DNA of 64,000 nt from Actinomadura sp. KC06 (lineage in GTDB: Bacteria > Actinomycetota > Actinomycetes > Streptosporangiales > Streptosporangiaceae): contig NZ_SMKT01000014.1 in assembly GCF_004348735.1 (NCBI RefSeq), positions 1 through 64,000 on the forward strand, given 5' to 3'. Below the pieces are notes generated by a model, which did no database searches, was not told the DNA's origin, and worked only from the letters and a program-made list of their open reading frames with translations. The stretch's first letter is position 1. Every line of letters begins with the position of its first letter. Positions 1 to 64,000 of this stretch are shown piece by piece. The position numbers and the translations under genes were made by a program.

Positions 1-427
1 GTCCCGGCGCGGGTGGGCCCACCCGCGCCGGGCCCACCCGCGCCGGGACCACCCGCGCCGCGCCGGGCCCACCCGCGCCGGGACCACCCGCGCCGCACCG
101 GGCCCACCCGCGCCGGGACCGCTCGCGCCGGGCTAAAGTTCACCCGCACCGCGCCAGGTCCGCCCGCGCTGGCACCCGCGCTGCGCCGGGCCCACCCGCG
201 TCGGGCTAAGGCCAACCCGCGCCGGGACCGCCCGCGCCGGGCTAAGGCTTGCTCGCCCCGCGCCGGGACCGCCCGCGCCGGGACCGGCCGCGCTGCGCCG
301 GGACCGGCCGCGCTGCGCCGGGACCGCCCGCGCCAGGTCCGCCCGTGCCAGGTCCGCCCGTGCCGGGCCAGGCCCGTGCCGGGCCAGGCCCGCCTGCGTC
401 AGGCCCGCTCGGGTGGGCCCGCTGCGG
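1..427. repeat. GC-rich degenerate tandem repeat tract
   Basis: About 430 bases built from variants of a 14-16 base motif of the form GCGCCGGGACC plus 3-5 bases (for example CGCGCCGGGACCACC). Some units are replaced by GGGCTAAGG or CCAGGTCCGCC variants. It sits directly downstream of the regulator gene that ends at 428. Open frames across it translate to Pro/Arg/Ala monotony and look non-coding. It may extend left of the window. No gene is seen here. Confidence 0.75.
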
Positions 428-1213
428 CTAGGCGATGATCACGCGGATGTCGGCTTCGGTGAACGCGGCCATGTCCGCATCGCGGATGGTCGCGTCCGTC
501 ACCAGGACGTCGATCTCGTCGGTGGCGCAGATCCGGGCGAAGGCGCGGCGCCCGATCTTGGAGCCGTCCGCCACCACGACCACCCGGTCGGCGCGCTCGG
601 CCATCCGCCGGTTCACGTCGGCCTCGCCCTCGTTGTGGCAGGTCGCGCCATGCGGCGTCGCCACGCCGTTCACCCCGAGGATCGCCACGTCCAGCGTCAC
701 CCGATCGAAGATCCCGGTGGCGAGCGGCCCCGTCAGCTCGTACGACTGCGGCCGCGGCACCCCGCCGGTCAGGACGATCTTCACATGGGGGCGGACGGCC
801 AGCTCGTTGGCGATGTTGAGCGCGTTCGTCACGATCGTCAGCGACGGCGATGAGCCGTCGCCGTGCAGGTCGGCGCGGGTGGCGAGGACCCGCGCGACCT
901 CGGACGTCGTCGTCCCGCCGTTCAGCCCGACGATCGAGCCCGGCCTGACCAGCTCGGCGGTCGCCGCCGCGATCCGCTGCTTCTCGGACGCGTGCCGCGC
1001 CGCCTTGTAGCGCAGCGGCAGGTCGTAGCTGACGCTCTGCGCGACGGCGCCGCCGCGGGTCCGCGTCAGCATCTGCTGCTGCGCGAGCTGGTCGAAGTCG
1101 CGGCGGATCGTCGCGGCCGAGACGGACATCCGCCGGGACGCGTCCTCGACGGTCAGCCGCCCGGCGTCCGCGAGAAGTTCGAGCAGTGCGTTCCAGCGCT
1201 CGTGCCGACTCAC
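428..1213 (-). CDS. DeoR-family transcriptional regulator
   Basis: A 261-residue protein of typical DeoR length. Residues 8-57 form the winged HTH, with the signature VSAATIRRDFDQL at 31-43. The C-terminal DeoRC sugar-phosphate sensor domain is seen in GLNGGTTT at 96-103, the LTGG turn near 148-151 and the VVVVADGSKIGRRAF block at 211-225. It is divergent from nagA across about 275 bp, so it probably represses nagA and answers to an amino-sugar phosphate; the ligand is inferred from this position. Translation starts at a GTG. Confidence 0.9.
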   Translation of the reverse strand: MSRHERWNALLELLADAGRLTVEDASRRMSVSAATIRRDFDQLAQQQMLTRTRGGAVAQSVSYDLPLRYKAARHASEKQRIAAATAELVRPGSIVGLNGGTTTSEVARVLATRADLHGDGSSPSLTIVTNALNIANELAVRPHVKIVLTGGVPRPQSYELTGPLATGIFDRVTLDVAILGVNGVATPHGATCHNEGEADVNRRMAERADRVVVVADGSKIGRRAFARICATDEIDVLVTDATIRDADMAAFTEADIRVIIA

Positions 1214-1346
1214 ACCGGTCCCCCTTCCAGCGGACGGGCCTGCGGGAGCACCTGCATCAGGGGATTCTAGCCCCGAGCATCTCCGGATTTACCTGCACAT
1301 TCCCGCCATACACCCGCCGCCAACGATCAAGCCCGAGACCGGCTCC

Positions 1347-1388
1347 CGCGAACACCGCGAACACCGCGAACACCGCGAACACCGCGAA
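1347..1388. repeat. 9-bp tandem repeat upstream of nagA
   Basis: Four perfect copies of CGCGAACAC (1347-1382) followed by a partial copy (CGCGAACGG), within the 275-bp divergent promoter interval between the DeoR regulator and nagA. Because 9 bp repeats can expand and contract, copy number could alter promoter spacing, but nothing in the sequence proves that. Confidence 0.9.
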
Positions 1389-1488
1389 CGGGCGCCGATC
1401 GACGTTGCGAGATCATGGACGTTCCACCACCCGAACAGCGCCACCCACCAAGCGCCCTCATGCCGGGACGTGCCCCCAAGGGAGATCG

Positions 1489-2715
1489 ATGACCGTCCTG
1501 ACCGACGCCCGGATCGTCCTGCCGGACGGCGTCCACCACGGCGACCTGCACATCTCCGACGGCAAGATCGTGGAAGCGGCGTCGACCCCGGGCCAGGAGG
1601 TGATCGATCTCGGCGGGCGCCACGTCGTCCCCGGATTCGTGGACATGCACGTCCACGGTGGGGCGGGCGCGTCCTACCAGTTCGGACGGCCCGACGAGGT
1701 GCGCCGCGCCGCCGCGTACCACCTGGCGCACGGGACGACGACCACGATGGCGAGCCTCGTCACCGGCGCTCCGGACGACCTCGCCTCCGCCGTCGCGAGC
1801 CTCGCCGACCTCGCCGCCGACGGCGTGATCGCGGGCGTCCATCTGGAGGGCCCCTATCTCGCCCGCGACCGCTGCGGCGCCCACAACCCGTCCCTCCTGC
1901 GCGACCCCGACCTCGTCGAGTTCCGCCGCCTCGTCCGGCTCGGGCGCGGCCATGTCCGCATGATCACCCTGGCGCCGGAACTGCCGGGCGCGCTCGACCT
2001 CGTCCGGGAGGCCGCGGACACCGGCGTGATCGCCGCGGTCGGCCACACCGACGCCCCCGGCGCGACGGCCCGGACCGCGTTCGACGCGGGAGCGCGCGTG
2101 GCGACGCACCTGTTCAACGCGATGCGACCGCTACACCACCGCGAGGGCGGCCCGATCGCCGCCGCGATGAACGACCCCCGCGTCACCGTCGAGCTGATCA
2201 ACGACGGCCTCCATGTCGAGGCCGCCGTCGTCCGCCTGGCGTTCGCGGCCGCCGGCCCGTCCTCCGGCCCCTACCCACCACCATTCAAAGGACAAGCTCC
2301 GGTCGACAGCCCCTCCTCCAGCCCCCACCCACCGCCATTCAATGGACCAGCCCCGCTCGACAACCCGTCGCGGATCGCGCTGATCACTGACGCGATGGCG
2401 GCGGCCGGGATGGGCGACGGCGACTACAGCCTCGGCGGGATGGACGTCGAGGTCCGCGACGGCCGCGCCGTCCTCGCCGGTGGGACGTCGATCGCGGGCA
2501 GCACCATCACCATGGCGGACGCGTTCCGCCGGGCGGTTCGGGACGTCGGCGTGCCCGTCCACCAGGCGGCCGAAGCCGCGTCCCTCACCCCGGCGCGCGC
2601 GCTCGGCATCTCCTCGCGTGTCGGGTCGCTGGAACCCGGCAAGGACGCCGACCTCGTCGTCCTGGACGCCGACCTCCGTGTCGACTGGGTGATGAGGCGC
2701 GGCATCCGCGTGTGA
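1489..2715 (+). CDS. nagA: N-acetylglucosamine-6-phosphate deacetylase
   Basis: Converts GlcNAc-6-P to glucosamine-6-P in the cytoplasm. The 408-residue amidohydrolase has the HxH metal motif at H54/H56, the metal glutamate in GVHLEGPY (E120), H186 in VGHTDA, H207 in THLFNAM, H242 in DGLHV, and the catalytic aspartate D301 in LITDAM. I chose the ATG at 1489 because it follows AAGGGAGATCG and gives the usual N-terminus; the open frame continues upstream without homology. Residues 257-292 are an extra Pro-rich two-unit repeat just before the catalytic strand, which most NagA proteins lack. Confidence 0.95.
   Translation: MTVLTDARIVLPDGVHHGDLHISDGKIVEAASTPGQEVIDLGGRHVVPGFVDMHVHGGAGASYQFGRPDEVRRAAAYHLAHGTTTTMASLVTGAPDDLASAVASLADLAADGVIAGVHLEGPYLARDRCGAHNPSLLRDPDLVEFRRLVRLGRGHVRMITLAPELPGALDLVREAADTGVIAAVGHTDAPGATARTAFDAGARVATHLFNAMRPLHHREGGPIAAAMNDPRVTVELINDGLHVEAAVVRLAFAAAGPSSGPYPPPFKGQAPVDSPSSSPHPPPFNGPAPLDNPSRIALITDAMAAAGMGDGDYSLGGMDVEVRDGRAVLAGGTSIAGSTITMADAFRRAVRDVGVPVHQAAEAASLTPARALGISSRVGSLEPGKDADLVVLDADLRVDWVMRRGIRV
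2257..2364 (+). repeat. In-frame 54-bp tandem duplication inside nagA
   Basis: Two adjacent 54-bp units (2257-2310 and 2311-2364), each encoding an 18-residue unit of the form PSSxPxPPPFxGxAPxDx, inserted in frame between the helix ending AFAAAG and the strand starting SRIALIT. The units differ at about a dozen positions, so the duplication is not brand new. Confidence 0.85.
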
Positions 2716-2800
2716 CGAACGGAGCCAGAACGTCCCGCGTGCCCGATTTCTCGGTGACAATTGATGGCGTCCAGACGTCCGACCAGGGAATCATGGAAGC

Positions 2801-3430
2801 GTGGAACGTTTGCGGGGATGGCCGGTCACCCTGACGGAGGGGGCCGTCGGGCTGCGCCCGCTCCGGCACCGCGACGCCGCCGTCTGGCGGGAGCTGCGCG
2901 TGCGCAACGCCGACTGGCTCCGCCCCTGGGAGCCCACCAATCCGGAGACGCCGCTTTTCCGCAGCGGCCTCGGCCCGTACCTCAGCATGGTCCACACCAT
3001 GCGCCGCGAAGCCCGCCAGGGCCTCGCCCTTCCCTGGGTCGTCACCCACGAGGACGAATTCGCCGGGCAGCTCACCATCGGCGCGGTCGTCTGGGGCTCG
3101 GCCCGCTCCGCCCAGATCGGCTACTGGGTCGACCGGCAGGTCGCCGGCCGCGGCGTCATTCCCACCGCGGTCGCCCTCGCCGTCGACCACTGTTTCTTCA
3201 CCGTCGGCCTCCACCGCCTGGAAGCCAATATCCGTCCCGAGAACACGGCGAGCCGCCGCGTCGTGGAAAAACTCGGATTCCGGGAAGAGGGAATTCGCCG
3301 CCGCCATCTGCACATCGACGGGGCGTGGCGCGACCACATCTGCTACGCCCTGACCGTCGAGGACGTTCCCGGCGGCCTGCGCGCACGCTGGCTCGCCGAG
3401 CGCAAACAGGCATTTCCCCGGCACACTTGA
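2801..3430 (+). CDS. GNAT acetyltransferase, RimJ/RimL-like
   Basis: A 209-residue GNAT fold. Motif A, the acetyl-CoA pyrophosphate loop, is VDRQVAGRGV around 110-119. Motif B runs through NIRPENTASRRVVEKLGF at about 143-160, the classic RimJ/RimL signature. Homologues acetylate the N-terminus of a protein, often ribosomal; the substrate here is unknown. The GTG at 2801 is used because the alignment starts in this reading frame close to it. In actinomycetes this gene commonly sits beside sepX/glpR, as it does here. Confidence 0.88.
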   Translation: MERLRGWPVTLTEGAVGLRPLRHRDAAVWRELRVRNADWLRPWEPTNPETPLFRSGLGPYLSMVHTMRREARQGLALPWVVTHEDEFAGQLTIGAVVWGSARSAQIGYWVDRQVAGRGVIPTAVALAVDHCFFTVGLHRLEANIRPENTASRRVVEKLGFREEGIRRRHLHIDGAWRDHICYALTVEDVPGGLRARWLAERKQAFPRHT

Positions 3431-3645
3431 GTCCGCCGTGACTTTCTCTCCGTAAGAATCCTGCGACCGACAAGGCCGGGCAAACGGAGAGTAACGGCGA
3501 GATCGATCTCGCGACACACCGCCCCTTATGCTCGTCAACCTCTGACAGCCCCTCGTACCGTGCGGGGCGTGACCCTGCTCCCATTGCACGCTCGCGCGCC
3601 GAAAGTCGGCCCGCCGGTCAAGCGTGCGCTGGGACGGTGGGGCCG

Positions 3646-4182
3646 ATGAGCAGCGCGGTCCTGTACCTCGCCATTGTCGCCGTCTGGGGCATCGTCCTCG
3701 TGCCCATGTGGCTGCGCCGCGACACCGAGACGACCGGCATCACCCGGCTCCTCCACAAGCGCTCCGACGAGACCCTCGTCGAGGACGAGGCAGCGGAAGA
3801 GGAGCCCGAGGAGATCCCGGAGCCGCGTCCCCGCCGCCGGACGACCCGCGCCACCGTGATCGCCCGGCGCCGCCGCCGCACCACCGGCCTCACGGCCCTG
3901 ATCCTCACCGCCGCGGCCGTCGTCGCGTCCGGCTTCGCCCCCTGGTGGATCACCATGCCCCCGGCCGTCCTCATGGCCGGCCACCTGGCCCTCCTCCGCG
4001 TCGCCGTGGGCATGGACACCGCCCGCCGCCGCGCCGCCGCGGAGGCCCGCGCCAAGGCCCTGGAAGCCCGCCGCGCCGCCGAGACCGCCGAGCCCGTCGA
4101 GACCGCGGAGGTCATCGAACTCCTCACCCCCGAGGAGGTCTTCGACCAGTACGCCGACGACCGCCGCGCCGTCGGCGAATGA
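3646..4182 (+). CDS. sepX: SepX/GlpR-type divisome membrane protein
   Basis: A 178-residue protein with an N-terminal transmembrane helix (about residues 4-20, ending PMWLRRD). A Glu-rich stretch and an Arg-rich stretch follow, then two closely spaced hydrophobic helices (about 80-120) and a charged Ala/Glu/Arg C-terminal coil. This matches the actinobacterial SepX/GlpR family, which binds division proteins at the septum. ATG 3646 is preferred over GTG 3637 because the family begins with this helix. The GNAT gene upstream and tRNA-Ala downstream fit the usual neighbourhood. Confidence 0.8.
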   Translation: MSSAVLYLAIVAVWGIVLVPMWLRRDTETTGITRLLHKRSDETLVEDEAAEEEPEEIPEPRPRRRTTRATVIARRRRRTTGLTALILTAAAVVASGFAPWWITMPPAVLMAGHLALLRVAVGMDTARRRAAAEARAKALEARRAAETAEPVETAEVIELLTPEEVFDQYADDRRAVGE

Positions 4183-4255
4183 CCCGTGCGCGCGTCCGCC
4201 CCGGATAACCCGTGCGCGACCACCCCCCGAAGTTTGCTAACCTTACGGAGTCCTC

Positions 4256-4329
4256 GGGGCTGTAGCGCAGTCCGGTAGCGCACCTCGTTCGCATCGAGGG
4301 GGTCAGGGGTTCAAATCCCCTCAGCTCCA
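4256..4329 (+). tRNA. tRNA-Ala (anticodon CGC)
   Basis: A 74-nt cloverleaf: acceptor GGGGCTG pairing with CAGCTCC (one G-U), D-arm GCGC..GCGC, anticodon stem CCTCG/CGAGG with loop TTCGCAT (anticodon CGC), T-arm GGGGT TCAAATC CCC-type, discriminator A. A CCA end is not exactly encoded (CCCA follows). The 3' half is the likely prophage attachment site. Confidence 0.93.
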
Positions 4330-4331
4330 CC
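4308..4331. other. Probable attL core (3' end of tRNA-Ala)
   Basis: The integrase reading frame stops at 4311, inside the tRNA T-arm, which is the usual layout when a tyrosine integrase targets the 3' end of a tRNA. Host-like genes lie left of this point and phage genes right. The matching attR copy should lie beyond 64 kb; none was found in the window, so the exact core is inferred. Confidence 0.6.
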
Positions 4332-6128
4332 CAGGTCAAAGGCTCTTTCTCCCCGCCGGGAGACGGGGCCTTTCGCATGATTGGGAGACGTATGGGAGAC
4401 GACGTTCCCACGCGGCTCCCGGTGGGGGACGAGTAGCTCATCGACCAACCGTACGGGCGAGTGCGGACAGATCTGGGCGCGCTGACTCAAAGCGGTCTCC
4501 CACCTGGTCTGTAGCGCGACCTTCAGATCTTGCCGCATCCCGTCGGTCACGTGCGAATACGTGGCTCCGATCCCGCTGAATACGTGACCGAGCCGGTCAT
4601 GGGACATCACGTCGGGGATGCGGTCCTCGATCATCCATGTCTTCTGCGCGTGCCGCAGCTCGTGCCGGGTGAACCCGGTGCGGACCGGCAGCCACGACGC
4701 CAGTGCCCGCTCCGTCACATGCCCCCGGGAGACGGCCAGCTCCCGCCGGGGCCGGTGCGGCGCCGTCTCCCGGCCGCTCCCCGACAGGCACGCCTTCCCG
4801 ATCGCCGCGGTGCAGGCCGGCACCGGGCAGGCCACCGCGAACGCGTCCACCGCGGGCACGTCCCAGCGCTGCCAGCCCTTGCCCCTGGGCGGCTCCCAGT
4901 CGTCCCCCTCCGCGTAGGGCCACGCGGGCTTCAGCGGCGCCCCGGGGAACCCGGCGGCGGCGTCCACCAGGACGGGCCGGGCCGGGCGCTCGCGCTTGCC
5001 GTCCTCGCCCGGGAAGACCCCGTCGCAGGCGGGCCGCCAGTAGCGGCGGGAGTAGTCCGACCGGGACGGGTGCCCGCCCTCCGCCCCCAGGAACAGCAGT
5101 CGCGGCCCGGCGCCGCAGTCGTACCGGCACCGGCACGGACGCGGCCTGCGCCGCTGCACGTGCGTGGACAGCAGGTCCGACAGGAACGGTGGCAGGTCCA
5201 ACGCGCCGAAGAACTCGGGGTCGTCGTTGCGGAATGCCTCGTCTTTCGGGTCGCATTTGTAGAACTTCCCGTTCAGTTCTCCGAGCTGCCATTCGAGGTG
5301 CAGTTTCGACAGCCGGAAGTTCTCCAGCTCCAATCCGATGACCTCGCCCCACCGCAGCCCGCACCACGCCGCCGTCACCCACATCACGAAATCGTCGTCC
5401 TGGCCGGTGAGCAGCGAGCACCGTTCCGCTATCAGGATCACTTCGAGAGGCGTCGCCCACTGCTTGCCGACGGCGCGGCGCCTGCGGCCCTTCTGCCGGT
5501 TCTTCTTCTTGCCTCTGCCCCGGCGGCGCGCGGCCGCGTTGTCGTCCACCAGGCCCGCCGCCTTGGCGTCGCCGAGAATGGTCGCCAGCAGCGACCTGGA
5601 GTCCGCAGCCGTGCTCTGCGCGTACCGGCCGCCGTTTTCGACGCGGAGGCCGAGTTCCCACGCGGCGATCTCGGCCTCGTCGGTGAGGGTGTTGACCGGC
5701 CGGTGCCCGTACGCGGGGAGGATCATGCGCCGGAGCCGGTAGGAGTACTGGTCGTCGGTACGGACCTCCAGGTCCTGCGCGGGCCACCACGTGGTGTGCA
5801 CGTACTCCTCGAGCGAGATGTCGCCGGCGTTGGGATCCCGGCCGCCGTTCGCTCGGCGCCGCAGTCCTTGGAGGAGCTGCAGCCACCTCTCGAAGGTGAC
5901 GCCGTCGGCCGTCGGCTCGGCATGCCCGGCGTCGACCAGCCGCCGCCACTCGCCGACCAGCCCGCGGACCCACGACTCCTTGTCGTTGGCGGCGTCCAAA
6001 GCCTTCTGTTTCTCGGTGAACGGCCACCCTTCGAGGGTCTCGGACACGGTGCCCCACCGGGGCTTGACGCCCGGGGGGTTCTTGAAACGGCCGCGGTAGT
6101 AGTCACCGCGCCGTTCGACGTACGCCAT
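4311..6128 (-). CDS. int: Tyrosine site-specific integrase
   Basis: A 605-residue recombinase. It has an N-terminal AP2-like arm-binding start (RRGDYYRGRF), a SAM-like core-binding domain at about 105-200 and a catalytic domain from about 225. The catalytic set is visible: R259 in CGLRWGEV, H489 and R492 in HELRHAQK, H515 in LGHVF, and nucleophile Y524 in GATYSHV. It is longer than usual because residues about 330-470 hold a Cys-rich insert (CRCRYDC) and a CPxxxC..GxxC..PHxxRR zinc-binding element. It should catalyse integration into tRNA-Ala. Confidence 0.93.
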   Translation of the reverse strand: MAYVERRGDYYRGRFKNPPGVKPRWGTVSETLEGWPFTEKQKALDAANDKESWVRGLVGEWRRLVDAGHAEPTADGVTFERWLQLLQGLRRRANGGRDPNAGDISLEEYVHTTWWPAQDLEVRTDDQYSYRLRRMILPAYGHRPVNTLTDEAEIAAWELGLRVENGGRYAQSTAADSRSLLATILGDAKAAGLVDDNAAARRRGRGKKKNRQKGRRRRAVGKQWATPLEVILIAERCSLLTGQDDDFVMWVTAAWCGLRWGEVIGLELENFRLSKLHLEWQLGELNGKFYKCDPKDEAFRNDDPEFFGALDLPPFLSDLLSTHVQRRRPRPCRCRYDCGAGPRLLFLGAEGGHPSRSDYSRRYWRPACDGVFPGEDGKRERPARPVLVDAAAGFPGAPLKPAWPYAEGDDWEPPRGKGWQRWDVPAVDAFAVACPVPACTAAIGKACLSGSGRETAPHRPRRELAVSRGHVTERALASWLPVRTGFTRHELRHAQKTWMIEDRIPDVMSHDRLGHVFSGIGATYSHVTDGMRQDLKVALQTRWETALSQRAQICPHSPVRLVDELLVPHREPRGNVVSHTSPNHAKGPVSRRGERAFDLGGAEGI

Positions 6129-6143
6129 GGGAATCCTTGCGTG

Positions 6144-7346
6144 TCAGAAGAAGAGGGCGATGAGGGGCGCCGGCTGCAGCTGCTCGAAGCCTGGTCCGGG
6201 CATGGTCGCCGTGGCCGGCGGTGTATTCGGGGCGCCGGGCACGTCGGCCTCACCGGGTGAATCTGGTGCCTCCAGCAGGCTCCCGTCGTCTGCTGGGTCC
6301 ACAGGTTCGTCTGCTGGGTCCACAGGTGTCCCCGTCGAGGGCGGGTCTGCGGCCAGGCCCGGGTCCGTTGTCGCGGTTTCGGTCGGTGCCGGGGTCGGCG
6401 CTGGCCCTTCGTCGGTTGAGGGCTGCGGTGGCGGCTCAGCCGCGGGTTCGTCTGCAGGCTCGTCGGTGGGGGCGGTTGAGCCGTCGCCGGGTTCTGTGAG
6501 GGGCGCGGACTTCGCCGGTGCCGGATTGGAGGCTGGTGCCGGGACCTCCTCCCGCTCGACCTCCGCCGGGAGTGTGGGGCGGCGGCCAGGCTTACGCGCC
6601 GGGGGATCGGTGGGCTCGTCCTCTGTCTTGGGCAGTGTGTAGTCGACCTCGCGGACCACAGCCGGTGGCGGCCCATGGTCGATGGTGATCGCGGGCGCGC
6701 ACGAGGTGACGGCCGTGCACGAGATCGCCGCAGCGGTCACCGCAGGCAGCGCCGAGCTCACGCCCGCGACGGCTGTGGTCGCGGCCTGGGCGTCGCGCAG
6801 GAGGTTGAGGATGCCCCGCCCGACTGCGGCGCCGGGGAGCAGCGCTGTGCTCAGAGCACGCACCGGGTTGCGGCGTCGACGGCGGGCCAGCAGCGCCCGG
6901 CGGGCGTCGACGACCTCGCGGCCGGAGAGCGAGGCACTGACCGCGATCTGCCCGTCCGGCCATGCGGCACCCAGCAGGCGATCCGGCATCTTCTCCCGTG
7001 CGAACGGGTGATCGGGTGGGGCTTCGGCGTGGTCGGCGAGCCAGTCCCACACCTTGCTTTCGGCGCCCGGGTCGGCGCAGCAGGCGGCGCCGTCGACGAG
7101 GGCGTGCAGCTGCTGTCCGTCGATGTCGAGGCGGACGCGCTGGAACGGCTCCGGGGAGATGCTGCGCAGCGCGTGGACGAGCACTGCCGGGACGTCGCCG
7201 GGCGGCCGCTTGAGCTGATAGGCGTGCGCCAGCCCGGCGACCGCGCATTGCCTGTCGATTTCCTTGAGGTCGCGCTCCTGTGTCAGGGTCGCGACCCGGT
7301 CCTTCAGCTCCTTGATCTGTCGCCAGAGGGCGAACGTGTCCTCCAT
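6144..7346 (-). CDS. Hypothetical protein with coiled coil, hydrophobic stretch and Pro/Glu/Thr-rich tail
   Basis: About 400 residues. The N-terminus is a short coiled coil (LWRQIKELKDRVATL). A globular part with DIDGQQLHALVDG follows, then an Ala/Val-rich hydrophobic segment that could cross the membrane (AATTAVAGVSSALPAVTAAA). The last 170 residues are a low-complexity Pro, Asp, Glu and Thr tail. A short 21-bp duplication near 6290-6330 encodes part of that tail. It lies between the integrase and repressor and is probably expressed in lysogeny. No family is recognised. The internal ATG at 7346 is preferred because the coiled coil starts there; the frame is open to 7382. Confidence 0.6.
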   Translation of the reverse strand: MEDTFALWRQIKELKDRVATLTQERDLKEIDRQCAVAGLAHAYQLKRPPGDVPAVLVHALRSISPEPFQRVRLDIDGQQLHALVDGAACCADPGAESKVWDWLADHAEAPPDHPFAREKMPDRLLGAAWPDGQIAVSASLSGREVVDARRALLARRRRRNPVRALSTALLPGAAVGRGILNLLRDAQAATTAVAGVSSALPAVTAAAISCTAVTSCAPAITIDHGPPPAVVREVDYTLPKTEDEPTDPPARKPGRRPTLPAEVEREEVPAPASNPAPAKSAPLTEPGDGSTAPTDEPADEPAAEPPPQPSTDEGPAPTPAPTETATTDPGLAADPPSTGTPVDPADEPVDPADDGSLLEAPDSPGEADVPGAPNTPPATATMPGPGFEQLQPAPLIALFF

Positions 7347-7480
7347 CGCGTTCCCTATGCGATCCGTATCCCCCGGGCCCACATAGGTGACGTACGTATC
7401 TGTGATGCGTGAGGTGGTTTGGGCGTTGACTGCCTAACTTGCTCGTTTCTGAAACGTTACAACCGGGTCAAGTGCGGCGA

Positions 7481-7870
7481 TCACGCCTGTTTTTGCTCGC
7501 TCGCGCGGTACTGGCCACTCTGGGAGTCTCGATACGTCAGCACGGCCCTCGCCGCGAAGATCTTCTCGTCATCGGACACCTCGGGGCCGGCGTAGTCGAG
7601 GATGTGTTCCAAGAACCGATCGCCGACGGCCCAGTCGGGATAAGGGGTGCCGTCGAAGGCGGGGGGCGGTGCGCCGTCGGTGAGCGGCCCGAGGATCTCC
7701 TCGAGGGCTCCGATCGAGCTGCGCGGGTAGGAGCGGTCGTTCTCCCAGTTGTCGATGGTCTTCTGGGAGACACCGATCTTGTCCGCGAGCTGCTCCTGTG
7801 TCATGCGTGGCTTCTGGCGCTCGCGGGCGCGCTTGATCTTTAGTCCGATCGGCGGTCTGTCGGTCGGCAT
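7481..7870 (-). CDS. XRE-family repressor (candidate immunity repressor)
   Basis: A 129-residue protein. An XRE HTH lies near the N-terminus: the motif KRARERQKPRMTQEQLADKIGVSQKTIDNWE is seen in parts around residues 12-42. The C-terminal half (WAVGDRFLEHIL...) has no peptidase motif. It is divergent from a Cro-like gene with matched operator sites between them, so it is the probable prophage repressor. ATG 7870 is chosen because it puts the HTH at the usual position; the upstream extension would run into the operator. Confidence 0.8.
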   Translation of the reverse strand: MPTDRPPIGLKIKRARERQKPRMTQEQLADKIGVSQKTIDNWENDRSYPRSSIGALEEILGPLTDGAPPPAFDGTPYPDWAVGDRFLEHILDYAGPEVSDDEKIFAARAVLTYRDSQSGQYRASEQKQA

Positions 7871-7881
7871 GCTCTCATCGT

Positions 7882-8024
7882 CTCTACGAAACTGAACGAA
7901 AGTCAAGCAGGGCTCTGACCTGCCCCGGGTCCGGTATGTCCCCTGCTCAGAGTTGCAGTGTTGCCGTTGAGTTACGTTGAAGTTCCGTGAATGCCTTGCA
8001 TCTTCTTACTTAAGTTTCGTAGAG
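7882..8024. promoter_or_regulatory. Divergent lysogeny switch region with inverted operator pair
   Basis: CTCTACGAAACT at 7882-7893 and its exact reverse complement AGTTTCGTAGAG at 8013-8024 flank the gap between the repressor and the Cro-like gene. Each site lies within about 25 bp of one start codon. Related half-sites (AACGAAAGT, AAGTTCCGT) lie between. This is the expected layout of a lambda-like switch where repressor and Cro compete. Confidence 0.75.
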
Positions 8025-8032
8025 TTGCGCGC

Positions 8033-8275
8033 ATGGCAAGCCGCATCACGCACGGACCGGCCATCAAGGCCATCCGAAAGGCGCTCGGGATCCGCCAGGA
8101 CGCCCTCGCCCAGCAGGTCGGGATCAGCAAGAGCTACCTGTCCAGGATCGAGAACGCCGTCGAGGTGCCCGAGCTGAACGCCACCACGAAGCGGCTCGCC
8201 GACAGGCTCGGCGTCCCCCTCGACGCGATCACCTACCCCGTGCCCGACGCCGCCCTCCTGCAGGAGTCGGCATGA
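8033..8275 (+). CDS. Small XRE-family Cro-like regulator
   Basis: An 80-residue, single-domain HTH protein: IRKALGIRQDALAQQVGIS is followed by KSYLSRIENAVEVP, the recognition helix and turn of the XRE family. It is the first gene of the rightward early operon, directly after the operator at 8013-8024. ATG 8033 is chosen because an earlier in-frame ATG (7991) would translate through the operator. It overlaps the next gene by 4 bp. Confidence 0.85.
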   Translation: MASRITHGPAIKAIRKALGIRQDALAQQVGISKSYLSRIENAVEVPELNATTKRLADRLGVPLDAITYPVPDAALLQESA

Positions 8276-8508
8276 CCATGACCGCCGCCGTGTGCGACCC
8301 CTGCCCGCACACGCACCACGCCGAAGACGCAGCCGCCCGCATCGGCTGCTCCGTCATCACCCTCAAGCGCAAGGCCGCCCGCGGTGAGATCCGCGGCACG
8401 AAGGTCGGCCGCGAATGGCGGTTCAGCGACGAGGCCATCGCCGACGCCATCCGCGACGGTGAGCGCCGCCCCGCCCCGCCGCGCCGCGACTCCCGCCGCC
8501 GTTCCTAA
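8272..8508 (+). CDS. xis: Excisionase-like MerR-type HTH protein
   Basis: A 78-residue protein with the helix-turn-helix form AEDAAARIGCSVITLKRKAA, then RGEIRGTKVGREWRFSDEAI: the excisionase/MerR fold in which the wing carries GTKVGREWRF. Its place just after the Cro-like gene suggests it is the recombination directionality factor for the integrase, although small HTH proteins of this type can also be plain regulators. Confidence 0.75.
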   Translation: MTMTAAVCDPCPHTHHAEDAAARIGCSVITLKRKAARGEIRGTKVGREWRFSDEAIADAIRDGERRPAPPRRDSRRRS

Positions 8509-8525
8509 CCCTCATGGAGGCACAC

Positions 8526-8798
8526 ATGACCGCCCAGACCGTCACCGAGCAGACAACCGACGAGCCCGAAACCGACAAGGGCGTCGCCACCATCCCCGGC
8601 GCGCAGCTGCGGCTCGGCGACGTCATCGACTACCCCCACGGCCCCGCCGCGATCACCGAAATGGCGGCGCTCGGCTACCTCACCGACGCCCTCGGCCCCG
8701 GCTCCGTCGTCATCAAGCACGCCCGCCGCGCCCCCCGCGCGATCGCCGGCGCCCAGGACGTCCAGGTGCTGCTGCCCCGCCCCCGCGAGGTGGCCTGA
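8526..8798 (+). CDS. Hypothetical early phage protein
   Basis: A 90-residue acidic protein starting at an ATG after GGAGGCACAC. It contains a beta-rich segment (GAQLRLGDVIDYPHGPAAI) resembling a small SH3-like barrel, but no family is recognised. It is part of the early operon. Confidence 0.65.
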   Translation: MTAQTVTEQTTDEPETDKGVATIPGAQLRLGDVIDYPHGPAAITEMAALGYLTDALGPGSVVIKHARRAPRAIAGAQDVQVLLPRPREVA

Positions 8799-8800
8799 CC

Positions 8801-9172
8801 ATGTGGCCGTTCCGCACGAAGCCGCCCCGCCGCCGGGGTGAGCGCCTCTCCATACGGGAGCTGCGAGAGGCGCTCACCCTCACCGGCGACGACGACCGGG
8901 TGTGGCTCTTGGACCGTCTGGCGGGCGCGGCCCCGACCGCGACCGCACAGGCCCTCCGGGACCTGAGCGAAATGAAGAACCGCGCGGCGGCGGGCGGCAT
9001 GTGCCTGGAGTGCGGCAAGTCGTGGCCGCTGCCGACCGTCCCCACCTACCGGAACGGCGTGCACGGGTTCGTGTGCGACCCGACCTGCAACCCCGCCGCG
9101 CAGCCCCTCGCGCTTTCGGTGTCCACCGAGCCCATGCCCGTCCTCGCCATCCCCCCAGGAGGTACAGCATGA
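8801..9172 (+). CDS. Hypothetical protein with CxxC motif
   Basis: 123 residues. The basic N-terminus (FRTKPPRRRGERLS) leads into a helical region (IRELREALTLTGDDDRVWLLDRL in parts) and one CLEC pair with a later CDPTC pair, likely a structural zinc site. It overlaps the next gene by 4 bp. Function not recognised. Confidence 0.65.
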   Translation: MWPFRTKPPRRRGERLSIRELREALTLTGDDDRVWLLDRLAGAAPTATAQALRDLSEMKNRAAAGGMCLECGKSWPLPTVPTYRNGVHGFVCDPTCNPAAQPLALSVSTEPMPVLAIPPGGTA

Positions 9173-9708
9173 CCACCCCCACCTACCAGCCGGGCGAGAT
9201 CGTCCGGGTCGGCCAGACCTCTCCCGTCGTGGTCGGCCCCGAGGGCCCGTCCGTCGAGATCACCACCCCGAACGGGCGCCTCACGGTGCCGCTGTCCGCC
9301 CCGTCGCTGGCCGTGGGCCGGGTCGCGCCCGCGCAGAACCCCCGGCCCGGCGAGATCTGGTCCACCGGCGACGGCCACCTGTGGTTCGCCACCAAGTACC
9401 ACGCGGACATCGACATCCCCGCCGACATGCTGGGCTGCAACGCCCAGGGGTGGAGGGTCCTCCTGATTCCGCTGGACGGCGGCGCGTACGGCAACACGCC
9501 GGGCACCCCGGAGGAGATCCACCAGCGGCGGGGCCTGGTGCGGTGCGTGGGGCGGGTGTCGGTGTGCGAGTGCCAGGACACCGATCCGTTCCAGAACGTG
9601 ATGCACGCGCGGTCGTGCCCGCAGTGGCCGACCTGCGACTGCCCCGTCGACGACCAAGACGTCACCCACCACCTGCCGGACTGCGCGCCGGGTGGTGAGC
9701 AGCGATGA
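9169..9708 (+). CDS. Hypothetical protein with Cys-rich C-terminus
   Basis: 179 residues beginning at an ATG after AGGAGGTACAGC, one of the best ribosome binding sites in this operon. A beta-rich N-terminal half (GEIVRVGQTSPVVVGPEGP) is followed by a Cys cluster (VCECQ, CPQWPTCDCP), probably zinc-binding. No family recognised. Confidence 0.65.
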   Translation: MTTPTYQPGEIVRVGQTSPVVVGPEGPSVEITTPNGRLTVPLSAPSLAVGRVAPAQNPRPGEIWSTGDGHLWFATKYHADIDIPADMLGCNAQGWRVLLIPLDGGAYGNTPGTPEEIHQRRGLVRCVGRVSVCECQDTDPFQNVMHARSCPQWPTCDCPVDDQDVTHHLPDCAPGGEQR

Positions 9709-10220
9709 CGCTCCAGTCCATCGAGACCCGCGCTGCTGCCGCTCCGCTGGGGACGAAGACCGAGTACGCCGTCCGCTTCCGGCAGGGCATGGACGACATC
9801 GTCGTCCCGGTCGGCGACGAGACGCTGATGGCGCAGACCGTCGCCGAGTTCCTCGTGAACGGCGACGACGCCGAACCGCTCACCCGCACCGTCCCGGCAT
9901 GGACGGTCGACGAGACCACCCTCGCGCGGGTGCGCCACGAGGTCGCGCGTGAAGCGATCCTCGCGACGGCCCAGCGGTACTGGGAGCAGGAGATCGGCGA
10001 GCAGGCCGCGCTCGAGGAGCTACGCCAGCACGCCCCGCAGATGTCCGACCACGACCGCGCCGAGCGGCTCGGGGAGCTGGTGTCGGAGCTGGAGCACCAG
10101 GAGGACGTCGACAGCAGCGAGGTCGCGCCCGGACCGGGTCAGGACCGGCAGACCCTCGTCGAGGACGCCGAACGCCGCGTCATCGAGGCCGCGGACGCCC
10201 TGTACGGGGGTGCGTCGTGA
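9705..10220 (+). CDS. Hypothetical protein, helical C-terminus
   Basis: 171 residues. The N-terminal beta part (KTEYAVRFRQGMDDIVVPVGD) is followed by a long charged helical region rich in Glu/Arg (EVAREAILATAQRYWEQEI). It is linked by 4-bp overlaps to both neighbours. Function unknown. Confidence 0.6.
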   Translation: MTLQSIETRAAAAPLGTKTEYAVRFRQGMDDIVVPVGDETLMAQTVAEFLVNGDDAEPLTRTVPAWTVDETTLARVRHEVAREAILATAQRYWEQEIGEQAALEELRQHAPQMSDHDRAERLGELVSELEHQEDVDSSEVAPGPGQDRQTLVEDAERRVIEAADALYGGAS

Positions 10221-10318
10221 AGCGCCTGCTGACCGTCCTCCACGGCCCCAAATGGACCTGCACGATCTGCCAGACGCAGCAGAGCGGCTCCACTTGCTCC
10301 AACTGCGGGTGGTGGTGA
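10217..10318 (+). CDS. Mini zinc-ribbon peptide (33 aa)
   Basis: GTG start overlapping the previous stop (GTGA). The 33-residue product ends with two CxxC pairs, CTIC and CSNC, spaced 8 residues apart and followed by GWW: a minimal zinc ribbon. It also overlaps the next start, so it fits the operon spacing even though it is very short. Confidence 0.6.
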   Translation: MKRLLTVLHGPKWTCTICQTQQSGSTCSNCGWW

Positions 10319-10545
10319 ACGTGGCCGCTGGAGCCGTCCTCGCCCTGGCGATCATCGTCGCCGCCTACCTGTACGTCGCTGCGCTGTGCTGGCGCCTCGG
10401 GCACTCCGGTAAGCACGGCAAGCGTGTCTGGTCCCGGCCGCGCCCGAACCGGCTGCGCACGCACGGCAGCCACGCCAAGGCCCGCAAGCCCGCTCCGGTG
10501 CCCGACCTGGTGTGCGAGCCGACCGAGATGGCGGTGGCGGCATGA
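10315..10545 (+). CDS. Small single-pass membrane protein
   Basis: About 76 residues. A transmembrane helix lies at residues 3-24 (VAAGAVLALAIIVAAYLYVAA), followed by a strongly basic cytoplasmic-type tail (GKHGKRVWSRPRP). The GTG at 10315 is chosen for its GTGA overlap. Function unknown. Confidence 0.55.
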   Translation: MNVAAGAVLALAIIVAAYLYVAALCWRLGHSGKHGKRVWSRPRPNRLRTHGSHAKARKPAPVPDLVCEPTEMAVAA

Positions 10546-10742
10546 CCCTCCCCTCCTTCGAGACGATTCGCCGCAACGCCCACCGGATGCTCGGCGACAC
10601 CGAGCAGGAACTGCAGTCCGACTGGTCCGACCCGGAACTCACCACCGGCCAGGCGAAGGCGCTCGCTGATGCCCGCCGCAACATCCGCCTCGCGAAGGCC
10701 GCGCTCGACAAGGCGGCCCGCGCCGGGGGTGACGGGTCATGA
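10542..10742 (+). CDS. Hypothetical helical protein
   Basis: A 66-residue, mostly helical, charged protein (IRRNAHRMLGDTEQELQSD) encoded just before the recombination exonuclease with 4-bp overlaps on both sides. It may assist recombination, by position only. Confidence 0.6.
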   Translation: MTLPSFETIRRNAHRMLGDTEQELQSDWSDPELTTGQAKALADARRNIRLAKAALDKAARAGGDGS

Positions 10743-11725
10743 CGATCCTCGACGGCCCCGTGGTGAGCGGTGTGGCTCACGGCTTCCCGGACGCCGAGCT
10801 CGTCCTTCCCTACGACGCGCCGCGGCCTGTCTGGCTCGAGGCCCGCCGAGAAGGGGTAGGCGGCTCGGACGCCCTCGCCTGCCTCGGCCTGGACCCGTGG
10901 AAGACCCGCCTGGAGGTCTACCTCGACAAGGTGGGGCAGGCGCCGGCCAGAGAGCAGACGAAGCGGATGCGGTGGGGCCAGGTCGTTGAGCCCGCGATCC
11001 TCGAGTGGTTCAACGAGGAGACCGGCATCCCCGCCACCCGTGTCGGGCTGATGAGGTCGAAGTCCCGCTCGTGGCAGATGGCCTCGGTCGACGCTGCGGC
11101 TGCAGACGGCGGCCTCGTCGAGATCAAGAACACGAACTACCACCGGCGCGACGAGTGGGAGGACGACCAGGTCTCCGACGGCGCCGAGGCCCAGTCTCAG
11201 CACTACCTCGCTGTGACCGGCCGCCCGCACGCGTGGGTGGTCGCGCAGATCGGCGGGGAGCCTCCGGTGATCCGGCGGGTGGACCGCGACGAGGCGCTCA
11301 TCGACACGATCTGCGCGATGGAGCTGGACCTGTGGCGCATGGTCGAAGCCCGCACCCCGCCAGCGCTCGAGGGTGGTCGGGCGTCCGAAGACCTGGTCAA
11401 CCGGCTGTTTCCGACCGGTGTCCCCGGCAAGCCGATCGACGTCGACGACGCCTTCGTGGCCAAGCTCGCCGAGCACAAGGCGCTGACGAAGGCCGAGGGC
11501 AACGCGAAGAGGCGCAAGAACGAGCTGCGTGACGAGCTGGCGTACGTGATGGGCAACGCCACCGAGGCGTACTACCGCGGCGAGCTGGTAGCGACCCGCA
11601 ACAACCACGTCAAGACCACCGCCTCCGTCGCCGACCTGCGCGAGAAGCACCCGGACGTCGCGGCCGAGGTCGTCACGGAGACCCCGTACCGCAAGTTCCT
11701 CAACAAGATCAAGGAGACCCCCTGA
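10739..11725 (+). CDS. YqaJ-type (lambda-exonuclease fold) recombination nuclease
   Basis: 328 residues, PD-(D/E)XK superfamily. Visible elements are GVGGSDALACLGLDPWKT at about 39-56, the VEP glutamate (E84) in GQVVEPAILEWF, D118 in ASVDAA, and the E128-x-K130 pair in LVEIKNTNY, which together form the metal site. It resects double-strand ends 5'-3' to expose single strands for RecT, encoded immediately downstream with stop and start touching. The C-terminal 90 residues are helical. Confidence 0.9.
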   Translation: MTILDGPVVSGVAHGFPDAELVLPYDAPRPVWLEARREGVGGSDALACLGLDPWKTRLEVYLDKVGQAPAREQTKRMRWGQVVEPAILEWFNEETGIPATRVGLMRSKSRSWQMASVDAAAADGGLVEIKNTNYHRRDEWEDDQVSDGAEAQSQHYLAVTGRPHAWVVAQIGGEPPVIRRVDRDEALIDTICAMELDLWRMVEARTPPALEGGRASEDLVNRLFPTGVPGKPIDVDDAFVAKLAEHKALTKAEGNAKRRKNELRDELAYVMGNATEAYYRGELVATRNNHVKTTASVADLREKHPDVAAEVVTETPYRKFLNKIKETP

Positions 11726-12666
11726 TGGGACGCGACCTCGCCCAGCGCGCCGCCGCCCAGCGTGGCGGCAACCAGAACGGCAACGGCGACGCGCCTGCCA
11801 AACAGCTCACCCTCGCGCAGCAGATCAACCAGATGCAGAAGCAGTACCAGCTCGCGATGCCCAAAGGCGCCGAGGCCGGCCAACTCGTCCGCGACGCGCT
11901 CACCTGCATCCGCACCACCAAGAACCTCGCCGAGTGCGAGGCCGCATCCGTCCTCGGCGGCCTGATGACCTGTGCCCAGCTCGGTCTGCGTCCTGGTGTC
12001 GGATCCCTCGGTCACGCGTGGCTCATCCCGTTCTGGGACAGGAACGCCGGACCCGTCAACGAGCGGACCAAACAGCCGATGGGCGGGTACCGCGCGCAGC
12101 TCATCATCGGCTACCAGGGCTACGCCGAGCTGTGCTACCGCTCCGGCCGAGTCCTGAACATCGCCCCCCGCACGGTGTTCACCAACGACCACTACGAGCT
12201 GGAGTACGGCCTGGACGGCGACAAGCTGATCCACCGACCCAACATCGACGGCACTCGGGGGGAGCCCCGCCTCTACTACGCCGTGGCCCGGCTGGAGCGC
12301 GGCGGCTACGGCGTCACCGACCCCGTGACCGTCGCGGACATGGAAAAGCATCGCGACAAGCACGCCATGGCCAAGACCAAGAACGGCGACGTGGTCGGCC
12401 CCTGGAAGGACCACTTCGAGGCCATGGCGCACAAGACGATGGTCCGCCGCCTCGTCAAGCTGCTCCCCAAGTCCACCGACCTGGCTGTCGCGATGTCGGT
12501 TGACGAGGGCCTGCGCCTCGATGTCAGCCCCGACATCGATCCCGCCGAGGTCACCAGCGCGATCCCGGGTGAGGTGGACGGCGGCGACCAGGCCACGCTC
12601 GCCGCCGCTGACGCCGAGGCCGCCGCGCAGGCCGCTGCCGAGGCCGGGGGCGGTTCGAGTGAGTGA
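11725..12666 (+). CDS. recT: RecT-family single-strand annealing protein
   Basis: 313 residues. Family hallmarks include QINQMQKQYQLAMPKG near the N-terminus, ALTCIRTTKNLAECEAASVL in parts, LGGLMTCAQLGLRPGV, and the IGYQGYAELCYRSGRV block. It partners with the YqaJ nuclease to anneal homologous strands during phage recombination. The Ala-rich C-terminal tail (DAEAAAQAAAEAGGG) is likely disordered. Confidence 0.93.
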   Translation: MGRDLAQRAAAQRGGNQNGNGDAPAKQLTLAQQINQMQKQYQLAMPKGAEAGQLVRDALTCIRTTKNLAECEAASVLGGLMTCAQLGLRPGVGSLGHAWLIPFWDRNAGPVNERTKQPMGGYRAQLIIGYQGYAELCYRSGRVLNIAPRTVFTNDHYELEYGLDGDKLIHRPNIDGTRGEPRLYYAVARLERGGYGVTDPVTVADMEKHRDKHAMAKTKNGDVVGPWKDHFEAMAHKTMVRRLVKLLPKSTDLAVAMSVDEGLRLDVSPDIDPAEVTSAIPGEVDGGDQATLAAADAEAAAQAAAEAGGGSSE

Positions 12667-12931
12667 CGTCCGTCGCAAGACCCTTTCCTACCTGAGGGAC
12701 GAGAACGTCCGGATCCTGCACGCCGACACCCCGCCCGGCGCCACCCGCCCGGACGAGGTCAGGGCGCTGGTCCGCGGCCACCACGGCACCTACCAGGTCG
12801 TGCTGACGGGCGACGTGTGGTCCTGCGCCTGCGGCGCTGACGAGTGCACCCACGCGGCGGCCGTCCAGATCGTGACCGGGTACCGGTCCGCTGCCTCCAA
12901 GGCCGACAAGACGAATGAGGAGGCGGCCTGA
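12659..12931 (+). CDS. SWIM-like zinc-binding small protein
   Basis: 90 residues from a GTG at 12659 that overlaps recT by 8 bp. The sequence WSCACGADECTHAAAVQIV has the CxC..CxH arrangement of SWIM fingers, which bind DNA or proteins. Encoded with the recombinase, so a recombination accessory role is plausible but not shown. Confidence 0.65.
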   Translation: MSDVRRKTLSYLRDENVRILHADTPPGATRPDEVRALVRGHHGTYQVVLTGDVWSCACGADECTHAAAVQIVTGYRSAASKADKTNEEAA

Positions 12932-13308
12932 TGTGGGTCGTGAAGGTCAGCGACGGTGGGGCGGACGTCGCCGCGTACGGGCCGATGCGAAACCAGGTCG
13001 AGGGGGAGGGGTTCGCTGGCTTCTTGACCGAGGAAGTCGACCCGGCGCGCGTCGAGTACGAGGCGCCGTACACCCAGTCGGACGTGTCCTCGCCGGTCGC
13101 GGAACTCCTCAACTGGCGCGACCACTTCAAGGCCGCCCAGGCGGAGCGGGACGGGCGGATCCGCGAAGCCCACGCCCAGCTCGTCAACAAGGCCGTCAAC
13201 GGGCACGGCGCGAACCGCGCCGGGCTGGAGAAGGCCGCCGAGCTGCTCGCCAACGCCTGGTACGGCTACGAGCCCGCCGACCCGTATGCACCTCTGGGCG
13301 GTCCCTGA
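12931..13308 (+). CDS. Hypothetical protein
   Basis: 125 residues. A beta-rich N-terminus (MWVVKVSDGGADVAAYGPM) is followed by a helical charged half (LLNWRDHFKAAQAERDGRI). The start touches the upstream stop. No family recognised. Confidence 0.6.
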   Translation: MWVVKVSDGGADVAAYGPMRNQVEGEGFAGFLTEEVDPARVEYEAPYTQSDVSSPVAELLNWRDHFKAAQAERDGRIREAHAQLVNKAVNGHGANRAGLEKAAELLANAWYGYEPADPYAPLGGP

Positions 13309-13502
13309 TGATCTCCGTGCTGAGGGGCCTGCTGTCTCGGTCCACGCCGTGCTCGCCGCGTATCTGCGTCCGCTGTGACCGGACCACCACACGCCTGTCC
13401 GCCAAGCAGCGCCGCCAGGTGGTCGCTGGCGGCGACGCGGTGTGCGACCGATCCCGCTGTGGTGGCCGCCTCGAACGGATCGACGCGGAGGTGTCACCGT
13501 GA
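13308..13502 (+). CDS. Small zinc-finger-like protein
   Basis: 64 residues. Two cysteine pairs, CVRC near residue 20 and CDRSRC near residue 46, with basic residues between (RLSAKQRRQ), suggest a nucleic-acid-binding zinc finger. It lies in the operon with 1-4 bp overlaps. Confidence 0.55.
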   Translation: MISVLRGLLSRSTPCSPRICVRCDRTTTRLSAKQRRQVVAGGDAVCDRSRCGGRLERIDAEVSP

Positions 13503-14041
13503 CTCGCGCGACGGCGGAGGAGACGCGGGCCCGGCTCGCGAAACACCTGGTGTGGCACCCGAACTCGGGGGACTGCCTGCAGTGCGCGGCGGCGCGGCTG
13601 ATCGTTTCCCTGCCCGACGCCGGTGCGGCTGCGGTGCGGGCGCAGCGGCCGGTGCTGGACGACATGCTCGCCACCGCCGAGCGCGCCGCCAAGGAGATGG
13701 ACCAGGTCATCGCCCACCTCGACGGCGAGCACGGCACCAGCATGCGCGACGCCCTCAACTCCATCGCCGTCACCACCGACTCCGGGGCGCTCACCGCGAT
13801 CCTCGCCCAAGCCGCCTGCAGCCCCGACACCGCCGAGACCGCGCTCGCCGGTGCCCGCCGACGGCTCAACCGCATCCGCGTCATGCACGCCCACCTCGTC
13901 GCCGAGCACCGCAACGACAAGTCGTTCCTCGGTCGCCTCACGCGCGCGAACGACCGCGCTGGCCTGATCCGGCGAGTCGCGCAGGCATGGCACGGCCGCC
14001 TCCCCGACGACCCCTTCGCACCCCTCAACCACGACCACTAA
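13499..14041 (+). CDS. Hypothetical helical protein
   Basis: 180 residues from GTG 13499. It has a CLQCAAARL motif near residue 28, then a mostly helical body (ATAERAAKEMDQVIAHLDGE). Function not recognised. Confidence 0.6.
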   Translation: MTRATAEETRARLAKHLVWHPNSGDCLQCAAARLIVSLPDAGAAAVRAQRPVLDDMLATAERAAKEMDQVIAHLDGEHGTSMRDALNSIAVTTDSGALTAILAQAACSPDTAETALAGARRRLNRIRVMHAHLVAEHRNDKSFLGRLTRANDRAGLIRRVAQAWHGRLPDDPFAPLNHDH

Positions 14042-14060
14042 CCCCTCAAGGAGGCAACCC

Positions 14061-14639
14061 ATGAAGAACACCCGGTCCATGCGTGGTAACACACAGCAAG
14101 AGATCGCGCACCCTCCGGCACAGATCGCCCCCGCCTTCAAATCGCCGGACACCGGGCGGGACCTCGCCCAGCTCCTGGCCGAGAAGCGCAACGCTGTCGA
14201 CCACCACGGCCACGAGGCCCAGGCCCGCCGCCAGGACGCCGAGGAGCAGCTCCGCCACAGGAACTCCCGCGAGCAGCTCATCGCCGAAAAGGAGCGGGAG
14301 ATCGAGGAGTTCCGCGCCCAGCGCGAGCGGGAGATCGAGGCGATCCGCCAGGAGATCACCCGCATCGACACTGCGGCCAGGAACGCCAACGGCCAGGCCG
14401 ACCAGCACACCCAGGCGCAGCGCCATGCCCAGCTCGCTGTGCAGGACCTCGAGACGGTGCTCGGCGCGTACGCGCCCGCCGCGCTCGAGCTGGCAGCCCA
14501 GTCGGGCGGGACGCCGCCGAACGGCACCCCTACCAGCGGCGCCCACCCGGACGCGACCGGCGGCTACCCCGTTCCCGTCGCCACGGGCAGCGGCCCCCAG
14601 GAGTTCCCCAACCGCGATCAGACGACGGAGAACCACTGA
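14061..14639 (+). CDS. Coiled-coil protein
   Basis: 192 residues with a long central coiled coil of Glu/Arg heptads (EEQLRHRNSREQLIAEKERE, then IEEFRAQREREIEAIRQEI), flanked by flexible Pro/Gly-rich ends. Preceded by AAGGAGGCAACCC. It might scaffold an assembly, but no family is recognised. Confidence 0.65.
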   Translation: MKNTRSMRGNTQQEIAHPPAQIAPAFKSPDTGRDLAQLLAEKRNAVDHHGHEAQARRQDAEEQLRHRNSREQLIAEKEREIEEFRAQREREIEAIRQEITRIDTAARNANGQADQHTQAQRHAQLAVQDLETVLGAYAPAALELAAQSGGTPPNGTPTSGAHPDATGGYPVPVATGSGPQEFPNRDQTTENH

Positions 14640-14640
14640 C

Positions 14641-14805
14641 ATGGACTACGGCAAAACCCTCCCTGTGACCGGTGCTGGTGTGAGCGCATTCGGCATCTAC
14701 ATCGGCCAGCTCTGGCTGATCGCGGTGGCCGTCGGTCTCGTCGCGGCCGGTGCGGTGCTGATGAAACTGACCTTCCGGCGCGGCAAGAAGGCCGACCACT
14801 CGTGA
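14641..14805 (+). CDS. Tiny LPxTG-type membrane peptide (54 aa)
   Basis: The product starts MDYGKTLPVTGAGVSAFG, followed by a hydrophobic helix of about 25 residues (QLWLIAVAVGLVAAGAVLM) and a basic end FRRGKK. LPxTG plus hydrophobic helix plus positive tail is the layout of a cell-wall sorting signal, yet there is no secretory domain before it: the signal begins at residue 7. It could be a sortase-linked micropeptide or a simple membrane peptide. It overlaps the glycosyltransferase start by 4 bp. Confidence 0.65.
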   Translation: MDYGKTLPVTGAGVSAFGIYIGQLWLIAVAVGLVAAGAVLMKLTFRRGKKADHS

Positions 14806-16154
14806 AGATCTACGAGGCTCGGCGTGCGCGCGGGCGACTGATCACCGTCATGCTCGGCCTCCTGGTCGCGGCGGTCGGATGGTCCATCCACCACGCCATG
14901 GTCACGATGCAGGCCCTGAACGGAGACACCCGCAAGTTCGGGATGGTCTACTCCCTGTCCGCCGCGATGCTGGTCTTCCAGCTCGTCCTCGCGCACGCCG
15001 AGCGGCCCTTCACCGTCACGCGCCGGCAGCAGCGCCATCTCGACAGCCTCAATCTGGCCGTGCTGGTGCCCGCCTACAACGAGGACCCCGAGTTGCTGGT
15101 GCGGTGCCTCATGTCGCTGGGCAACCAGACCCGGCGGCCGGACCACATCCTCGTGGTGGACGACGGCTCCGACAAGGTCGACCTCTCAGCCGTGCGCGCA
15201 TGGTTCCTGGCCGAGGGTGCACGGACGGGGCTCCGCACCTCTTGGGTCCGCACGCCGAATCGGGGCAAGCGCCAGGCGCATGGGACGGCGATCTCGATGG
15301 CACCGGACGCCGACGCGTTCCTCACCGTGGACTCCGACGCCATCCTGGACCGGGAGGCGGTGGCCGAGGGCCTCAAACCACTGGCTCGCAAGGACGTGCA
15401 GGCGGTCGCCGGCGTCGTCCTGGCGGCCAACAACCGCACCACCCTGCTGGCGAGGTTCACCGACCTCTGGTACGTCACCTCCCAGCTGATCGACCGGTCG
15501 TCCCTGTCGGCCATGGGCAGCGTGCTGGTCAACTCCGGGCCGCTGGCGTTCTACCGCGCCGAGACAGTCCGGCAGTACCTGGACACCTACCTGAACGAGA
15601 CGCTGGCTGGCCGCGAGGTCCGGTTCTCCGACGACAGCATGCTCACGCTTTTCGCCAAACTCGAGGGCCGGACAGTCCAGCAGCCGTCCAGCTTCGTCTT
15701 CACCGCGATGCCGGAGAAGGTGGGCAACCACTTCCGCCAGTACACCCGCTGGATGCGGGGCTCGACGGTCCGTAGCCTCTGGCGCTTCCGCTACCTGCCG
15801 GTGACGTCCCTGGCGTACTGGCTGCACTTCAGCCGGTGGGTCTCGATGGCGGTCTCCACCATGCTGTTCGCGGCGCTGTTCCTGGTGCAGCCGGTGGTGG
15901 ACGGAGCGCTGACGCTGTCCCTGCTGGCCATGACAGTCCTGATCGGGTACGCGCAGTGCCTGCGGTACCTCACCGTCTGGCGGTCCGACCAGAGTGTCTG
16001 CTCACAGTGGGCCACCTGGATGCTCGCGCCCCTGGCTGCGCTGTGGGCCTACTTCATCCTGCGGCCGGTCCGCTGGTACGCGATGGCGACGTGCCTGCGC
16101 ACCGGCTGGGGCACCCGCGCCGAGGTCGAAGTCACCCTCGGAGGCGCCTCATGA
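14802..16154 (+). CDS. Processive family-2 glycosyltransferase (hyaluronan/cellulose-synthase-like)
   Basis: 450 residues. Membrane helices lie at about 13-30 and 47-66. The GT-A domain follows, with VPAYNEDPE (90-97), VVDDGSD (118-124), the DxD metal motif TVDSDA (175-180), NSGPLAFYR and RFSDD (274-278), and the processivity motif QYTRW (313-317). C-terminal membrane helices follow from about 335. These motifs mark enzymes that polymerise a sugar chain and extrude it across the membrane. Such a gene is unusual in an early phage operon; it could modify the lysogen surface, for example to exclude other phages. Confidence 0.88.
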   Translation: MKIYEARRARGRLITVMLGLLVAAVGWSIHHAMVTMQALNGDTRKFGMVYSLSAAMLVFQLVLAHAERPFTVTRRQQRHLDSLNLAVLVPAYNEDPELLVRCLMSLGNQTRRPDHILVVDDGSDKVDLSAVRAWFLAEGARTGLRTSWVRTPNRGKRQAHGTAISMAPDADAFLTVDSDAILDREAVAEGLKPLARKDVQAVAGVVLAANNRTTLLARFTDLWYVTSQLIDRSSLSAMGSVLVNSGPLAFYRAETVRQYLDTYLNETLAGREVRFSDDSMLTLFAKLEGRTVQQPSSFVFTAMPEKVGNHFRQYTRWMRGSTVRSLWRFRYLPVTSLAYWLHFSRWVSMAVSTMLFAALFLVQPVVDGALTLSLLAMTVLIGYAQCLRYLTVWRSDQSVCSQWATWMLAPLAALWAYFILRPVRWYAMATCLRTGWGTRAEVEVTLGGAS

Positions 16155-16468
16155 CCGAGGTCATCGTCCTAGTCCTCCTCGGCGCGGCCATCGTGGGCCT
16201 GATCTGGGAAGTCCGGGACCTCCGGAAGAAGGTGCGAGCCGAGCGGGTGCGCGCGGACGCGGAGGCCGCCGACGCTCAACGATCCCGCGCCCGAGCGGTC
16301 ATCGCCGAAGAACACCGCTCTCGCGCCGTCCTCCGCAATGGCGAGGTCCTCGAAGAGGTCGCCGCGGTCGCCGAGTTCCTGCGCACCAACCATCTGCCGC
16401 TGGTCGCAGCCCGCCTGGACCGCCTCGCCAACACTCCGCTCGGCACATCGAGGAGGCAGCGCGCATGA
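16151..16468 (+). CDS. Membrane-anchored coiled-coil small protein
   Basis: 105 residues: one N-terminal helix (EVIVLVLLGAAIVGLIWEV), then a charged coiled coil (RDLRKKVRAERVRADAEAAD). It overlaps the glycosyltransferase stop, so it may work with it at the membrane, by position only. Confidence 0.6.
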   Translation: MTEVIVLVLLGAAIVGLIWEVRDLRKKVRAERVRADAEAADAQRSRARAVIAEEHRSRAVLRNGEVLEEVAAVAEFLRTNHLPLVAARLDRLANTPLGTSRRQRA

Positions 16469-16833
16469 ACTGGCGGACGTTCCTCCTGCCCATCGTCGCG
16501 GCGGCCTGCGGCGGCCTGCTCCTGGTGCCCCAGATCAGCACCCAAGACGTCGACCTCAACACCACCGGCCTGTCCACTGAAGAGGAGGGCGCGTACCTGG
16601 GGTGGGCCCGCACAGAGGCCCCCGAGCTGTGGGCCGCGTCCGACGCCCAGCTGCTCCGCATCGGCCTCGGCCTGTGCGCCGCGATCGACCGCGTCCCGGA
16701 CCCGGTGGTGGAGCCCCGACCGGTCGAGGGCCTGACCGGCCGCGAGATCCACGCCATCACCAACGCCGCGACCCAGCACCTGTGCCCGACCCTCCGGCCC
16801 AAAGTGGCCGGCTACCTGCGGAGCGCCCTGTGA
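16465..16833 (+). CDS. Secreted/anchored DUF732-like protein
   Basis: 122 residues. An N-terminal signal-anchor (FLLPIVAAACGGLLLVPQIS) is followed by a short domain with GLGLCAAIDRV and HLCPTLRPKV, two spaced cysteines like the small extracytoplasmic DUF732-type domains of actinobacteria. It is the last gene before the hairpin array. Confidence 0.55.
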   Translation: MNWRTFLLPIVAAACGGLLLVPQISTQDVDLNTTGLSTEEEGAYLGWARTEAPELWAASDAQLLRIGLGLCAAIDRVPDPVVEPRPVEGLTGREIHAITNAATQHLCPTLRPKVAGYLRSAL

Positions 16834-16886
16834 CGCCCCGCACCCTGTACCGCGTCCCGGGCCATGCCTCCGGCCTGGTGACGCGC

Positions 16887-17375
16887 GCCGAGGAGTCCAG
16901 CTCCCAGGTCTCCTCGGCAACCCCGCCCACCGTCACGATCCCTGCGGTGGGCGGGGCCCCGACTACACAGACGCGCTGGAGCGAGCGCCCCCGCACGGAC
17001 AGCACCCCGTGCGGCGCGGGCCCCTCCAGCGCCGTGGCCGCGCCCCTGACCGGGGGGTGGAGGCGCGGCCAGCAGCCGATCCCGTTCGGGGGAGCGGGAT
17101 CGGCTGCAACCCTCGGCGCCCGCACCCACACCATGCGGGCGCCGAGGGCCCAAACCGCGGACCGGCCAGCAGGGGGGTCTGGCTGGTCCGCACCCGACGC
17201 GGCGGTGTGCACGGCGTTCGCGCCTGAGCTGAGCTCCTCCGCCGCTACCCGCCCGGCCCTGCCTTCCCCGGGGGCCGGGCGGGCCAAGACCCGGGCAGTC
17301 GCGAGTACGCGACTGCCCGCACCAACCGCCAGGGCCCGTCACTCTCGCTCTCCCTTGTCGGTGGCGGGCCCTGGC
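16887..17375. other. Array of about eleven consecutive perfect stem-loops (non-coding)
   Basis: The 568-bp gap between genes at 16834-17401 is filled with GC-rich inverted repeats of unrelated sequence. Stems are 16887-16895/16910-16918 (9 bp), 16921-16932/16945-16956 (12), 16973-16981/17024-17032 (9) with inner 16991-16998/17007-17014 (8), 17036-17044/17062-17070 (9), 17072-17084/17095-17107 (13), 17110-17124/17134-17148 (15), 17157-17169/17179-17191 (13, one G-T), 17199-17205/17239-17245 (7), 17251-17258/17273-17280 (8), 17292-17303/17308-17319 (12) and 17328-17338/17365-17375 (11). All others are perfect. No U-tracts follow. It could be a structured RNA, a single-strand origin or a protein-binding array. 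Confidence 0.9.
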
Positions 17376-17401
17376 ATCACCCACCCCGGGAGGCGGTGAC
17401 C

Positions 17402-18124
17402 ATGCCCTCCGTCCAGATCACCCAACTCACAGACCGGCAGCGAGAGGCCCTTCTCCACGGCAAGACCGTGGGCTGGGTCGCCGCCGCCTTCCAGATCCCA
17501 CGGCCGCAGCTCATCGCCCGGATCACCGCCGAAGGCTGGGTTGTGGACCCCTCAACCGACCGGGCAGGCGAGCGCCCGGCCGAGCCCGCCCAAGCCGAAG
17601 AGAAGGCCACCCCGATGTCTGCTGAGAACCCGACCGCACCCGCCACCACCGGTCCCGCTCCCCAGGGACAGCCCGCAGCCGCGCCGACGCCGACGCCGAC
17701 GCCGACCGAGATGGTGGCCGGTGGGATCGAGCAGCTCCTCGCGGACGCCCACGCCTCGGGCGACAAGAAGCTCGAGCGCGCCGCGGCCAAAGCCTCGACG
17801 GCGATCGACGCGCTGGTGGCGCTCTACGAGCCGTGGCTGGCCGAGAAAAAGGAGGCCGAGGAACGCGCCGCCAAGCTCGCCGAGGTCGAGGCCCGCGCCG
17901 AGCAACTGCGGGCCCAACTGGAGGCGGCGCAGGCCGAGGTCGCCGCGCTGACCGGCAAGCCCACTCGCAAGAGCAACGCGCCGAGCATGGACCGCGAGCG
18001 GTCGCAGGCGATCCGTGCGTGGGCTGCCCGAGAGGGCATCAAGGTCCACCCGCGCGGCCGGATCCCCGGCGAGGTAGTCGAGCGCTACGACGCCGTCCAT
18101 CCGGGGGCACCTGATGGCGCATAG
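17402..18124 (+). CDS. Lsr2-domain DNA-binding protein
   Basis: About 240 residues. The N-terminal 45 residues form a possible HTH (TDRQREALLHGKTVGWVAAA). A Pro/Thr linker, a coiled coil (AEERAAKLAEVEARAEQLRA) and a C-terminal Lsr2-type module follow: SQAIRAWAAREGIKVHPRGR then IPGEVVERYDA. Lsr2 C-termini bind AT-rich minor grooves through an RGR hook, and PRGRIP is kept here. It may silence prophage or rival DNA. ATG 17402 follows GGGAGGCGGTGACC. Confidence 0.8.
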   Translation: MPSVQITQLTDRQREALLHGKTVGWVAAAFQIPRPQLIARITAEGWVVDPSTDRAGERPAEPAQAEEKATPMSAENPTAPATTGPAPQGQPAAAPTPTPTPTEMVAGGIEQLLADAHASGDKKLERAAAKASTAIDALVALYEPWLAEKKEAEERAAKLAEVEARAEQLRAQLEAAQAEVAALTGKPTRKSNAPSMDRERSQAIRAWAAREGIKVHPRGRIPGEVVERYDAVHPGAPDGA

Positions 18125-18410
18125 AAGGCATAGGAACGCGCCCGCCTGCCGGCTGTGCAGCCAGCCGGTGATCTTCGCGCTGACCGAGTCCGGCGCCTAC
18201 CAGCCGCTCGACCCGGAGCCGAACCCGAAGGGCAACGTCCTGGCATTCAAGGACGCGCTCGGCGCCTGGAGGGCTCGGTCCCTGGCGTCAGTCGAAGGCG
18301 ACGCCCGCCACCCCCTTGAGAAGACGTTCATGCCCCATTTCGCGACCTGCAAGGGCCCAGCCCAGCAGGTGCTGCCCGCCAACGTCACCCCCATCCGGAG
18401 GCACACATGA
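18114..18410 (+). CDS. Small zinc-binding protein
   Basis: 98 residues with CRLCSQPV near the N-terminus and HFATCKG near the C-terminus, a CxxC...HxxxC zinc site around a short beta core (TESGAYQPLDPEPNPKGN). Such proteins are common in actinophage early operons; function unknown. Confidence 0.65.
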   Translation: MAHRRHRNAPACRLCSQPVIFALTESGAYQPLDPEPNPKGNVLAFKDALGAWRARSLASVEGDARHPLEKTFMPHFATCKGPAQQVLPANVTPIRRHT

Positions 18411-18928
18411 CCAGGGAAGAGGATCGGGCCAGGCAGCTCGCCGGTGTCCACAACCAGGAGGCGCTGGAGAAGATCGCCGAGCACCTCCACTACAACGAGT
18501 CGATCCACCTGCACGACCTCACCGACGAGGCCGCGAAGGTGTGCAACTACTGCTGGCTCCGCGCCGGCAAAGCGATCCTGGCCCTTCGGATAGCGAAGCT
18601 GCCGATCGTTCTCGGCCGCGACCCCGTCCAGGCCGACGAGCCCGTCGAGATCGAGGCGGAGGTCCTGCACGCGCTCGAGGCCGCGGCGTGCATCGGGGAC
18701 CGCGCCGAGGTGCGGGGCTGGCGCGCCGTCCACATCAGCAACCCCGGCGCTGACCAGGCCCGGCGGATCCTGTTCTTCAGGAGCCAGGACGGCCGGACCT
18801 ACGGTGCGCCGCTCCCGGCGTTCATGCACACCGGCCCCGCCGCCCGTGTCCTGTGCTCGCCCGCCGTGGCACGGCCTGTGGTGACGCAGACCGCCCGGTA
18901 CGAGCTGGCCGAGGCGGTGTCCCGGTGA
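18407..18928 (+). CDS. Hypothetical protein
   Basis: 173 residues. The N-terminal region (ALEKIAEHLHYNESIHLHDL, then VCNYCWLRAGKAILAL) is helical with one CxxC. The C-terminal half is beta-rich (RRILFFRSQDGRTYGAPLPA). No family recognised. Confidence 0.6.
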   Translation: MTREEDRARQLAGVHNQEALEKIAEHLHYNESIHLHDLTDEAAKVCNYCWLRAGKAILALRIAKLPIVLGRDPVQADEPVEIEAEVLHALEAAACIGDRAEVRGWRAVHISNPGADQARRILFFRSQDGRTYGAPLPAFMHTGPAARVLCSPAVARPVVTQTARYELAEAVSR

Positions 18929-19101
18929 TCGTGCTGCGGAACCGCGTCCGCGCTCGGACGCAGTGTCCCTTCTCCGGCGGCCCGGACGAGCTGGCGGAGC
19001 TGCGGGACCGGGTCGAGCGGGCGCGCGCGGACCTGGCGGCCGTGTGGAAGGAAGCGGAGGACCTCGGCTGGGACCTCCCGGAGGCGGTGGGACGTGGCTG
19101 A
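18925..19101 (+). CDS. Small hypothetical protein
   Basis: 58 residues from a GTG overlapping the previous stop. A charged helix (DELAELRDRVERARADLAAV) makes up most of it. Support rests on frame and 4-8 bp overlaps with both neighbours. Confidence 0.5.
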   Translation: MIVLRNRVRARTQCPFSGGPDELAELRDRVERARADLAAVWKEAEDLGWDLPEAVGRG

Positions 19102-19798
19102 CCGGATGCCGGATGAGAAGCTCGCCGAGATCCGCGCGGACCTCGCCGCCGTCCCCGCGCCGCCATGGCAGTGGATCGGGCACCGCACCACCGGCCCGCT
19201 CCTGACGACCACGCACTCCGGTTGGCAGTACATCCTCGGCCCTGCCCACCCGCTCGATGAGCACGGCGCCCAGGCCGAGGACGCCGACGGCACCCCGATC
19301 TACGCCGACCTCATGCTCCGCGACGAGGGCGGCCCCGACGAGCACGCGGTCATGCGCCGCGCTGCCGAGATGATCGTGCCGCGCGCCGCATACGACCCCG
19401 ACTCGATCCGCGGGATCGACAACCCGGTCGCCCGCTGGATCCAACGCTCAGCCGAGCACGTCACGGCACTGCTGGACGAGGTCGACCGTCTCCGCGCTGA
19501 ACTGGACGAGACCCGTGACCAGAGTGACGGTGACCGCGCCGCGCTCGCCGATGAGCGCGCTGAGGCGGGCCTGTCCATGCGGCAGAGGGCGGTGCTCGCA
19601 TCCATCCGCGAGTCCGTGCAGCGGCGCGGCTACCCGCCGACCGTCCGGGAGATCTGCGCGGCGGTCGGCGTCACCAGCACATCCACCGTTCACTACCACC
19701 TGCGCGTGCTGGAGCGCGCCGGGTTCGTGAGCCGTGGCCCGGCTCACTTCCGCGGCATCCTCCTGACCGCGCCGGAGCCCGCGGAGGTGGGCCGGTGA
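19094..19798 (+). CDS. Regulator with C-terminal LexA-type winged helix
   Basis: 234 residues. The first 120 (EKLAEIRADLAAVPAPPWQW, beta-rich middle) resemble the DUF6221-like phage domain, followed by a short coiled coil. Residues about 160-225 are the LexA DNA-binding domain: LSMRQRAVLASIRESVQRRG, PPTVREICAAVGVTSTSTVH, LRVLERAGFVSR. No LexA Ser/Lys peptidase domain follows, so it cannot self-cleave. It may read SOS-type operators. Confidence 0.75.
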   Translation: MADRMPDEKLAEIRADLAAVPAPPWQWIGHRTTGPLLTTTHSGWQYILGPAHPLDEHGAQAEDADGTPIYADLMLRDEGGPDEHAVMRRAAEMIVPRAAYDPDSIRGIDNPVARWIQRSAEHVTALLDEVDRLRAELDETRDQSDGDRAALADERAEAGLSMRQRAVLASIRESVQRRGYPPTVREICAAVGVTSTSTVHYHLRVLERAGFVSRGPAHFRGILLTAPEPAEVGR

Positions 19799-20013
19799 GG
19801 CACCCGCTCGTGCAGCAACTCATCAAGGCCCGGTACGCCCAGGACCTTAATCAGGCCCAGCTCGCCGAACGCATGGGCCGGTGGCCGTCCACGGTCGGCG
19901 CATGGGAGGCCGGCTCCCGCATTCCGAACATGGCGTCGCTCGACGAGTGGGCCGCCGCGCTTGGCCTCCGCATCACCCTCACACCAACCCCACCCACCCG
20001 GGAGACCTCATGA
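19795..20013 (+). CDS. Small XRE-family HTH protein
   Basis: 72 residues from GTG 19795. HTH: QAQLAERMGRWPSTVGAWEA, then GSRIPNMASLDEWAAALG, the standard XRE form. Single domain, adjacent to the LexA-like regulator, so likely a second regulator in the same block. Confidence 0.75.
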   Translation: MRHPLVQQLIKARYAQDLNQAQLAERMGRWPSTVGAWEAGSRIPNMASLDEWAAALGLRITLTPTPPTRETS

Positions 20014-20294
20014 ACCTGCGTCTACGTGTCCTCTTCACCGCGGCAGGCGCCGCTGGTGTGCTGGCGCTCGCCAGCGGTTGCGCGAAGATGACCGAGCCGT
20101 TCAACGACGCGCCGATCAAGTCCAAGGACGACAGCGCGGCCGAGGTCTACTCGATGCCGGACGGCTTCTCGAACGTCGCCACTAAGTGCGACCGGCACGG
20201 CAACCGGATCTACGTCGTCTACCACGGCGACAATCCTTACGGCGCGCTCAACGTCGTCCCGCAGGACCCCTCCTGTAAGAGGTCCACGCCGTGA
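20010..20294 (+). CDS. Putative lipoprotein
   Basis: 94 residues. A signal peptide ends in a lipobox LALASGC (Cys at about residue 25); the mature part has the sequence VATKCDRHGNRIYVVYHGDN and a second late Cys. Small phage lipoproteins of actinomycetes often act in superinfection exclusion; that is inference. Confidence 0.65.
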   Translation: MNLRLRVLFTAAGAAGVLALASGCAKMTEPFNDAPIKSKDDSAAEVYSMPDGFSNVATKCDRHGNRIYVVYHGDNPYGALNVVPQDPSCKRSTP

Positions 20295-20848
20295 CTGGGC
20301 GCGACGACAACGACATCACGGCGATGCTGCCGCCCGTCGAGTACGAGCCTGAGCGGCGCCGCGGCCACCATGCCGACGCCCCCCGGTGGCGGACTCTCCT
20401 GGACGACCTGTGCCGCTGGATCGTCGGTCACAGGGCCGCGTTCTGTGGGCTGGTCGCGTGCCTCGCTGCGGCGGCCATGTTCGGCGGCTACGTCGCCGGT
20501 CTCCCAGCCAGCGCCGACCCTGCCTCACCCCCGGCCGCCGGGGTGACGGAGACACCACCCGGAGCCCTCGACGCTCCGCCACCCGCGCCCGGACCGTCAC
20601 GTATCCGCACGCCCACGGCCCCGGCGGCCACCGTGAAGCCCCGCCCCCGCCGGACAGAACAGGCAACCCGGCCTGGAACACCGGCTCCGACCCGGGCCGA
20701 GCCGTCACCGTCTGCGACGCAGACGTCCCCGCCGCCGGACGGCGGTAAGGACGACGACCCGCCCCCGGGTGGCGGAGGCACGGGTGGCGGCGAAACACAG
20801 AGTCCGCCTCCACCAGGCTCACCCACCCCGAAGGGGCCGGCCAAGTGA
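20291..20848 (+). CDS. Single-pass membrane protein with Pro-rich tail
   Basis: 185 residues. A transmembrane helix at about 50-72 (FCGLVACLAAAAMFGGYVAG) separates a charged N-terminal part from a long Pro/Thr/Gly-rich external tail. No domain recognised. It is coupled by 4-bp overlap to the lipoprotein gene, suggesting joint surface function. Confidence 0.6.
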   Translation: MTGRDDNDITAMLPPVEYEPERRRGHHADAPRWRTLLDDLCRWIVGHRAAFCGLVACLAAAAMFGGYVAGLPASADPASPPAAGVTETPPGALDAPPPAPGPSRIRTPTAPAATVKPRPRRTEQATRPGTPAPTRAEPSPSATQTSPPPDGGKDDDPPPGGGGTGGGETQSPPPPGSPTPKGPAK

Positions 20849-21261
20849 ACGAACTCCACGGCGGTGAGGCTCCGGTCCCGGGCGCGCGCGTCGAGGCCAT
20901 CCGGGAGGGCCTGGCCGTAGCGCTCGAGACGGCGATCCCAGGCCCGTGGGTCGACAGGGCCGCCACCGTCCTCGCCCCGATCGTCACAGGGCTCCGGACC
21001 GGCCCGGTCACCGCGGTCCCGGACGACCTCCCGAAGCGGGACGGCACCGGCGCGCCGTTCGCGACGATCGTGGCCCGGACAGAGCAGCACCTGCAGCGCT
21101 CGATCGACGCCGGCTGCAGCACCTGGGCCGACCTGGTGCGGGCCCGGCTGTACGCGGCGCTCGCCGAAACCGACCCGGAGCGCCTCCACGCCGCCGTCCT
21201 GAACCTCGGGTCCACGTGCGAGGCGTGGGCCGGGGACCTCGCCCGACGGCAGGGGCTGTGA
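20845..21261 (+). CDS. Hypothetical helical protein
   Basis: 138 residues, mostly helical (RVEAIREGLAVALETAIPGP; WADLVRARLYAALAETDPER). The pattern resembles small actinophage proteins of unknown role. Overlaps both neighbours. Confidence 0.55.
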   Translation: MNELHGGEAPVPGARVEAIREGLAVALETAIPGPWVDRAATVLAPIVTGLRTGPVTAVPDDLPKRDGTGAPFATIVARTEQHLQRSIDAGCSTWADLVRARLYAALAETDPERLHAAVLNLGSTCEAWAGDLARRQGL

Positions 21262-21476
21262 TGGCCCGCAAATTCGGTCAGGTCCTGACCCAGGTCGCCA
21301 CTGGGACACCCGAAGGGCGGACCCGCTGCGGCCACACCGGCCCGGCGGTCGGCTGCCGGGTGTGCGAGGCCGCCCTGTCCCGTCAGCGCCGGCCCGGGCG
21401 GCTACGCGGCCGCGGCTGGACGAAGAGCGACAAGCCCCCCAAGCGGCGTCGCCGCAAATCCAGGAGGACGACATGA
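21261..21476 (+). CDS. Small basic protein with CxxC
   Basis: 71 residues, very basic C-terminus (PPKRRRRKSRR) and a CGH...CRVC zinc-type site, so likely nucleic-acid binding. ATG directly after the upstream TG(A) stop. Confidence 0.55.
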   Translation: MARKFGQVLTQVATGTPEGRTRCGHTGPAVGCRVCEAALSRQRRPGRLRGRGWTKSDKPPKRRRRKSRRTT

Positions 21477-22132
21477 CCACCGCGACCGACCCCGCGACGC
21501 AGCTCCACAACCTGTCCACACTGCCGGACGACTCTTTCCGCACGCTCATCGAGAACAACCTCGACCGGGACGAACACCCGTCCCTGTGGGACCTGCTGCT
21601 TCACCCGCAGATGGTCCGCCGAACCCACGCCGCGCTGGGATCGGCGTTCCGTGATGTCGAGGACCAACTCGCCGAGCGCCGCGCCGACCTGGAGAGCTTC
21701 CGGCAGGAATGCCACCAGGCAGGCCCCGCAGGCAAGGACAAGTGGTTCGCCGCGCAGGGCGAGCATCAGGAATGGCGGCGCCGCGCGATCGGCTACCGAC
21801 GCATCCTCCAGCGGCGCCTCAGCGAGGCCAAGAACGCCCTGAACAACGCGGCTGCTCTGCCGTCCCCACAGCCTGCCCCAGCCAACTCGGCACGGAAGAC
21901 CCGGCAGGTGACGACCGTGTTCCGCCTCGCCTGGGTGATCTCCCAGCACCGCGACGAGACCCTCCGGCAGGGCATCGTCCCCGACGAGCACGACGTCGAG
22001 CTGTGGCGCGCCCTCGACCTGATCGAGCTCGACACCACCGACGGCCCCATCACCATCACCGAGTTCCTCGACGACGTCACCTCCAAGCCGGGCTTCACCC
22101 CGCCCGACCTGCCAGCCGGAGGACGTTCGTGA
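21473..22132 (+). CDS. Hypothetical phage protein
   Basis: 219 residues. A coiled-coil region (VEDQLAERRADLESFRQECH) precedes a basic helical stretch (EWRRRAIGYRRILQRRLSEA) and a C-terminal domain ending TITEFLDDVTSKPGFTPPD. Start ATG follows CAGGAGGACGAC. No family recognised. Confidence 0.6.
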   Translation: MTTATDPATQLHNLSTLPDDSFRTLIENNLDRDEHPSLWDLLLHPQMVRRTHAALGSAFRDVEDQLAERRADLESFRQECHQAGPAGKDKWFAAQGEHQEWRRRAIGYRRILQRRLSEAKNALNNAAALPSPQPAPANSARKTRQVTTVFRLAWVISQHRDETLRQGIVPDEHDVELWRALDLIELDTTDGPITITEFLDDVTSKPGFTPPDLPAGGRS

Positions 22133-22764
22133 GGTTCCAGATCGAGCCGCTGACCGTATGGACCGACCCGGTGACGAGCCCGCGCCGCTCGTCCGGGGTC
22201 TTCCGCGCATCGTGGAAGTCCACCCTCGATCTCCTGCAGCGGGAGGCCGGGCTTCTCGGCGCCGACCTCGTCGTGCTCCAGGTTGACGCCGGGAAGGCGG
22301 ACATCCGGCAGGACGGGATGCTTCGCGCACGCGCGCACGTCGAGTTCCCCGGTGTCGTCGTCAGTTTCAGCAGCGACCACGGGCCGCTGCGGTACGCCGC
22401 GGATACCTACCAGCAGGAATGGGGCGGGGCCCTACCGGCGTGGCAGGCCAACGTCCGGGCGATCGCTCTCACGCTGGAGGCGCTGCGGGCGGTCGACCGG
22501 TACGGCGTCACCAGGCGCGCGGAGCAGTACGTCGGGTTCCGGGCGCTGCCCGCCGCCGAGGGCGGGTTCGCCTCCTCCGATGACGCCGTCCGCTGGATGC
22601 GCGACCAGGCGAGCCCGCACGCCAAGGACGCCGACACCGCCACCCCGAACGGCCTGTACCGGTTCCTGGCCAAGCAGCTGCACCCCGACACCGGCGGGAC
22701 CGCGGACGACTGGGAGCGGCTCGACCAGGCCCGCCGCCTGCTGAAGGAGGCGAAGCTCCTGTGA
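22129..22764 (+). CDS. Protein with DnaJ-like C-terminal motif
   Basis: 211 residues. The C-terminal segment GLYRFLAKQLHPDTGGTADD, then WERLDQARRLLKEAKLL, matches the J-domain loop and helix (HPD motif at about 184-186) that stimulates Hsp70 ATPase. The N-terminal 150 residues are a phage-type domain of unknown function. The HPD motif supports, but does not prove, interaction with host DnaK. Confidence 0.65.
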   Translation: MRFQIEPLTVWTDPVTSPRRSSGVFRASWKSTLDLLQREAGLLGADLVVLQVDAGKADIRQDGMLRARAHVEFPGVVVSFSSDHGPLRYAADTYQQEWGGALPAWQANVRAIALTLEALRAVDRYGVTRRAEQYVGFRALPAAEGGFASSDDAVRWMRDQASPHAKDADTATPNGLYRFLAKQLHPDTGGTADDWERLDQARRLLKEAKLL

Positions 22765-23009
22765 CCTCCGTCCTGACCGTCCGCGTAGGCGGCTCCGTCG
22801 CAGGCTCATGCGGCCGCGCCTGCTACGACGCTGAGCACGAGCCCTGCCGGTGCGTGTGCTGTGGCACGAACCACCGCGCCGGGTTCGAGCAGGCGGTTCG
22901 CAACGCGCGGGACATGGCCGCGGAATGGGTCGCGCGGGCCCGTGCGGACGGTCAGGACATCGACACCTACGAGCTGGGCCTGGACGTGGTCCAGCACGCC
23001 CTTTTCTGA
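22761..23009 (+). CDS. Small Cys-rich protein
   Basis: 82 residues. Cys spacing CGRAC...CRCVCCGTNH points to a zinc cluster; the C-terminal half is helical (GFEQAVRNARDMAAEWVARA). Actinophage-type hypothetical. Confidence 0.6.
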   Translation: MTSVLTVRVGGSVAGSCGRACYDAEHEPCRCVCCGTNHRAGFEQAVRNARDMAAEWVARARADGQDIDTYELGLDVVQHALF

Positions 23010-23018
23010 GGAGACCAC

Positions 23019-23120
23019 ATGCGCAGATACCGCAGCGCCCGCCGCGACAGACGCCGCCGCGGCGGCTGGGTCGGTGACCTCATCGAGTTCATCGCCGACC
23101 TGATCACGTGGGGGCGGTGA
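23019..23120 (+). CDS. 33-residue Arg-rich peptide
   Basis: ATG after GAGGAGACCAC. The product starts with ten or more Arg-rich residues (MRRYRSARRDRRRRGG) and ends with an amphipathic helix (WVGDLIEFIADLI). Stop overlaps the next start. Too short for homology; kept because of a good ribosome binding site and tight coupling. Confidence 0.5.
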   Translation: MRRYRSARRDRRRRGGWVGDLIEFIADLITWGR

Positions 23121-23443
23121 TCGTGCAGGCCGCCGCGTCCGAGCCGCGCCCATCATCGACGCCGAAGGCGCGGCGACGCACCGGCACCTGCTCGCACTGC
23201 GGTGAGACCAGGGCCATGACCGCGACAGGGCTGATCTACAGCCACGGCTCGCTGCGCGCGGGCTGCCCCGGGGCGGGGAAGGTCCCCGCCGAAGTGACTG
23301 TGCAGGCGTTCAGGGAGATCCTCGACGACCTGCCGGTATTCGCGCTGAACGGCGCACCCGTCGTCCGGCTGGACGACCTGAACGACGCCGTCGCCCGCGC
23401 CGCCGCCGGAATCCGCCCTCTGGACGGGGACAGCGATGGGTAG
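23117..23443 (+). CDS. Hypothetical protein with zinc-ribbon start
   Basis: About 108 residues. CSHCGETRAM near the N-terminus is half of a zinc ribbon, completed by a later Cys (AGCPGAG). The C-terminal half is helical. GTG 23117 is chosen for overlap with the upstream TGA; GTG 23108 is possible. Confidence 0.55.
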   Translation: MIVQAAASEPRPSSTPKARRRTGTCSHCGETRAMTATGLIYSHGSLRAGCPGAGKVPAEVTVQAFREILDDLPVFALNGAPVVRLDDLNDAVARAAAGIRPLDGDSDG

Positions 23444-23543
23444 CCCGGTCCCGGTCGCGCGGGCGCTCCACCGGCAGCGCCTCGCCGGCTGCGTGTCCCG
23501 TGCCGATGCGGCCGCGCTCGGCGCGCTCGGCGGTGCGCCGTGA
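23436..23543 (+). CDS. 35-residue peptide
   Basis: ATG 23436 overlapping the previous stop; product begins MGSPVPVARALHRQRLAGC and is Ala-rich. It spans exactly the gap to the next start, with 4-bp overlap. Evidence is positional only. Confidence 0.4.
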   Translation: MGSPVPVARALHRQRLAGCVSRADAAALGALGGAP

Positions 23544-23926
23544 CTGACCAGTTGAGCAAGCCGTGCGTGCACTACTCCGCAGCTGAAGAGCGCACGTGCG
23601 GGGCGACACCGACCCGGCTGTTCATCCAGGGGCCCCGCTGCGTCCTGCACATCCCTTCGGCCGAGCGCGGCCTGCCCGAACCGCCGCCGGGCACGTGCGC
23701 GCTGGCGAGGTGCCACTGCGGGAAGCCGTCATGCCCCGCCTATGAGACGTACGGCCGCGAGTCCTACTCGGCGCAGAGCCTGGCGTGGCCAGCGGTCGAC
23801 GCCCGCGCGGTCGCCTCCGGGAAACGCCGCGCCTCCCCGCAGGAGAAGGCCGCGGCGAAGGCGGCCGTCCAGGAACAGAAGGACCGCGACGCGGCGCACC
23901 GCCGCGGTGCTCAGGGAGGTGCGTGA
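23540..23926 (+). CDS. Cys-rich small protein
   Basis: 128 residues. CVHYSAAEERTCGATPTRLF, then CVLHIP and CHCGKPSCPAY give a Cys/His set able to hold two zincs; the C-terminal third is a charged helix (EKAAAKAAVQEQKDRDAAHR). This CVHY..RTC.. layout is frequent in actinophage early genes. Confidence 0.6.
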   Translation: MTDQLSKPCVHYSAAEERTCGATPTRLFIQGPRCVLHIPSAERGLPEPPPGTCALARCHCGKPSCPAYETYGRESYSAQSLAWPAVDARAVASGKRRASPQEKAAAKAAVQEQKDRDAAHRRGAQGGA

Positions 23927-24798
23927 TGGTTCAGCTCACCTACTACGAGCCGACCGGACAGGCCGCGGATTCCCTGCCGCCCGAGCCCAGGTGGGTGCCA
24001 GCCCCAGACGATGCGCACACCTTGCGGCACGGCTACAACCTCGCTGACATCGAACGGCTCGCGCGGATCGCGGTGAGAGCGGCGAGGGCGCAGGCGATGG
24101 ACTACCAGGACCGGTACGAAGCCGCCTGGTACGCGATCGTCGAAGGGATCTACACGGCCATTGACGCCCCGGACCCGTGGGAGCTGAAGCGGCTCGGCGC
24201 GGACGCCGTGAACCGGCTCCAGCAGGACTACGGGCACACATGGGGTTACGACCGCCGAAACCCCGACGCCGGGTTCGAAGGCATGCGGGGATTCCGCAAG
24301 TACTGGGAACTCGACCGTCGCGCCCACCGCTCCTGCGAGGACGGGGTAGTGGATCGGGTAGCACTGTGGCAGATCTGGGAACGGCTGTCCGCCACACATC
24401 AGGCGATGCTGCTCGCGCTGGCCGCCTACGAGGACCCCGTCGCAGCGTCGGCCGCGGTCGGGAAGCGCTACAACACCTTCAACACCCATCTGAAGAACGC
24501 CCGCCGCGAGTTCCTCACACTGTGGCACGAGGGCGAGACACCGTCGCGGTTCTGGGGCAAGGGCGACCGGCGCCGGGGCCGCCGTAGCGGTGTTCAGCTG
24601 CTGGTCAACCGGCGGCAGCAGCGCGAACGGCGCGCGTTGGCCGAGGTCGAACCGAAGCCAGCCAAGCCGCCTCGAACCCACTGCTCCAACGGGCACCGAC
24701 TCGTCCCGGACATCCTCACGGCTGCCGGCAGGTGCAAGGCGTGCGGTCGTGACCGCAGCGCCCTTTACCGCGCGAAGAAGCGGGGGGCGGCTGCGTGA
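23926..24798 (+). CDS. Sigma-factor-like protein with C-terminal zinc ribbon
   Basis: 290 residues. The region around 40-70 (IAVRAARAQAMDYQDRYEAA) resembles sigma region 2. Residues 150-190 (LSATHQAMLLALAAYEDPVA, then VGKRYNTFNTHLKNARREFL) form a region-4-like HTH. The tail holds CSNGH...CKACGRD, a zinc ribbon. It lies just upstream of the methylase and could redirect RNA polymerase, but such proteins can also be simple DNA-binding factors. Confidence 0.65.
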   Translation: MVQLTYYEPTGQAADSLPPEPRWVPAPDDAHTLRHGYNLADIERLARIAVRAARAQAMDYQDRYEAAWYAIVEGIYTAIDAPDPWELKRLGADAVNRLQQDYGHTWGYDRRNPDAGFEGMRGFRKYWELDRRAHRSCEDGVVDRVALWQIWERLSATHQAMLLALAAYEDPVAASAAVGKRYNTFNTHLKNARREFLTLWHEGETPSRFWGKGDRRRGRRSGVQLLVNRRQQRERRALAEVEPKPAKPPRTHCSNGHRLVPDILTAAGRCKACGRDRSALYRAKKRGAAA

Positions 24799-26419
24799 TC
24801 GGGATCGCAGGGTTCACCGGCGTCACATGGCGGGATGCGGCCGTGCAGGCGCGGCATGGCGAGGCCGCGCTGTGGAAGGCCGCGCAGGCGGTGACCAGCC
24901 AGCTGGCTGGTCGGATCGGCGAGCGTGCCGCGGTGGCGTGGGTCCACACTGCCGCCGTCGTCGACCACGCTGGCCGCTATGGGCTCATCTCGGCCGAGAA
25001 CCTCGACGATTCTGCTGCGATCCGGAAACAGGCTGAGCAGCTCGCCTCGTGCAACCCGGCGCTCGCCGGCTTCGCTGACCCTGCTGCGAACCCGATGTGG
25101 GACGCCGACCCTGGCGACGCGGCGGCCGACATCGCGGCCCTGTACGCCGAGCACACGACCGTGGACCTGCCGGGCGTCCCGGACGGGTACCGCATCGGTG
25201 ACCTCTACCAGCAGCTCAGCGAAGAGGCGCGTAAGGGACGCGCGCTGTGCCAGACCCCGCCATGGGTCACCGACCTGCTCCTGTCCCTGTCCCTCGACCA
25301 TGCCGCCGACGAAGCCGGATGGGATGGACTGCGCTCGCTGAAGGTCATCGACCCGGCGTGCGGGACCGGGCACGTCCTAGTCGAGACTTTCCTGCGGCTG
25401 GAAGCGTGGCAGTGGCTGCACCCAGGGGCACCCCGCGTGCGCGGTGCCCTAGTGCCGGACGTGCTGGCGCAGGTCCACGGATGCGACCTGGACCCGTACG
25501 CGGCGCTGATCGCCCGGTACCGGCTGTGCGCCTTGGCCGCCGCGATGAGCGGCACCGACCTTGCCGGGCTACCCGCGGATCTGCCGGTGCAGGTGGCCAC
25601 CGCAGATTCCCTGCTCGCCGACGATGAGCCATTGCTGGCGCGCGGTGCCTACGACGTGGTGGTGATGAACCCGCCCTACATCACCCCGAAGGACGCCCTG
25701 GCCCGGGACGCGGTCCGCGCCCGGTACCCGGACGTGTGCCACCGAAAGTACGCACTCTCACTGCCGTTCCACGCGCTGGCCAATGACCTGCTCAAGCCGG
25801 GAGGCTGGTGCGCGCAGCTCACCGCGAACAGCTTCATGAAACGAGAGTTCGGCAAGCCGTACGTCGAGAAGTACCTGTCAGGGCTGGACCTGCATTGGGT
25901 GATCGACACCTCCGGCGCCTACTCCCTGGCCACGGCACCCCCACCGTCATCCTCGTCAACCGCAACCAGCCCCCAACCGCGCCCATGGTGTCGACCGTGC
26001 GAGGCGCCCAAGGCGAACCCTCGGTTTCGGAACTCCCGGGCCGCGGCATTGTGTGGACACAGCTCCGCCACGCCGTCCGCGAACGCGACCAAGCCGCCCG
26101 CCTCGACGCGCTCCTGGACCGCAGCGACAGCCAGGAGCTGCACGCCGCGTCCGAGGAACCACCCCCGGTGCCGGTACCTGATGGAGACCGGCCGTCAGCG
26201 CAGGGCGCGCCCACTCCGAAGCGGAGACGTGCGGCACCGTCCGCAGTTGGCCAGCTCGATCTGCTCATCGAGGTGGCGGAAGAGGGAGCGGGCACGCAGC
26301 AGGCCCGGGTGGCGCAACGGCGACGGAGCCGCCTTAAAGGCGGCATCTCTGCGGGTTCGAATCCCGCCCCGGGCACCTGGCGGCAGGCCAAGCAGGCGAG
26401 CGACCGGGGGCCGAAATGA
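24795..26419 (+). pseudogene. N6-adenine DNA methyltransferase, frameshifted
   Basis: Residues 1-375 read well: motif I DPACGTGH (185-192) binds AdoMet and motif IV NPPY (292-295) is catalytic. At about 25923 the frame breaks: after DTSGAY the expected continuation PGHGTPTVILVNRN is found one frame over and runs to 26419. One missing base (TAC-TCC where TAC-ATC-C would restore the frame) explains it. Either the gene is dead or the base is an assembly error. The intact form would protect phage DNA from host restriction. A tRNA-like gene sits inside its 3' end. Confidence 0.8.
26303..26375 (+). tRNA. tRNA-like gene, anticodon UAA (Leu-type), short variable loop
   Basis: 73 nt. Acceptor GCCCGGG/CCCGGGC is perfect, anticodon stem GCCGC/GCGGC with loop CTTAAAG (anticodon TAA at 26335-26337 counting T33 before it), T-arm GCGGG TTCGAAT CCCGC is perfect, discriminator A. 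The D-arm is poor, with only about two pairs. UUA-reading tRNAs are normally long-variable-arm Leu tRNAs, but here only about 6 nt separate the anticodon and T arms. It lies in the 3' end of the methylase frame. Phage-borne and possibly non-standard. Confidence 0.65.
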
Positions 26420-26802
26420 CCCGCACTGAGGACCTGAGTGCGGCGTTCGCCGACGGGCCCGCCCTCCACGCGGGCTTGGACGAGAAGCTCACCGCCGCGC
26501 TCCGGGCGGCTGTGCCGCTGCGGATGCTGGAGATCCGCGGCTGGACGGATCGGCAGCGCGCGAACGACGCCGCGTGGGTCCAGGAGCTGATGCGCGGCGG
26601 CGCGGCTGCGGACGAGCTGCTGTACGGCGTGAAGGGCGGCCGGCCCGCTGCAGCGTTTGGTGCCTTGGTTCGCGGCCTGGCGGTCCTGGCGTACGTGGAG
26701 GGCGGCGTGGAGCTCGCCGGGCTGCACTGGTGCGCCGAGCCGCATATCGAGTGCCCGAGCAGGCCCCCGTGGACGCATTTGGAGGAGGCCGTGCCGGGGT
26801 GA
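26416..26802 (+). CDS. Hypothetical protein
   Basis: 128 residues, helical (LTAALRAAVPLRMLEIRGWT; WVQELMRGGAAADELLYGVK), with a late CAEPHIEC motif. It starts 4 bp inside the methylase end, as in the rest of the operon. No family recognised. Confidence 0.6.
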   Translation: MTRTEDLSAAFADGPALHAGLDEKLTAALRAAVPLRMLEIRGWTDRQRANDAAWVQELMRGGAAADELLYGVKGGRPAAAFGALVRGLAVLAYVEGGVELAGLHWCAEPHIECPSRPPWTHLEEAVPG

Positions 26803-26848
26803 GCCCGGCAGCGGCCTTTGGAACGTGACGAGGACGGGAGAGTGATGA

Positions 26849-27343
26849 GTGGCCGACGAGGAGCCGGGCGACGATGCCGTGGCGCTGGCCGGGCTCGACG
26901 TCCAATGGATGCGCCGGTTCGACTGGGAGCGCCTCGTCCGGCGGTGCCGCCTCGGGTTCTACGAGGGCAAGACCCGGGACCCGCGGCGCTGGGTGCGGCA
27001 TCTGACCGTCCAGGACGTCGCGCTGGTGCTCGCGACGTACGGGAACCTCGACGGGACCCGCGTGCGGCCCTCGGCGGCGCGGATGGCAATGGTGTGCGAC
27101 CTGGACGAGCGGACCGTCCGGGCCGTCATCGGACGCCTGCGCCGGCTGAACCTGCTGGAGCTGGTATCGCCGCATCGTTCCCCGGGGCGCCGTGGCGGGC
27201 CGGGGTGGTCCGCGGAGTACCGGCTGACCGCTCCGGCCGACCTTCTGGAGCGGGTCGCGCACCTCGACCCGGAAGAGCAGACGCTGATCGTGCCGCCGGG
27301 TGTCGACACCGGCCCGGAGCGGAAGCCGCGAGCACCGAAATGA
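26849..27343 (+). CDS. Winged-helix DNA-binding protein
   Basis: 164 residues from GTG 26849. The core WVRHLTVQDVALVLATYGN, then PSAARMAMVCDLDERTVRAV and LRRLNLLELVSP, is a replication-initiator-like winged helix (DnaD/RepA style) also common in actinophages. Directly downstream are DnaA-box-like sites and iterons, so it may be the replication initiator; it could equally be a regulator. Confidence 0.7.
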   Translation: MADEEPGDDAVALAGLDVQWMRRFDWERLVRRCRLGFYEGKTRDPRRWVRHLTVQDVALVLATYGNLDGTRVRPSAARMAMVCDLDERTVRAVIGRLRRLNLLELVSPHRSPGRRGGPGWSAEYRLTAPADLLERVAHLDPEEQTLIVPPGVDTGPERKPRAPK

Positions 27344-27356
27344 CCCACAGCCCGCC

Positions 27357-27623
27357 TGTGGATAACTCGCCGCGGCTGGCCTGTGGACAACCCGTCGTGC
27401 CCGAACTAATGACCGGGGGCTCACCCCCGGTGATTCCAGGAATGACCGGGGGCTCACCCCCGGTGATTCCAGGAATGACCGGGGGCTCGCCCCCGCCCAC
27501 CATGCCAACTACAGGCACCAGGACCAAAGGAAAGACACCAGGCCAAAACCCCGCTTTCTGTCTCTTATGGCTGAGCTGGAAGGCGACACGCCTGTGGAAA
27601 ACCCGACCCGCGCCTGTGGGAAC
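27357..27623. other. Candidate replication origin: DnaA-box-like sites around iterons
   Basis: Four sites in the same orientation: TGTGGATAA (27357-27365, reverse complement of the consensus TTATCCACA), TGTGGACAA (27382-27390, the actinomycete form), TGTGGAAAA (27593-27601) and TGTGGGAAC (27615-27623, weak). They flank the 33-bp repeats at 27409 and follow the winged-helix gene. The whole 27344-27836 gap has no convincing gene. Confidence 0.55.
27409..27495. repeat. 33-bp tandem repeats with internal hairpin
   Basis: Two perfect 33-bp copies (27409-27441, 27442-27474) and a partial third (from 27475). Each contains CCGGGGGCTCACCCCCGG, a 7-bp hairpin with a 4-base loop. 33 is a multiple of 3, so the tract also reads as an 11-residue repeat (MTGGSPPVIPG), but the surrounding frame does not look like a gene. 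Confidence 0.85.
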
Positions 27624-27836
27624 CGCCCTGGCGCCCGGCCCCGTCGTCGACGCCACCCGCCGCACTCGCCCGCTTGCCGGACCTCGGCGCCACCCTCATC
27701 GACGCGCACCCGCTGACCTCAAGAACCCGACATGAGAGGCACACGACACCCACGCCACTGAACTAATAAACGGACACAAAGCCCAATAAAAGCCGTACAC
27801 CACATGGCACCCGGTACCCGTCAAAAAGGACACAGA

Positions 27837-28448
27837 ATGACTGACCGCGAATTCGAAATCACCAACGACCACCTCACCCTCCTCCGCAACGCCCACTGGA
27901 GCTGGAACGACTGCGAATTCGGCGCACCCACCATCGACCCGAAGCGCCCCTACGGCAACAGCAGCGTCATCCGCGACATCGCCGAACTCCTCGACATCGA
28001 CCTCGACGACCTCGACCGGGACCGCGAAGACGAGTTGAGCGAACTCCACCGCGAGACGCTCACCGTCCTGGACATCGCCCTGGCGACCGGCTCGTTCGCG
28101 CCGGGCACGTACCGGTACCGCGCCGACGGGTGGGAACGGGTCGGCGACGGCGCGACGGTCCTGGACGTTCGGATGGGCGAGAACGACGCCGGCGCGGCCA
28201 CGATCCGCGAGTACCTGACCGCGCTTCTCACCGCCCTGTGGAGCACGGGCGAGGGGTTCTCGGGGAAGCGGCCGTTCGGGAACTCGGGCTGGGACTGGGA
28301 CCTCATAGCGGCGCTGGCCAAGGCCGGGCGCATCACTGCGACGTTCGACGAGGACGGTCTCCTCGACCGCCTGGATAGCGACCAGGAGCGCAAGGGGCAG
28401 CGGCTGATCGCCGAGGCGATCCGGGCGCTCGGTCAGGTGGGCCGGTGA
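27837..28448 (+). CDS. Hypothetical phage protein
   Basis: 203 residues, ATG after AAAAAGGACACAG. Acidic helical region (DIAELLDIDLDDLDRDREDE) and a C-terminal part with FGNSGWDWDLIAALAKAG that recurs in actinophage hypotheticals. The AT-rich 60 bp in front probably carry its promoter, since this is the first gene after the candidate origin. Function unknown. Confidence 0.7.
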   Translation: MTDREFEITNDHLTLLRNAHWSWNDCEFGAPTIDPKRPYGNSSVIRDIAELLDIDLDDLDRDREDELSELHRETLTVLDIALATGSFAPGTYRYRADGWERVGDGATVLDVRMGENDAGAATIREYLTALLTALWSTGEGFSGKRPFGNSGWDWDLIAALAKAGRITATFDEDGLLDRLDSDQERKGQRLIAEAIRALGQVGR

Positions 28449-28756
28449 TGGCAGGCGTGGTCCGGCGGGGCGGGGATGGGGTTGCGCAGCCCGGATTCGA
28501 TCAACGCGCGACGATCACTGGTGATCACGTATCGCGTTCACCAGACAACGGTCCGGAGTCACCGCAGACGATCTCAGCGCCCCGCCGCCTCGCCATCTCC
28601 ATCCCATCTGACCGCGCCGTCCGGGGGGACACCGACCGCAACCAGGAGTTCGTCGCCCGCGAAGCGTTCACCGGCCTCCGCCATCCCGGGGTCGAGGAGA
28701 ACCCGGCGAGGACCCCGCCTGATACCGGCAGACTCGCGCCGCGCAGGGATCTACCG
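28449..28756. other. Gap without a convincing gene
   Basis: Frames are open in places (a GTG at 28445 overlaps the upstream stop), but none gives a recognisable or well-composed protein, and the longest one runs into the antisense gene at 28757-29083. It may be a decayed gene. Confidence 0.5.
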
Positions 28757-29083
28757 TTAGACGGCCCCGGCCCGCTGGGCGAAATACACCACAGCGGTCT
28801 TGGCGCCAGCGATGATCTCATCGCCCAGCCGGTAGGCGCGATCGGTGCCGGGGTGCTGCATGATCCATGTCATCGCCTGCTTGAGGACCAGGTCGATATC
28901 GGTAGGACGAAGCAGGATCGCTTCGCCGCCGTTGATCTGCTCTGGTGCCTTGTGCTGCCAGAGCCGGTAGAACTGCCCGTTGGCGGGGTCGAACGCCATG
29001 TGGCGATCACCCTCCGGGTTGAGCAGCAGCACTGGGAACGGCACCTCAGGACCTGGTGTCCACGGTGCCTCATAGTCCGCCAT
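28757..29083 (-). CDS. Hypothetical protein on the opposite strand
   Basis: About 108 residues: ADYEAPWTPGPEVPFPVLLL, then AFDPANGQFYRLWQHKAP and a helical end. ATG 29083 follows GGGGAATGGAGCACT, a usable ribosome binding site. It is one of few leftward genes in the early half, so it probably has its own promoter in 29084-29280. No family recognised. Confidence 0.65.
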   Translation of the reverse strand: MADYEAPWTPGPEVPFPVLLLNPEGDRHMAFDPANGQFYRLWQHKAPEQINGGEAILLRPTDIDLVLKQAMTWIMQHPGTDRAYRLGDEIIAGAKTAVVYFAQRAGAV

Positions 29084-29281
29084 AGTGCTCCATTCCCCTC
29101 GTGTTGGCTCGGTCGCGGGTTGCATTGTCCACCGCCCGAAGCCGATTGGCACCCCATTCGGCCGATGACGGCCGCCTGCGATGCGCGGCCCCGACGGGCG
29201 TGGCAGCGCGGCTCACGGCAGGACCTGCTTACTCCGCGCCGAACGACATTCCGACGCCCCGGACCGAAAGGCAGATGAGGC

Positions 29282-29602
29282 ATGAGTCCAGAACCCGAAC
29301 TCGCATCGGCGACCGCACTGCCCCCCCTTCACTGGCACCGGTTCGCAATGCGCCAAGTGCGGGGCTTGCGCCGCCACCACCAGCTACCGGCCGCCGAACA
29401 TGCACGCAGGACAGCTCGTCCGCATCGAGCACCTGGAGCGGCAGTGCACCCGCTGCGGCTACCGGTGGCCCGAGGCAACCACCGACAACGTCCCGCCCGC
29501 CAGCCAGGAGGGAACGAGCCGCCCCGCCCTGGCGTTCGCACGTCTAAGGAAGTCGCCCAACGTGGCGACTCAGCTCCACAGGGCGACGGGAGGGTCAGTT
29601 GA
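29282..29602 (+). pseudogene. Zinc-ribbon small protein, frameshifted at a C run
   Basis: The frame starts MSPEPELASATALPP (ATG 29282). At a run of seven C (29321-29327) the good protein moves one frame over: CAKCGACAATTSYRPP then CTRCGYRWPEATTDN, a two-CxxC zinc ribbon. The frame that ends at 29602 overlaps the next start by 4 bp, so a second shift near 29480-29540 seems needed. Assembly error or decay. Confidence 0.5.
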
Positions 29603-30303
29603 CCGACGACGAAGCCGCGCCCGTCCGGCAGGTCGGCGCCGTCTGGTGCGCCGACCACGACCGGTGGGAATGCGTGAAGAACCGGCGCGCCAAACGCGGC
29701 GGAGGCCGCTGCCACCAGCCCGCCATCCCCGGCCTCGACCGCTGCTACCACCACGCCGGTTTCTCCGCCGAGGTCGCCAAGGCGCAGGGCGAAGCGATGG
29801 ACGCGTGGACGGCCGCGTACCACGAGGTTGCAGTCACCCCGCAGCAAGCCATCATCGGCATGCTCAACATGTCGTGGTTCCGCGCGAACTTCTACGCTGG
29901 CTTGCTGGAGGAACAGGCACTGCGGGCCCAGTCAGACCGCGAGGAGAACGGCGAACCGTACGTGAAGGGCGCGCCGCCGGTAGGGGAAGGCGCCGGCCTC
30001 ATCGGTCACACCTACTCCGCCGACAAGGAGTACGGGATCTTCGCGTCCGGCGAGGCGATCCGCGGCCTCGTCCAGCTCGAGGCGCAGGAACGCGACCGGG
30101 TCGTGAAGTACGCGAAGGTCGCGCATGAGATGGGCATCGCCGAACGCCAGATCCAGCTCGCCGAGCAGCAGGGCGCGATGCTCGCCGGCGCCGTCCGCAA
30201 GATCCTCGACGGCCTCAACCTCACCCCGGACCAGCAGCAGCTCGTCCCGCAGCTCGTCCCGTCCGTGCTCCGCGCCCTCGCCTCCGGCCACAACGCCGCA
30301 TAG
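29599..30303 (+). CDS. Putative terminase small subunit-like protein
   Basis: 234 residues from TTG 29599 after GGGAGGGTCAG. The N-terminal zinc-type CH cluster (RCHQPAIPGLDRCYHHAG) is followed by a helical body, and EYGIFASGEAIRGLVQLEAQ then AHEMGIAERQIQLAEQQGAM, a pattern typical of actinophage small terminase relatives that recognise phage DNA ends. It is more than 20 kb from the large terminase gene, which is unusual, so the role is tentative. Confidence 0.55.
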   Translation: MTDDEAAPVRQVGAVWCADHDRWECVKNRRAKRGGGRCHQPAIPGLDRCYHHAGFSAEVAKAQGEAMDAWTAAYHEVAVTPQQAIIGMLNMSWFRANFYAGLLEEQALRAQSDREENGEPYVKGAPPVGEGAGLIGHTYSADKEYGIFASGEAIRGLVQLEAQERDRVVKYAKVAHEMGIAERQIQLAEQQGAMLAGAVRKILDGLNLTPDQQQLVPQLVPSVLRALASGHNAA

Positions 30304-30310
30304 GAGAACC

Positions 30311-30616
30311 ATGAGCGACCTCACGATCCCACCCTCAGCGGCAGCGCTGGACGACCGCGCCGACGTCGGCGGTGGCCTGTGCCCGCTCTGCAAGGTGTGC
30401 GCCGACCACCAGATCTCGCACACCTGCATCGTCCAGCCCGGCCCCCTCAGCGACGAGATCTTCAGCCACGTGCCCCACAGCGAGTTCCAGCCGCTCCACG
30501 CGCGCCTCGCAGCACACCCGGCTCGGCCGCTGGACGAGAACGGCGAACGCCGCGGCGTCGACCGCACCTGGTGCGTATGTGGCTGCACCACCGCCCGGAA
30601 GGAGCTCGACCGATGA
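30311..30616 (+). CDS. Cys-rich hypothetical protein
   Basis: 101 residues, ATG after TAGGAGAACC. CPLCKVCADHQISHTC and a later CVCGCTTARK form a probable double zinc site. Coupled by 4 bp to the next gene. Confidence 0.6.
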   Translation: MSDLTIPPSAAALDDRADVGGGLCPLCKVCADHQISHTCIVQPGPLSDEIFSHVPHSEFQPLHARLAAHPARPLDENGERRGVDRTWCVCGCTTARKELDR

Positions 30617-30810
30617 GAGACCAGACAGGCGTCTGGGTTGCCAGATACGCCGACGGCTCGTCGATCTGCCCGTTCGAGGAAGAGATCGACGCGCTCCGCC
30701 ACGCGGTCGACAACCAGATGGATGTGACGTTCGTGCCCTGGGGCGAGGACGCACGCACCTACCGGCAGCCGCCCGAGCGGCCCAAGCAGCCCGCAGTGAG
30801 GGCGACCTGA
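30613..30810 (+). CDS. Small hypothetical protein
   Basis: 65 residues: VWVARYADGSSICPFEEEID, then a beta-rich end (VTFVPWGEDARTYRQP). This matches a small beta-barrel-like protein common in actinophages. Start and stop overlap both neighbours. Confidence 0.6.
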   Translation: MRDQTGVWVARYADGSSICPFEEEIDALRHAVDNQMDVTFVPWGEDARTYRQPPERPKQPAVRAT

Positions 30811-32214
30811 TGGCCGCCCAACCCGCAAACGTGCTCCTGGCCGGCATCGTCGGATCCACCGCCTACGGTCTCGCCGGGCCCGGCTCCGACATCGACAGGC
30901 TCGGCGTGTACGCCGCCCCAACGACCGCGTTCCACGGCCTTCACCCGCCGACCGGCCGCGACGCCACCACGGTCACAACCAAGCCCGACGTGACCTTTCA
31001 CGAGGCCGGGAAGTGCGCCGCGCTTTGCCTCGGGATGAACCCAACCGTCACGGAACTGATCTGGCTCCCGGACGGCCTGTACGAGACCCGCACTGCCCTC
31101 GGCGAGCAGCTCATCAGCATCCGGACCGCGTTCCTGTCCGCACGCCGGGTCAAAGACGCCTACCTCGGCTACGCGGTCTCCCAGTTCAAACGGCTGGAGA
31201 CCCGCGGCGACGGCTCCTTCAGCGCGGACACCCGCAAACGTACGGCCAAGCACGCCCGCCACCTCGCCCGGCTCGTCCACCAGGGGGGGCCTCCAGCTGT
31301 ACCGCACCGGCCACCTTGACGTCCGCCTCGCCGACCCGCAGTGGTACCTGGACTTCGGTGAGCGCGTCGCCGGCGGAGACCTTGAGGAAGCGCGCTTCGT
31401 CCTGTCCGAGGCCGAGGTCGACTTTGCCGCCGCGCGCACACCTTTGCCTGACGAGCCCGACCGCGCCCGCGTCGAGGAATGGCTCCACTCCGTCCGCGCC
31501 GCCCATCTACCCGACCAGGCCAGGCCCTGCCCGCACGCGGCCGAGGCCGCCCGCCTCCACGAAGGCGAAGACCCCACACCCCGCGACCCGGGCTGCGAGC
31601 CGACGCCTGGGCAATGGCTGCACCGGTTCAACAGCGCGCCCCCGCAGCAGCGGCTCACCTGGGCGGAAGACATCCTGCGGCACGCGCGCGACAGCTCCCG
31701 GTGCCGGTTCGAGATGCGCCACGAAGACCAGATCAGCGAGCTAAGCGACCACGTAGAGGAACTCCAGCACCGCCCGGCCCCGGCTGACGCCGCCCTGTTC
31801 CTGGTGGACCTGGACGGCACCATGGCGCTCCGCCAGGACACCGACGACGTCCGCTCCCCATACGACTGGGACCGCGTTGGCGAGGACGTCCCGCACACCC
31901 CGATCGTCACCGTCGTCCGCGCGCTCGATACCGCAGGGCACCGGATCATCTACCTGTCCGGCCGCTCGGAGGAGTGTCGCGCCGCGACCGGTGTGTGGAT
32001 CGCCGCGCACATCGGCGTGTCAGGGGAGGCGCTGCTGATGCGCCCGGCCGGTGACCACCGCCCCGACCACGTGGTCAAGCGGGCGCTGTACGAGCGGTGG
32101 GTCGCGCCGGTCGGGCCCGTCACCGCCGTCCTCGACGACCGCGCCTCCGTCATCCGGATGTGGCGCGAAGACCTCGGCCTCACCGTCCTCCAAGTCGCTG
32201 AAGGGGACTTCTGA
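30810..32214 (+). pseudogene. Nucleotidyltransferase fused to T4 Pnkp-like 3'-phosphatase (one frameshift)
   Basis: N-terminal nucleotidyltransferase: GSTAYGLAGPGSDIDRLGVY carries the GS and DxD metal motif, and NPTVTELIWLP is the family helix. A run of seven G (31283-31289) shifts the frame; with six, it reads on through LQLYRTGHLDVRL into the frame that ends at 32214. That C-terminal part is a HAD phosphatase like T4 Pnkp: FLVDLDGTMALRQ (nucleophile DxD), RSPYDWDRV, IIYLSGRSEE, VVKRALYERWV, LDDRASVIRMWR, ending QVAEGDF. The full length would be 467 residues. It should heal RNA or DNA ends (remove 3' phosphate, perhaps add nucleotides) ahead of the RNA ligase encoded nearby. Confidence 0.85.
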
Positions 32215-32216
32215 CC

Positions 32217-32633
32217 ATGTCCAGTGACCGGCAGCAGCTGCAGGACGCCGCGATGGCTGCCTTGGACACCATGCGCGCCGGCGACCGCGCCGCCACCGAC
32301 CGCGCCCTCAACCAGCTCCTCGACGAGCACGGCCCCGCCGCCATCCCGATCGCGCTGATGCACTGGTGCGACGCCGCGCTCGCGCCCATCATGCCTCCCG
32401 GGGGCGGGCCGGTTCGGCTGTCGTGGATGGACACCGTCACCGGCCGCGTCCAGGCCGGTGACATTGGCGTGCCCGTCACCGAGCAGTGGGCCTGTCGACT
32501 CCTGGCCGCCCGGGCGAACGGCGACCGCGACATGTTCCTCGACCTCGTGAAGGCCGTGCCCGACGAGGCGATCAACGCGCACATCGGCGCGATGGTCCAG
32601 ATGGCCGCGTGCATCATCCAGGAGGCGCCATGA
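32217..32633 (+). CDS. Hypothetical helical protein
   Basis: 138 residues: ALDTMRAGDRAATDRALNQL, then ALMHWCDAALAPIM and a long helical end. Actinophage hypothetical with tetratricopeptide-like helices. It lies between the two RNA-repair genes. Confidence 0.6.
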   Translation: MSSDRQQLQDAAMAALDTMRAGDRAATDRALNQLLDEHGPAAIPIALMHWCDAALAPIMPPGGGPVRLSWMDTVTGRVQAGDIGVPVTEQWACRLLAARANGDRDMFLDLVKAVPDEAINAHIGAMVQMAACIIQEAP

Positions 32634-32902
32634 CGCCCTCGGACTACTGGAACCTGGCGGACCGCTGGATCCTCGACGACCTCAACCGGGCTCTCGAAGA
32701 CATGTGCCTCGTGTGCATGGGGCGGGGCTGTATCAACTGCCTGCCCGATCGGAGCCCCTTCTCAGCTGCGAACGCCGCAGAAGACTGCGAACCCGCTGAT
32801 CCGGCTGGATGGCTCACCTGCACGGGGCCCGGGATCGACCGGCGCCGGGAGGTTGCAGCGGTGCAACGCATCCTCGCTGCCGCGCGGAGGGACTCGGACT
32901 GA
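32630..32902 (+). CDS. Small protein with CxxC-x4-CxxC zinc knuckle
   Basis: 90 residues. CLVCMGRGCINC is a DnaJ-type zinc-knuckle half. The C-terminal end is helical (VAAVQRILAAARRDSD). ATG overlaps the previous stop. Confidence 0.55.
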   Translation: MTPSDYWNLADRWILDDLNRALEDMCLVCMGRGCINCLPDRSPFSAANAAEDCEPADPAGWLTCTGPGIDRRREVAAVQRILAAARRDSD

Positions 32903-33387
32903 TGCCTCGCTTCCTGATCAAGCCTGACCGGGCCCGGGATCTGTACATCGAGTGGTGGACGATCGTCGACGCGCCCGTTGGGCACGGCACCCGCGCCGAG
33001 TGGGTAGCCGAAGGGATCGCCCCAGGCGGTCTCGACCGCGCGGACCGGACCGGGACATCCGCGTGCCCGCCGCTGGCCACCGGTGCGTGGGACGACGAAG
33101 AACTGATGGTCGCCGAGCCGCTCGGCCGGCAGCGGCTACTGCCGCGCGACCACCTCATCGACTACACCCTCGCCCTGTACCGGCGGGCGGTCACCCAGGC
33201 GTACGGCATGACCCGCCCCATCGAGATCGACGACAACTACCCGCCAGCGACTCCGGAACGCCGGCGGGCTGTTCGTGTCCACTGGCGCCGTTGCCGCCGC
33301 TGCAACCCGGCCGGGAACCCGGCGCCGCTGCTCGTCGACGGCGCCGGCTACGCCCGCCGCCGCAAGGCCAGGAGGCGCCGCCGATGA
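32902..33387 (+). CDS. Hypothetical protein with basic tail
   Basis: 161 residues. MPRFLIKPDRARDLYIEWWT, then IVDAPVGHGTRAEW; the C-terminus is strongly basic (YARRRKARRRRR). The EWW..IVD start recurs in actinophages. Function unknown; nucleic-acid binding is possible. Confidence 0.6.
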   Translation: MPRFLIKPDRARDLYIEWWTIVDAPVGHGTRAEWVAEGIAPGGLDRADRTGTSACPPLATGAWDDEELMVAEPLGRQRLLPRDHLIDYTLALYRRAVTQAYGMTRPIEIDDNYPPATPERRRAVRVHWRRCRRCNPAGNPAPLLVDGAGYARRRKARRRRR

Positions 33388-33644
33388 CCTACATCAACCC
33401 CGAGGACTACGAGCCCGACGGCGAGGCCCTCGACCGGATGACACGTGCCCAGCTCGCCGAGCTACCCGGCCCCGAGCGCACGGTCGCGGACGTCCTCGAC
33501 GAGTGGAACCGCCGCGAGCACGGCGTCATCTCGTCCTCGCACGGCGCCGGGCTGTTCCTCGACCTCCTCGCAGCCGAGGGGTACCGCGTCACTCCGATCG
33601 ACGCGCCCGACCTGTCCGAACTCCTACCGCCGCCCACCGATTAG
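33384..33644 (+). CDS. Small hypothetical protein
   Basis: 86 residues, acidic: MTYINPEDYEPDGEALDRMT and AELPGPERTVADVLDEWNRR. Coupled upstream by 4 bp. No family recognised. Confidence 0.55.
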   Translation: MTYINPEDYEPDGEALDRMTRAQLAELPGPERTVADVLDEWNRREHGVISSSHGAGLFLDLLAAEGYRVTPIDAPDLSELLPPPTD

Positions 33645-33659
33645 GAACGGAGCCCCACC

Positions 33660-34247
33660 ATGCGCAAGATTCCGACGATCTTCGTCCGTGACTGGGAGAA
33701 CGACCCCTCCCGCGTCACCCGCGAACCGAACCCCGACTGCGCCTGGGTGTTCGCCGGCGAGGGACGCGCGACCCGCAAACTCGACGGGACCGCCACCCGT
33801 CTCGACGAGGACGGCCGGTGGTGGGGGCGCCGGGAGGTCAAGCCCGGCAAGACCCCGCCGCCCAACTTCCAGCTCGTTCAGGTCGATGACCGGACCGGGA
33901 AGCGCACGGGCTGGCAGCCGATCGAGGACACTCCGTACGCCAAAGTGCACGTCGAGGCGCTGAACTTCGCCCTTGAGCATGGACCCCAATTCGAGTTGGG
34001 CACGTACGAGTTGTGCGGCCCGAAGATCAACCGTGACCCCGAGCAGTTCGGCGTGCACTTCCTGATCCGCCACGGCACCCACGAACTCGACGACGTCCCG
34101 CTCGACTTCGACGGCCTCGCCGCCTGGCTCCTGGCGCACCCGTACGAGGGCATCGTCTGGCACCACCCGGACGGACGGCTCGCGAAGCTGAAGCGGCGTG
34201 ACATCCCTGCCGAGCTCGCGCCGCATCGGGACACGGAAGCCGGATGA
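33660..34247 (+). CDS. ATP-dependent RNA ligase (minimal)
   Basis: 195 residues, the size of a bare nucleotidyltransferase ligase core. Motif I is RKLDGTATR with the adenylated lysine at K40; motif IIIa is GTYELCGPK (115-123); motif IV is YEGIVWHH (162-169); motif V is AKLKRRD with K176/K178. This is the RNA-ligase branch rather than the DNA-ligase branch: there is no OB-fold tail. It would reseal 3'-OH/5'-P RNA ends, matching the phosphatase/nucleotidyltransferase encoded 1.4 kb upstream. Confidence 0.85.
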   Translation: MRKIPTIFVRDWENDPSRVTREPNPDCAWVFAGEGRATRKLDGTATRLDEDGRWWGRREVKPGKTPPPNFQLVQVDDRTGKRTGWQPIEDTPYAKVHVEALNFALEHGPQFELGTYELCGPKINRDPEQFGVHFLIRHGTHELDDVPLDFDGLAAWLLAHPYEGIVWHHPDGRLAKLKRRDIPAELAPHRDTEAG

Positions 34248-34435
34248 TCGTGACCTTGTACGCCTTCGGTCGTGAGGTCCTCTCCGTGTGCTGGACCCGC
34301 CCCGTCGCTCAGCCCGAGCCCGCGCAGGTGGAGGACGTTCGCCCGGACGCTGGCCCGTTCGGGTTCGGCGGCGGCACCTTCGGCACCCAAGAACGCGCCT
34401 GGCTGCCCGACACCGAACGCCCCATCGACGCATGA
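34244..34435 (+). CDS. Small hypothetical protein
   Basis: 63 residues. MIVTLYAFGREVLSVCWTRP, then a Gly-rich end (GPFGFGGGTFGTQERA). Starts 4 bp inside the RNA ligase gene, so it is co-translated with it. Confidence 0.5.
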   Translation: MIVTLYAFGREVLSVCWTRPVAQPEPAQVEDVRPDAGPFGFGGGTFGTQERAWLPDTERPIDA

Positions 34436-34442
34436 GGACATC

Positions 34443-34805
34443 ATGACCACCGAACGCATCACCGCCACGAAGCGCTCCAGCATCCTCGCCGTGCCCCGCG
34501 AGATCCTGCTCGACCACGGCCTCGTCGAGCCGACCGAAGCCGAACGCGCCGAAGCGGAACGTTCCGCCGCCGAGTACCAGCGGCGGGCAGCGGCGCGCGC
34601 CGAGGTCCTCGTTGCCGCCCGTGAGCAGCTCGCCGCGATCACCGACCCGCTCGCCCGCACCATTCTCGACCTCCACGATGAGGGGCACGACGGCACCTGC
34701 CAGGGCGATGACATCGACGGTTACGAGGCCGAACGCCCCGACTGGCCGTGCCGGACGGTCGAGGCCATCGCCGCGCACTACAGCATCCCGCTGGCGGTAT
34801 CGTGA
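34443..34805 (+). CDS. Hypothetical protein
   Basis: 120 residues. A helical charged middle (EPTEAERAEAERSAAEYQRR) and a C-terminal part with HDGTCQGDDIDGYEAERPDW then PCRTVEAIAAHY, a motif common in actinophage proteins with a paired-Cys site. Function unknown. Confidence 0.6.
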   Translation: MTTERITATKRSSILAVPREILLDHGLVEPTEAERAEAERSAAEYQRRAAARAEVLVAAREQLAAITDPLARTILDLHDEGHDGTCQGDDIDGYEAERPDWPCRTVEAIAAHYSIPLAVS

Positions 34806-35299
34806 GCGCCGCATCGAACGACCTGCTGGAGTTCCTGCGGGCGCGCGGCTGGCCGAGGACGAGTGGTGGGCGCGCGAAGCCAGCCGCCTACGCGGCCAGG
34901 AAGGACAACCGGCCGGAGACCACTGGCAGTGGATCGACCCCGACACGGAACAGGTCCTCCTTGTTGACCCCGCCCAGAACGAATGCGTGGGAGAGGAAAG
35001 CGAGGGCATCTCGGTGAGCCTTCGGAGCAAGGGAGCACTATCCAACGCAGAACGTGGGAGACCTGCCCAACTTCGCGATCCACTACGCCGAGGAGGTCCC
35101 GACTACGGTCGCAAGTCACATCGTCCGCCATGGCCCGGCGCGCGTGCTGGCCGAAGTCGAGACCAAGCGGCGGCTGATTGATCAGCACGTCGGCTACTCC
35201 GGCGGAGGCGACGACGATCACTGGCCCGTCCAGACGCTTCGTCTGCTCGCCCTGCCGTACGCATCCCACCCCGACTACCGGCCCGAATGGCGTCCATGA
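34802..35299 (+). pseudogene. DUF6221-type phage protein, two frameshifts
   Basis: Three reading frames must be joined to obtain the family sequence: SAASNDLLEFLRAR from GTG 34802; then LAEDEWWAREASRLRGQEGQ up to about 35025; then AREHYPTQNVGDLPNFAIHY and HGPARVLAEVETKRRLIDQH to 35299. The first break is an extra CG within GCGCGCGG near 34850; the second is near 35030. Either decayed or misassembled. Confidence 0.7.
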
Positions 35300-35321
35300 A
35301 CCACCACGAGGGGAGCCGTCA

Positions 35322-36266
35322 TTGACCGAGCCTGCCGCCACCATCCCGACCAGCCCGGCCGAAGAACTCGCCCAGCTCGTCACCGAGCTCGTCGACGAGG
35401 TCACCACCGACGAGGCCGTCACCCGGTACAAGCAGGTCAGCCGCGGCGGCGGCCGCACCGTCAAGGTCGTCGACCCGGACGCCCGCCACATCACCCGCGA
35501 CGTCGGCCTCCTCGATCAGCTCCACGCGATCAAGTCGGCGAAGGCGACGGTGCCGGTGCGGATCTTCCAGTGGGTGAGCGACCACCAGGGGGAGGACGAC
35601 CGATGCGAGTCGGCGAGGCAGGGGCTGAAATGCGCGCACGGCCGCTGGAAGCACGTCCGCACCGAGCAGCGCCCGGCCGGAAGGCTCGGCGTCGTCGCCG
35701 GCGGCGCGGCCGTCCCCGGCGGCAGCGCCGGATGGGACAGCGACGGCGCCCTCAACCCGCTCCGCTCTCTCGGGTTCGAATCCGCCAGCCCGGCCACCAG
35801 CGCCGTCGAACTGTACGACGACATCCGCCGCGGCATCGACCGGCTCCGCCGCGACCTCCGCCAAGCCGCGGGCCGCACCTGGGGCGGCCGCAAAGCGCCC
35901 TCAGACGCGCTCCGCGAATGCGTCGGGCTGCTCCTGGACGTCGACGACGACACCGCCCGAGACGCCGTCCATCAGGTTCGGGGCTGGGTGTCGACGTGCC
36001 GGATCCGCCTCGGCTACGACGCCCCGATCGTCAAACTCCGCGACCTCGTCTGCGGGCAGTGCGGCGGAACGCTCCACGTCCGCGCCGACGCATCCACCGC
36101 CGTCTGGTGCGCCGGCTACCCGACCGCGCACGTGACCGGGCCCGGCTGGCCAGGGGACGAGTGGGGGCCGGTTGAGTACCCGGCCGAACCGGGATGCGGG
36201 GAACGGTACCCCCGCGGCTCCTGGATCAAGCTCCTCGAAGACGTAGCGAAAGCAGGTAACACATGA
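35322..36266 (+). CDS. Hypothetical protein with C-terminal zinc site
   Basis: 314 residues from TTG 35322 after GAGGGGAGCCGTCA; the open frame upstream belongs to the preceding gene region. The N-terminal helical part (AEELAQLVTELVDEVTTDEA) is followed by a middle helical domain (VELYDDIRRGIDRLRRDLRQ) and a beta-rich end with CGQCGGTLH...WCAGY...GCGERYP. It resembles helper regulators of actinophages with a zinc ribbon. No function shown. Confidence 0.65.
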   Translation: MTEPAATIPTSPAEELAQLVTELVDEVTTDEAVTRYKQVSRGGGRTVKVVDPDARHITRDVGLLDQLHAIKSAKATVPVRIFQWVSDHQGEDDRCESARQGLKCAHGRWKHVRTEQRPAGRLGVVAGGAAVPGGSAGWDSDGALNPLRSLGFESASPATSAVELYDDIRRGIDRLRRDLRQAAGRTWGGRKAPSDALRECVGLLLDVDDDTARDAVHQVRGWVSTCRIRLGYDAPIVKLRDLVCGQCGGTLHVRADASTAVWCAGYPTAHVTGPGWPGDEWGPVEYPAEPGCGERYPRGSWIKLLEDVAKAGNT

Positions 36267-36412
36267 GCCATGCGCCCGGGCCCCAGCTCACGCCCGAGTT
36301 CACATCCGAACAACTCGAGCGCGCGACCGCCGCATTCCGACGCATCACTGAAGCGTTCAGTGCGATCGCGGGCGCGATTGAGCGCGCGGCCGGAGATCGA
36401 TCTCCGCACTGA
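36263..36412 (+). CDS. 49-residue hypothetical protein
   Basis: ATG overlaps the previous stop. The product is one amphipathic helix (SEQLERATAAFRRITEAFSA, then IAGAIERAAG). It ends this operon; about 180 bp of apparently empty DNA follow before the low-GC island. Confidence 0.5.
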   Translation: MSHAPGPQLTPEFTSEQLERATAAFRRITEAFSAIAGAIERAAGDRSPH

Positions 36413-36590
36413 GATTCCGGAGCTCGGTCGGTCTTGATGGCTCACCGCTCGACCGTCCGGAGCGGGACGACGGTGCCGCAGCTCATTCTGAAGACCATCC
36501 ATCCAGCGCCTAGCTGAGCCGAACACATGACCTTGGGGCTTCCTCAAAGACGCCCTGGCAAGAGAGACGCCCGGTCAAGCCTTGGGTACG

Positions 36591-37898
36591 TCATGAGCTG
36601 CCGCTGGAGCCCTCACCCGAATCGTATTGGAGCACGGGTTTCTCCTTTTCTGCTTTCTGGGGGTCCGGTGCTTTTCTGTTGATTGAGAGTTCCTTCCAGA
36701 GGTCCTCGATGTTTTTGTTCTCGAATGTCACCTGGTAGATCAACTTGGCATACAGAGGGAGAAACTTGAACGACCAGCCTCCGGCGCACACCACGGCGTT
36801 GCGATGTGGGTCCGGAAGTCGATCCAAGACGGCGTTGTGGTCACCGAAATGCGGATGCACGCAGTTTCCGGAGTAGACTGGATAAGGTTCGACCCCCAAA
36901 CAGTGATTTTTGATGAAGTCAACGGTTTTCTTCACATCGTCACGAGCTGGTACGAGGTCCTGTCTCTCGTCCGTCCGGTTGGGCAACTTCATGGTTTTCT
37001 GCGTGGTCGACTCCCAGCCGATTTTAGCGAGGTTGGGCGGTCCCCATGGGACGGGCGGGAAGCCATAGTACAGTTCGTCTGTTCTTTCACCGAAATAGAC
37101 CCACATGCCCGGGTAGATGTTGTCGATTTTCGGATCGGTCGCATAGTAGTCGTAAACCATGTCCCAGACCGCGTAATTGAGTTTGTATTTCTTCTGGGGC
37201 TGGATGTTCTTCAGAACCTCGTTGGTATAGGCACCGCACGCGATGACACATTTCTTGGCCGTGTATGTTCTCGGTGTGCCTGCATCGCTGAATCTGTCTT
37301 TATCCTCCTTCACTGTCGCCTTAACGGTCACTGATTCGTTGTCCACTTTAACGGCCGTGACCTCGGCCTTTTCGATGAGGGTCGCGAGGTTTCGTTGCGC
37401 CAGCTTGTAGAAGGTCCGCAGGATCAACGGTACGTTCATCACGCCATTGTCTGGCGAGAAGTATCCATCGTACTTGAAGTTCGTGAGATGAAATTCTTTC
37501 TCGATCTCCTCTTTGCTTAGTGGTCGGCATGGCCTGCCCAGCTTCGTGAGAGCTTCCTTTACCTTTTTGTATTCGCCCTGCGCGCCCGCCGTGGATTTAT
37601 TGCTTCCGAAGTTCAGTTGCCCTGTCATCCAGAGCAGCTTCTCCCCGGAGTCTTTCTCCAGTTCATGCCACATCTTCAGGGAATTGATGGCTCTTTGGGT
37701 GTCCTCCGGTGTGGAATACAGGATTCGGAACATCCGCATGATGTCGCCGGAACTTCCCGAATGATGGAAGAACTTCCGTGCCTCCAGGACCAGGACCTTC
37801 TTCCCCTTCCTTGCGCTGTGGCATGCGGTGGCGAGCCCGATGGCTCCGCCGCCGACGACGACCAGGTCGTACTGTGGCCCTTGGGCGTTACTGTTCAT
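36591..37898 (-). CDS. FAD-dependent amine oxidase (sarcosine / N-methyltryptophan oxidase-like)
   Basis: 435 residues. The N-terminal Rossmann motif VVVGGGAIGLATACH (GxGxxG at about 16-21) and acidic E39 bind FAD. The C-terminal block CAGGWSFKFLP is the family's flavin-contact end, and the Cys in SGNCVHPHFGDH aligns with the Cys that holds FAD covalently in monomeric sarcosine oxidase. It would oxidise a secondary or N-methyl amine with O2, giving H2O2. Base content is near 50% G+C by eye, against over 70% around it, with Lys/Asn-rich codon choice, so this is recent foreign cargo. ATG 37898 follows GGGAGACTGAG. Confidence 0.88.
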   Translation of the reverse strand: MNSNAQGPQYDLVVVGGGAIGLATACHSARKGKKVLVLEARKFFHHSGSSGDIMRMFRILYSTPEDTQRAINSLKMWHELEKDSGEKLLWMTGQLNFGSNKSTAGAQGEYKKVKEALTKLGRPCRPLSKEEIEKEFHLTNFKYDGYFSPDNGVMNVPLILRTFYKLAQRNLATLIEKAEVTAVKVDNESVTVKATVKEDKDRFSDAGTPRTYTAKKCVIACGAYTNEVLKNIQPQKKYKLNYAVWDMVYDYYATDPKIDNIYPGMWVYFGERTDELYYGFPPVPWGPPNLAKIGWESTTQKTMKLPNRTDERQDLVPARDDVKKTVDFIKNHCLGVEPYPVYSGNCVHPHFGDHNAVLDRLPDPHRNAVVCAGGWSFKFLPLYAKLIYQVTFENKNIEDLWKELSINRKAPDPQKAEKEKPVLQYDSGEGSSGSS

Positions 37899-38309
37899 CT
37901 CAGTCTCCCGTCCTTGTCGTGATGGGTGATCGTCGGTCCCGCGGAAGGTGTCCGGCCGATCGACACGGCGCCTGATGGCACCGGCCTCCCCCTCTACCTG
38001 CCTCACTTTGAACAAACTCCACCTCAACAGCGCGTTCGTACTCCCTTCGGGGCGGAGGTCAACGACCAGCAGCGGTTTATCTCCAGGTCCCGATCAGCAC
38101 TCCACCCTGGGCAAACGGGCACAGAGCCGGCCGTGCGCAATCCGCGTTACGTGGGCGGGTTCTGGCATTGTGAGGAGGCGAAGCGGTTCGGGGACCTCAT
38201 GCCTGACTGCGAGCGGATAGTGCTGGCCTGAGCTGCCGGGTACACGGCCCCGGCTGCTTGGGCCCGTGGGGCTACGAACGAGGCCCACACCGACCAGCAC
38301 CATCCCTAC
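37899..38309. other. Gap behind the oxidase gene
   Basis: About 410 bp that include the oxidase promoter side (mixed base content near 37900-38050). A short frame ends in VGGFWHCEEAKRFGDLMPDC before 38231, which looks like a fragment of a phage protein. No complete gene is seen. Confidence 0.5.
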
Positions 38310-38495
38310 ATGCCCGAGCAACTCGCCGTGCGGGAAGAGGGCCCGCACTTCTACGCCTACCCAACCCACGAGGCGTACCTCGAAGGCCGGCACCTGTGGC
38401 GCGCGTACCGCCGCAACGAACGCCTGCACGCCGACGAGGCCGCCGTCCGGTGGGCGCTCATCGACCAGCGCATCCTTCGCGCGGCGGGCGATTGA
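38310..38495 (+). CDS. Small hypothetical protein
   Basis: 61 residues: HFYAYPTHEAYLEGRHLWRA, then RRNERLHADEAAVRWALID. Well-formed helical composition, but no recognised family and only a weak ribosome binding site. Confidence 0.45.
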   Translation: MPEQLAVREEGPHFYAYPTHEAYLEGRHLWRAYRRNERLHADEAAVRWALIDQRILRAAGD

Positions 38496-38691
38496 ATCCA
38501 CATGCGTCGTGACGAAGCGCGACCTACAGGGGAGGAGGATCCGAGCCTTGATCGGGTCGGGGCGGCGACGGCGCGAGACGAGGCACCCGGCGGGACGGCG
38601 GAAGCCAGCATCGGCCGGATCGCGCAGAGCCTCTTGAAACGGAACCGCTGGCGCTGGTTCCCCCGGCGCGCTGAGGGCTCGGGTCCCTCGA

Positions 38692-38765
38692 AGTGGAGTG
38701 GAGCAGTTCGGTAGCTCGCTGGGGTCATAATCCAGAGGTCGGCGGTTCGAATCCGTCCTCCGCCA
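38692..38765 (+). tRNA. Initiator-like tRNA-Met (anticodon CAU)
   Basis: 74 nt, all arms canonical. Anticodon CAT at 38726-38728 in loop GTCATAA; D-stem GAGC/GCTC; T-arm GGCGG TTCGAAT CCGTC; acceptor AGTGGAG/CTCCGCC. Three initiator marks are present: no 1-72 pair (A1 against C72), a purine-pyrimidine A11-U24 pair, and three Gs at 29-31 of the anticodon stem (one as a G-U). The body GGAGCAGTTCGGTAGCTCGC is also that of bacterial fMet tRNA. No CCA is encoded. It is inside the prophage. Confidence 0.8.
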
Positions 38766-38914
38766 CGGTCCAGGTTGGCGTGAGCCGTACCGCGCTCAGG
38801 TTCCGTGACGGACGTGGCCCGAAGCTGAGCGGCAACGGCGTGGTCGAGGGACCGGTCTCCGACGCGGCCGTCACGGCCAAGGGGACCGGGACTCTCGGGC
38901 AGTTGGCAGGGCGA

Positions 38915-39946
38915 CTAGGACCCCCGGCGCTTCAACTCGTCATCGAAAAACTTGATCACCGACGTCACAAGCATCAGGGCGATCACTGCGTTGACTCGCT
39001 TGTACTGCTTCCGTGAAACAGCATGGGCGCTCGGGTGGCGGCCGTAGTCCGCTGGTATCGGGTCGCCCTTGTCCGGCCAGTACTCGGCGTGCGCGCACCA
39101 GACCGGCGCGAACGTGAGCGCCGCACGGAAGTGGAAGTCGTCGAAGTCGAAGGTGACTCCGCTGTCCTTGAACTTGTTCTTTGTGAGTTTCACGCGCACC
39201 TCCTTGCTGAAGAACTTCCGCATCACGCTGTCGAGGAGGTTTGCTGCCAGCGCCTGAGCAGCGTTGGTGTGGCCGCTGCGCAAAGCCTTGACGCAGTCCA
39301 GGGCGAACTCACGCTCGTCGGCGAGGCGCTGGTGCGTGACCCCATTGAGGACCGTCTCACAGTCGGTGACGATGCCCTTCCAACGACTGCTGAGCACCCG
39401 GCGTCGATCAGAAGGCGTCTTGGCCGCGAAGATCGCTGCGATGATCTCGGGGCCGGGAACCCGAAGGACGGGGATGCCCTCGTGCGCGAGCATGTGCTCG
39501 AACTCGTCCCAGTCACGGGGCCGCGCCTCACCCCAGTTGGGCGGGAAGAGATTCTGAATGGTCACGCTGAGCCGCGACAGGGCGGGCACCAACTGGGACC
39601 GCATCACCCTGTCTATGCCCTCGGCGATTTCCCGAAAGGCGGGACTGGGAGTGTTGAACATGCTTCGAGGGATGGGCACCTTAAAAATCGAATTCAAGCG
39701 CTCGGCCGTGGCGCGGAGGCGGAGGATCTCCGGCGACACCTGCGTTTTGAAGTGCGGGACCTTGATGAGGTTCAGATTTCGCTGCCACAAAGGGCTCAAG
39801 AACTGGTTCAGAGGCTGCGCGCGTCGCCGCTGCATCCCCGTGAACGCTTCGCTCAGCGGACGTCCCCGCCGGGCCGACCCGGCAGCAGACTCCTCGTCGG
39901 CGCCTGACTCGTTCTCGGGGGTGTCGGTGTCCTCGGGGGTGCTCAC
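38915..39946 (-). CDS. Hypothetical protein with HEPN-like RxxxxH motif
   Basis: About 343 residues. A disordered acidic N-terminus (PEDTDTPENESGADEESAAG) leads into a helical protein. The C-terminal part holds ADYGRHPSAHAVSRKQYKRV, then NAVIALMLVTSVIKFF: the R-x4-H before a hydrophobic helix is the HEPN nuclease signature. HEPN proteins often cut RNA in defence or toxin systems. It is leftward, next to the tRNA and outside the operon, so it may be expressed in the lysogen. GTG 39946 is a guess; the frame is open to 40045. Confidence 0.5.
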   Translation of the reverse strand: MSTPEDTDTPENESGADEESAAGSARRGRPLSEAFTGMQRRRAQPLNQFLSPLWQRNLNLIKVPHFKTQVSPEILRLRATAERLNSIFKVPIPRSMFNTPSPAFREIAEGIDRVMRSQLVPALSRLSVTIQNLFPPNWGEARPRDWDEFEHMLAHEGIPVLRVPGPEIIAAIFAAKTPSDRRRVLSSRWKGIVTDCETVLNGVTHQRLADEREFALDCVKALRSGHTNAAQALAANLLDSVMRKFFSKEVRVKLTKNKFKDSGVTFDFDDFHFRAALTFAPVWCAHAEYWPDKGDPIPADYGRHPSAHAVSRKQYKRVNAVIALMLVTSVIKFFDDELKRRGS

Positions 39947-40043
39947 GTCGTCATTGTGAGCCTTGCTCCGTCTGCTGGCGACTCGATTGTTTGCTTTCGC
40001 GTGACCGAACGTGGCGGGCGTGGCCAGGTGGCACCAGTAGGCC

Positions 40044-40970
40044 ATGAGCCGCGTCTACTTCCACTCACCGTCCGGCACCGCCGAACTGGCGCCGAACACG
40101 CCCACGCTAGCGTGATCGTCCGGCGCATCGCCGCCGGGGCCGTGGACGCGTTCCACCACCATGAGCGGCTCCGCGAGCTGCTGAATCCCGCGCATGACAT
40201 GGCTCGTGCGGACACCTCCGGCGAGATGATCCGGTGGGCGTTCTGGTTCGACAGGTCTCTCACTGTCAGCGATGGGTCCTTGCCCCTGCTCGCCTACCAG
40301 GGGCACCCGATCGACGCGTTCTCCCTCGTTCTCAACACGGCGATCGCCGTCGGCGGTGACGCGGTGAAGCTCCTGGCCCGGCTCCATGGCCAGTGCGAGC
40401 TTCACGGCTACGTGGAGGGCCCGAACCGCGCCCTGGCTCGCCGACATCATCGACCAGGGACTGGACGACGGCGTCATGCGCCGCTCCCTGCGGTACCAGC
40501 CGCACCCCGACATCCCGCAGGAGGAGTGGCCGACCCGGGACCTTGGCTGGGACGACGTCACTGCGTTCCTCCGCGCCCGCGACGACGAACCCGTCGTCAT
40601 GTCCGACAGCACCATGGACGGGTTCCCCAACGAGTTCGTAGCCGAATGGCGGCCACCCGCCGGTACCGACCTGCGGCCTGACTGGGCGGCCGAGGCTCCA
40701 GAGGAGTGGACGGCTCTCGATGAGACCGAGCGCGCCGATTGGAAACAGACGCGTGTTGGTGATCTCTGGGCTGAGCTACCCGAGTCCGAACGGTGGACTC
40801 TCGCCATGGCCGGGCTCCGGCTCCGAAGCGAGCGCGGAGCGCTGCTTGAGCTGACCCCGGACGGCTGGGCCGACTACAGGTTCGGGCACAGCCTGACCGC
40901 GTTCGACCTGTACGCCGACGACTACCGAGCCAAGATCGAGGAAGCCCTTGGTGTCGCCTCTGCTCCCTGA
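40044..40970 (+). pseudogene. Actinophage conserved protein, two frameshifts
   Basis: The start MSRVYFHSPSGTAEL (ATG 40044) runs into a stop. The good sequence continues in another frame (GAEHAHASVIVRRIAAGAVD to LARLHGQCELHGYVEGPN), then after about 40430 (CCC where CC fits) in the frame from WLADIIDQGLDDGVMRRSL to DYRAKIEEALGV at 40970. The family is conserved in actinophages without known function. Indels near 40085 and 40430 break it. Confidence 0.7.
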
Positions 40971-41009
40971 CCGGGCTTCCTCGGCGTCAACTCTCAGGCG
41001 TCAGCCCTA

Positions 41010-41366
41010 TTAACCGGGCTCAGGCTTGTACTTGGACCTACGCTCGGGTGACCTCTCGCGCTGCGTGTTCGGATCCGCGTCCTGGCCGCAGGCCCGGAGA
41101 ATCAGCGTGACGAGCTGTGGGTCATATACCGGCTGGATGAGCCGGGCGCCCTTGGTGTAGGTGTTCGGGGGCCTGAAGCCCGCCCGTGCGATCAGCGCCC
41201 GGACCATGTCCACGTCGGAGGGCCGCAGCCGAAACCGTAGCTCGAACCCCTTCTTGTACGTCTCCCAGCCTTCGTCACGCTGCCGCTCCACGACCGGGCG
41301 CCGGACATGCCCAAACATCGAGAAATACAAGCCGAGGGTCACAACAGCGGACTCATGCGCCTCCAC
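41010..41366 (-). CDS. Hypothetical protein
   Basis: 118 residues, beta-alpha: VVTLGLYFSMFGHVRRPVVE then GFELRFRLRPSDVDMVRALI and a basic tail (RERSPERRSKYKP). Leftward. Could be a small regulator or nuclease; no family recognised. Confidence 0.5.
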   Translation of the reverse strand: MEAHESAVVTLGLYFSMFGHVRRPVVERQRDEGWETYKKGFELRFRLRPSDVDMVRALIARAGFRPPNTYTKGARLIQPVYDPQLVTLILRACGQDADPNTQRERSPERRSKYKPEPG

Positions 41367-41426
41367 GAGACGAACGCTACGTCGCGCGCGTTGAGTTCGA
41401 CCAGTTCAGCCAGCAGGAGACCCGCG

Positions 41427-41897
41427 TCATCCCCCGCCTGAAGGGCCGGGGACCCCTCCTATCACGTTCTCCTCGTAGAGGATCTCCAGGCAGAGATCGA
41501 TGCACTCGAGGCAGATCGTGACGTCGGGAGCGGCGGCAGGGCGCAACAACATGCGGAACTTCTTGCTGCAGAAGCTGCACCTCTCGGCGTCCTCCTCTGC
41601 CTTTGCTAGCAACTCGCCGAGCTGTTCTGCGAGACGCTTTAGTTGCCCGTACTCCTCGGTGGTCGAGTCCCGCAACAGCGTCGTGCGGCTGTTGGAAGCT
41701 TGCCCTTCGCCTGCTGCCGAGGTGCCGAGCACGACGCATTCGTTGCAGACGTGGAGGCCCCGCGGCCCCGCAATCATCTTCTTGACGTCGCCGGCGTCGG
41801 CGCCGCAGAACGAGCATCGGACCTCGTGCAAGTCGGCAGATGACCGCTCGGTTTGTTGCGTGCCGGAATCGTTGTGTGCCTCTTTGTCACGTGCCAT
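41427..41897 (-). CDS. ClpX-type zinc-finger protein
   Basis: 156 residues with two C4 zinc fingers: CSFCGADAGDVKKMIAGPRG...VCNEC and CSFCSKKFRMLLRP...ICLECIDLC, like the zinc-binding N-domain of ClpX that dimerises and binds clients. No AAA+ domain is present. It might act as an adaptor for host ClpX or a stand-alone regulator. ATG 41897 is the family start; the open frame upstream is not conserved in style. Confidence 0.75.
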   Translation of the reverse strand: MARDKEAHNDSGTQQTERSSADLHEVRCSFCGADAGDVKKMIAGPRGLHVCNECVVLGTSAAGEGQASNSRTTLLRDSTTEEYGQLKRLAEQLGELLAKAEEDAERCSFCSKKFRMLLRPAAAPDVTICLECIDLCLEILYEENVIGGVPGPSGGG

Positions 41898-42057
41898 CCC
41901 GTCAGGTTCGTCCCGTACGGGGCGCGAATCCACTGCGGGGCCGGATCCGGCCGCGCGCAATGGCCTGACCAAGAGAGGCTCAAACCTCCTGGTGAGGCGC
42001 TCTCGGCTGGGCTTGTCCGGGTAGCGCGCGTAGCAACCGGAGTCAGGGGGCGGGGCT

Positions 42058-43065
42058 GTGCACATCCGAAGACCAGTCCCGCCCATGGCCGCGACCAGCA
42101 TCGAGCACATCCCCGAGGAGTGGGCCTGCTCGGGCGGGTGCCGGTACGAGCCCAAGTTCGACGGGTTCCGCTGCATCGCCAACGTGAACGATGACGGCGG
42201 CGTGCAACTGTGGTCCCGCAACCTCAAGCGCCTCAACGACGCGTTCCCGGAGATCGTGTCCGCCGTTCACGACACGCTCCCGCCGGCCACCGTGGTGGAT
42301 GGCGAGATCGTCCGCTGGTCCGCCGACGGCCGCCTCGACTTCTCCGCCCTCCAACGCCGCCACGTCGCCGGCCGCCGACGCGCCGACCTCGCGATCACCG
42401 AGCCCTGCCACTACGTCGTGTTCGACCTCCTCGAAGCGGCGGGGGAGGACCTGCGGCCTGCGCCGCTGTCCGAGCGCCGCGCCGAGCTCGAGCAGCTCCT
42501 GGGCGACCTTCCCGGCACGTCCCGCGTCGTGCTGTGCCCGCAGCTCCGCGACATCGGCGAGGCGCGGCTGTGGTTCGAGCTGCTCGTCGCACAGGGCGTG
42601 GAGGGCCTGGTGGTGAAGGCCGCGGACGACCCGTACCGGGAGGGACGGCGCGGCTGGTGGAAGGTCCGGCACCGGGTCACGACCGAAGCGATCGTTGGTG
42701 GGGTCACGGGGCCGGTAGATGCGCCATGTACGCTGCTCCTCGGCCGCTACGGGAGCGAAGGCCGGCTGCGTGTAGTGGCGCGATCGACGCCGCTGGAGGC
42801 CCGCGACCGGCTGAGGCTGGGTGCCGTGCTCGTCCCGGCGGGCGATGAGCATCCGTGGCCGGTGGAGCTACCAGCCGGCTGGGCGGGCGGCCTGCCCGGC
42901 GCAGGGGAGCCGATCCAGTACACGAGGGTCGTGCCCGAGATGGTTGTGGAGATCAGCGCCGACGCCGCAGTGGAGCGCGGCCGGTGGAGGCATGCGGTGC
43001 GGTTCGTGCGGCTACGCGCGGAGTTGGATCCGATGCTTGTTCCCAGAGACCTGGGCCTAGAGTGA
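42058..43065 (+). CDS. ATP-dependent DNA ligase
   Basis: 335 residues. Motif I is YEPKFDGFR with the adenylated lysine K33; motif III holds VVDGEIVRW; motif IV is EGLVVKA; motif V is WWKVRHR. The C-terminal OB-fold ends with VVEISADAAVERGRWRHAVR, then FVRLRAELDPM. It is LigC/LigD-ligase-like and seals nicks in duplex DNA. GTG 42058 is used to include the family-type RPVPPMAA start; ATG 42085 is possible. It reads into a gap and then a remnant of a second ligase. Confidence 0.9.
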   Translation: MHIRRPVPPMAATSIEHIPEEWACSGGCRYEPKFDGFRCIANVNDDGGVQLWSRNLKRLNDAFPEIVSAVHDTLPPATVVDGEIVRWSADGRLDFSALQRRHVAGRRRADLAITEPCHYVVFDLLEAAGEDLRPAPLSERRAELEQLLGDLPGTSRVVLCPQLRDIGEARLWFELLVAQGVEGLVVKAADDPYREGRRGWWKVRHRVTTEAIVGGVTGPVDAPCTLLLGRYGSEGRLRVVARSTPLEARDRLRLGAVLVPAGDEHPWPVELPAGWAGGLPGAGEPIQYTRVVPEMVVEISADAAVERGRWRHAVRFVRLRAELDPMLVPRDLGLE

Positions 43066-43396
43066 GGCCCCTCTCCGCTGCTCCTTCCAGTCGAGAATCG
43101 TCCCTTCAACTGAGATTCTCACTGATAGGTGCACAGTAGCCCTCTATGGGCTGTTGAGCCTGGTTGGCCTGCGGGGGAGCGAATACGGCGTCAGGCGTAA
43201 GTGGAGCTTACTCTAACCCCTTGAAAATCCGATGCTCAACAGACGGTGGCCGCCGCCAGTTGGCGTTCGACTCTTGGAAGGCTCCCACCCAAGCGGCGGC
43301 TCGCTGGTTCCGTCGGAGAAGCAGCGACGGCCCCCGGTGGTGGTGCACCGAGAGCCGCCGAGAACCCGAATCCGCTATCTGGAGGTCGAGCTCTCG
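43066..43396. other. Gap after the DNA ligase
   Basis: About 330 bp of lower G+C than its neighbours, with a small hairpin near 43198-43215 (GTAAGT...AGCTTAC). No gene is seen; it probably carries a promoter for the small membrane protein. Confidence 0.5.
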
Positions 43397-43582
43397 ATGA
43401 GCGTACGTCCACTGCTAGGTGAAGCGCAGCCACCGGACCAGGTGTCCATCAGTGTCGGTGCACTGCTGATCGTGTTCATGCTCGTTCTAATCGCCCTTGC
43501 GGCCTACCGCGACCCGAAGCTAGCGGCCACGTTTGGCGCAGTGGGTGCGATGGGAGCGCTGTTGGTCGCTCTGGTCCGTTAA
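43397..43582 (+). CDS. Small membrane protein
   Basis: 61 residues: a hydrophobic helix (GALLIVFMLVLIALAAYRDP), then a second one (FGAVGAMGALLVALVR). ATG 43397 chosen because the helix starts shortly after. A terminator-like hairpin follows. Function unknown. Confidence 0.6.
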   Translation: MSVRPLLGEAQPPDQVSISVGALLIVFMLVLIALAAYRDPKLAATFGAVGAMGALLVALVR

Positions 43583-43599
43583 CCGTCCTCGCACGCGAA

Positions 43600-43632
43600 G
43601 GGCCCGCCGCGCAAGGAGGCGTCGGCGGGCCC
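43600..43632 (+). terminator. GC-rich hairpin terminator
   Basis: Perfect 10-bp stem GGGCCCGCCG (43600-43609) / CGGCGGGCCC (43623-43632) just after the membrane-protein gene. No U-tract, as is common in high-GC actinomycetes. Confidence 0.7.
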
Positions 43633-43651
43633 GTGCTGTCCCGATACGTGA

Positions 43652-43799
43652 GACCCGGTCCAGTGCACGCGGGTGGCGCCGGAGGCGGTGGTGGAGATCA
43701 GCGGCGATGCCGCGGTGGGGCGGGGGACAGTCGCGGCGCGCGGTCAGGTTCGTGCGGCTGCGGCCTGGTGATGTGCCGATGGGCTTCGGTCTCGGATGA
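43652..43799 (+). pseudogene. Remnant of a second ATP-dependent DNA ligase (3' end)
   Basis: The frame from 43652 reads DPVQCTRVAPEAVVEISGDA, which lines up with EPIQYTRVVPEMVVEISADA of the ligase at 42058. After a shift in a G-rich run near 43720, the end reads RRAVRFVRLRPGDVPMGFGL, again like the ligase end. Only the last 50 residues survive. It may be the scar of a replaced ligase or a duplication. Confidence 0.75.
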
Positions 43800-43803
43800 C
43801 CAG

Positions 43804-44046
43804 CTACCCGGCGTCTTGTGAGGCGTCGCCCGGGCCTTGCAGGGCGGCGAGGTCCACGTGTTCGGCGACTTCTTCGATATCGCGGCAGTAGGCGACGAGG
43901 CGGCCGTATCTGGTGATGAGGAACCAGGATTGGCCGGCGCGGGCGTCGCTGTGGCGGGCCTGGGCGTAGATGAGGTCTGCGTCGTCGAGGGTGACGGCTT
44001 CGACGCGCAGGCCGTCCGGGCCGGTCAGGAACCTTGGCTCGGACAT
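43804..44046 (-). CDS. Small hypothetical protein
   Basis: 80 residues: SEPRFLTGPDGLRVEAVTLD, then FLITRYGRLVAYCRDIEEVA. The YGRLV..C motif is typical of a small actinomycete family next to regulators; no function assigned. ATG 44046 chosen; the frame upstream is non-conserved. Confidence 0.55.
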   Translation of the reverse strand: MSEPRFLTGPDGLRVEAVTLDDADLIYAQARHSDARAGQSWFLITRYGRLVAYCRDIEEVAEHVDLAALQGPGDASQDAG

Positions 44047-44275
44047 GGGGGCAGTCTGCGCGTTCCGATCTCGTCGTTGTAGGCCCAATCGCTGGGCGTG
44101 ATCGTGCGTGGTCCGGTCGGGGTTGCAGAGGTTGCCGCGCCGGCCCGGTTGACGTAGCTCTCTGTGACCGGCTGGGGAGGCTGGTTTAGGTGGCCGAAGG
44201 CTCGCCCTGCCTGCCTGGCTTGCGCTGGTCTGCTGTTAAGCGGTGAAGACGACTCTCGACCTCGCTAATACGGTG

Positions 44276-44350
44276 TTGACAAGGTTGATACGTAGAGCTA
44301 CATTGCTAATACCGGAACAACAAGGTTCCGAGGGATCGGGAGGAACCCTG
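44276..44350 (+). promoter_or_regulatory. Strong sigma70-type promoter with direct repeats, upstream of DUF932 gene
   Basis: TTGACA at 44276-44281, a 17-bp spacer, then TACATT at 44299-44304: nearly ideal -35/-10 boxes, rare in such GC-rich DNA. GCTAATAC recurs either side (44264 and 44305 areas) and ACAAGGTT recurs at about 44279 and 44319, so a regulator may bind here. A ribosome binding site GGGAGGAACCCTG precedes the ATG at 44351. Confidence 0.75.
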
Positions 44351-45613
44351 ATGACCGTCGACGTGAACGCGGCGTTCTCCGCCGAGAAGACCGGCCAACT
44401 CGACGCACAGCGCGCGGCCCGCGAGCAGCAGGTCCAGGCGAACGCTGACCGGGTCGCGTGGCTGGACAACGAGGTCGAGCAGGGCCGCATGGTCCTGGAC
44501 GGCCCCAACACCTACCGCGTCACGCAGGGCTGGGACGCGGGCGAGGTCTTCACCGTCAACCGGAACCTGGCGGGGCAGATCACCGAGGTCATCGCCGACC
44601 ACGGCCTCGACACCACCGCCGACGGTGACGCCGCTCTCTACTCCGCCGTCCCCGCCTGGCACGGCCTCGGCAACGTCATCCCCGGCGGCATCAGCGACAT
44701 CGCCGAGGTCCTGCGCCTCGGCGGGATCGAGTTCGGCGTGGAGAAGGTCGCCGACCAGTACACCTGGAACGGGGAGCTGCGCACCAAGCCGGACTCCTTC
44801 ATCACGGTCCGCGACGACACCGGCGACGCGCTCGGGAACGTCGGCCGCAAGTACGAGGTCTTCCAGAACCGGCGGCTGTTCACCTTCCTGGAAGACCTGG
44901 TCGCCCGCCACGGCGTGATCTGGCAGTCCGCCGGGCCGCTGCGCGGCGGCCGGAAGGTGTTCGTGTCCATGCGCGTCCCCAACGACGTGATCGTCGACCC
45001 GGGTGGCCTGGACGACACCGTCCAGCTGTTCATCGTCGCGATCAACTCCCACGACGGGCAGTCCCCGGCTCAGGCCGTCGTCACCCCGTGGCGGCCGGTG
45101 TGCGGCAACACCGAGCGGTTCGCCGTCCGCGACGCCGTGTCCCGGTGGAAGATCCGCCACACCTCCGGCGCGCTCGACCGCCTCCACGAGGCCCGCCGCA
45201 CCCTCGGCCTGACCGTCGCCTACGCCGAGACGTTCGCGGCCGAAGAGACCGCGCTGGCCCGCACGGACCTCGCGATCGCCGAGTTCCACAAGGTGATCTC
45301 CGACCTGTGGGACCCGGCCACCGAGGACGACTCCACCCGCACCCGCAACTACGACGAGCGCCGCCGCGAGTGCCTCGACGCCATGTTCCGCGCCGAGGCC
45401 GAGCGCGCCGGACGCACGGCCTACGCGGCGGAGAAGGCGGTCACCGACTACCTCGACCACGTCGCGCCCAAGCGCCCCGGCCGGACCCTCACCGAGGAAC
45501 TCGGCCGCGACCGCGCCCTGGACGTCGTCCGCGCCACCGCCCTGGTGGAGGGCACCGACGACGACCTGAAGACCACCGCGCACCGGCGGCTGCTGACCCT
45601 GACCCGCCGCTGA
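44351..45613 (+). CDS. DUF932 family phage/plasmid protein
   Basis: 420 residues. The signature VPAWHGLGNVIPGGISDIAE opens the domain, and GRKYEVFQNRRLFTFLEDLV, VFVSMRVPNDVIVDP, NSHDGQSPAQAVVTPWRPVC and the Cys in VCGNTERF are all family hallmarks (TIGR03299-like). The exact role is unknown; relatives sit on plasmids and phages and may act on DNA. It has its own strong promoter and its own terminator, so it is expressed separately. Confidence 0.9.
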   Translation: MTVDVNAAFSAEKTGQLDAQRAAREQQVQANADRVAWLDNEVEQGRMVLDGPNTYRVTQGWDAGEVFTVNRNLAGQITEVIADHGLDTTADGDAALYSAVPAWHGLGNVIPGGISDIAEVLRLGGIEFGVEKVADQYTWNGELRTKPDSFITVRDDTGDALGNVGRKYEVFQNRRLFTFLEDLVARHGVIWQSAGPLRGGRKVFVSMRVPNDVIVDPGGLDDTVQLFIVAINSHDGQSPAQAVVTPWRPVCGNTERFAVRDAVSRWKIRHTSGALDRLHEARRTLGLTVAYAETFAAEETALARTDLAIAEFHKVISDLWDPATEDDSTRTRNYDERRRECLDAMFRAEAERAGRTAYAAEKAVTDYLDHVAPKRPGRTLTEELGRDRALDVVRATALVEGTDDDLKTTAHRRLLTLTRR

Positions 45614-45615
45614 CC

Positions 45616-45662
45616 GGCCGCCCCCCGGGGCCAGGGTGCGGCCTGGCCCCGGGGGGACGGCC
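45616..45662 (+). terminator. Long GC-rich terminator hairpin
   Basis: A stem of about 20 bp: GGCCG-CCCCCCGGGGCCAGG pairing with CCTGGCCCCGGGGGG-ACGGCC around GTGCGG, directly after the DUF932 stop. One bulge. Confidence 0.8.
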
Positions 45663-45695
45663 CCCACCCCAACACAGGAAAGGGTCTGACCTGCC

Positions 45696-46067
45696 ATGAC
45701 GACGATGACCGTCACCCCGACCGCGTTCTCCGTCAGCTCCGAGAACACCCCCGGCACCGACTACCACGTAACCGTCGCGCCGTGCGGATGCTGCTACTCC
45801 TGCACCTGCCCCGACTACATCCACCGCCACCGCCGCAAGCCCGGCTACGCCTGCAAGCACATCGACACCGCCCGGGACTGGATGGCCAACGGCCCCGACC
45901 GTGCCCTCATGCTGGCGAACGCGCTGGTCAGCCTCCTCGCCCAGACCGCCGACCCCTGCGCCGTACCCCGGGCGGCCCGCCCGCCCGCGCCATGCGCGTG
46001 CGCCTGCAACTCCGGCGACGGCTGGTGCGGCGGCTGCGGCCACGCCGGATGCGGGCGACGCCGGTGA
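45696..46067 (+). CDS. SWIM-like zinc-finger protein
   Basis: 123 residues. CGCCYSCTCPDYIHRHRRKP, then ACKHID, carries the CxC...CxH SWIM finger; the tail has more Cys pairs (CACACNSGDGWCGGCGHAGC). SWIM domains bind DNA or protein. Start ATG after GGAAAGGGTCTGACCTGCC. Confidence 0.65.
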   Translation: MTTMTVTPTAFSVSSENTPGTDYHVTVAPCGCCYSCTCPDYIHRHRRKPGYACKHIDTARDWMANGPDRALMLANALVSLLAQTADPCAVPRAARPPAPCACACNSGDGWCGGCGHAGCGRRR

Positions 46068-46318
46068 CCGCGCACACCCCCGGGCGGGCGATCCCCGCCC
46101 GAGACGAGTTCCGCCGCGACGAACACCTCGTCGAGATCCTCGACGACCGTCCCGACTCCGAGAACCGCATCACCTTCTACGCCTACTGGCACGACGACAA
46201 GACGCCCGCCGAGGGCGGCCCGCCCGCCGGTGTACGCGGCCAGATCTACGTCGCCGACCTCGACAAGTTCACCGCCCACGCCGCCAAACGCGGCATCAAC
46301 GTCAGGAGATGGCCGTGA
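46064..46318 (+). CDS. Hypothetical protein
   Basis: 84 residues from GTG 46064 overlapping the previous stop: RDEHLVEILDDRPDSENRIT, then FYAYWHDDKTPAEG, beta-rich. No family recognised. Confidence 0.55.
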   Translation: MTAHTPGRAIPARDEFRRDEHLVEILDDRPDSENRITFYAYWHDDKTPAEGGPPAGVRGQIYVADLDKFTAHAAKRGINVRRWP

Positions 46319-46680
46319 CCATGTGGCACCGCATCCCCGAGCCCCTCATCAACCTCCTGCGCCGCATCAAGCGCATCGAGCACCCCGACGGGTCGTGGCC
46401 CGGCGCGGACGTCGTCGACACCGTCACCACCTGGCTGACCGAGCATGGCCTCGACCCCGCCGCCCCGGCCGAGGAGATTCCGCCCGGCGAACCCCGCCGC
46501 ATCTACCGCCGCACCGTCACGGTGGAGTGCTCCACCCACGTCCCGCTCGACGAGGCCGACCTCGACCACGCCATCACCGGCGCAGTCACCGGCACCGCCG
46601 TCCGGGTCGAGCACGCCGACCTCGCTGAGACGTTCTGGATCGAGCTCGACGCCACCGGCATCACCGCCACGCCGCGCTGA
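46315..46680 (+). CDS. Hypothetical protein
   Basis: 121 residues: MWHRIPEPLINLLRRIKRIE, then VVDTVTTWLTEHGLDPAAPA and a beta-rich end (RRTVTVECSTHVPLDEADLD). GTG 46315 is chosen (AGGAG six bases before); ATG 46309 and ATG 46321 are possible. Function unknown. Confidence 0.55.
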   Translation: MTMWHRIPEPLINLLRRIKRIEHPDGSWPGADVVDTVTTWLTEHGLDPAAPAEEIPPGEPRRIYRRTVTVECSTHVPLDEADLDHAITGAVTGTAVRVEHADLAETFWIELDATGITATPR

Positions 46681-46698
46681 CGCACCCCACCGGCGCCC

Positions 46699-46726
46699 GG
46701 GGAGGCCAGCAGCCGCTGGCCTCCCC
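46699..46726 (+). terminator. Hairpin terminator
   Basis: Perfect 12-bp stem GGGGAGGCCAGC / GCTGGCCTCCCC with a 4-base loop AGCC, after the gene ending at 46680. Confidence 0.8.
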
Positions 46727-46776
46727 GAGTCCGGCCCGGCGCACGACCAGGCCCCAACCCTGACAGGAGGACCCCC

Positions 46777-47004
46777 GTGGCCGTCACCACGAACACCGAC
46801 GTCTACGCCATCAACAAGCTGACCGGATACCTCTTCCCGCAGCTACGCGGCGAGGGCCGCCCGCCCGTCACCTCCGACGACGCGGCCAAGGCCCTCGCGC
46901 ACCTGTGCGAGGCGGCCTACCACAAGCACTCCGCCGGCGTCCGAGGCGAGGAGGTCCTCGCCGCGTGGGCCAAGACGCCGCCCGACCCGGACCGCACCCT
47001 CTGA
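46777..47004 (+). CDS. Small hypothetical protein
   Basis: 75 residues from GTG 46777 after GACAGGAGGACCCCC, a very good ribosome binding site. NTDVYAINKLTGYLFPQLRG, then a helical end. A monocistron between two hairpins. Function unknown. Confidence 0.6.
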   Translation: MAVTTNTDVYAINKLTGYLFPQLRGEGRPPVTSDDAAKALAHLCEAAYHKHSAGVRGEEVLAAWAKTPPDPDRTL

Positions 47005-47026
47005 CACGCCCCGCAGGGGCTGATCG

Positions 47027-47053
47027 CCGGGCGCCGGCCTCGCCGGCGTCCGG
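47027..47053 (+). terminator. Hairpin terminator
   Basis: Stem CCGGGCGCCGGC / GCCGGCGTCCGG, 11 of 12 standard pairs plus one G-U, loop CTC. Confidence 0.65.
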
Positions 47054-47195
47054 CTCGAGCGCCGCCAACATCCTCTGGGGAGACGCTGTGCATCACATCG
47101 CGACACCCGCCCCGCCGGCCACCCCTCCGGCCGCGCGGCTTCGTCCCACCGCCCTAGACTTTGTCGATTCGCTGTTGGCAAGGAGAGGTGCGGTG

Positions 47196-47447
47196 ATGGG
47201 GGAGGAACGCCCGCTCGGCGACCCGGCCAAGGAATTCTGGACCGCGGCCGACATAGCCGCCTACCTGGGCGTCACCGTCGAAACGGTCCGCGTCTACCGT
47301 AGCCGCGGCCGCGGGGAGCTGCCGGCCGAGGACGACCGCTTCGGCCAGTCCCCGGTCTGGCGGCCGGCGACGATCATCAACCACAAGCGTCCCGGCCAGG
47401 GCGCGCGCACCGACCTGCAAGACAACGACCGGAAGGCAGGCCCATGA
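47196..47447 (+). CDS. MerR/excisionase-type HTH protein
   Basis: 83 residues. EFWTAADIAAYLGVTVETVR, then VYRSRGRGELPAEDDRFGQS: the AlpA/MerR-like HTH with wing. It may regulate this cluster or act as a second directionality factor. ATG 47196, with GTG 47193 possible. Confidence 0.7.
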   Translation: MGEERPLGDPAKEFWTAADIAAYLGVTVETVRVYRSRGRGELPAEDDRFGQSPVWRPATIINHKRPGQGARTDLQDNDRKAGP

Positions 47448-47680
47448 CCATGCATCCCGACCCTGAACGCATCGTCGTGCAGGTACTCCTGACCGTCGGT
47501 GGCATCGCCGAGGTCGTCACCCCCGAACACGACTACCGGAACCCGCTGCGGGTGCCCGCGGCCGACATCGCGCGCGACGCGGGCCTGCCCGCAAACGAGC
47601 TGCCGGGCCGCAAGTTCTACGCCGCACGATCCGGTGACGGGCTGCGCGGCTTCCAGCTGATCGACGATCCGCGGCGCTGA
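47444..47680 (+). CDS. Small hypothetical protein
   Basis: 78 residues. RIVVQVLLTVGGIAEVVTPE then AADIARDAGLPANELPGRKF; a small beta-alpha protein coupled to the HTH gene by 4 bp. Followed by a clear terminator. Confidence 0.55.
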   Translation: MTMHPDPERIVVQVLLTVGGIAEVVTPEHDYRNPLRVPAADIARDAGLPANELPGRKFYAARSGDGLRGFQLIDDPRR

Positions 47681-47695
47681 CGCTGCACAGCAGAG

Positions 47696-47734
47696 AAGGG
47701 GCCGGCATCCGGGGATTTCCGGTGCCGGCCCCTT
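47696..47734 (+). terminator. Intrinsic terminator
   Basis: Perfect 12-bp stem AAGGGGCCGGCA / TGCCGGCCCCTT with a T-rich trail (CGTCTTCC) after it. Confidence 0.85.
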
Positions 47735-47820
47735 CGTCTTCCCTGGCGCAGATTGATTGCTCTGGAAAGGGCTGTTCGTGCGTTGCCGCCCCGGGCTGGG
47801 TGCCCGGGGCGGGCTCGGCC

Positions 47821-48204
47821 TCACTCCAGATCGGGGCCCGAGGTGAGGTGGTCGATCACGACCTCCGCGTGAGCCTGCAGGCGGAGGATGGCGTAGTCCG
47901 CGCATTCCAGCCGCCACACGGCGGGGTGGGATTGGTCCAGGGTTCCGAACGTCAGGGCGGTGAGCCAGTCCAGGATCATCCAGACGAGCAGGACCTTGGT
48001 CTCCTCCGCGAGGGGGAGGTCCAGGATCATGTCGTGGGACCGGACGATCGCTGCGGCGGCGTCCGCCCCCGTCCACTCCTCATCGATCTTCGCGGGAAGC
48101 GAGATCGGGATGGGAAGCATTCCCAGGACCTTGACCATCGCCAGGTAGCCGAGGATGACTTTCTCCCCGATTTCCCGCTGGCGGTCTTCGTGGTCGTCCA
48201 CCAC
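47821..48204 (-). CDS. Hypothetical protein, paralogue of 49918 gene
   Basis: 127 residues: GYLAMVKVLGMLPIPISLPA, then IVRSHDMILDLPLAEETKVL and an all-helical end. It matches the gene at 49918-50283 over the middle (LPIPI..P..D..WT, DLP). Both are driven by copies of the same promoter/leader. GTG 48204 follows GAGAGGAGTTC; a longer frame from the leader itself (MSGQGVRPPDR) may be made from a leaderless start. Confidence 0.65.
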   Translation of the reverse strand: MVDDHEDRQREIGEKVILGYLAMVKVLGMLPIPISLPAKIDEEWTGADAAAAIVRSHDMILDLPLAEETKVLLVWMILDWLTALTFGTLDQSHPAVWRLECADYAILRLQAHAEVVIDHLTSGPDLE

Positions 48205-48220
48205 GAACTCCTCTCTTGAG

Positions 48221-48305
48221 TTATCAATCTGCGAGTGCCGGTCCGGGGGTCTCACTCCCTGTCCCGACATCACTAACTATACCATAGTTTTGTACCGAGT
48301 TGGCA
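48221..48305 (-). promoter_or_regulatory. Promoter/leader cassette, copy 1
   Basis: On the minus strand: TTGCCA, 19-bp spacer, TATAGT (complement of 48276-48281), then a conserved leader with GGGAGTGAGACCCCCGGACC and a GAGTG...CACTC stem. The same about 85-bp block recurs at 49672 and 49810. Confidence 0.8.
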
Positions 48306-48324
48306 AGGGGAATGCAGGAGTCTC

Positions 48325-48744
48325 TCACGCATTCTTCGGGGGCCGCCCGCCGCCGACGCCCCGGCCCGGCCGCGCGCGTAGCTGCTCGTCCAAGTCACCG
48401 CGCCGCAGATGCACCACGCCGCACACCTCAACGAACCCCGTCAGGCGGCCCACATGGCGTTCCTTGGTCACCGTGGTGTGCGCCACCCCGCGCAGGTCGG
48501 CGATGTCCCGCTCGTCCAGCAGATCGTCGGCGTCCCCCGGCGCGGGCAGCGCGGGCAAAGCCCGCCCGTCCCGGTACGCCTCGACCTGGTCCCGGTCGTA
48601 GAGCAGCTTGCGCCGCCCGGGATTCAACGGCGCCGGGAACCCGTCCTCGTGCGCGACACCGGCGTTCCGGAACGTCTGGTACGCCAGCCCGAGCAACTGC
48701 GCCGCACCCGCGGCGTCCACCGCCGTCCGGCCCGCCGGGATCAC
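48325..48744 (-). CDS. HTH DNA-binding protein
   Basis: About 139 residues from GTG 48744. DAAGAAQLLGLAYQTFRNAG is one HTH; DERDIADLRGVAHTTVTKER is a second, like the paired HTH of excisionase/regulator proteins. It lies between two copies of the promoter cassette and may control them. Confidence 0.65.
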   Translation of the reverse strand: MIPAGRTAVDAAGAAQLLGLAYQTFRNAGVAHEDGFPAPLNPGRRKLLYDRDQVEAYRDGRALPALPAPGDADDLLDERDIADLRGVAHTTVTKERHVGRLTGFVEVCGVVHLRRGDLDEQLRARPGRGVGGGRPPKNA

Positions 48745-49007
48745 GGCATCTCCCCGGCGGCGCGGAAGACAGCGGCCACGCTCTCGTACGGGCGGCTGGT
48801 GTCCGGCGCGTACGTCAGGCACGCGGCCGGCCCCTGGTCGTCGCGGACCTCGAACCAGTACCGGATGTGACTGGTGCCTTCCCCGTTCGCCGCAGCCTGC
48901 TCGTGCCTGCGGCGGCATGCGTCGTCGAGCTGGTCGAGCGCGTCATCGATGCCGGACGCGTCGCCGATCATCACGGGCGGCTTGTTGGTCTGCCAGATCT
49001 CGAACAT
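48741..49007 (-). CDS. Small hypothetical protein
   Basis: 88 residues: EIWQTNKPPVMIGDASGIDD, then ALDQLDDACRRRHEQAAANG. ATG 49007 after GAAGGAGGCCAAC. Overlaps the HTH gene by 4 bp, so co-expressed with it. Confidence 0.65.
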   Translation of the reverse strand: MFEIWQTNKPPVMIGDASGIDDALDQLDDACRRRHEQAAANGEGTSHIRYWFEVRDDQGPAACLTYAPDTSRPYESVAAVFRAAGEMP

Positions 49008-49138
49008 GTTGGCCTCCTTCGCTGCCGGGCTGCTTCTCACTGTGCTAGGTGCGGTGGGTCGTGCGGGTGTCTGTGCGGATGTGTGGAAAACCGTTGGGCC
49101 CGGGAGCGGGGCGGGCGTTTGGCCCGCCCCGCCGTCCG

Positions 49139-49659
49139 TCAGAGGCGACCTTCCTGGAACAGCCGTTCGGTGATCCGGGACTCGGCGATGGGCTCGAAGC
49201 TGTCCACCGGTGCGAGCTGCCAGAGTTCGCGGCCGAGGTCGTACACCGACCGCCAGATCCGGCATTGCTCCTGCAGGGCCGCCCGGTCGTCACAAACGGT
49301 CGTGAGCCGCCCGACCTTGACGACGACCTGGCCGCAGCCGCTGGGGCTCTGGCGAGGTGACTTGCCAGGACCACCGGGGTCGGCTGGGCCCACCTGAACC
49401 TGACCGCCGAGTAGATCGTCGGTGTGCCCTGCCGGTACAGGCGGGCCGTCTTGGGGGTGGTCATCACCCGGTTCCCGATGATCCGGGCCTCGACCCACGC
49501 CTTGAACAGGTCGCGTGCGGCCCACTTGTCCGCGACGGTGATGACCACGCCCGGCATCAGGATCTGGATGAACGTCTGGACGATCTCGACGACACCCTCG
49601 TACGGTCCCGCGTGCCGGACCGTAAGGGACGCCTCGTGCTCGGCCGTGTAGTTCCCCAC
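49139..49659 (-). pseudogene. Hypothetical protein, frameshifted
   Basis: The start reads GNYTAEHEASLTVRHAGPYE to AVRFRWAQPTPVVL in one frame. The end reads QVVVKVGRLTTVCDDRAALQ to SRITERLFQEGRL in another, stopping at 49139. The break is near 49350. It is driven by promoter cassette copy 2. Either a real shift or an assembly error. Confidence 0.55.
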
Positions 49660-49671
49660 GGTTCCTCCACT

Positions 49672-49765
49672 GTTGATTTGTCAATCTGCGAGTGCCGGGG
49701 TCCGGGGTCTCACTCCCTCGTCCTGACACTTATAACTATACCATGTTTCTGTACTGACTCAAGAC
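49672..49765 (-). promoter_or_regulatory. Promoter/leader cassette, copy 2
   Basis: Minus strand, with TATAGT and the leader GGGAGTGAGACCCCGGACCC, then the CGCAGATTGACAAATCAACAG end. It faces away from copy 3, about 65 bp distant, forming a divergent pair. Confidence 0.8.
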
Positions 49766-49809
49766 CTTCTGCGACAGGAATCTTTAGCCGGTTTTCTATG
49801 CCGCCCTAC

Positions 49810-49904
49810 TTGCCATCACGGTACAGAACTGTGGTATAGTTAGTGATGTCGGGACAGGGAGTGAGACCCCCGGACCGGCGCTCGCAGATTGACAAATCAA
49901 CAGT
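49810..49904 (+). promoter_or_regulatory. Promoter/leader cassette, copy 3
   Basis: TTGCCA (49810-49815), 19-bp spacer, TATAGT (49835-49840), then ATG at 49846 and a leader almost identical to copy 1. The -10 lies only about 5 bp before GTG/ATG, so the transcript could begin at the start codon and be translated leaderless. Confidence 0.8.
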
Positions 49905-49917
49905 GGAAGGAAGACCG

Positions 49918-50283
49918 ATGGAGGACCACAACCGGGCCATCGAGGCCGCGAAGCTCCGTCTCCTCGCCACCTACGGGCTGGTGATCAAGGCGCTGCAGAT
50001 GCTGCCCATCCCCATCGAGGTTCCCGCCGTCCTGGACAGCATGTGGACGGCCGAGATCCACGAGAGCCTCACCCGCACCTACGACCTCCTGAACGACCTC
50101 CCCATGCAGGAGCCGCTCAGGGCCCAGGTCAAGGTGATGGTGATCGACTGGATCTCCGCCGCCGACTACCTGTTCGACGCGCAGGAGGAATTCGCGGACT
50201 GGAAGACCGACTTCGCGCTCATCCAAGCCGAACGAATCACCGCCAGCTGGCACCTCGTGAAGGCGATGCACGACCGGAAGTGA
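49918..50283 (+). CDS. Hypothetical protein, paralogue of 47821 gene
   Basis: 121 residues, helical: AKLRLLATYGLVIKALQMLP, then IPIEVPAVLDSMW and DLPMQEPLRAQVKVMVIDWI. ATG 49918 follows GGAAGGAAGACCG. Homology to 47821-48204 plus the shared promoter suggests a duplicated gene unit. Function unknown. Confidence 0.7.
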   Translation: MEDHNRAIEAAKLRLLATYGLVIKALQMLPIPIEVPAVLDSMWTAEIHESLTRTYDLLNDLPMQEPLRAQVKVMVIDWISAADYLFDAQEEFADWKTDFALIQAERITASWHLVKAMHDRK

Positions 50284-50354
50284 CCACCCGCCGCCCCGGC
50301 ACCCAGCCGGGGCGCCCCCCTTCCCCTGCGAAACAACCTGCGAGCACAAGAAAC

Positions 50355-50402
50355 GGGGCCGGCGGTACAGGCGCGAACGCCTGGTGAGACACCGCCGGCC
50401 CC
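50355..50402 (+). terminator. Nested terminator hairpin
   Basis: Outer perfect 12-bp stem GGGGCCGGCGGT / ACCGCCGGCCCC enclosing an inner perfect 6-bp stem CAGGCG-CGAA-CGCCTG. It ends the transcript of the 49918 gene. Confidence 0.85.
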
Positions 50403-50540
50403 ATCGCAGATCGACCTCAACAGGGAGGCTCACTCCAGGATACGCCGCAGCCGGCCGCGCCCACAGCCCACCAAGCCGAGAACGCCAGCCGGCACACCCG
50501 GCCGCCGGCCGCCGGCCGCCGCAGCCGCGCATGACGCATC

Positions 50541-50774
50541 ATGAACCTTGTGATCGTCAGACGAGTTCCGGGCGGGATCCTCGCCGACCGTGAAGCGCTG
50601 TCGGTGGAACACGGCCGCTCACAGGCCACCATCCGCGCGCGATGCACGCCCGTGGCCTGCGACATCGGCACCCGCAGAGCCCTCTACTGGTCGCACGAAG
50701 TACGCGAAATGACCCTCGCCACACCGAAGCGGCGTCGGAAACTTGCGGAAACGGACGCCCTTATAGCACCCTGA
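50541..50774 (+). CDS. Small basic DNA-binding-like protein
   Basis: 77 residues: ADREALSVEHGRSQATIRAR, then RRALYWSHEVREMTLATPKR. The EHGRSQATIRARC part could be an HTH. No clear ribosome binding site; kept with modest confidence. Confidence 0.5.
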   Translation: MNLVIVRRVPGGILADREALSVEHGRSQATIRARCTPVACDIGTRRALYWSHEVREMTLATPKRRRKLAETDALIAP

Positions 50775-50886
50775 TCGCAGTACCACCCGTATCTTCAGAG
50801 CCCGGCCACCGCGCCGGGCTCGCGCACGTTCAGACCCCCGCCATTCCTCTGCGAAAGCCCGACGCGACACCCCGGCTTCCGCGGGC

Positions 50887-51222
50887 TCAGCTTCCGGCGG
50901 CGCGGTTCCTCCGCTTCGACGCCGCCACGGCGACGAGCAGCACGAGACCGGCCACGCCGAGACCCCGCGACGCGTACGCCGGCCCGGATCGCGCCGCCTC
51001 GCACCGGTCGTCGACCGCCTCCACGGCGACGAGCCCGGCGCCGGTCGCGTCGGTGACGACGTCGTAGGTATCGAATGCGTAGGTAGGGCGCAGCGCCGAT
51101 CCGCAGCTGGCCGTGCCGACGCCGACGTTGGCGTGGACCGGCCAGAACCCGACCGCGATCGCGAGGATGAGCGCGCCGGTCGCGGCGAGGCCGAGGGCTC
51201 GTGCGTTGTTCACGTCCCGCAT
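50887..51222 (-). CDS. Small membrane protein
   Basis: 111 residues with two hydrophobic helices, one at the start (ALGLAATGALILAIAVGFWP) and one at the end (GLGVAGLVLLVAVAAS), and a Cys-containing external loop between (GTASCGSALRP; DDRCEAA), possibly a disulfide. Leftward. It may be a surface or exclusion protein; function unknown. Confidence 0.6.
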   Translation of the reverse strand: MRDVNNARALGLAATGALILAIAVGFWPVHANVGVGTASCGSALRPTYAFDTYDVVTDATGAGLVAVEAVDDRCEAARSGPAYASRGLGVAGLVLLVAVAASKRRNRAAGS

Positions 51223-51345
51223 CCTCCAGCCGAAACGGCCGGGCTGCGCAGCCTCGGCCGGATGAGGCCAGATCGGACAACCCGGGCCGGCGGTCGCGCG
51301 ACGTGCCCGCCCGGGCGCCATCCACACCGAAAGGCCCGCGAAGCC

Positions 51346-51663
51346 ATGCCCGACACCACCACCGCACCCGCCGCCGAAGCCCCGTACCTGACGCTCCGCT
51401 CGGAGAAGGTCCAGACCCTCCCCGACATGGCCCGCGCCGAGGTGCTCGGCTGGCTGCAGGACGCGACGCCCGACCCGGACGTGGTCTACCGCGTCACCTT
51501 CGACCCGCGCGCCGGTGCCACGGCCCCGTTGTACGTCACCGAGATTGAGCGGGACGACTCGTCCCCGGTCCTGGCCCGCGTCCATGTCGTCCCCGGCGCC
51601 GGCGCGCCCCCGCTCCCGGTACACCTGCGCGACCTGTTCGACCCCTGCGACGACATCCTCTGA
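51346..51663 (+). CDS. Hypothetical protein before the terminase
   Basis: 105 residues: YLTLRSEKVQTLPDMARAEV, then VVYRVTFDPRAGATAPLYVT. Beta-rich. It is the first gene of the packaging/head module and might be a small packaging factor, but no family is recognised. Confidence 0.55.
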   Translation: MPDTTTAPAAEAPYLTLRSEKVQTLPDMARAEVLGWLQDATPDPDVVYRVTFDPRAGATAPLYVTEIERDDSSPVLARVHVVPGAGAPPLPVHLRDLFDPCDDIL

Positions 51664-51692
51664 CCGCCTCACCGAGGCGCCGGGGGTGAATC

Positions 51693-53138
51693 GTGGCTGT
51701 CGACCTCGCATGGGAGTACGCCGCCCGCCAGTTCGACCCGCCCCCGGTCAGCCCGTACCTGGGGAACCCGGTCGGCTGGATGACCGAGAGGCTCGGCGCG
51801 CACCTGTGGTCGAAGCAGCGCGAGATCGCCGAGTCCGTAGTGGCGAACAAACGCACGGCGGTGAAGTCGTGCCACAACGCCGGCAAGTCGTGGATCGCGG
51901 CGCAGATCGCGGGCTACTGGATCGACGTCCACCCGCCCGGCGAAGCTTTCATCGTCTCCACCGCCCCCTCGTATCCGCAGGTGCACGCGATCCTCTGGGA
52001 AGAGATCCGCAAGACGGCCAAGAACCCGCAGGGTGATCCCCTACCGGGCCGAGTCCTGCAGAGCGACGAGTGGAAGCTCGACGACGGCACCCTCGTCGGA
52101 TGGGGCCGCAAACCCGCAGACACCGACCAGCACGGCTTCCAGGGCATCCACCGCAAGTACGTCCTGGTCATCCTCGACGAGGCGTGCGGCATCCCCGAGC
52201 AGCTCTGGACCGCGGTCGAGGCGATCACGACCACCGACACGTGCCGGATCCTGGCGATCGGGAACCCCGACGACCCCAACACCGAGTTCGGGAACGTCTG
52301 CAAACCCGGCTCCGGCTGGAAAGTCATCCGCATCTCCGGGCTCGACACCCCGAACTTCACCGGCGAGGAAGTCCCCGACGCCGTCCGCGAGCTGATGCTG
52401 TCCCCCGAGTGGGTGGAGGACAAGCGGCGCCGCTGGGGTGAGAACTCCCCCCGCTTCATCTCCAAGTGCCTTGGCGACTTCCCCGAGATCGGCAACGACA
52501 CCCTGATCTCGCCGCGCTGGATCGAGGCCGCGCAGGCCCGCGCGTTGGAACCCGGCCCGTGGTCGGTGCTCGGCGTGGACGTGGCCCGGTTCGGCTCCGA
52601 CGAAACGATCCTCGCGCTGGCCCGCGGCCCGGTGGTCAGGATCGTCGGGGAGCACGCCAAGCTCCGCACGACCGAGACCACCGGCCACGTGATCGTCGCC
52701 AAGGGCGAGCACGGCGTCGACGAGATCCGCGTGGACGGTGTCGGCGTCGGATCCGGCGTCGTCGACCAGCTCCTCGAAGCCGGCCACGACGTGGTGGACA
52801 TGCAGTCAGGCGCCGCCGCGCTCGACTCCGAGCACTACGCCAACGCCCGCGCCGAGTGGTGGTGGGGCCTGCGGCAGCGGTTCGAGGACGGCGACATCGA
52901 CATCGACCCCGACGATGACGAGCTCGCCGCGCAGCTCGGCACGGTGAAGTACAAGTACACCGCCCGCGGCCAGGTGCTGATCGAGTCCAAGGACGACATG
53001 AAGAAGCGCGGCGTCCCGTCTCCGGACCGGGCGGACGCGGTGATGCTCGCCAAGGCCCACGTGTTGCCGCCGGAGGAGCTAGTCGAGGACGAGGACCTGG
53101 ACGACGAGATCGGCGGCTACTCGATCAGCGACTACTAG
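51693..53138 (+). CDS. terL: Terminase large subunit
   Basis: 481 residues. The ATPase has Walker A SCHNAGKS (59-66), Walker B VLVILDEA (157-164) and the coupling motif AIGNPDD (188-194). The nuclease domain has GVDVARFGSDET with D296, and a late aspartate in DRADAVMLA. It pumps DNA into the prohead through the portal and cuts it. GTG start at 51693. Confidence 0.95.
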   Translation: MAVDLAWEYAARQFDPPPVSPYLGNPVGWMTERLGAHLWSKQREIAESVVANKRTAVKSCHNAGKSWIAAQIAGYWIDVHPPGEAFIVSTAPSYPQVHAILWEEIRKTAKNPQGDPLPGRVLQSDEWKLDDGTLVGWGRKPADTDQHGFQGIHRKYVLVILDEACGIPEQLWTAVEAITTTDTCRILAIGNPDDPNTEFGNVCKPGSGWKVIRISGLDTPNFTGEEVPDAVRELMLSPEWVEDKRRRWGENSPRFISKCLGDFPEIGNDTLISPRWIEAAQARALEPGPWSVLGVDVARFGSDETILALARGPVVRIVGEHAKLRTTETTGHVIVAKGEHGVDEIRVDGVGVGSGVVDQLLEAGHDVVDMQSGAAALDSEHYANARAEWWWGLRQRFEDGDIDIDPDDDELAAQLGTVKYKYTARGQVLIESKDDMKKRGVPSPDRADAVMLAKAHVLPPEELVEDEDLDDEIGGYSISDY

Positions 53139-53152
53139 CGCGGGAGGTGGCC

Positions 53153-54868
53153 GTGACCGTCCTCGATCGCCTCCAGGAAAGCGTCCAGGGGCTCTACGAC
53201 CGGGCCACCGGCCGGTCCGCGCGGCTGTGGCTGGCCGAGTCGGCGCGGGCCGAGCGGGAAATGCGGCTCCACCTCGAAGAGACGATCTCGGACCTCGAAA
53301 ACCGGATGAACGAGCCGGGCTGGCAGCGGCTCACAGCCCTGGCGGACCAGGAGTTCAGCCGCGAGGGGCTGCGGCAGATCACGGCCGTCTGCCGGATCAT
53401 GGCGATCAAGAACAGCCTGATCAAACGGGGACTGTCGCTGCGCGCGAGCTACATCTGGGGGCAGGGCGTCCAGACGTCCGCCCGCGCCCAGGGCAAACGG
53501 CCGGGGGAGCAGGACGTCAACGCCGTCGTCCAGCGGTGGCTCGACGACCCGTCGAACCGGCGGACGTTCACCGGCCTCGGTGCGTGCGAGGACCTGGAGC
53601 GGGCGCTCGGGAGCGATGGAAACCTGTTCTTCGCGCTGTTCACCCGCCCGAAGACCGGCCGCGTGCAGGTGCGGACGCTGCCGTGGGACGAGATCACCGA
53701 CGTCATCAGCAACCCGCAGGACAGGTCCGAGCCGTGGTTCTACCGGCGGGAATGGTACGAGGAGGAGCAGACCGGCTCCGGGGTCGTCGACCGGCGCCGC
53801 ATCGCCTATTACCCGGCGCTCGGGTACCGGCCCCGCCTCCGTCCCCGCAAGCTGTCGTTCCCGGGGCACGGCGACGGCGGCCTGGTCGAGGTGCTATGGG
53901 ACGCGCCCGTCCTCCACGTCGCGGTCAACAGCCCGCTGCACTGGAAATGGGGCATCCCCGACTCCTACGCCGCCGTGGACTGGGCACGCGCCTACACCGA
54001 GTTCCTCACGGACTGGGCGCGGCTGATCAAGGCCCTGTCGCGTTTCGCGTGGAAGCTCACCACGCCCGGCCGTAAGCAAGCGCAGGCCCGCGCCCGCATC
54101 GGCGCCACACCCTCCCACGATCGGCTCTCGGGCGAACCGAACACCGCCGGCGCGACGGCGCTACTGCCGCCGGACATGGCACTGGAATCCGTCCCCAAGT
54201 CCGGCGCGACGATCGACAGCGAGTCCGGCCGCCCGCTCGCGGCGATGATCGCGGCCGCCCTGGACCTGCCGGTCACGATGCTGCTCGGCGACCCCGGCGT
54301 CACCGGGAACCGAGCCACCGCCCAAACCCTTGACCAGCCGACCGAGCTGGCCATGCAGATGCGCCGCGAACTGTGGACCGACGTCCGCCGCACCATCCTC
54401 GACTACGTCATCGACCAGGCCGTGAAGGCACCCATGGGCCCCCTGCGCGGCACGATCACCCTGGACGAGGACGGCCGCGAGGTCATCGAGCTGGACGGCG
54501 ACACCGACCGCACCGTCGACATCACCTGGCCCGACCTCGACGACATCGATCCGCTACAGGTGATCCAGGCGATCACCACTGCGGACGGAACCACCTACAT
54601 CCCGCCGCTGGTCGTGGTCCGGCTACTGCTGGAGGCCCTCGGCCTGAAGAACGTCGACGAGATCCTCGACCAGGTCACCGACGACAACGGCGAGTTCCTC
54701 TCGCCCAGCGGCGCGCTCGGCGCGGCCGGGCAGGCAGCGATCGACGCGTTCAACCGCGGTGAGGACCCCGCCGCCGCAGTCGGCGGCCGTGACCGCGGCG
54801 AACCCACCAGCGCCGACGACGACCCCGAGGACGAGAACGCACGCCGACCCGAGCCCGCGAACGCCTGA
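53153..54868 (+). CDS. Portal protein
   Basis: 571 residues. The early helix-rich part (MAIKNSLIKRGLSLRASYIW) and the AALDLPVTMLLGDPGVTGNR core, typical of siphovirus portals of this actinophage group, form the dodecameric DNA channel. It follows terL as usual. GTG 53153 chosen because GGGAGG lies six bases before; GTG 53147 is possible. The C-terminal 50 residues are acidic and flexible. Confidence 0.88.
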   Translation: MTVLDRLQESVQGLYDRATGRSARLWLAESARAEREMRLHLEETISDLENRMNEPGWQRLTALADQEFSREGLRQITAVCRIMAIKNSLIKRGLSLRASYIWGQGVQTSARAQGKRPGEQDVNAVVQRWLDDPSNRRTFTGLGACEDLERALGSDGNLFFALFTRPKTGRVQVRTLPWDEITDVISNPQDRSEPWFYRREWYEEEQTGSGVVDRRRIAYYPALGYRPRLRPRKLSFPGHGDGGLVEVLWDAPVLHVAVNSPLHWKWGIPDSYAAVDWARAYTEFLTDWARLIKALSRFAWKLTTPGRKQAQARARIGATPSHDRLSGEPNTAGATALLPPDMALESVPKSGATIDSESGRPLAAMIAAALDLPVTMLLGDPGVTGNRATAQTLDQPTELAMQMRRELWTDVRRTILDYVIDQAVKAPMGPLRGTITLDEDGREVIELDGDTDRTVDITWPDLDDIDPLQVIQAITTADGTTYIPPLVVVRLLLEALGLKNVDEILDQVTDDNGEFLSPSGALGAAGQAAIDAFNRGEDPAAAVGGRDRGEPTSADDDPEDENARRPEPANA

Positions 54869-54873
54869 CCACG

Positions 54874-55899
54874 ATGCCGGTCACCGCGGCCTCCCTCGAT
54901 GCCGCATCCGCGGACCGTGCCGCTACCGGCGACCGGATCGACCAGGTCACCCGCGACCTCACCGCAGCGTGGGCCACCACGTGGACCGCGCAGGAAGCAC
55001 AGCTCGGGTCAGTGCTCGCCGGTCTCCTCGCCGCGGCCGGGGCATGGCCGACCCGCCGGCAGCTCACCGCGTCGTTCCGGCTGCAGATCACGATCGCCAT
55101 GCTGCAGCAGACATTCGTGCGGCTCGCCGACCGTGCCGCGTCCGTCATCGGCGCGGCGGCCGAGGCCGCAGCCCGGGAATCCGCGGCCGCGCAGGCGAGG
55201 ATGATCGCCGCGCAGCTCCCGCCCGGTGTGACACTCGCCGACGGCGCCGCGACCGTCACCGACGACCAGATCGCCGAGATCGCGCGCCGCGCCGCGCAGT
55301 CGGCGTCCGCGACCCTGCGGGACCTGCCGGGCGAAGTCGTCGGCGCCGTTCAGGGCGAGATCATCCACGGGCACGCCGACCTTGCGCGCGCAGTCGCGCA
55401 GGTCCTCGCCGCCGCCCGCCGGCACACATCCGCATCGCTCGCCCGGGTCCTGCTCGTCGCCCGCACCGAGATCATGGACGCTCACCGCGCCGCAGCCCAG
55501 GCCGCGCAGGACTCGGCCGCCTCCCTGCTCACCGGCTGGCGGTGGATTTCCGAACTGTCCTCGACGACATGCCCGGCGTGCTGGTCGATGCACGGCACCG
55601 ACCATCCCCTCACCGAGCCCGGGCCGCTCGACCACCCAGCCGGCCGGTGCCGCCGCGTCCCCGTCGTCAAGCCGTGGGCCGACCTCGGCCTGCCCGGCAC
55701 CGCACCCGCAGACGCCACCCCGGACGCCGAAACCGTGTTCCGGGCGCTGCCGCGCGCCGACCAGCTCCGCATCATGGGCCCCGGCCGCCTCCACCTCCTC
55801 GACACCGGCCAGATCACCTGGTCCGACCTCGCCCGCCGCCGCGACAACCCTGGCTGGCGCCCGTCCTTCACCGTCGCACCGCTCCGAGACCTCACCTGA
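54874..55899 (+). CDS. Minor head protein (Mu gpF/SPP1 gp7-like)
   Basis: 341 residues. The C-terminal STTCPACWSMHGTDHPLTEP, then HPAGRCRRVPV, is the conserved Cys/His block of the minor capsid family; the front is long helical (AARESAAAQARMIAAQLPPG; ARTEIMDAHRAAAQAAQDSA). It helps initiate head assembly at the portal and may help DNA ejection. Confidence 0.85.
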   Translation: MPVTAASLDAASADRAATGDRIDQVTRDLTAAWATTWTAQEAQLGSVLAGLLAAAGAWPTRRQLTASFRLQITIAMLQQTFVRLADRAASVIGAAAEAAARESAAAQARMIAAQLPPGVTLADGAATVTDDQIAEIARRAAQSASATLRDLPGEVVGAVQGEIIHGHADLARAVAQVLAAARRHTSASLARVLLVARTEIMDAHRAAAQAAQDSAASLLTGWRWISELSSTTCPACWSMHGTDHPLTEPGPLDHPAGRCRRVPVVKPWADLGLPGTAPADATPDAETVFRALPRADQLRIMGPGRLHLLDTGQITWSDLARRRDNPGWRPSFTVAPLRDLT

Positions 55900-55909
55900 G
55901 GAGAACTCT

Positions 55910-56275
55910 GTGGCCACCCGCAAAGCCCCTGCCAAGACGCCCGCCAAGGCCAAGACCGAGGACGAGACCCCGGCCAAGGACGCCACGCCGACCGAAGCGC
56001 CGTCCGGCCCGGCGTCCGAAGCAGGGACCGAGTCCGGGCTCGCCGAGCAGGCCGCGCAGATCGCCGCCGACGCCCGCGCCCTCGCCACCGGCACCCAGCA
56101 GGCCATCAGCGACCTGAACACCCGCTGCGTAGCCCTGCTCCGCGCTGACACGGGCGAGCACCCGGCGTCCACCGGCGGCGTGCAGCGCCTACCGATGGCG
56201 GCCACGGACCTTCTCCGCGCTCTGCGCTCGTACGGGGCCGTCGCCGCCGAGCTGGCCGCCGCCGCGCGGCGCTGA
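55910..56275 (+). CDS. Ala-rich hypothetical head-region protein
   Basis: 121 residues, Lys/Ala/Pro-rich start (RKAPAKTPAKAKTEDE) and helical end (AAQIAADARALATGTQQAIS). Possibly an accessory head factor by position. Confidence 0.5.
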   Translation: MATRKAPAKTPAKAKTEDETPAKDATPTEAPSGPASEAGTESGLAEQAAQIAADARALATGTQQAISDLNTRCVALLRADTGEHPASTGGVQRLPMAATDLLRALRSYGAVAAELAAAARR

Positions 56276-56311
56276 CCGGCCGCCCCCGACCACGCAGATG
56301 GAGGTCTGACC

Positions 56312-58132
<1,821 letters not shown>

Positions 58133-58148
58133 CAGGAGATCAGCACAG

Positions 58149-58523
58149 ATGGCCAAGAACGAGATCTTCAAGGACGGCGATGACCTGTCGGTCACCGTGT
58201 CGCACCCCACGTCCCCGGTCTCGGGTGACCCGGTGCGGTACGGCGAAATCGTCGGCGTCGCCACCACGACCGAGGACGCTGACAGCGGCAAGACGTCGGT
58301 CACGTTCAAGGGTGTGCACCTGCTGAGCGTGAAGGGCACGACCGGGTCGGACTCGGCCGTCGCGCCCGGCGACAAGCTCTACTACGTCGACGCGAACACC
58401 CCGCCCATCTCCAAGACCACCTCGGGCAGGTTCGTCGGCTACGCCTTCGAGGCTCCCGGCTACTCCGGCACTCTCGTCGCCGCCGGCGCGACCGCCACGA
58501 TCCCGGTCCGCCTGTCCAACTGA
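58149..58523 (+). CDS. Capsid decoration protein (DUF2190-like)
   Basis: 124 residues, beta-rich: KNEIFKDGDDLSVTVSHPTS, PVRYGEIVGVATTTEDADSG, GDKLYYVDANTPPISKTTSG. Family members stabilise the mature shell. It lies just before the major capsid gene, with a terminator between. Confidence 0.8.
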   Translation: MAKNEIFKDGDDLSVTVSHPTSPVSGDPVRYGEIVGVATTTEDADSGKTSVTFKGVHLLSVKGTTGSDSAVAPGDKLYYVDANTPPISKTTSGRFVGYAFEAPGYSGTLVAAGATATIPVRLSN

Positions 58524-58564
58524 CCGCCCGCCCGCCTTACCGGACGCCGGTCCTCCTTCTCCTC

Positions 58565-58594
58565 GCCTCCGCGCCCACGGCCCGGGGGCTTTTT
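58565..58594 (+). terminator. Intrinsic terminator before the major capsid gene
   Basis: Stem GCCTCCG (58565-58571) / CGGGGGC (58583-58589), one G-U, followed directly by TTTTT. It could raise capsid output relative to the genes upstream. Confidence 0.7.
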
Positions 58595-58636
58595 CATGCC
58601 CCGGCGCGGAGCGCCCGCAGCAAAAAGGAACCGCTC

Positions 58637-59797
58637 ATGGAACTGCTCGACCTGATCGAGAGCTACAACCACAGGGACGCCTCCGAGCGCACCCTGTACG
58701 CCCGGGAGGGCCGCCGGGTCCGCGGCGGCCGCAACGACCCCAAGTACAAGCGGGCCCTGGTCGAGGCCACCCGCCTGTACGGCGCCGTCCTGAAGGGCGA
58801 CGTCAAGGTCGACCGCCTCCAGGAGGCGATGACCACCTCGGATTTCCAGTACCTGTTCGCCGACATCCTCGACCGGCAGCTGCTCGCCAAGTACCAGCAC
58901 CGGAACGTGATGTGGGACCGGATCGCGCGCCGCGGCAGGGTCCGCGACTTCCGGAAGGTCAAGCGGTTCACCCTCGACGGCGGCGAGGCCGTCCTCGACG
59001 AGGTGCCGCAGAACACCGAGTACCCGGCCGCGGCCGTCACCGACGGCAAGTACGAGTACTCGGTCAAGAAGTACGGCAAGCGCCTCCCCTTTACGTGGGA
59101 GGACTTCATCAACGACGACCTGGACGCGCTGCGGGACATGCCCGACCGTCTCGCCAACTCCGCCCGGTTCTCCGAGGAGAAGTTCTTCACCAGCCTGTTC
59201 GCGGAGTCGACCGGGCCCGACTCGGACTTCTACAGCACCGGGAACAAGAACATCGTCACCGGCAACCCCGCACTGGCGATCCCGGGCCTGAACACCGCCT
59301 TCAATGTGCTGGCGGCGCAGAAGGACACAGACGGCAACCCGATCTACATCAACGCCGTCACTCTCGTCGTGCCGCCCGCGCTGGAGATCACGGCGCTGAA
59401 CATCATCAACGCCACCGAGATCCTCGCGGCGGACGGCGGCGGCGATGGCACCGGCAACAACCAGCTCCGCGTCACCAACTGGATGCGCAACCGCGTCACG
59501 CTGGTCGTGGACCCGTGGCTCCCGATCATCGACACCACCTCGGGGAACTCCGCCTGGTACCTGTTCGCCGACCCGTCGGTGGGCCGGCCCGCGATGGAGA
59601 TCGGTTTTCTCGTCGGCCACGAGACCCCGGAGCTGTTCATGCAGTCCCCGAACGCCGTCCGGGTGGGCGGCGGCACGGTCGACCCGATGGACGGCGACTT
59701 CCGCACCGACGCGATCGACTACAAGGTCCGGTACGTGTTCGGCGGCACCAAGATGGACCCCAAGTCCTCGGTGGCCTCCACCGGCGCCGGGTCGTGA
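58637..59797 (+). CDS. Major capsid protein (HK97 fold)
   Basis: 386 residues: TTSDFQYLFADILDRQLLAK, KKYGKRLPFTWEDFINDDLD, YSTGNKNIVTGNPALAIPGL, and the late FLVGHETPELFMQSPNAVRV, ending KVRYVFGGTKMDPKSS. This matches the major capsid of actinophage siphoviruses. ATG after AAAAAGGAACCGCTC, so likely strong translation. Confidence 0.92.
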   Translation: MELLDLIESYNHRDASERTLYAREGRRVRGGRNDPKYKRALVEATRLYGAVLKGDVKVDRLQEAMTTSDFQYLFADILDRQLLAKYQHRNVMWDRIARRGRVRDFRKVKRFTLDGGEAVLDEVPQNTEYPAAAVTDGKYEYSVKKYGKRLPFTWEDFINDDLDALRDMPDRLANSARFSEEKFFTSLFAESTGPDSDFYSTGNKNIVTGNPALAIPGLNTAFNVLAAQKDTDGNPIYINAVTLVVPPALEITALNIINATEILAADGGGDGTGNNQLRVTNWMRNRVTLVVDPWLPIIDTTSGNSAWYLFADPSVGRPAMEIGFLVGHETPELFMQSPNAVRVGGGTVDPMDGDFRTDAIDYKVRYVFGGTKMDPKSSVASTGAGS

Positions 59798-59819
59798 CAG
59801 CCCTAGGCGGGCGTGATCG

Positions 59820-60092
59820 GTGGCTGCAGTGAGTGCGCTGCCGCCACCGATCTCGGTCACCGACCACTACCTGGCCGCGATCCACGACCGGCTGGGCGAG
59901 ATCTGCGACCGGCTCCCCGCCAAGGCGGAACAGCCGGCCGAGGGGCAGCCGGTGGAACTGCGCGAGCCCGCGCCACCACCGGCCACCCCGCCCCGCCCGC
60001 TCACCGAGCCGGCTCGTCCGGCCCGCAAACCACCAGCCCGCAAGGCGGCGGCACGGACGCCGCCGCGCACCCGAACCAGGAAGGGCACCTGA
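59820..60092 (+). CDS. Small Pro/Ala-rich protein
   Basis: 90 residues from GTG 59820. The start ISVTDHYLAAIHDRLGEICD is helical; the rest is a basic Pro-rich tail. Similar genes lie behind the capsid gene in actinophages. Function unknown. Confidence 0.6.
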   Translation: MAAVSALPPPISVTDHYLAAIHDRLGEICDRLPAKAEQPAEGQPVELREPAPPPATPPRPLTEPARPARKPPARKAAARTPPRTRTRKGT

Positions 60093-60093
60093 C

Positions 60094-60363
60094 ATGGGCC
60101 TTACCGCCAAGGGCGAATCGGGCGGCCTCGCCACCCTCGACGCCGACGGCCACGTCCCCGCCGAGCAGCTCGGCGACGCGGGCGGCTTCTCGCAGGGCGC
60201 CGCTGTCAGCGATGTCGCCGCGCTCACCTCCTCCGCAGCGTCAGGCGGGGAGGCGCCCACCGAGGCCGAGTACAACGCGCTGCGAACCGACGTCGCCGCG
60301 ATCCGGACGACGGTCAACGCTCTCCTGGCGTCGCTGCGCGCCGCCGGGCAGATCGACACCTGA
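60094..60363 (+). CDS. Small Ala-rich structural-type protein
   Basis: 89 residues. TLDADGHVPAEQLGDAGG recalls the repeats of tail-fibre or decoration ends; the C-terminal end is helical (RTTVNALLASLRAAGQ). Role unknown. Confidence 0.55.
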   Translation: MGLTAKGESGGLATLDADGHVPAEQLGDAGGFSQGAAVSDVAALTSSAASGGEAPTEAEYNALRTDVAAIRTTVNALLASLRAAGQIDT

Positions 60364-60379
60364 TCGGAAGGGGCAGGCG

Positions 60380-60776
60380 TTGGCCATCGACTACACCAGC
60401 GACCTCGGCCGGGTACGCCTGCTGATCCCCGACACCACCGAGGACGCGTTCCTGCTCACCGACGAGCAGATCGACACGTTCCTCGCCCTGGCGCGGCACC
60501 GGCACACCGCTGATCAAGCGGGCCGCCGCGAGCGCACTGGAGACCATCGCCTCCTCCGAAGCGCTCGTCAGCAAGAAGCTGCGCGACAAGGACCTGCAGA
60601 CCGACGGCCCGGCCGTCGCCAAGGAACTCCGCGACCGCGCAGCGAAGCTGCGTGACGAGGCCGACCAGGACGAGGACAACGACCTCGCCGACGGCGGTGG
60701 CCTGGACATCGTCGATTTCGTCGACCCGTTCACCCGCCGCTGGGGGCCCGAGGCCACCGAGCCGGAGGCATACTGA
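60380..60776 (+). pseudogene. Head-tail connector (gp6-like), one-base frameshift
   Basis: From TTG 60380: LAIDYTSDLGRVRLLIPDTT, then EDAFLLTDEQIDTFLALA. After about 60496 the good sequence is in the next frame: PLIKRAAASALETIASSEAL to VDFVDPFTRRWGPEATEPEA, stopping at 60774-60776. One missing C in GGCGCGGCA explains it. The gene should be essential for tail attachment, so an assembly error is likely if the phage is active. Confidence 0.8.
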
Positions 60777-61477
60777 TGCCGCTGCCCACGACCCGGGTGT
60801 TCCCGCCGGACTGGTCGCAGCACCACCGGCCCACCGCGACCGACACCATGACCGGGCAGTGCACCATCACCCGCGGCGGCACGCAGATCTACGCCGGCGC
60901 GTGCCGGGTCATCGCCGACGGCTCCAACGAGGTCGCGATGATCGGCGATCAGAAACTCCTGGTCGTCCGGTACCTGGTCACGGTCCGGTACGACACCAAC
61001 ACCGTTGAGCCCGGCGACGTCGTCACTGTCACCGCTGCCGTCGACGGCGGCCTGGTGGGCCGCGAGCTGATCGTCAAGCAGGTCCGGTACGGCACCCAGC
61101 AGTGGGAGCGGGACCTGTACGCCGACGACGAAGGCGCCGGCCTGCCCGTCCTGTCCGACGAGGTCACCATCGTCCGCGCCCCGCTCGTCACCGGGTACGG
61201 CAACAGCCTCGTCTACGACTGGGACAACGCCGCCCGCACCACCGTCGCAGCCGGGCTGCAGCCGGGAACCTCGACGGAGGAGACCGGCGCCCGCGACAAG
61301 GTCACGAGCTTCTACACCTGCTTCGTCCCCGCCGGCACCGACGTGCGCGTGACCGACCGCATCGAGTGGGACGCCCGCGCGTGGGAGATCGACGGCGAGC
61401 CCCGCGCGTGGCCTCAGCCCGAAACCGGGACCGGCCACCACATCGAACTCCGGCTCCGCATCGACCTGGGCGGCTGA
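60776..61477 (+). CDS. Head-tail stopper/neck protein (DUF6093-like, extended)
   Basis: 233 residues. The N-terminal part (RPTATDTMTGQCTITRGGTQ; LVVRYLVTVRYDTNTVEPGD) is the DUF6093 barrel. The second half (TSFYTCFVPAGTDVRVTDRI, EWDARAWEIDGEP) repeats a stopper-like barrel. So this looks like two neck domains fused. It is coupled to the connector by 4 bp. Confidence 0.7.
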   Translation: MPLPTTRVFPPDWSQHHRPTATDTMTGQCTITRGGTQIYAGACRVIADGSNEVAMIGDQKLLVVRYLVTVRYDTNTVEPGDVVTVTAAVDGGLVGRELIVKQVRYGTQQWERDLYADDEGAGLPVLSDEVTIVRAPLVTGYGNSLVYDWDNAARTTVAAGLQPGTSTEETGARDKVTSFYTCFVPAGTDVRVTDRIEWDARAWEIDGEPRAWPQPETGTGHHIELRLRIDLGG

Positions 61478-61518
61478 CCACCAGCACAGCCCCGCACTCT
61501 GGAGAAAGGTGGGCCACC

Positions 61519-61860
61519 GTGGCACGCACAGCCCTGACGCCGCAGCCGTTCGTGACCGCCGGGCTCGTCCCGACGCCGGTCACCCCGGACGCCGAGGGCG
61601 TCTCGTTCCGCAACAACGGCAAGATGATCCTCAAGGTGATCAACGGGTCCGTATCCGAGATCACCGTCACCCCGAAGATCGCCAAGACCGTCGAGGGAGT
61701 CACACCAACGTCCCCGGGCCGCACCGTCGCCGCCGGCGCGACGAAGTACCTCGGCCCGTTCGACGAGGAGAACTACCGGCAGCTCGCCTCGACCGCGGTG
61801 ATGTACGTGGACTTCTCCGCTGTCGCCGACGTCGAAGTTGCGCTGCTCCAGCACCCGTAG
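61519..61860 (+). CDS. Small structural-type protein
   Basis: 113 residues: TAGLVPTPVTPDAEGVSFRN, TVEGVTPTSPGRTVAAGATK and YLGPFDEENYRQ. Beta-sandwich look, like neck/decor proteins of actinophages. GTG 61519. Confidence 0.6.
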   Translation: MARTALTPQPFVTAGLVPTPVTPDAEGVSFRNNGKMILKVINGSVSEITVTPKIAKTVEGVTPTSPGRTVAAGATKYLGPFDEENYRQLASTAVMYVDFSAVADVEVALLQHP

Positions 61861-61871
61861 AGGGGGCCGTG

Positions 61872-62288
61872 GTGGCGGTCTGGACGTTCAACCACACGGA
61901 GCTCGAGCGGCTCGTCGTGCACCCGAAAGTGCAGGCCGACCTGGACCGTCGCGCCGAAGCCGGACGCGCCGCCGCCGACGCGGTGTGCCCGCGCAGCGAG
62001 GATGGCCGCAACGGCAACCCGGCCGGACACCTGGCCTCCACCGTCCGCGTCGAGAAACGCGGCCCGGCCCGGCGGATCCTGTACGGCAACGACACCACCG
62101 CCTGGTACGCGCCCCTGATCGAGTGGGGCACCCGCCCGCACATCATCCTGCCCCGCAACGGCCGGTACCTGCGGTGGGTCGACCCGGGCACCGGCCGGGT
62201 CATCTACGCCCGGATGGTCCGCCACCCCGGCACCCCCGCCTACCGCGTGATGTCCGGCGCCGCGCTGCAGGCCGCCCGCAACGGATAG
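61872..62288 (+). CDS. Neck/tail completion protein (HK97 gp10-like)
   Basis: 138 residues: SEDGRNGNPAGHLASTVRVE, ILYGNDTTAWYAPLIEWGTR, and GTPAYRVMSGAAL at the end. Matches the HK97-gp10 family with its Y..IE.GT core. It joins head and tail. Confidence 0.8.
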   Translation: MAVWTFNHTELERLVVHPKVQADLDRRAEAGRAAADAVCPRSEDGRNGNPAGHLASTVRVEKRGPARRILYGNDTTAWYAPLIEWGTRPHIILPRNGRYLRWVDPGTGRVIYARMVRHPGTPAYRVMSGAALQAARNG

Positions 62289-62302
62289 AAGGAGAGACCC
62301 GC

Positions 62303-62710
62303 GTGAAACTTCACGTCACCGCCTGGCCCCGCATCAACGGCCAGAAGCACCAGCCCGGCGACGAGGTCGACGTCGACGACCTGGCGCTGGCGCGGATGCT
62401 GATCCGTGAGGGGCAGGCCCGCGAAGCCGGGACCCCGGAGCCGCTCGCCGGCGGGCCCGCCGCGTCGCAGAGGGCCGCGCAGGTCGACGCGGGGCTCGCC
62501 GGTGAGCCCACCCAGCCCGCAGGCGACGGCGCAGCAGGTGCCGACGGCGCAGATGCCGGCGCGGCGGGGGAGGAGGGGCCGTCGGCCAAGCCCGGCCGCG
62601 GCGCCTCCCACGCCGACTGGGTCGCCTACGCGACCGGGCAGGGCATGGAAGCCGACGCCGCAGAGAAGATGAGCCGCGCCCAGCTCAGCGCCCACTTCGC
62701 CGGCTCCTGA
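62303..62710 (+). CDS. Hypothetical structural-region protein
   Basis: 135 residues: PGDEVDVDDLALARMLIREG, then an Ala/Gly-rich linker and ASHADWVAYATGQGMEADAA, a small HeH/LEM-like helix end. Role unknown. Confidence 0.6.
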   Translation: MKLHVTAWPRINGQKHQPGDEVDVDDLALARMLIREGQAREAGTPEPLAGGPAASQRAAQVDAGLAGEPTQPAGDGAAGADGADAGAAGEEGPSAKPGRGASHADWVAYATGQGMEADAAEKMSRAQLSAHFAGS

Positions 62711-62739
62711 CCGAGGAGTAGCACGGGAGGGGAGCCGCC

Positions 62740-63159
62740 GTGCCGCAGCAGGAGTTCCCCGACGTCGAGCCGATCATCGTCGCCTACCAGCTCGACCTGG
62801 TCCCGTCAGTGCATTCCTGCCTGGAGCTGCCGCCCGTCGCCGAGTTCAACTCCCGGCTGCCCGTAGCGCAGTACACCCGCATCGGCGGGAACGCGACCCG
62901 CCGCACCTGGGCCGACGGCTACCTCACCGACCGGGCCCGTATAGACGTCGACGTGTACGGCGGCTCCCGCCAGCAGGCCAACCTCGCGGTGAAGGAACTG
63001 CGCGCCGCGCTGCTCGGCATCGGCGGGACCGTCCGCGACGGCGCCGGGTTCAGCGACCCCGAAGAGGTCGCCGGGCCGGGCCGCCGCCCCGACGCGAGCC
63101 AGAACATCACCCGGATCGGGTTCACCGTCGCCGTGACGGTCCGGTCCATCGGCCCCTGA
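62740..63159 (+). CDS. Tail terminator-like protein
   Basis: 139 residues: PIIVAYQLDLVPSVHSCLEL, ARIDVDVYGGSRQQANLAVK and ITRIGFTVAVTVRSIGP. The D.DVYG...A...L core is that of tail terminator proteins that cap the tail tube. Confidence 0.75.
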   Translation: MPQQEFPDVEPIIVAYQLDLVPSVHSCLELPPVAEFNSRLPVAQYTRIGGNATRRTWADGYLTDRARIDVDVYGGSRQQANLAVKELRAALLGIGGTVRDGAGFSDPEEVAGPGRRPDASQNITRIGFTVAVTVRSIGP

Positions 63160-63191
63160 CGGCCGCCCCGTAAGACCCGCGAATCCTGAGA

Positions 63192-63215
63192 CCCGCCCTG
63201 GTCGGCGGGCGTTTC
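63192..63215 (+). terminator. Short hairpin terminator
   Basis: CCCGCC / GGCGGG with a 6-base loop, then CGTTTCC, before the major tail gene. Confidence 0.5.
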
Positions 63216-63243
63216 CGCATGCCCGCAAGAAGGGGGATTTGCT

Positions 63244-63822
63244 GTGGCCAACACCGACAACATCACCGTCGGCGCGAAGGGGTTCGCGTACTTCGGGGAG
63301 GTCGGCGTGACCGCGCCGACCGACATCGCGACGGCGTGGGGCACCGGCTGGGAGGACGGCGGGATCATCCTGGACGACGGTCTCACCGAGGCCCTCAACG
63401 AGGACGAGACCACCTTCATGGGGTGGGGCTACAACGGCCCGGTCCGCATCGAACCGAAGTCCCGGACGATCACCTTCAAGCTGACGCTGACCGAGACCAC
63501 GGCCCGGGCGCTCAGCCTCTACTACTCGGTGCCGATCGCCGACATGGCCACCGTAGGCGCCGGCGCCGACATCGGCGTGCAGTTCGACGACCCGGAGACC
63601 GCGCAGGCGATCTACGTGGCGCTCGGCCTCGACGTCATCGACGAGCAGACCGGCCGCCAGTTCCGCTACGTCGTCCCCAGGGCGAAGGTCTCCGACCGCG
63701 ACAACATCGAGGACAAGGCCGACTCGCTGCACCAGTACGGCCTGACCATGACCGCGATGGTCCCCACGACCGGCGGCACCCCGGTGAAGCGGTTCGTGTC
63801 GAAGGTTCCGCTGCCCACCTGA
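63244..63822 (+). CDS. Major tail tube protein
   Basis: 192 residues: VGAKGFAYFGEVGVTAPTDI, GWEDGGIILDDGLTEALNED, RTITFKLTLTETTARALSLY and the end QYGLTMTAMVP. Typical actinophage major tail protein; it polymerises into the tail tube. GTG 63244 after AGAAGGGGGATTTGCT. Confidence 0.85.
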   Translation: MANTDNITVGAKGFAYFGEVGVTAPTDIATAWGTGWEDGGIILDDGLTEALNEDETTFMGWGYNGPVRIEPKSRTITFKLTLTETTARALSLYYSVPIADMATVGAGADIGVQFDDPETAQAIYVALGLDVIDEQTGRQFRYVVPRAKVSDRDNIEDKADSLHQYGLTMTAMVPTTGGTPVKRFVSKVPLPT

Positions 63823-63828
63823 TGAGCC

Positions 63829-63870
63829 GGCGGCCGGGGAGTTCCTTCGCGGGTCTTCGCCCCGGCCGCC
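63829..63870 (+). terminator. Hairpin terminator after the tail tube gene
   Basis: Perfect 11-bp stem GGCGGCCGGGG / CCCCGGCCGCC, then a T/C-rich trail. Confidence 0.8.
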
Positions 63871-63912
63871 ACCTTCCTCCAAGGCCCGCGATGAAGATCC
63901 GCGAGGAGCAGC

Positions 63913-64000
63913 ATGGGCAAGCCGAACAGCAAGCGGTTCCGTCTGTCGCAGATGCGCCAGCAGCGCGCCAGAGCACTCGGCGGCGAGTACGTCGAGATCG
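63913..64000 (+). CDS. Probable tail assembly protein, 5' end only
   Basis: ATG 63913, MGKPNSKRFRLSQMRQQRAR..., cut by the window end after 29 codons. Its place after the major tail gene suggests a tail assembly chaperone, which often uses a programmed frameshift; that part is outside the window. Confidence 0.5.
   Translation, partial: MGKPNSKRFRLSQMRQQRARALGGEYVEI

Follow-up and report, generated by a model that had tools for sequence, protein, structure and literature searches.

Genomic setting

The window analysed here, 64,000 bases in all, is the beginning of an 81,198-bp contig from a genome of 9.38 Mb. The region is a prophage of an Actinomadura-type genome, as is evident from an integrase-like gene (4311-6128, - strand) that overlaps the end of a tRNA-Ala gene, followed by RecE- and RecT-like genes and, further along, by terminase, portal, protease, head and tail genes. 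The tRNA-Ala gene together with the end of the 605-aa integrase-like gene (4256-6128) is a likely attachment site. All called genes between 8,033 and 28,448 lie on the + strand, and 4-bp overlaps are frequent. The early run includes a glycosyltransferase gene (14802-16154) that is related at the DNA level to sequences of Streptomyces phage Kromp and of Pseudonocardia plasmids, and a predicted gene (8801-9172) that contains a 15-bp perfect stem (8836-8879). The contig itself opens with a perfect 20-bp inverted repeat with a 9-nt loop (1-49), and the assembly may therefore have stopped at a hairpin. A tRNA-Leu called by ARAGORN inside a methyltransferase-like gene (26303-26377) has no Rfam match at the cut-off and is probably false.

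Within the early run a gap of 568 bp (16834-17401), of the size given in an earlier note on this DNA, separates a short gene from the next cistron. The latter does carry an Lsr2 DNA-binding domain, as that note had it. The gap is filled with hairpins (Table 1).

Table 1. Hairpins of the array and flanking features in the window; L016 denotes the corresponding locus of the WMMA1423 prophage
Feature	Position	Strand	Remarks
Upstream gene, 122 aa	16465..16833	+	Gene call; weak DUF732 similarity (E 0.0037, below family cut-off)
Open frame, 189 codons, judged not a gene	16830..17399	+	GTG 16830 to TGA 17399
Hairpin array, 12 local stem-loops H0-H11	16850..17376	+	Inverted repeats, fold, compensatory changes, shuffles
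H0	16850..16884	+	Absent from the earlier note; 74% identity to L016; pairs kept, one two-sided change
H1	16887..16918	+	Inverted repeat; mapped to L016
H2	16920..16957	+	Stem sequence unchanged in L016; 91% identity over hairpin
H3, long imperfect hairpin	16973..17032	+	93% identical to L016
H4	17034..17072	+	Loop GGGGGG kept in L016; stem G-C to T-A change, both sides
H5	17072..17107	+	Loop GGGGG (GGGGGG in L016); five two-sided changes
H6	17110..17148	+	15-bp perfect stem; one two-sided change
H7	17157..17191	+	Loop GGGGGG kept in L016; three two-sided changes
H8, weakest hairpin	17201..17246	+	Fold; mapped to L016
H9	17247..17284	+	Inverted repeat; whole extra hairpin (39 nt) just after H9 in L016
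H10	17292..17319	+	One two-sided change; loop 12 nt longer in L016
H11	17327..17376	+	Ends 19 nt before start codon GTG 17396
Downstream gene	17396..18124	+	Lsr2 DNA-binding domain at C-terminus (E 5.7e-13); start GTG 17396 or ATG 17402
98-aa gene, phrog_5984-like	18114..18410	+	Relative near hairpin row in all five phages
173-aa gene of same overlapping gene run	18407..18928	+	Gene call

The hairpin array

The earlier note described eleven consecutive stem-loops between two early genes. The inverted repeats are found there, and with one further hairpin the array comprises 12 local hairpins, H0-H11. Ten of the eleven stems had been called perfect and, by eye, 10 of the 11 hairpins H1-H11 have 7 or more perfect base pairs in a row, the one at 17201-17246 being weak. 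Also by eye, the hairpins at 16887, 17157 and 17328 have a mismatch or a G-T pair further along the stem. The array has a GC content of 77%.

The hairpins are far beyond chance, as had been claimed. A scan for perfect stems (9 bp or longer, loops of 3-20) finds 7 in the gap that do not overlap, where 500 dinucleotide shuffles of the gap give a mean of 0.196 and a maximum of 2; for stems of at least 12 bp, the count is 5 vs a shuffle mean of 0.004 and a maximum of 1 (again 500 shuffles). When 568-bp windows are stepped along the 64 kb, 1,049 of 1,269 have no such stem and 12 have three or more; among the stem positions listed for the window, three such stems lie that close together only at the array. 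Folding of the gap as + RNA gives z = -10.9 and as - RNA z = -7.8, with 0 of 100 shuffles as good in either case. Simple repeats do not account for the row, again as stated earlier: four two-copy direct-repeat families occur in 16500-17800, of which a single one, 10 nt long, is inside the array, and a CRISPR or tandem repeat array is therefore not present. A search of the 64-kb window with Rfam 15 at the gathering score yields only two tRNAs, and no GOLLD, ROOL or other family.

A model built on H2-H4 weakly matches the array a second time, at 17109-17192 (H6-H7; E 0.0021) in the window and at 3660-3744 (E 0.0013) in the WMMA1423 copy L017. Together with a match in L196 (below), they point to a possible repeated module, made up of a stem and a further hairpin with a G6 loop.

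Compensatory changes

The sole sequence relative found is in a prophage of Actinomadura sp. WMMA1423 (genome G080), locus L016, which is the same as L017 and part of L170. Over 16880-17160 it is 81% identical to the window, and its fold has z = -12.2 (0 of 20 shuffles as good). A search for compensatory changes in relatives had been proposed earlier, and such changes are present. The structure predicted from one sequence was mapped to the other, in both directions, and letters were shuffled within source-letter classes; pairs with gaps (2 and 19 in the two directions) are left out of the counts. Between window and L016 there are 15 two-sided changes that keep pairing, where 4.4 (sd 1.6) and 2.8 (sd 1.5) are expected (p ≤ 5e-5). 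Canonical pairs number 147 of 164 when the window structure is placed on L016 (null 128.5) and 162 of 185 when the L016 structure is placed on the window (null 142.9), p ≤ 5e-5 in each direction. The mapped pairs that are broken, 17 of 164 in L016 and 23 of 185 in the window, result from a one-sided change in 12 and 18 cases, respectively, and from a change on both sides in 5 cases in each. Thus, pairing is under selection in the window/WMMA1423 pair.

Paired positions are 82% identical between the two sequences and unpaired positions 67%. The degree of identity is uneven, 91% over H2 and 93% over H3 vs 56% over H5 and H11, and constraint therefore differs between hairpins. In contrast to H2 and H3, the third codon positions of the adjacent Lsr2-like gene differ in 107 of 233 codons. 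The turnover of stems with kept pairing fits a role that is mainly one of structure. The near-unchanged H2-H3 and the G-runs kept in three loops suggest a sequence-specific partner for some hairpins.

The earlier proposal of a large structured RNA stands as far as the compensatory changes go, but the structure is a row of independent hairpins and not one multibranched fold. A consensus fold of A6 mixed long-range pairs into the row and was set aside. The WMMA1423 locus also has about 2 kb (L016 1346-3390), with two genes without a Pfam match, between the gene that resembles 16465-16833 and the array. A 4-bp overlap with the frame that spans the array is retained.

Rows of hairpins in other phages

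Three more phages have shorter rows in a similar gap near the 98-aa gene: six hairpins in L196, six in L197 and about three in L220. L196 and L197 are viral contigs reached via the 98-aa gene; L220 is a third Actinomadura-type prophage (genome G081), with the row at 1318-1455. In L196 and L197 the row is flanked by a short gene and a gene whose product starts MT(A/D)QPYDPG. In L220 it lies between the 98-aa gene and a gene like the upstream gene of the window, the similarity being seen by eye at the C-terminus, and no Lsr2-like gene is alongside. The distance from the upstream stop codon to the first stem is about 14-20 nt across the five phages (window 16, L196 14, L197 15), and that from the last stem to the next start is 19-37 nt in all five (window 19, L220 27, with an ATG start). 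In the window, 6 of the 8 hairpins scored have arms that lean to a C-rich 5′ side; the figures are 10 of 12 for L016, 2 of 5 for L196, 2 of 4 for L197 and 2 of 2 for L220. This tendency was left out of the judgement.

The rows in L196, L197 and L220 have no clear sequence similarity to the window array, and those of L196 and L197 resemble each other. The H2-H4 model finds L196 5396-5477 at E 0.08 and has no match in L197 or L220 up to E 5. Two-sided changes between L196 and L197 number 1 and 3 vs 1.2 and 1.3 expected (p 0.74 and 0.11), in an alignment in which the last hairpin looks misplaced; by eye, the stem of this hairpin has changed from C-G to T-A at one pair. Significant covariation comes from one phage pair only, the window and WMMA1423. 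The case for the same element in the other three phages is weaker and rests on position and shape.

Matches to the 98-aa gene occur in 33 of 338 genomes, and among the 30 loci read a row (stems of at least 10 bp) adjoins the gene in 3 (own, G080 and G081). At L246 three hairpins are present, but more than 1 kb upstream of the gene. Viral loci with the 98-aa gene have a row in 4 of 21 (L194, which is the window, L195, which is WMMA1423, L196 and L197); 8 of the 21 were read in detail and the others were judged by hairpin counts. The dense hairpins of L198, L211, L212 and L213, set aside by eye, resembled operator-like palindromes or coding-region stems, and L169 (G075), which has an Lsr2-like gene, is not among the 25 loci richest in hairpins. 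A DNA search of 59 relatives matched 12 genomes, one of them the window's own; in the other 11 the matching stretches do not exceed 69 nt, and the hairpins at their loci were counted. When 16880-17160 was compared with 341 family genomes, the array came up in 2, the window's own genome and that of WMMA1423; 9 further genomes have matching stretches no longer than 67 nt, judged likewise by hairpin counts. Two of 345 genomes matched at the order level, and the H2-H4 model matched 1 of 394 at the class level; the relative, family, order and class samples overlap. Neither phages (best E 0.2) nor plasmids (best E 0.004 over 27 nt) yielded an array match that merited follow-up, and there was none for the L196 row as query, nor for the Lsr2-like and 173-aa proteins in phages. 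A pattern search with H6 finds only the two known phages and a viral scan with A7 only L196 and L197 again. A short pattern was unspecific among the matches listed, as was one derived from L196, whose match L251 is unrelated.

Transcription and alternative explanations

We infer that the array acts as + strand RNA; this is favoured by the direction of the operon and by the z value, which is stronger than that of the - RNA. A wobble test of one-sided changes gave 21 G-T to 13 A-C (p = 0.11), counts that include alternative registers and pairs outside the twelve hairpins. The absence of U-tracts, pointed out earlier, is evident from 0 terminator-like sites in 16400-18200; in particular, six stems of the array reach 10 bp or more, and none of them has within the next 15 nt a T-run that would mark a canonical intrinsic terminator. 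A promoter scan around the array found no site. The scan is limited to the sigma-70 consensus, and thus a phage promoter inside the array is possible. With the last stem 19-37 nt before the next start and no promoter-like site, transcription of the downstream gene probably passes through the array.

The array might be a plain U-less hairpin-cluster terminator, of the I-shaped or cluster kind of GC-rich bacteria, that ends the upstream operon, although this seems unlikely. According to excerpts of PMC8355165, the hairpins of cluster terminators are spaced by less than 15 bases and lie within about 80 bases of the stop codon; those of the array are likewise closely packed, starting 16 nt after the stop codon, with 10 of 11 gaps being at most 9 nt. 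The gap before H3 is 15 nt, and strictly the row therefore forms two adjoining clusters. U-less stem-loops are common at RNA 3′ ends of Streptomyces clavuligerus, where they make up 353 of the 535 structured ones (PMC8269248). The same phage has single GC-rich U-less stem-loops at 45621-45656 and 46698-46727, 7 and 17 nt after gene ends, which are possible phage terminators. Against termination as the sole function are the start of the next gene so soon after the last stem, in all five phages and with no promoter-like site, and the number of hairpins together with the conservation of H2 and H3, which is more than a terminator should need. A leaky version of the cluster or U-less mechanism may nevertheless be part of the answer. 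That the hairpins merely happen to lie in a protein-coding gene, the frame from GTG 16830 to TGA 17399, has very little probability. In the window the frame is open over 189 codons and in L016 over 203 (59% identity), and its start and stop overlap the neighbouring genes. The best evidence for coding is that 5 of 7 indels inside the frame are multiples of three (3, 3, 6, 39 and 12 vs 2 and 1). A conserved coding frame in place of compensatory changes had been named earlier as the finding that would refute a structured RNA; the frame is open in L016 but has no coding signature, since GC by codon position is 0.68/0.78/0.86 (0.75/0.79/0.88 in L016) vs 0.76/0.56/0.86 in the neighbour, and second-position GC in compared phage genes is 0.47-0.59. 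Substitutions by codon position (49/35/47) show no excess at third positions, and the product has no Pfam match. The dN/dS of 0.86 is weak evidence, as the pairs for 14061-14639 and 18407-18928 gave 0.83 and 0.59. In the L196/L197 row, which may be another element, six 1-nt, one 2-nt and one 3-nt indel shift the frame. The array frame is judged not to be a gene.

Perfect inverted repeats fold as DNA too, and the wobble counts do not separate RNA from DNA pairing to a significant degree. A DNA-level element, whether a cruciform or a site of single-strand initiation, recombination or packaging, has only a small probability. RecE- and RecT-like genes are present 4-6 kb upstream and the gene at 14061-14639 weakly resembles a head scaffolding family (E 0.0031), but the genes directly flanking the array have no replication or packaging match, a GC content this high does not suit an origin, and the fold is stronger as + RNA than as - RNA. 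Nothing was found of the packaging or single-strand replication signal suggested earlier. It is highly improbable that the array serves, as a decoy or for autoregulation, to bind the Lsr2-type protein encoded next to it or some other protein that recognises stems. The adjoining gene does have an Lsr2 domain. However, Lsr2 prefers AT-rich DNA, which the array is not, and the L220 row without an Lsr2-like gene alongside speaks mildly against an Lsr2 decoy.

G-rich loops and the 6C RNA

Because three loops keep G5-G6 runs, the array can also be read as a phage-encoded sponge of the host 6C sRNA, in which the loops of H4, H5 and H7 would pair with the C7 loops found in the 6C sequences read. This would be a long shot. 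The G-loops would titrate 6C and free the messages that it represses, so that a host regulon would be switched off during early infection; the array would be an antisense image of 6C. The 6C homologue B11 of Mycobacterium abscessus, according to an excerpt of PMC10470900, represses a target with a six-G leader tract via its C-rich loops. In L016 the G-runs of H4, H5 and H7 persist amid changes in the adjacent letters; of each run, four or five G are unpaired in the window, compared with three or four in L016. All three + strand G6 runs of L017 (8.9 kb) are inside the array, and L196 and L197 have one G6 run each in a row hairpin. A 6C RNA scores over the Rfam cut-off in 29 of 30 same-genus genomes, and in the WMMA1423 host (60.1 bits). 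The only one of the 30 below the cut-off is the genome of the window (G000), in which 6C appears to be split by a contig break, contigs C84 and C208 (L252 and L254) ending inside the second C-run; such a split would account for the low score. The WMMA1423 6C region matches these two contig ends, and therefore the genome's own 6C gene is most likely present.

Other observations weaken the sponge interpretation. The number of G6 runs is marginal relative to shuffles with perfect arms fixed (P 0.055, 0.030, 0.084, 0.10 and 1 for the five rows, which are not independent). Outside the array are 7 of the 9 + strand G6 runs of the window and 8 of 9 in each of L196 and L197. Most array hairpins have no G loop, and pairing takes up most of the G5 in L220 and about half of that in L197. 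RNAduplex energies, which ignore folding and come with no control, were left out of the judgement. On the minus strand, H5 and H4 are two hairpins with C5-C6 loops that fit the 6C model RF01066 end to end, with scores (27.4 and 26.5 bits for the window, 28.7 bits for L016) that stay below the cut-off of 47 bits. The 6C arrangement of two adjacent hairpins with about six C per loop is found only on this strand, opposite the genes, and one of the window's loops has five C. A literature search, within the parts of sources that it covered, found no actinophage sponge of 6C, and we know of no phage antagonist of the 6C/B11 sRNA.

A chromosomal hairpin with a GGGGGG loop is alike in two Actinomadura-type genomes (L183 1504-1542, in G000:C99, and L193, in G080). 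This could be a terminator or else an element not yet recognised.

Proposed role of the array

The array is, with high confidence, a selected structured element. The best explanation is that, in a small family of Actinomadura-type phages, the early transcript carries a non-coding structured RNA between two of its cistrons. Such an intercistronic element is preferred over a plain terminator because the closeness of the next gene to the last stem (19 nt) and the lack of a promoter-like site place the array probably inside the message. The mechanism is more tentative, at somewhat less than an even chance: the array perhaps insulates and stabilises parts of the early transcript. The hairpins would block exonucleases and ribosomes and would partly halt RNA polymerase, and the upstream and downstream cistrons would thereby obtain separate stability and dosage. 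Perhaps the array also persists as a stable RNA. A putative role in mRNA processing or stability fits these properties.

Should the array be a dedicated RNA element, its hairpins form an unusually long series to which no Rfam family corresponds, and between two relatives an entire hairpin was gained or lost with place and pairing unchanged. It would also provide a compact natural test of the effect of serial hairpins on transcription, decay and translation in very GC-rich bacteria, in which little is understood of U-less terminators. Were the sponge interpretation of the loops true, phages would be linked to the 6C/B11 sRNA.

Relationship to known systems

GOLLD and ROOL are long structured non-coding RNAs of phage genomes and have multibranched folds. 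Prophage-encoded sRNA sponges or anti-sRNAs, such as AgvB, also exist. A sponge function of the array would work likewise; what is seen here is complementarity and loop exposure. From 6C RNA (RF01066) the array differs in that the match is on the strand opposite the genes and below the cut-off, and in that there are ten further hairpins. From the phage-associated GOLLD and ROOL RNAs (PMC12286853) it differs in that its hairpins follow one another in a line and that no Rfam family is matched at the cut-off. A literature search of titles and the starts of abstracts found no such hairpin array in an actinophage.

The array shares with cluster or I-shaped U-less terminators, in the portions of PMC8355165 and PMC8269248 that describe them, the GC-rich stems, the lack of a U-tract, the close spacing and the position just after a stop codon. 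It differs from such terminators in having far more than their usual two or three hairpins, in the next gene 19 nt after its last stem and in the partly conserved stem sequence.

Known cases of intercistronic stem-loops have one or a few stem-loops, whereas the row has 12 here and about 3 to 13 in the other phages. The likeness is to stem-loops for stability or processing such as those of the cip-cel operon (PMC10311766), which are also hairpins between the cistrons of one gene run. With no Rfam family that fits, the array appears to be an intercistronic structured RNA in a new form.
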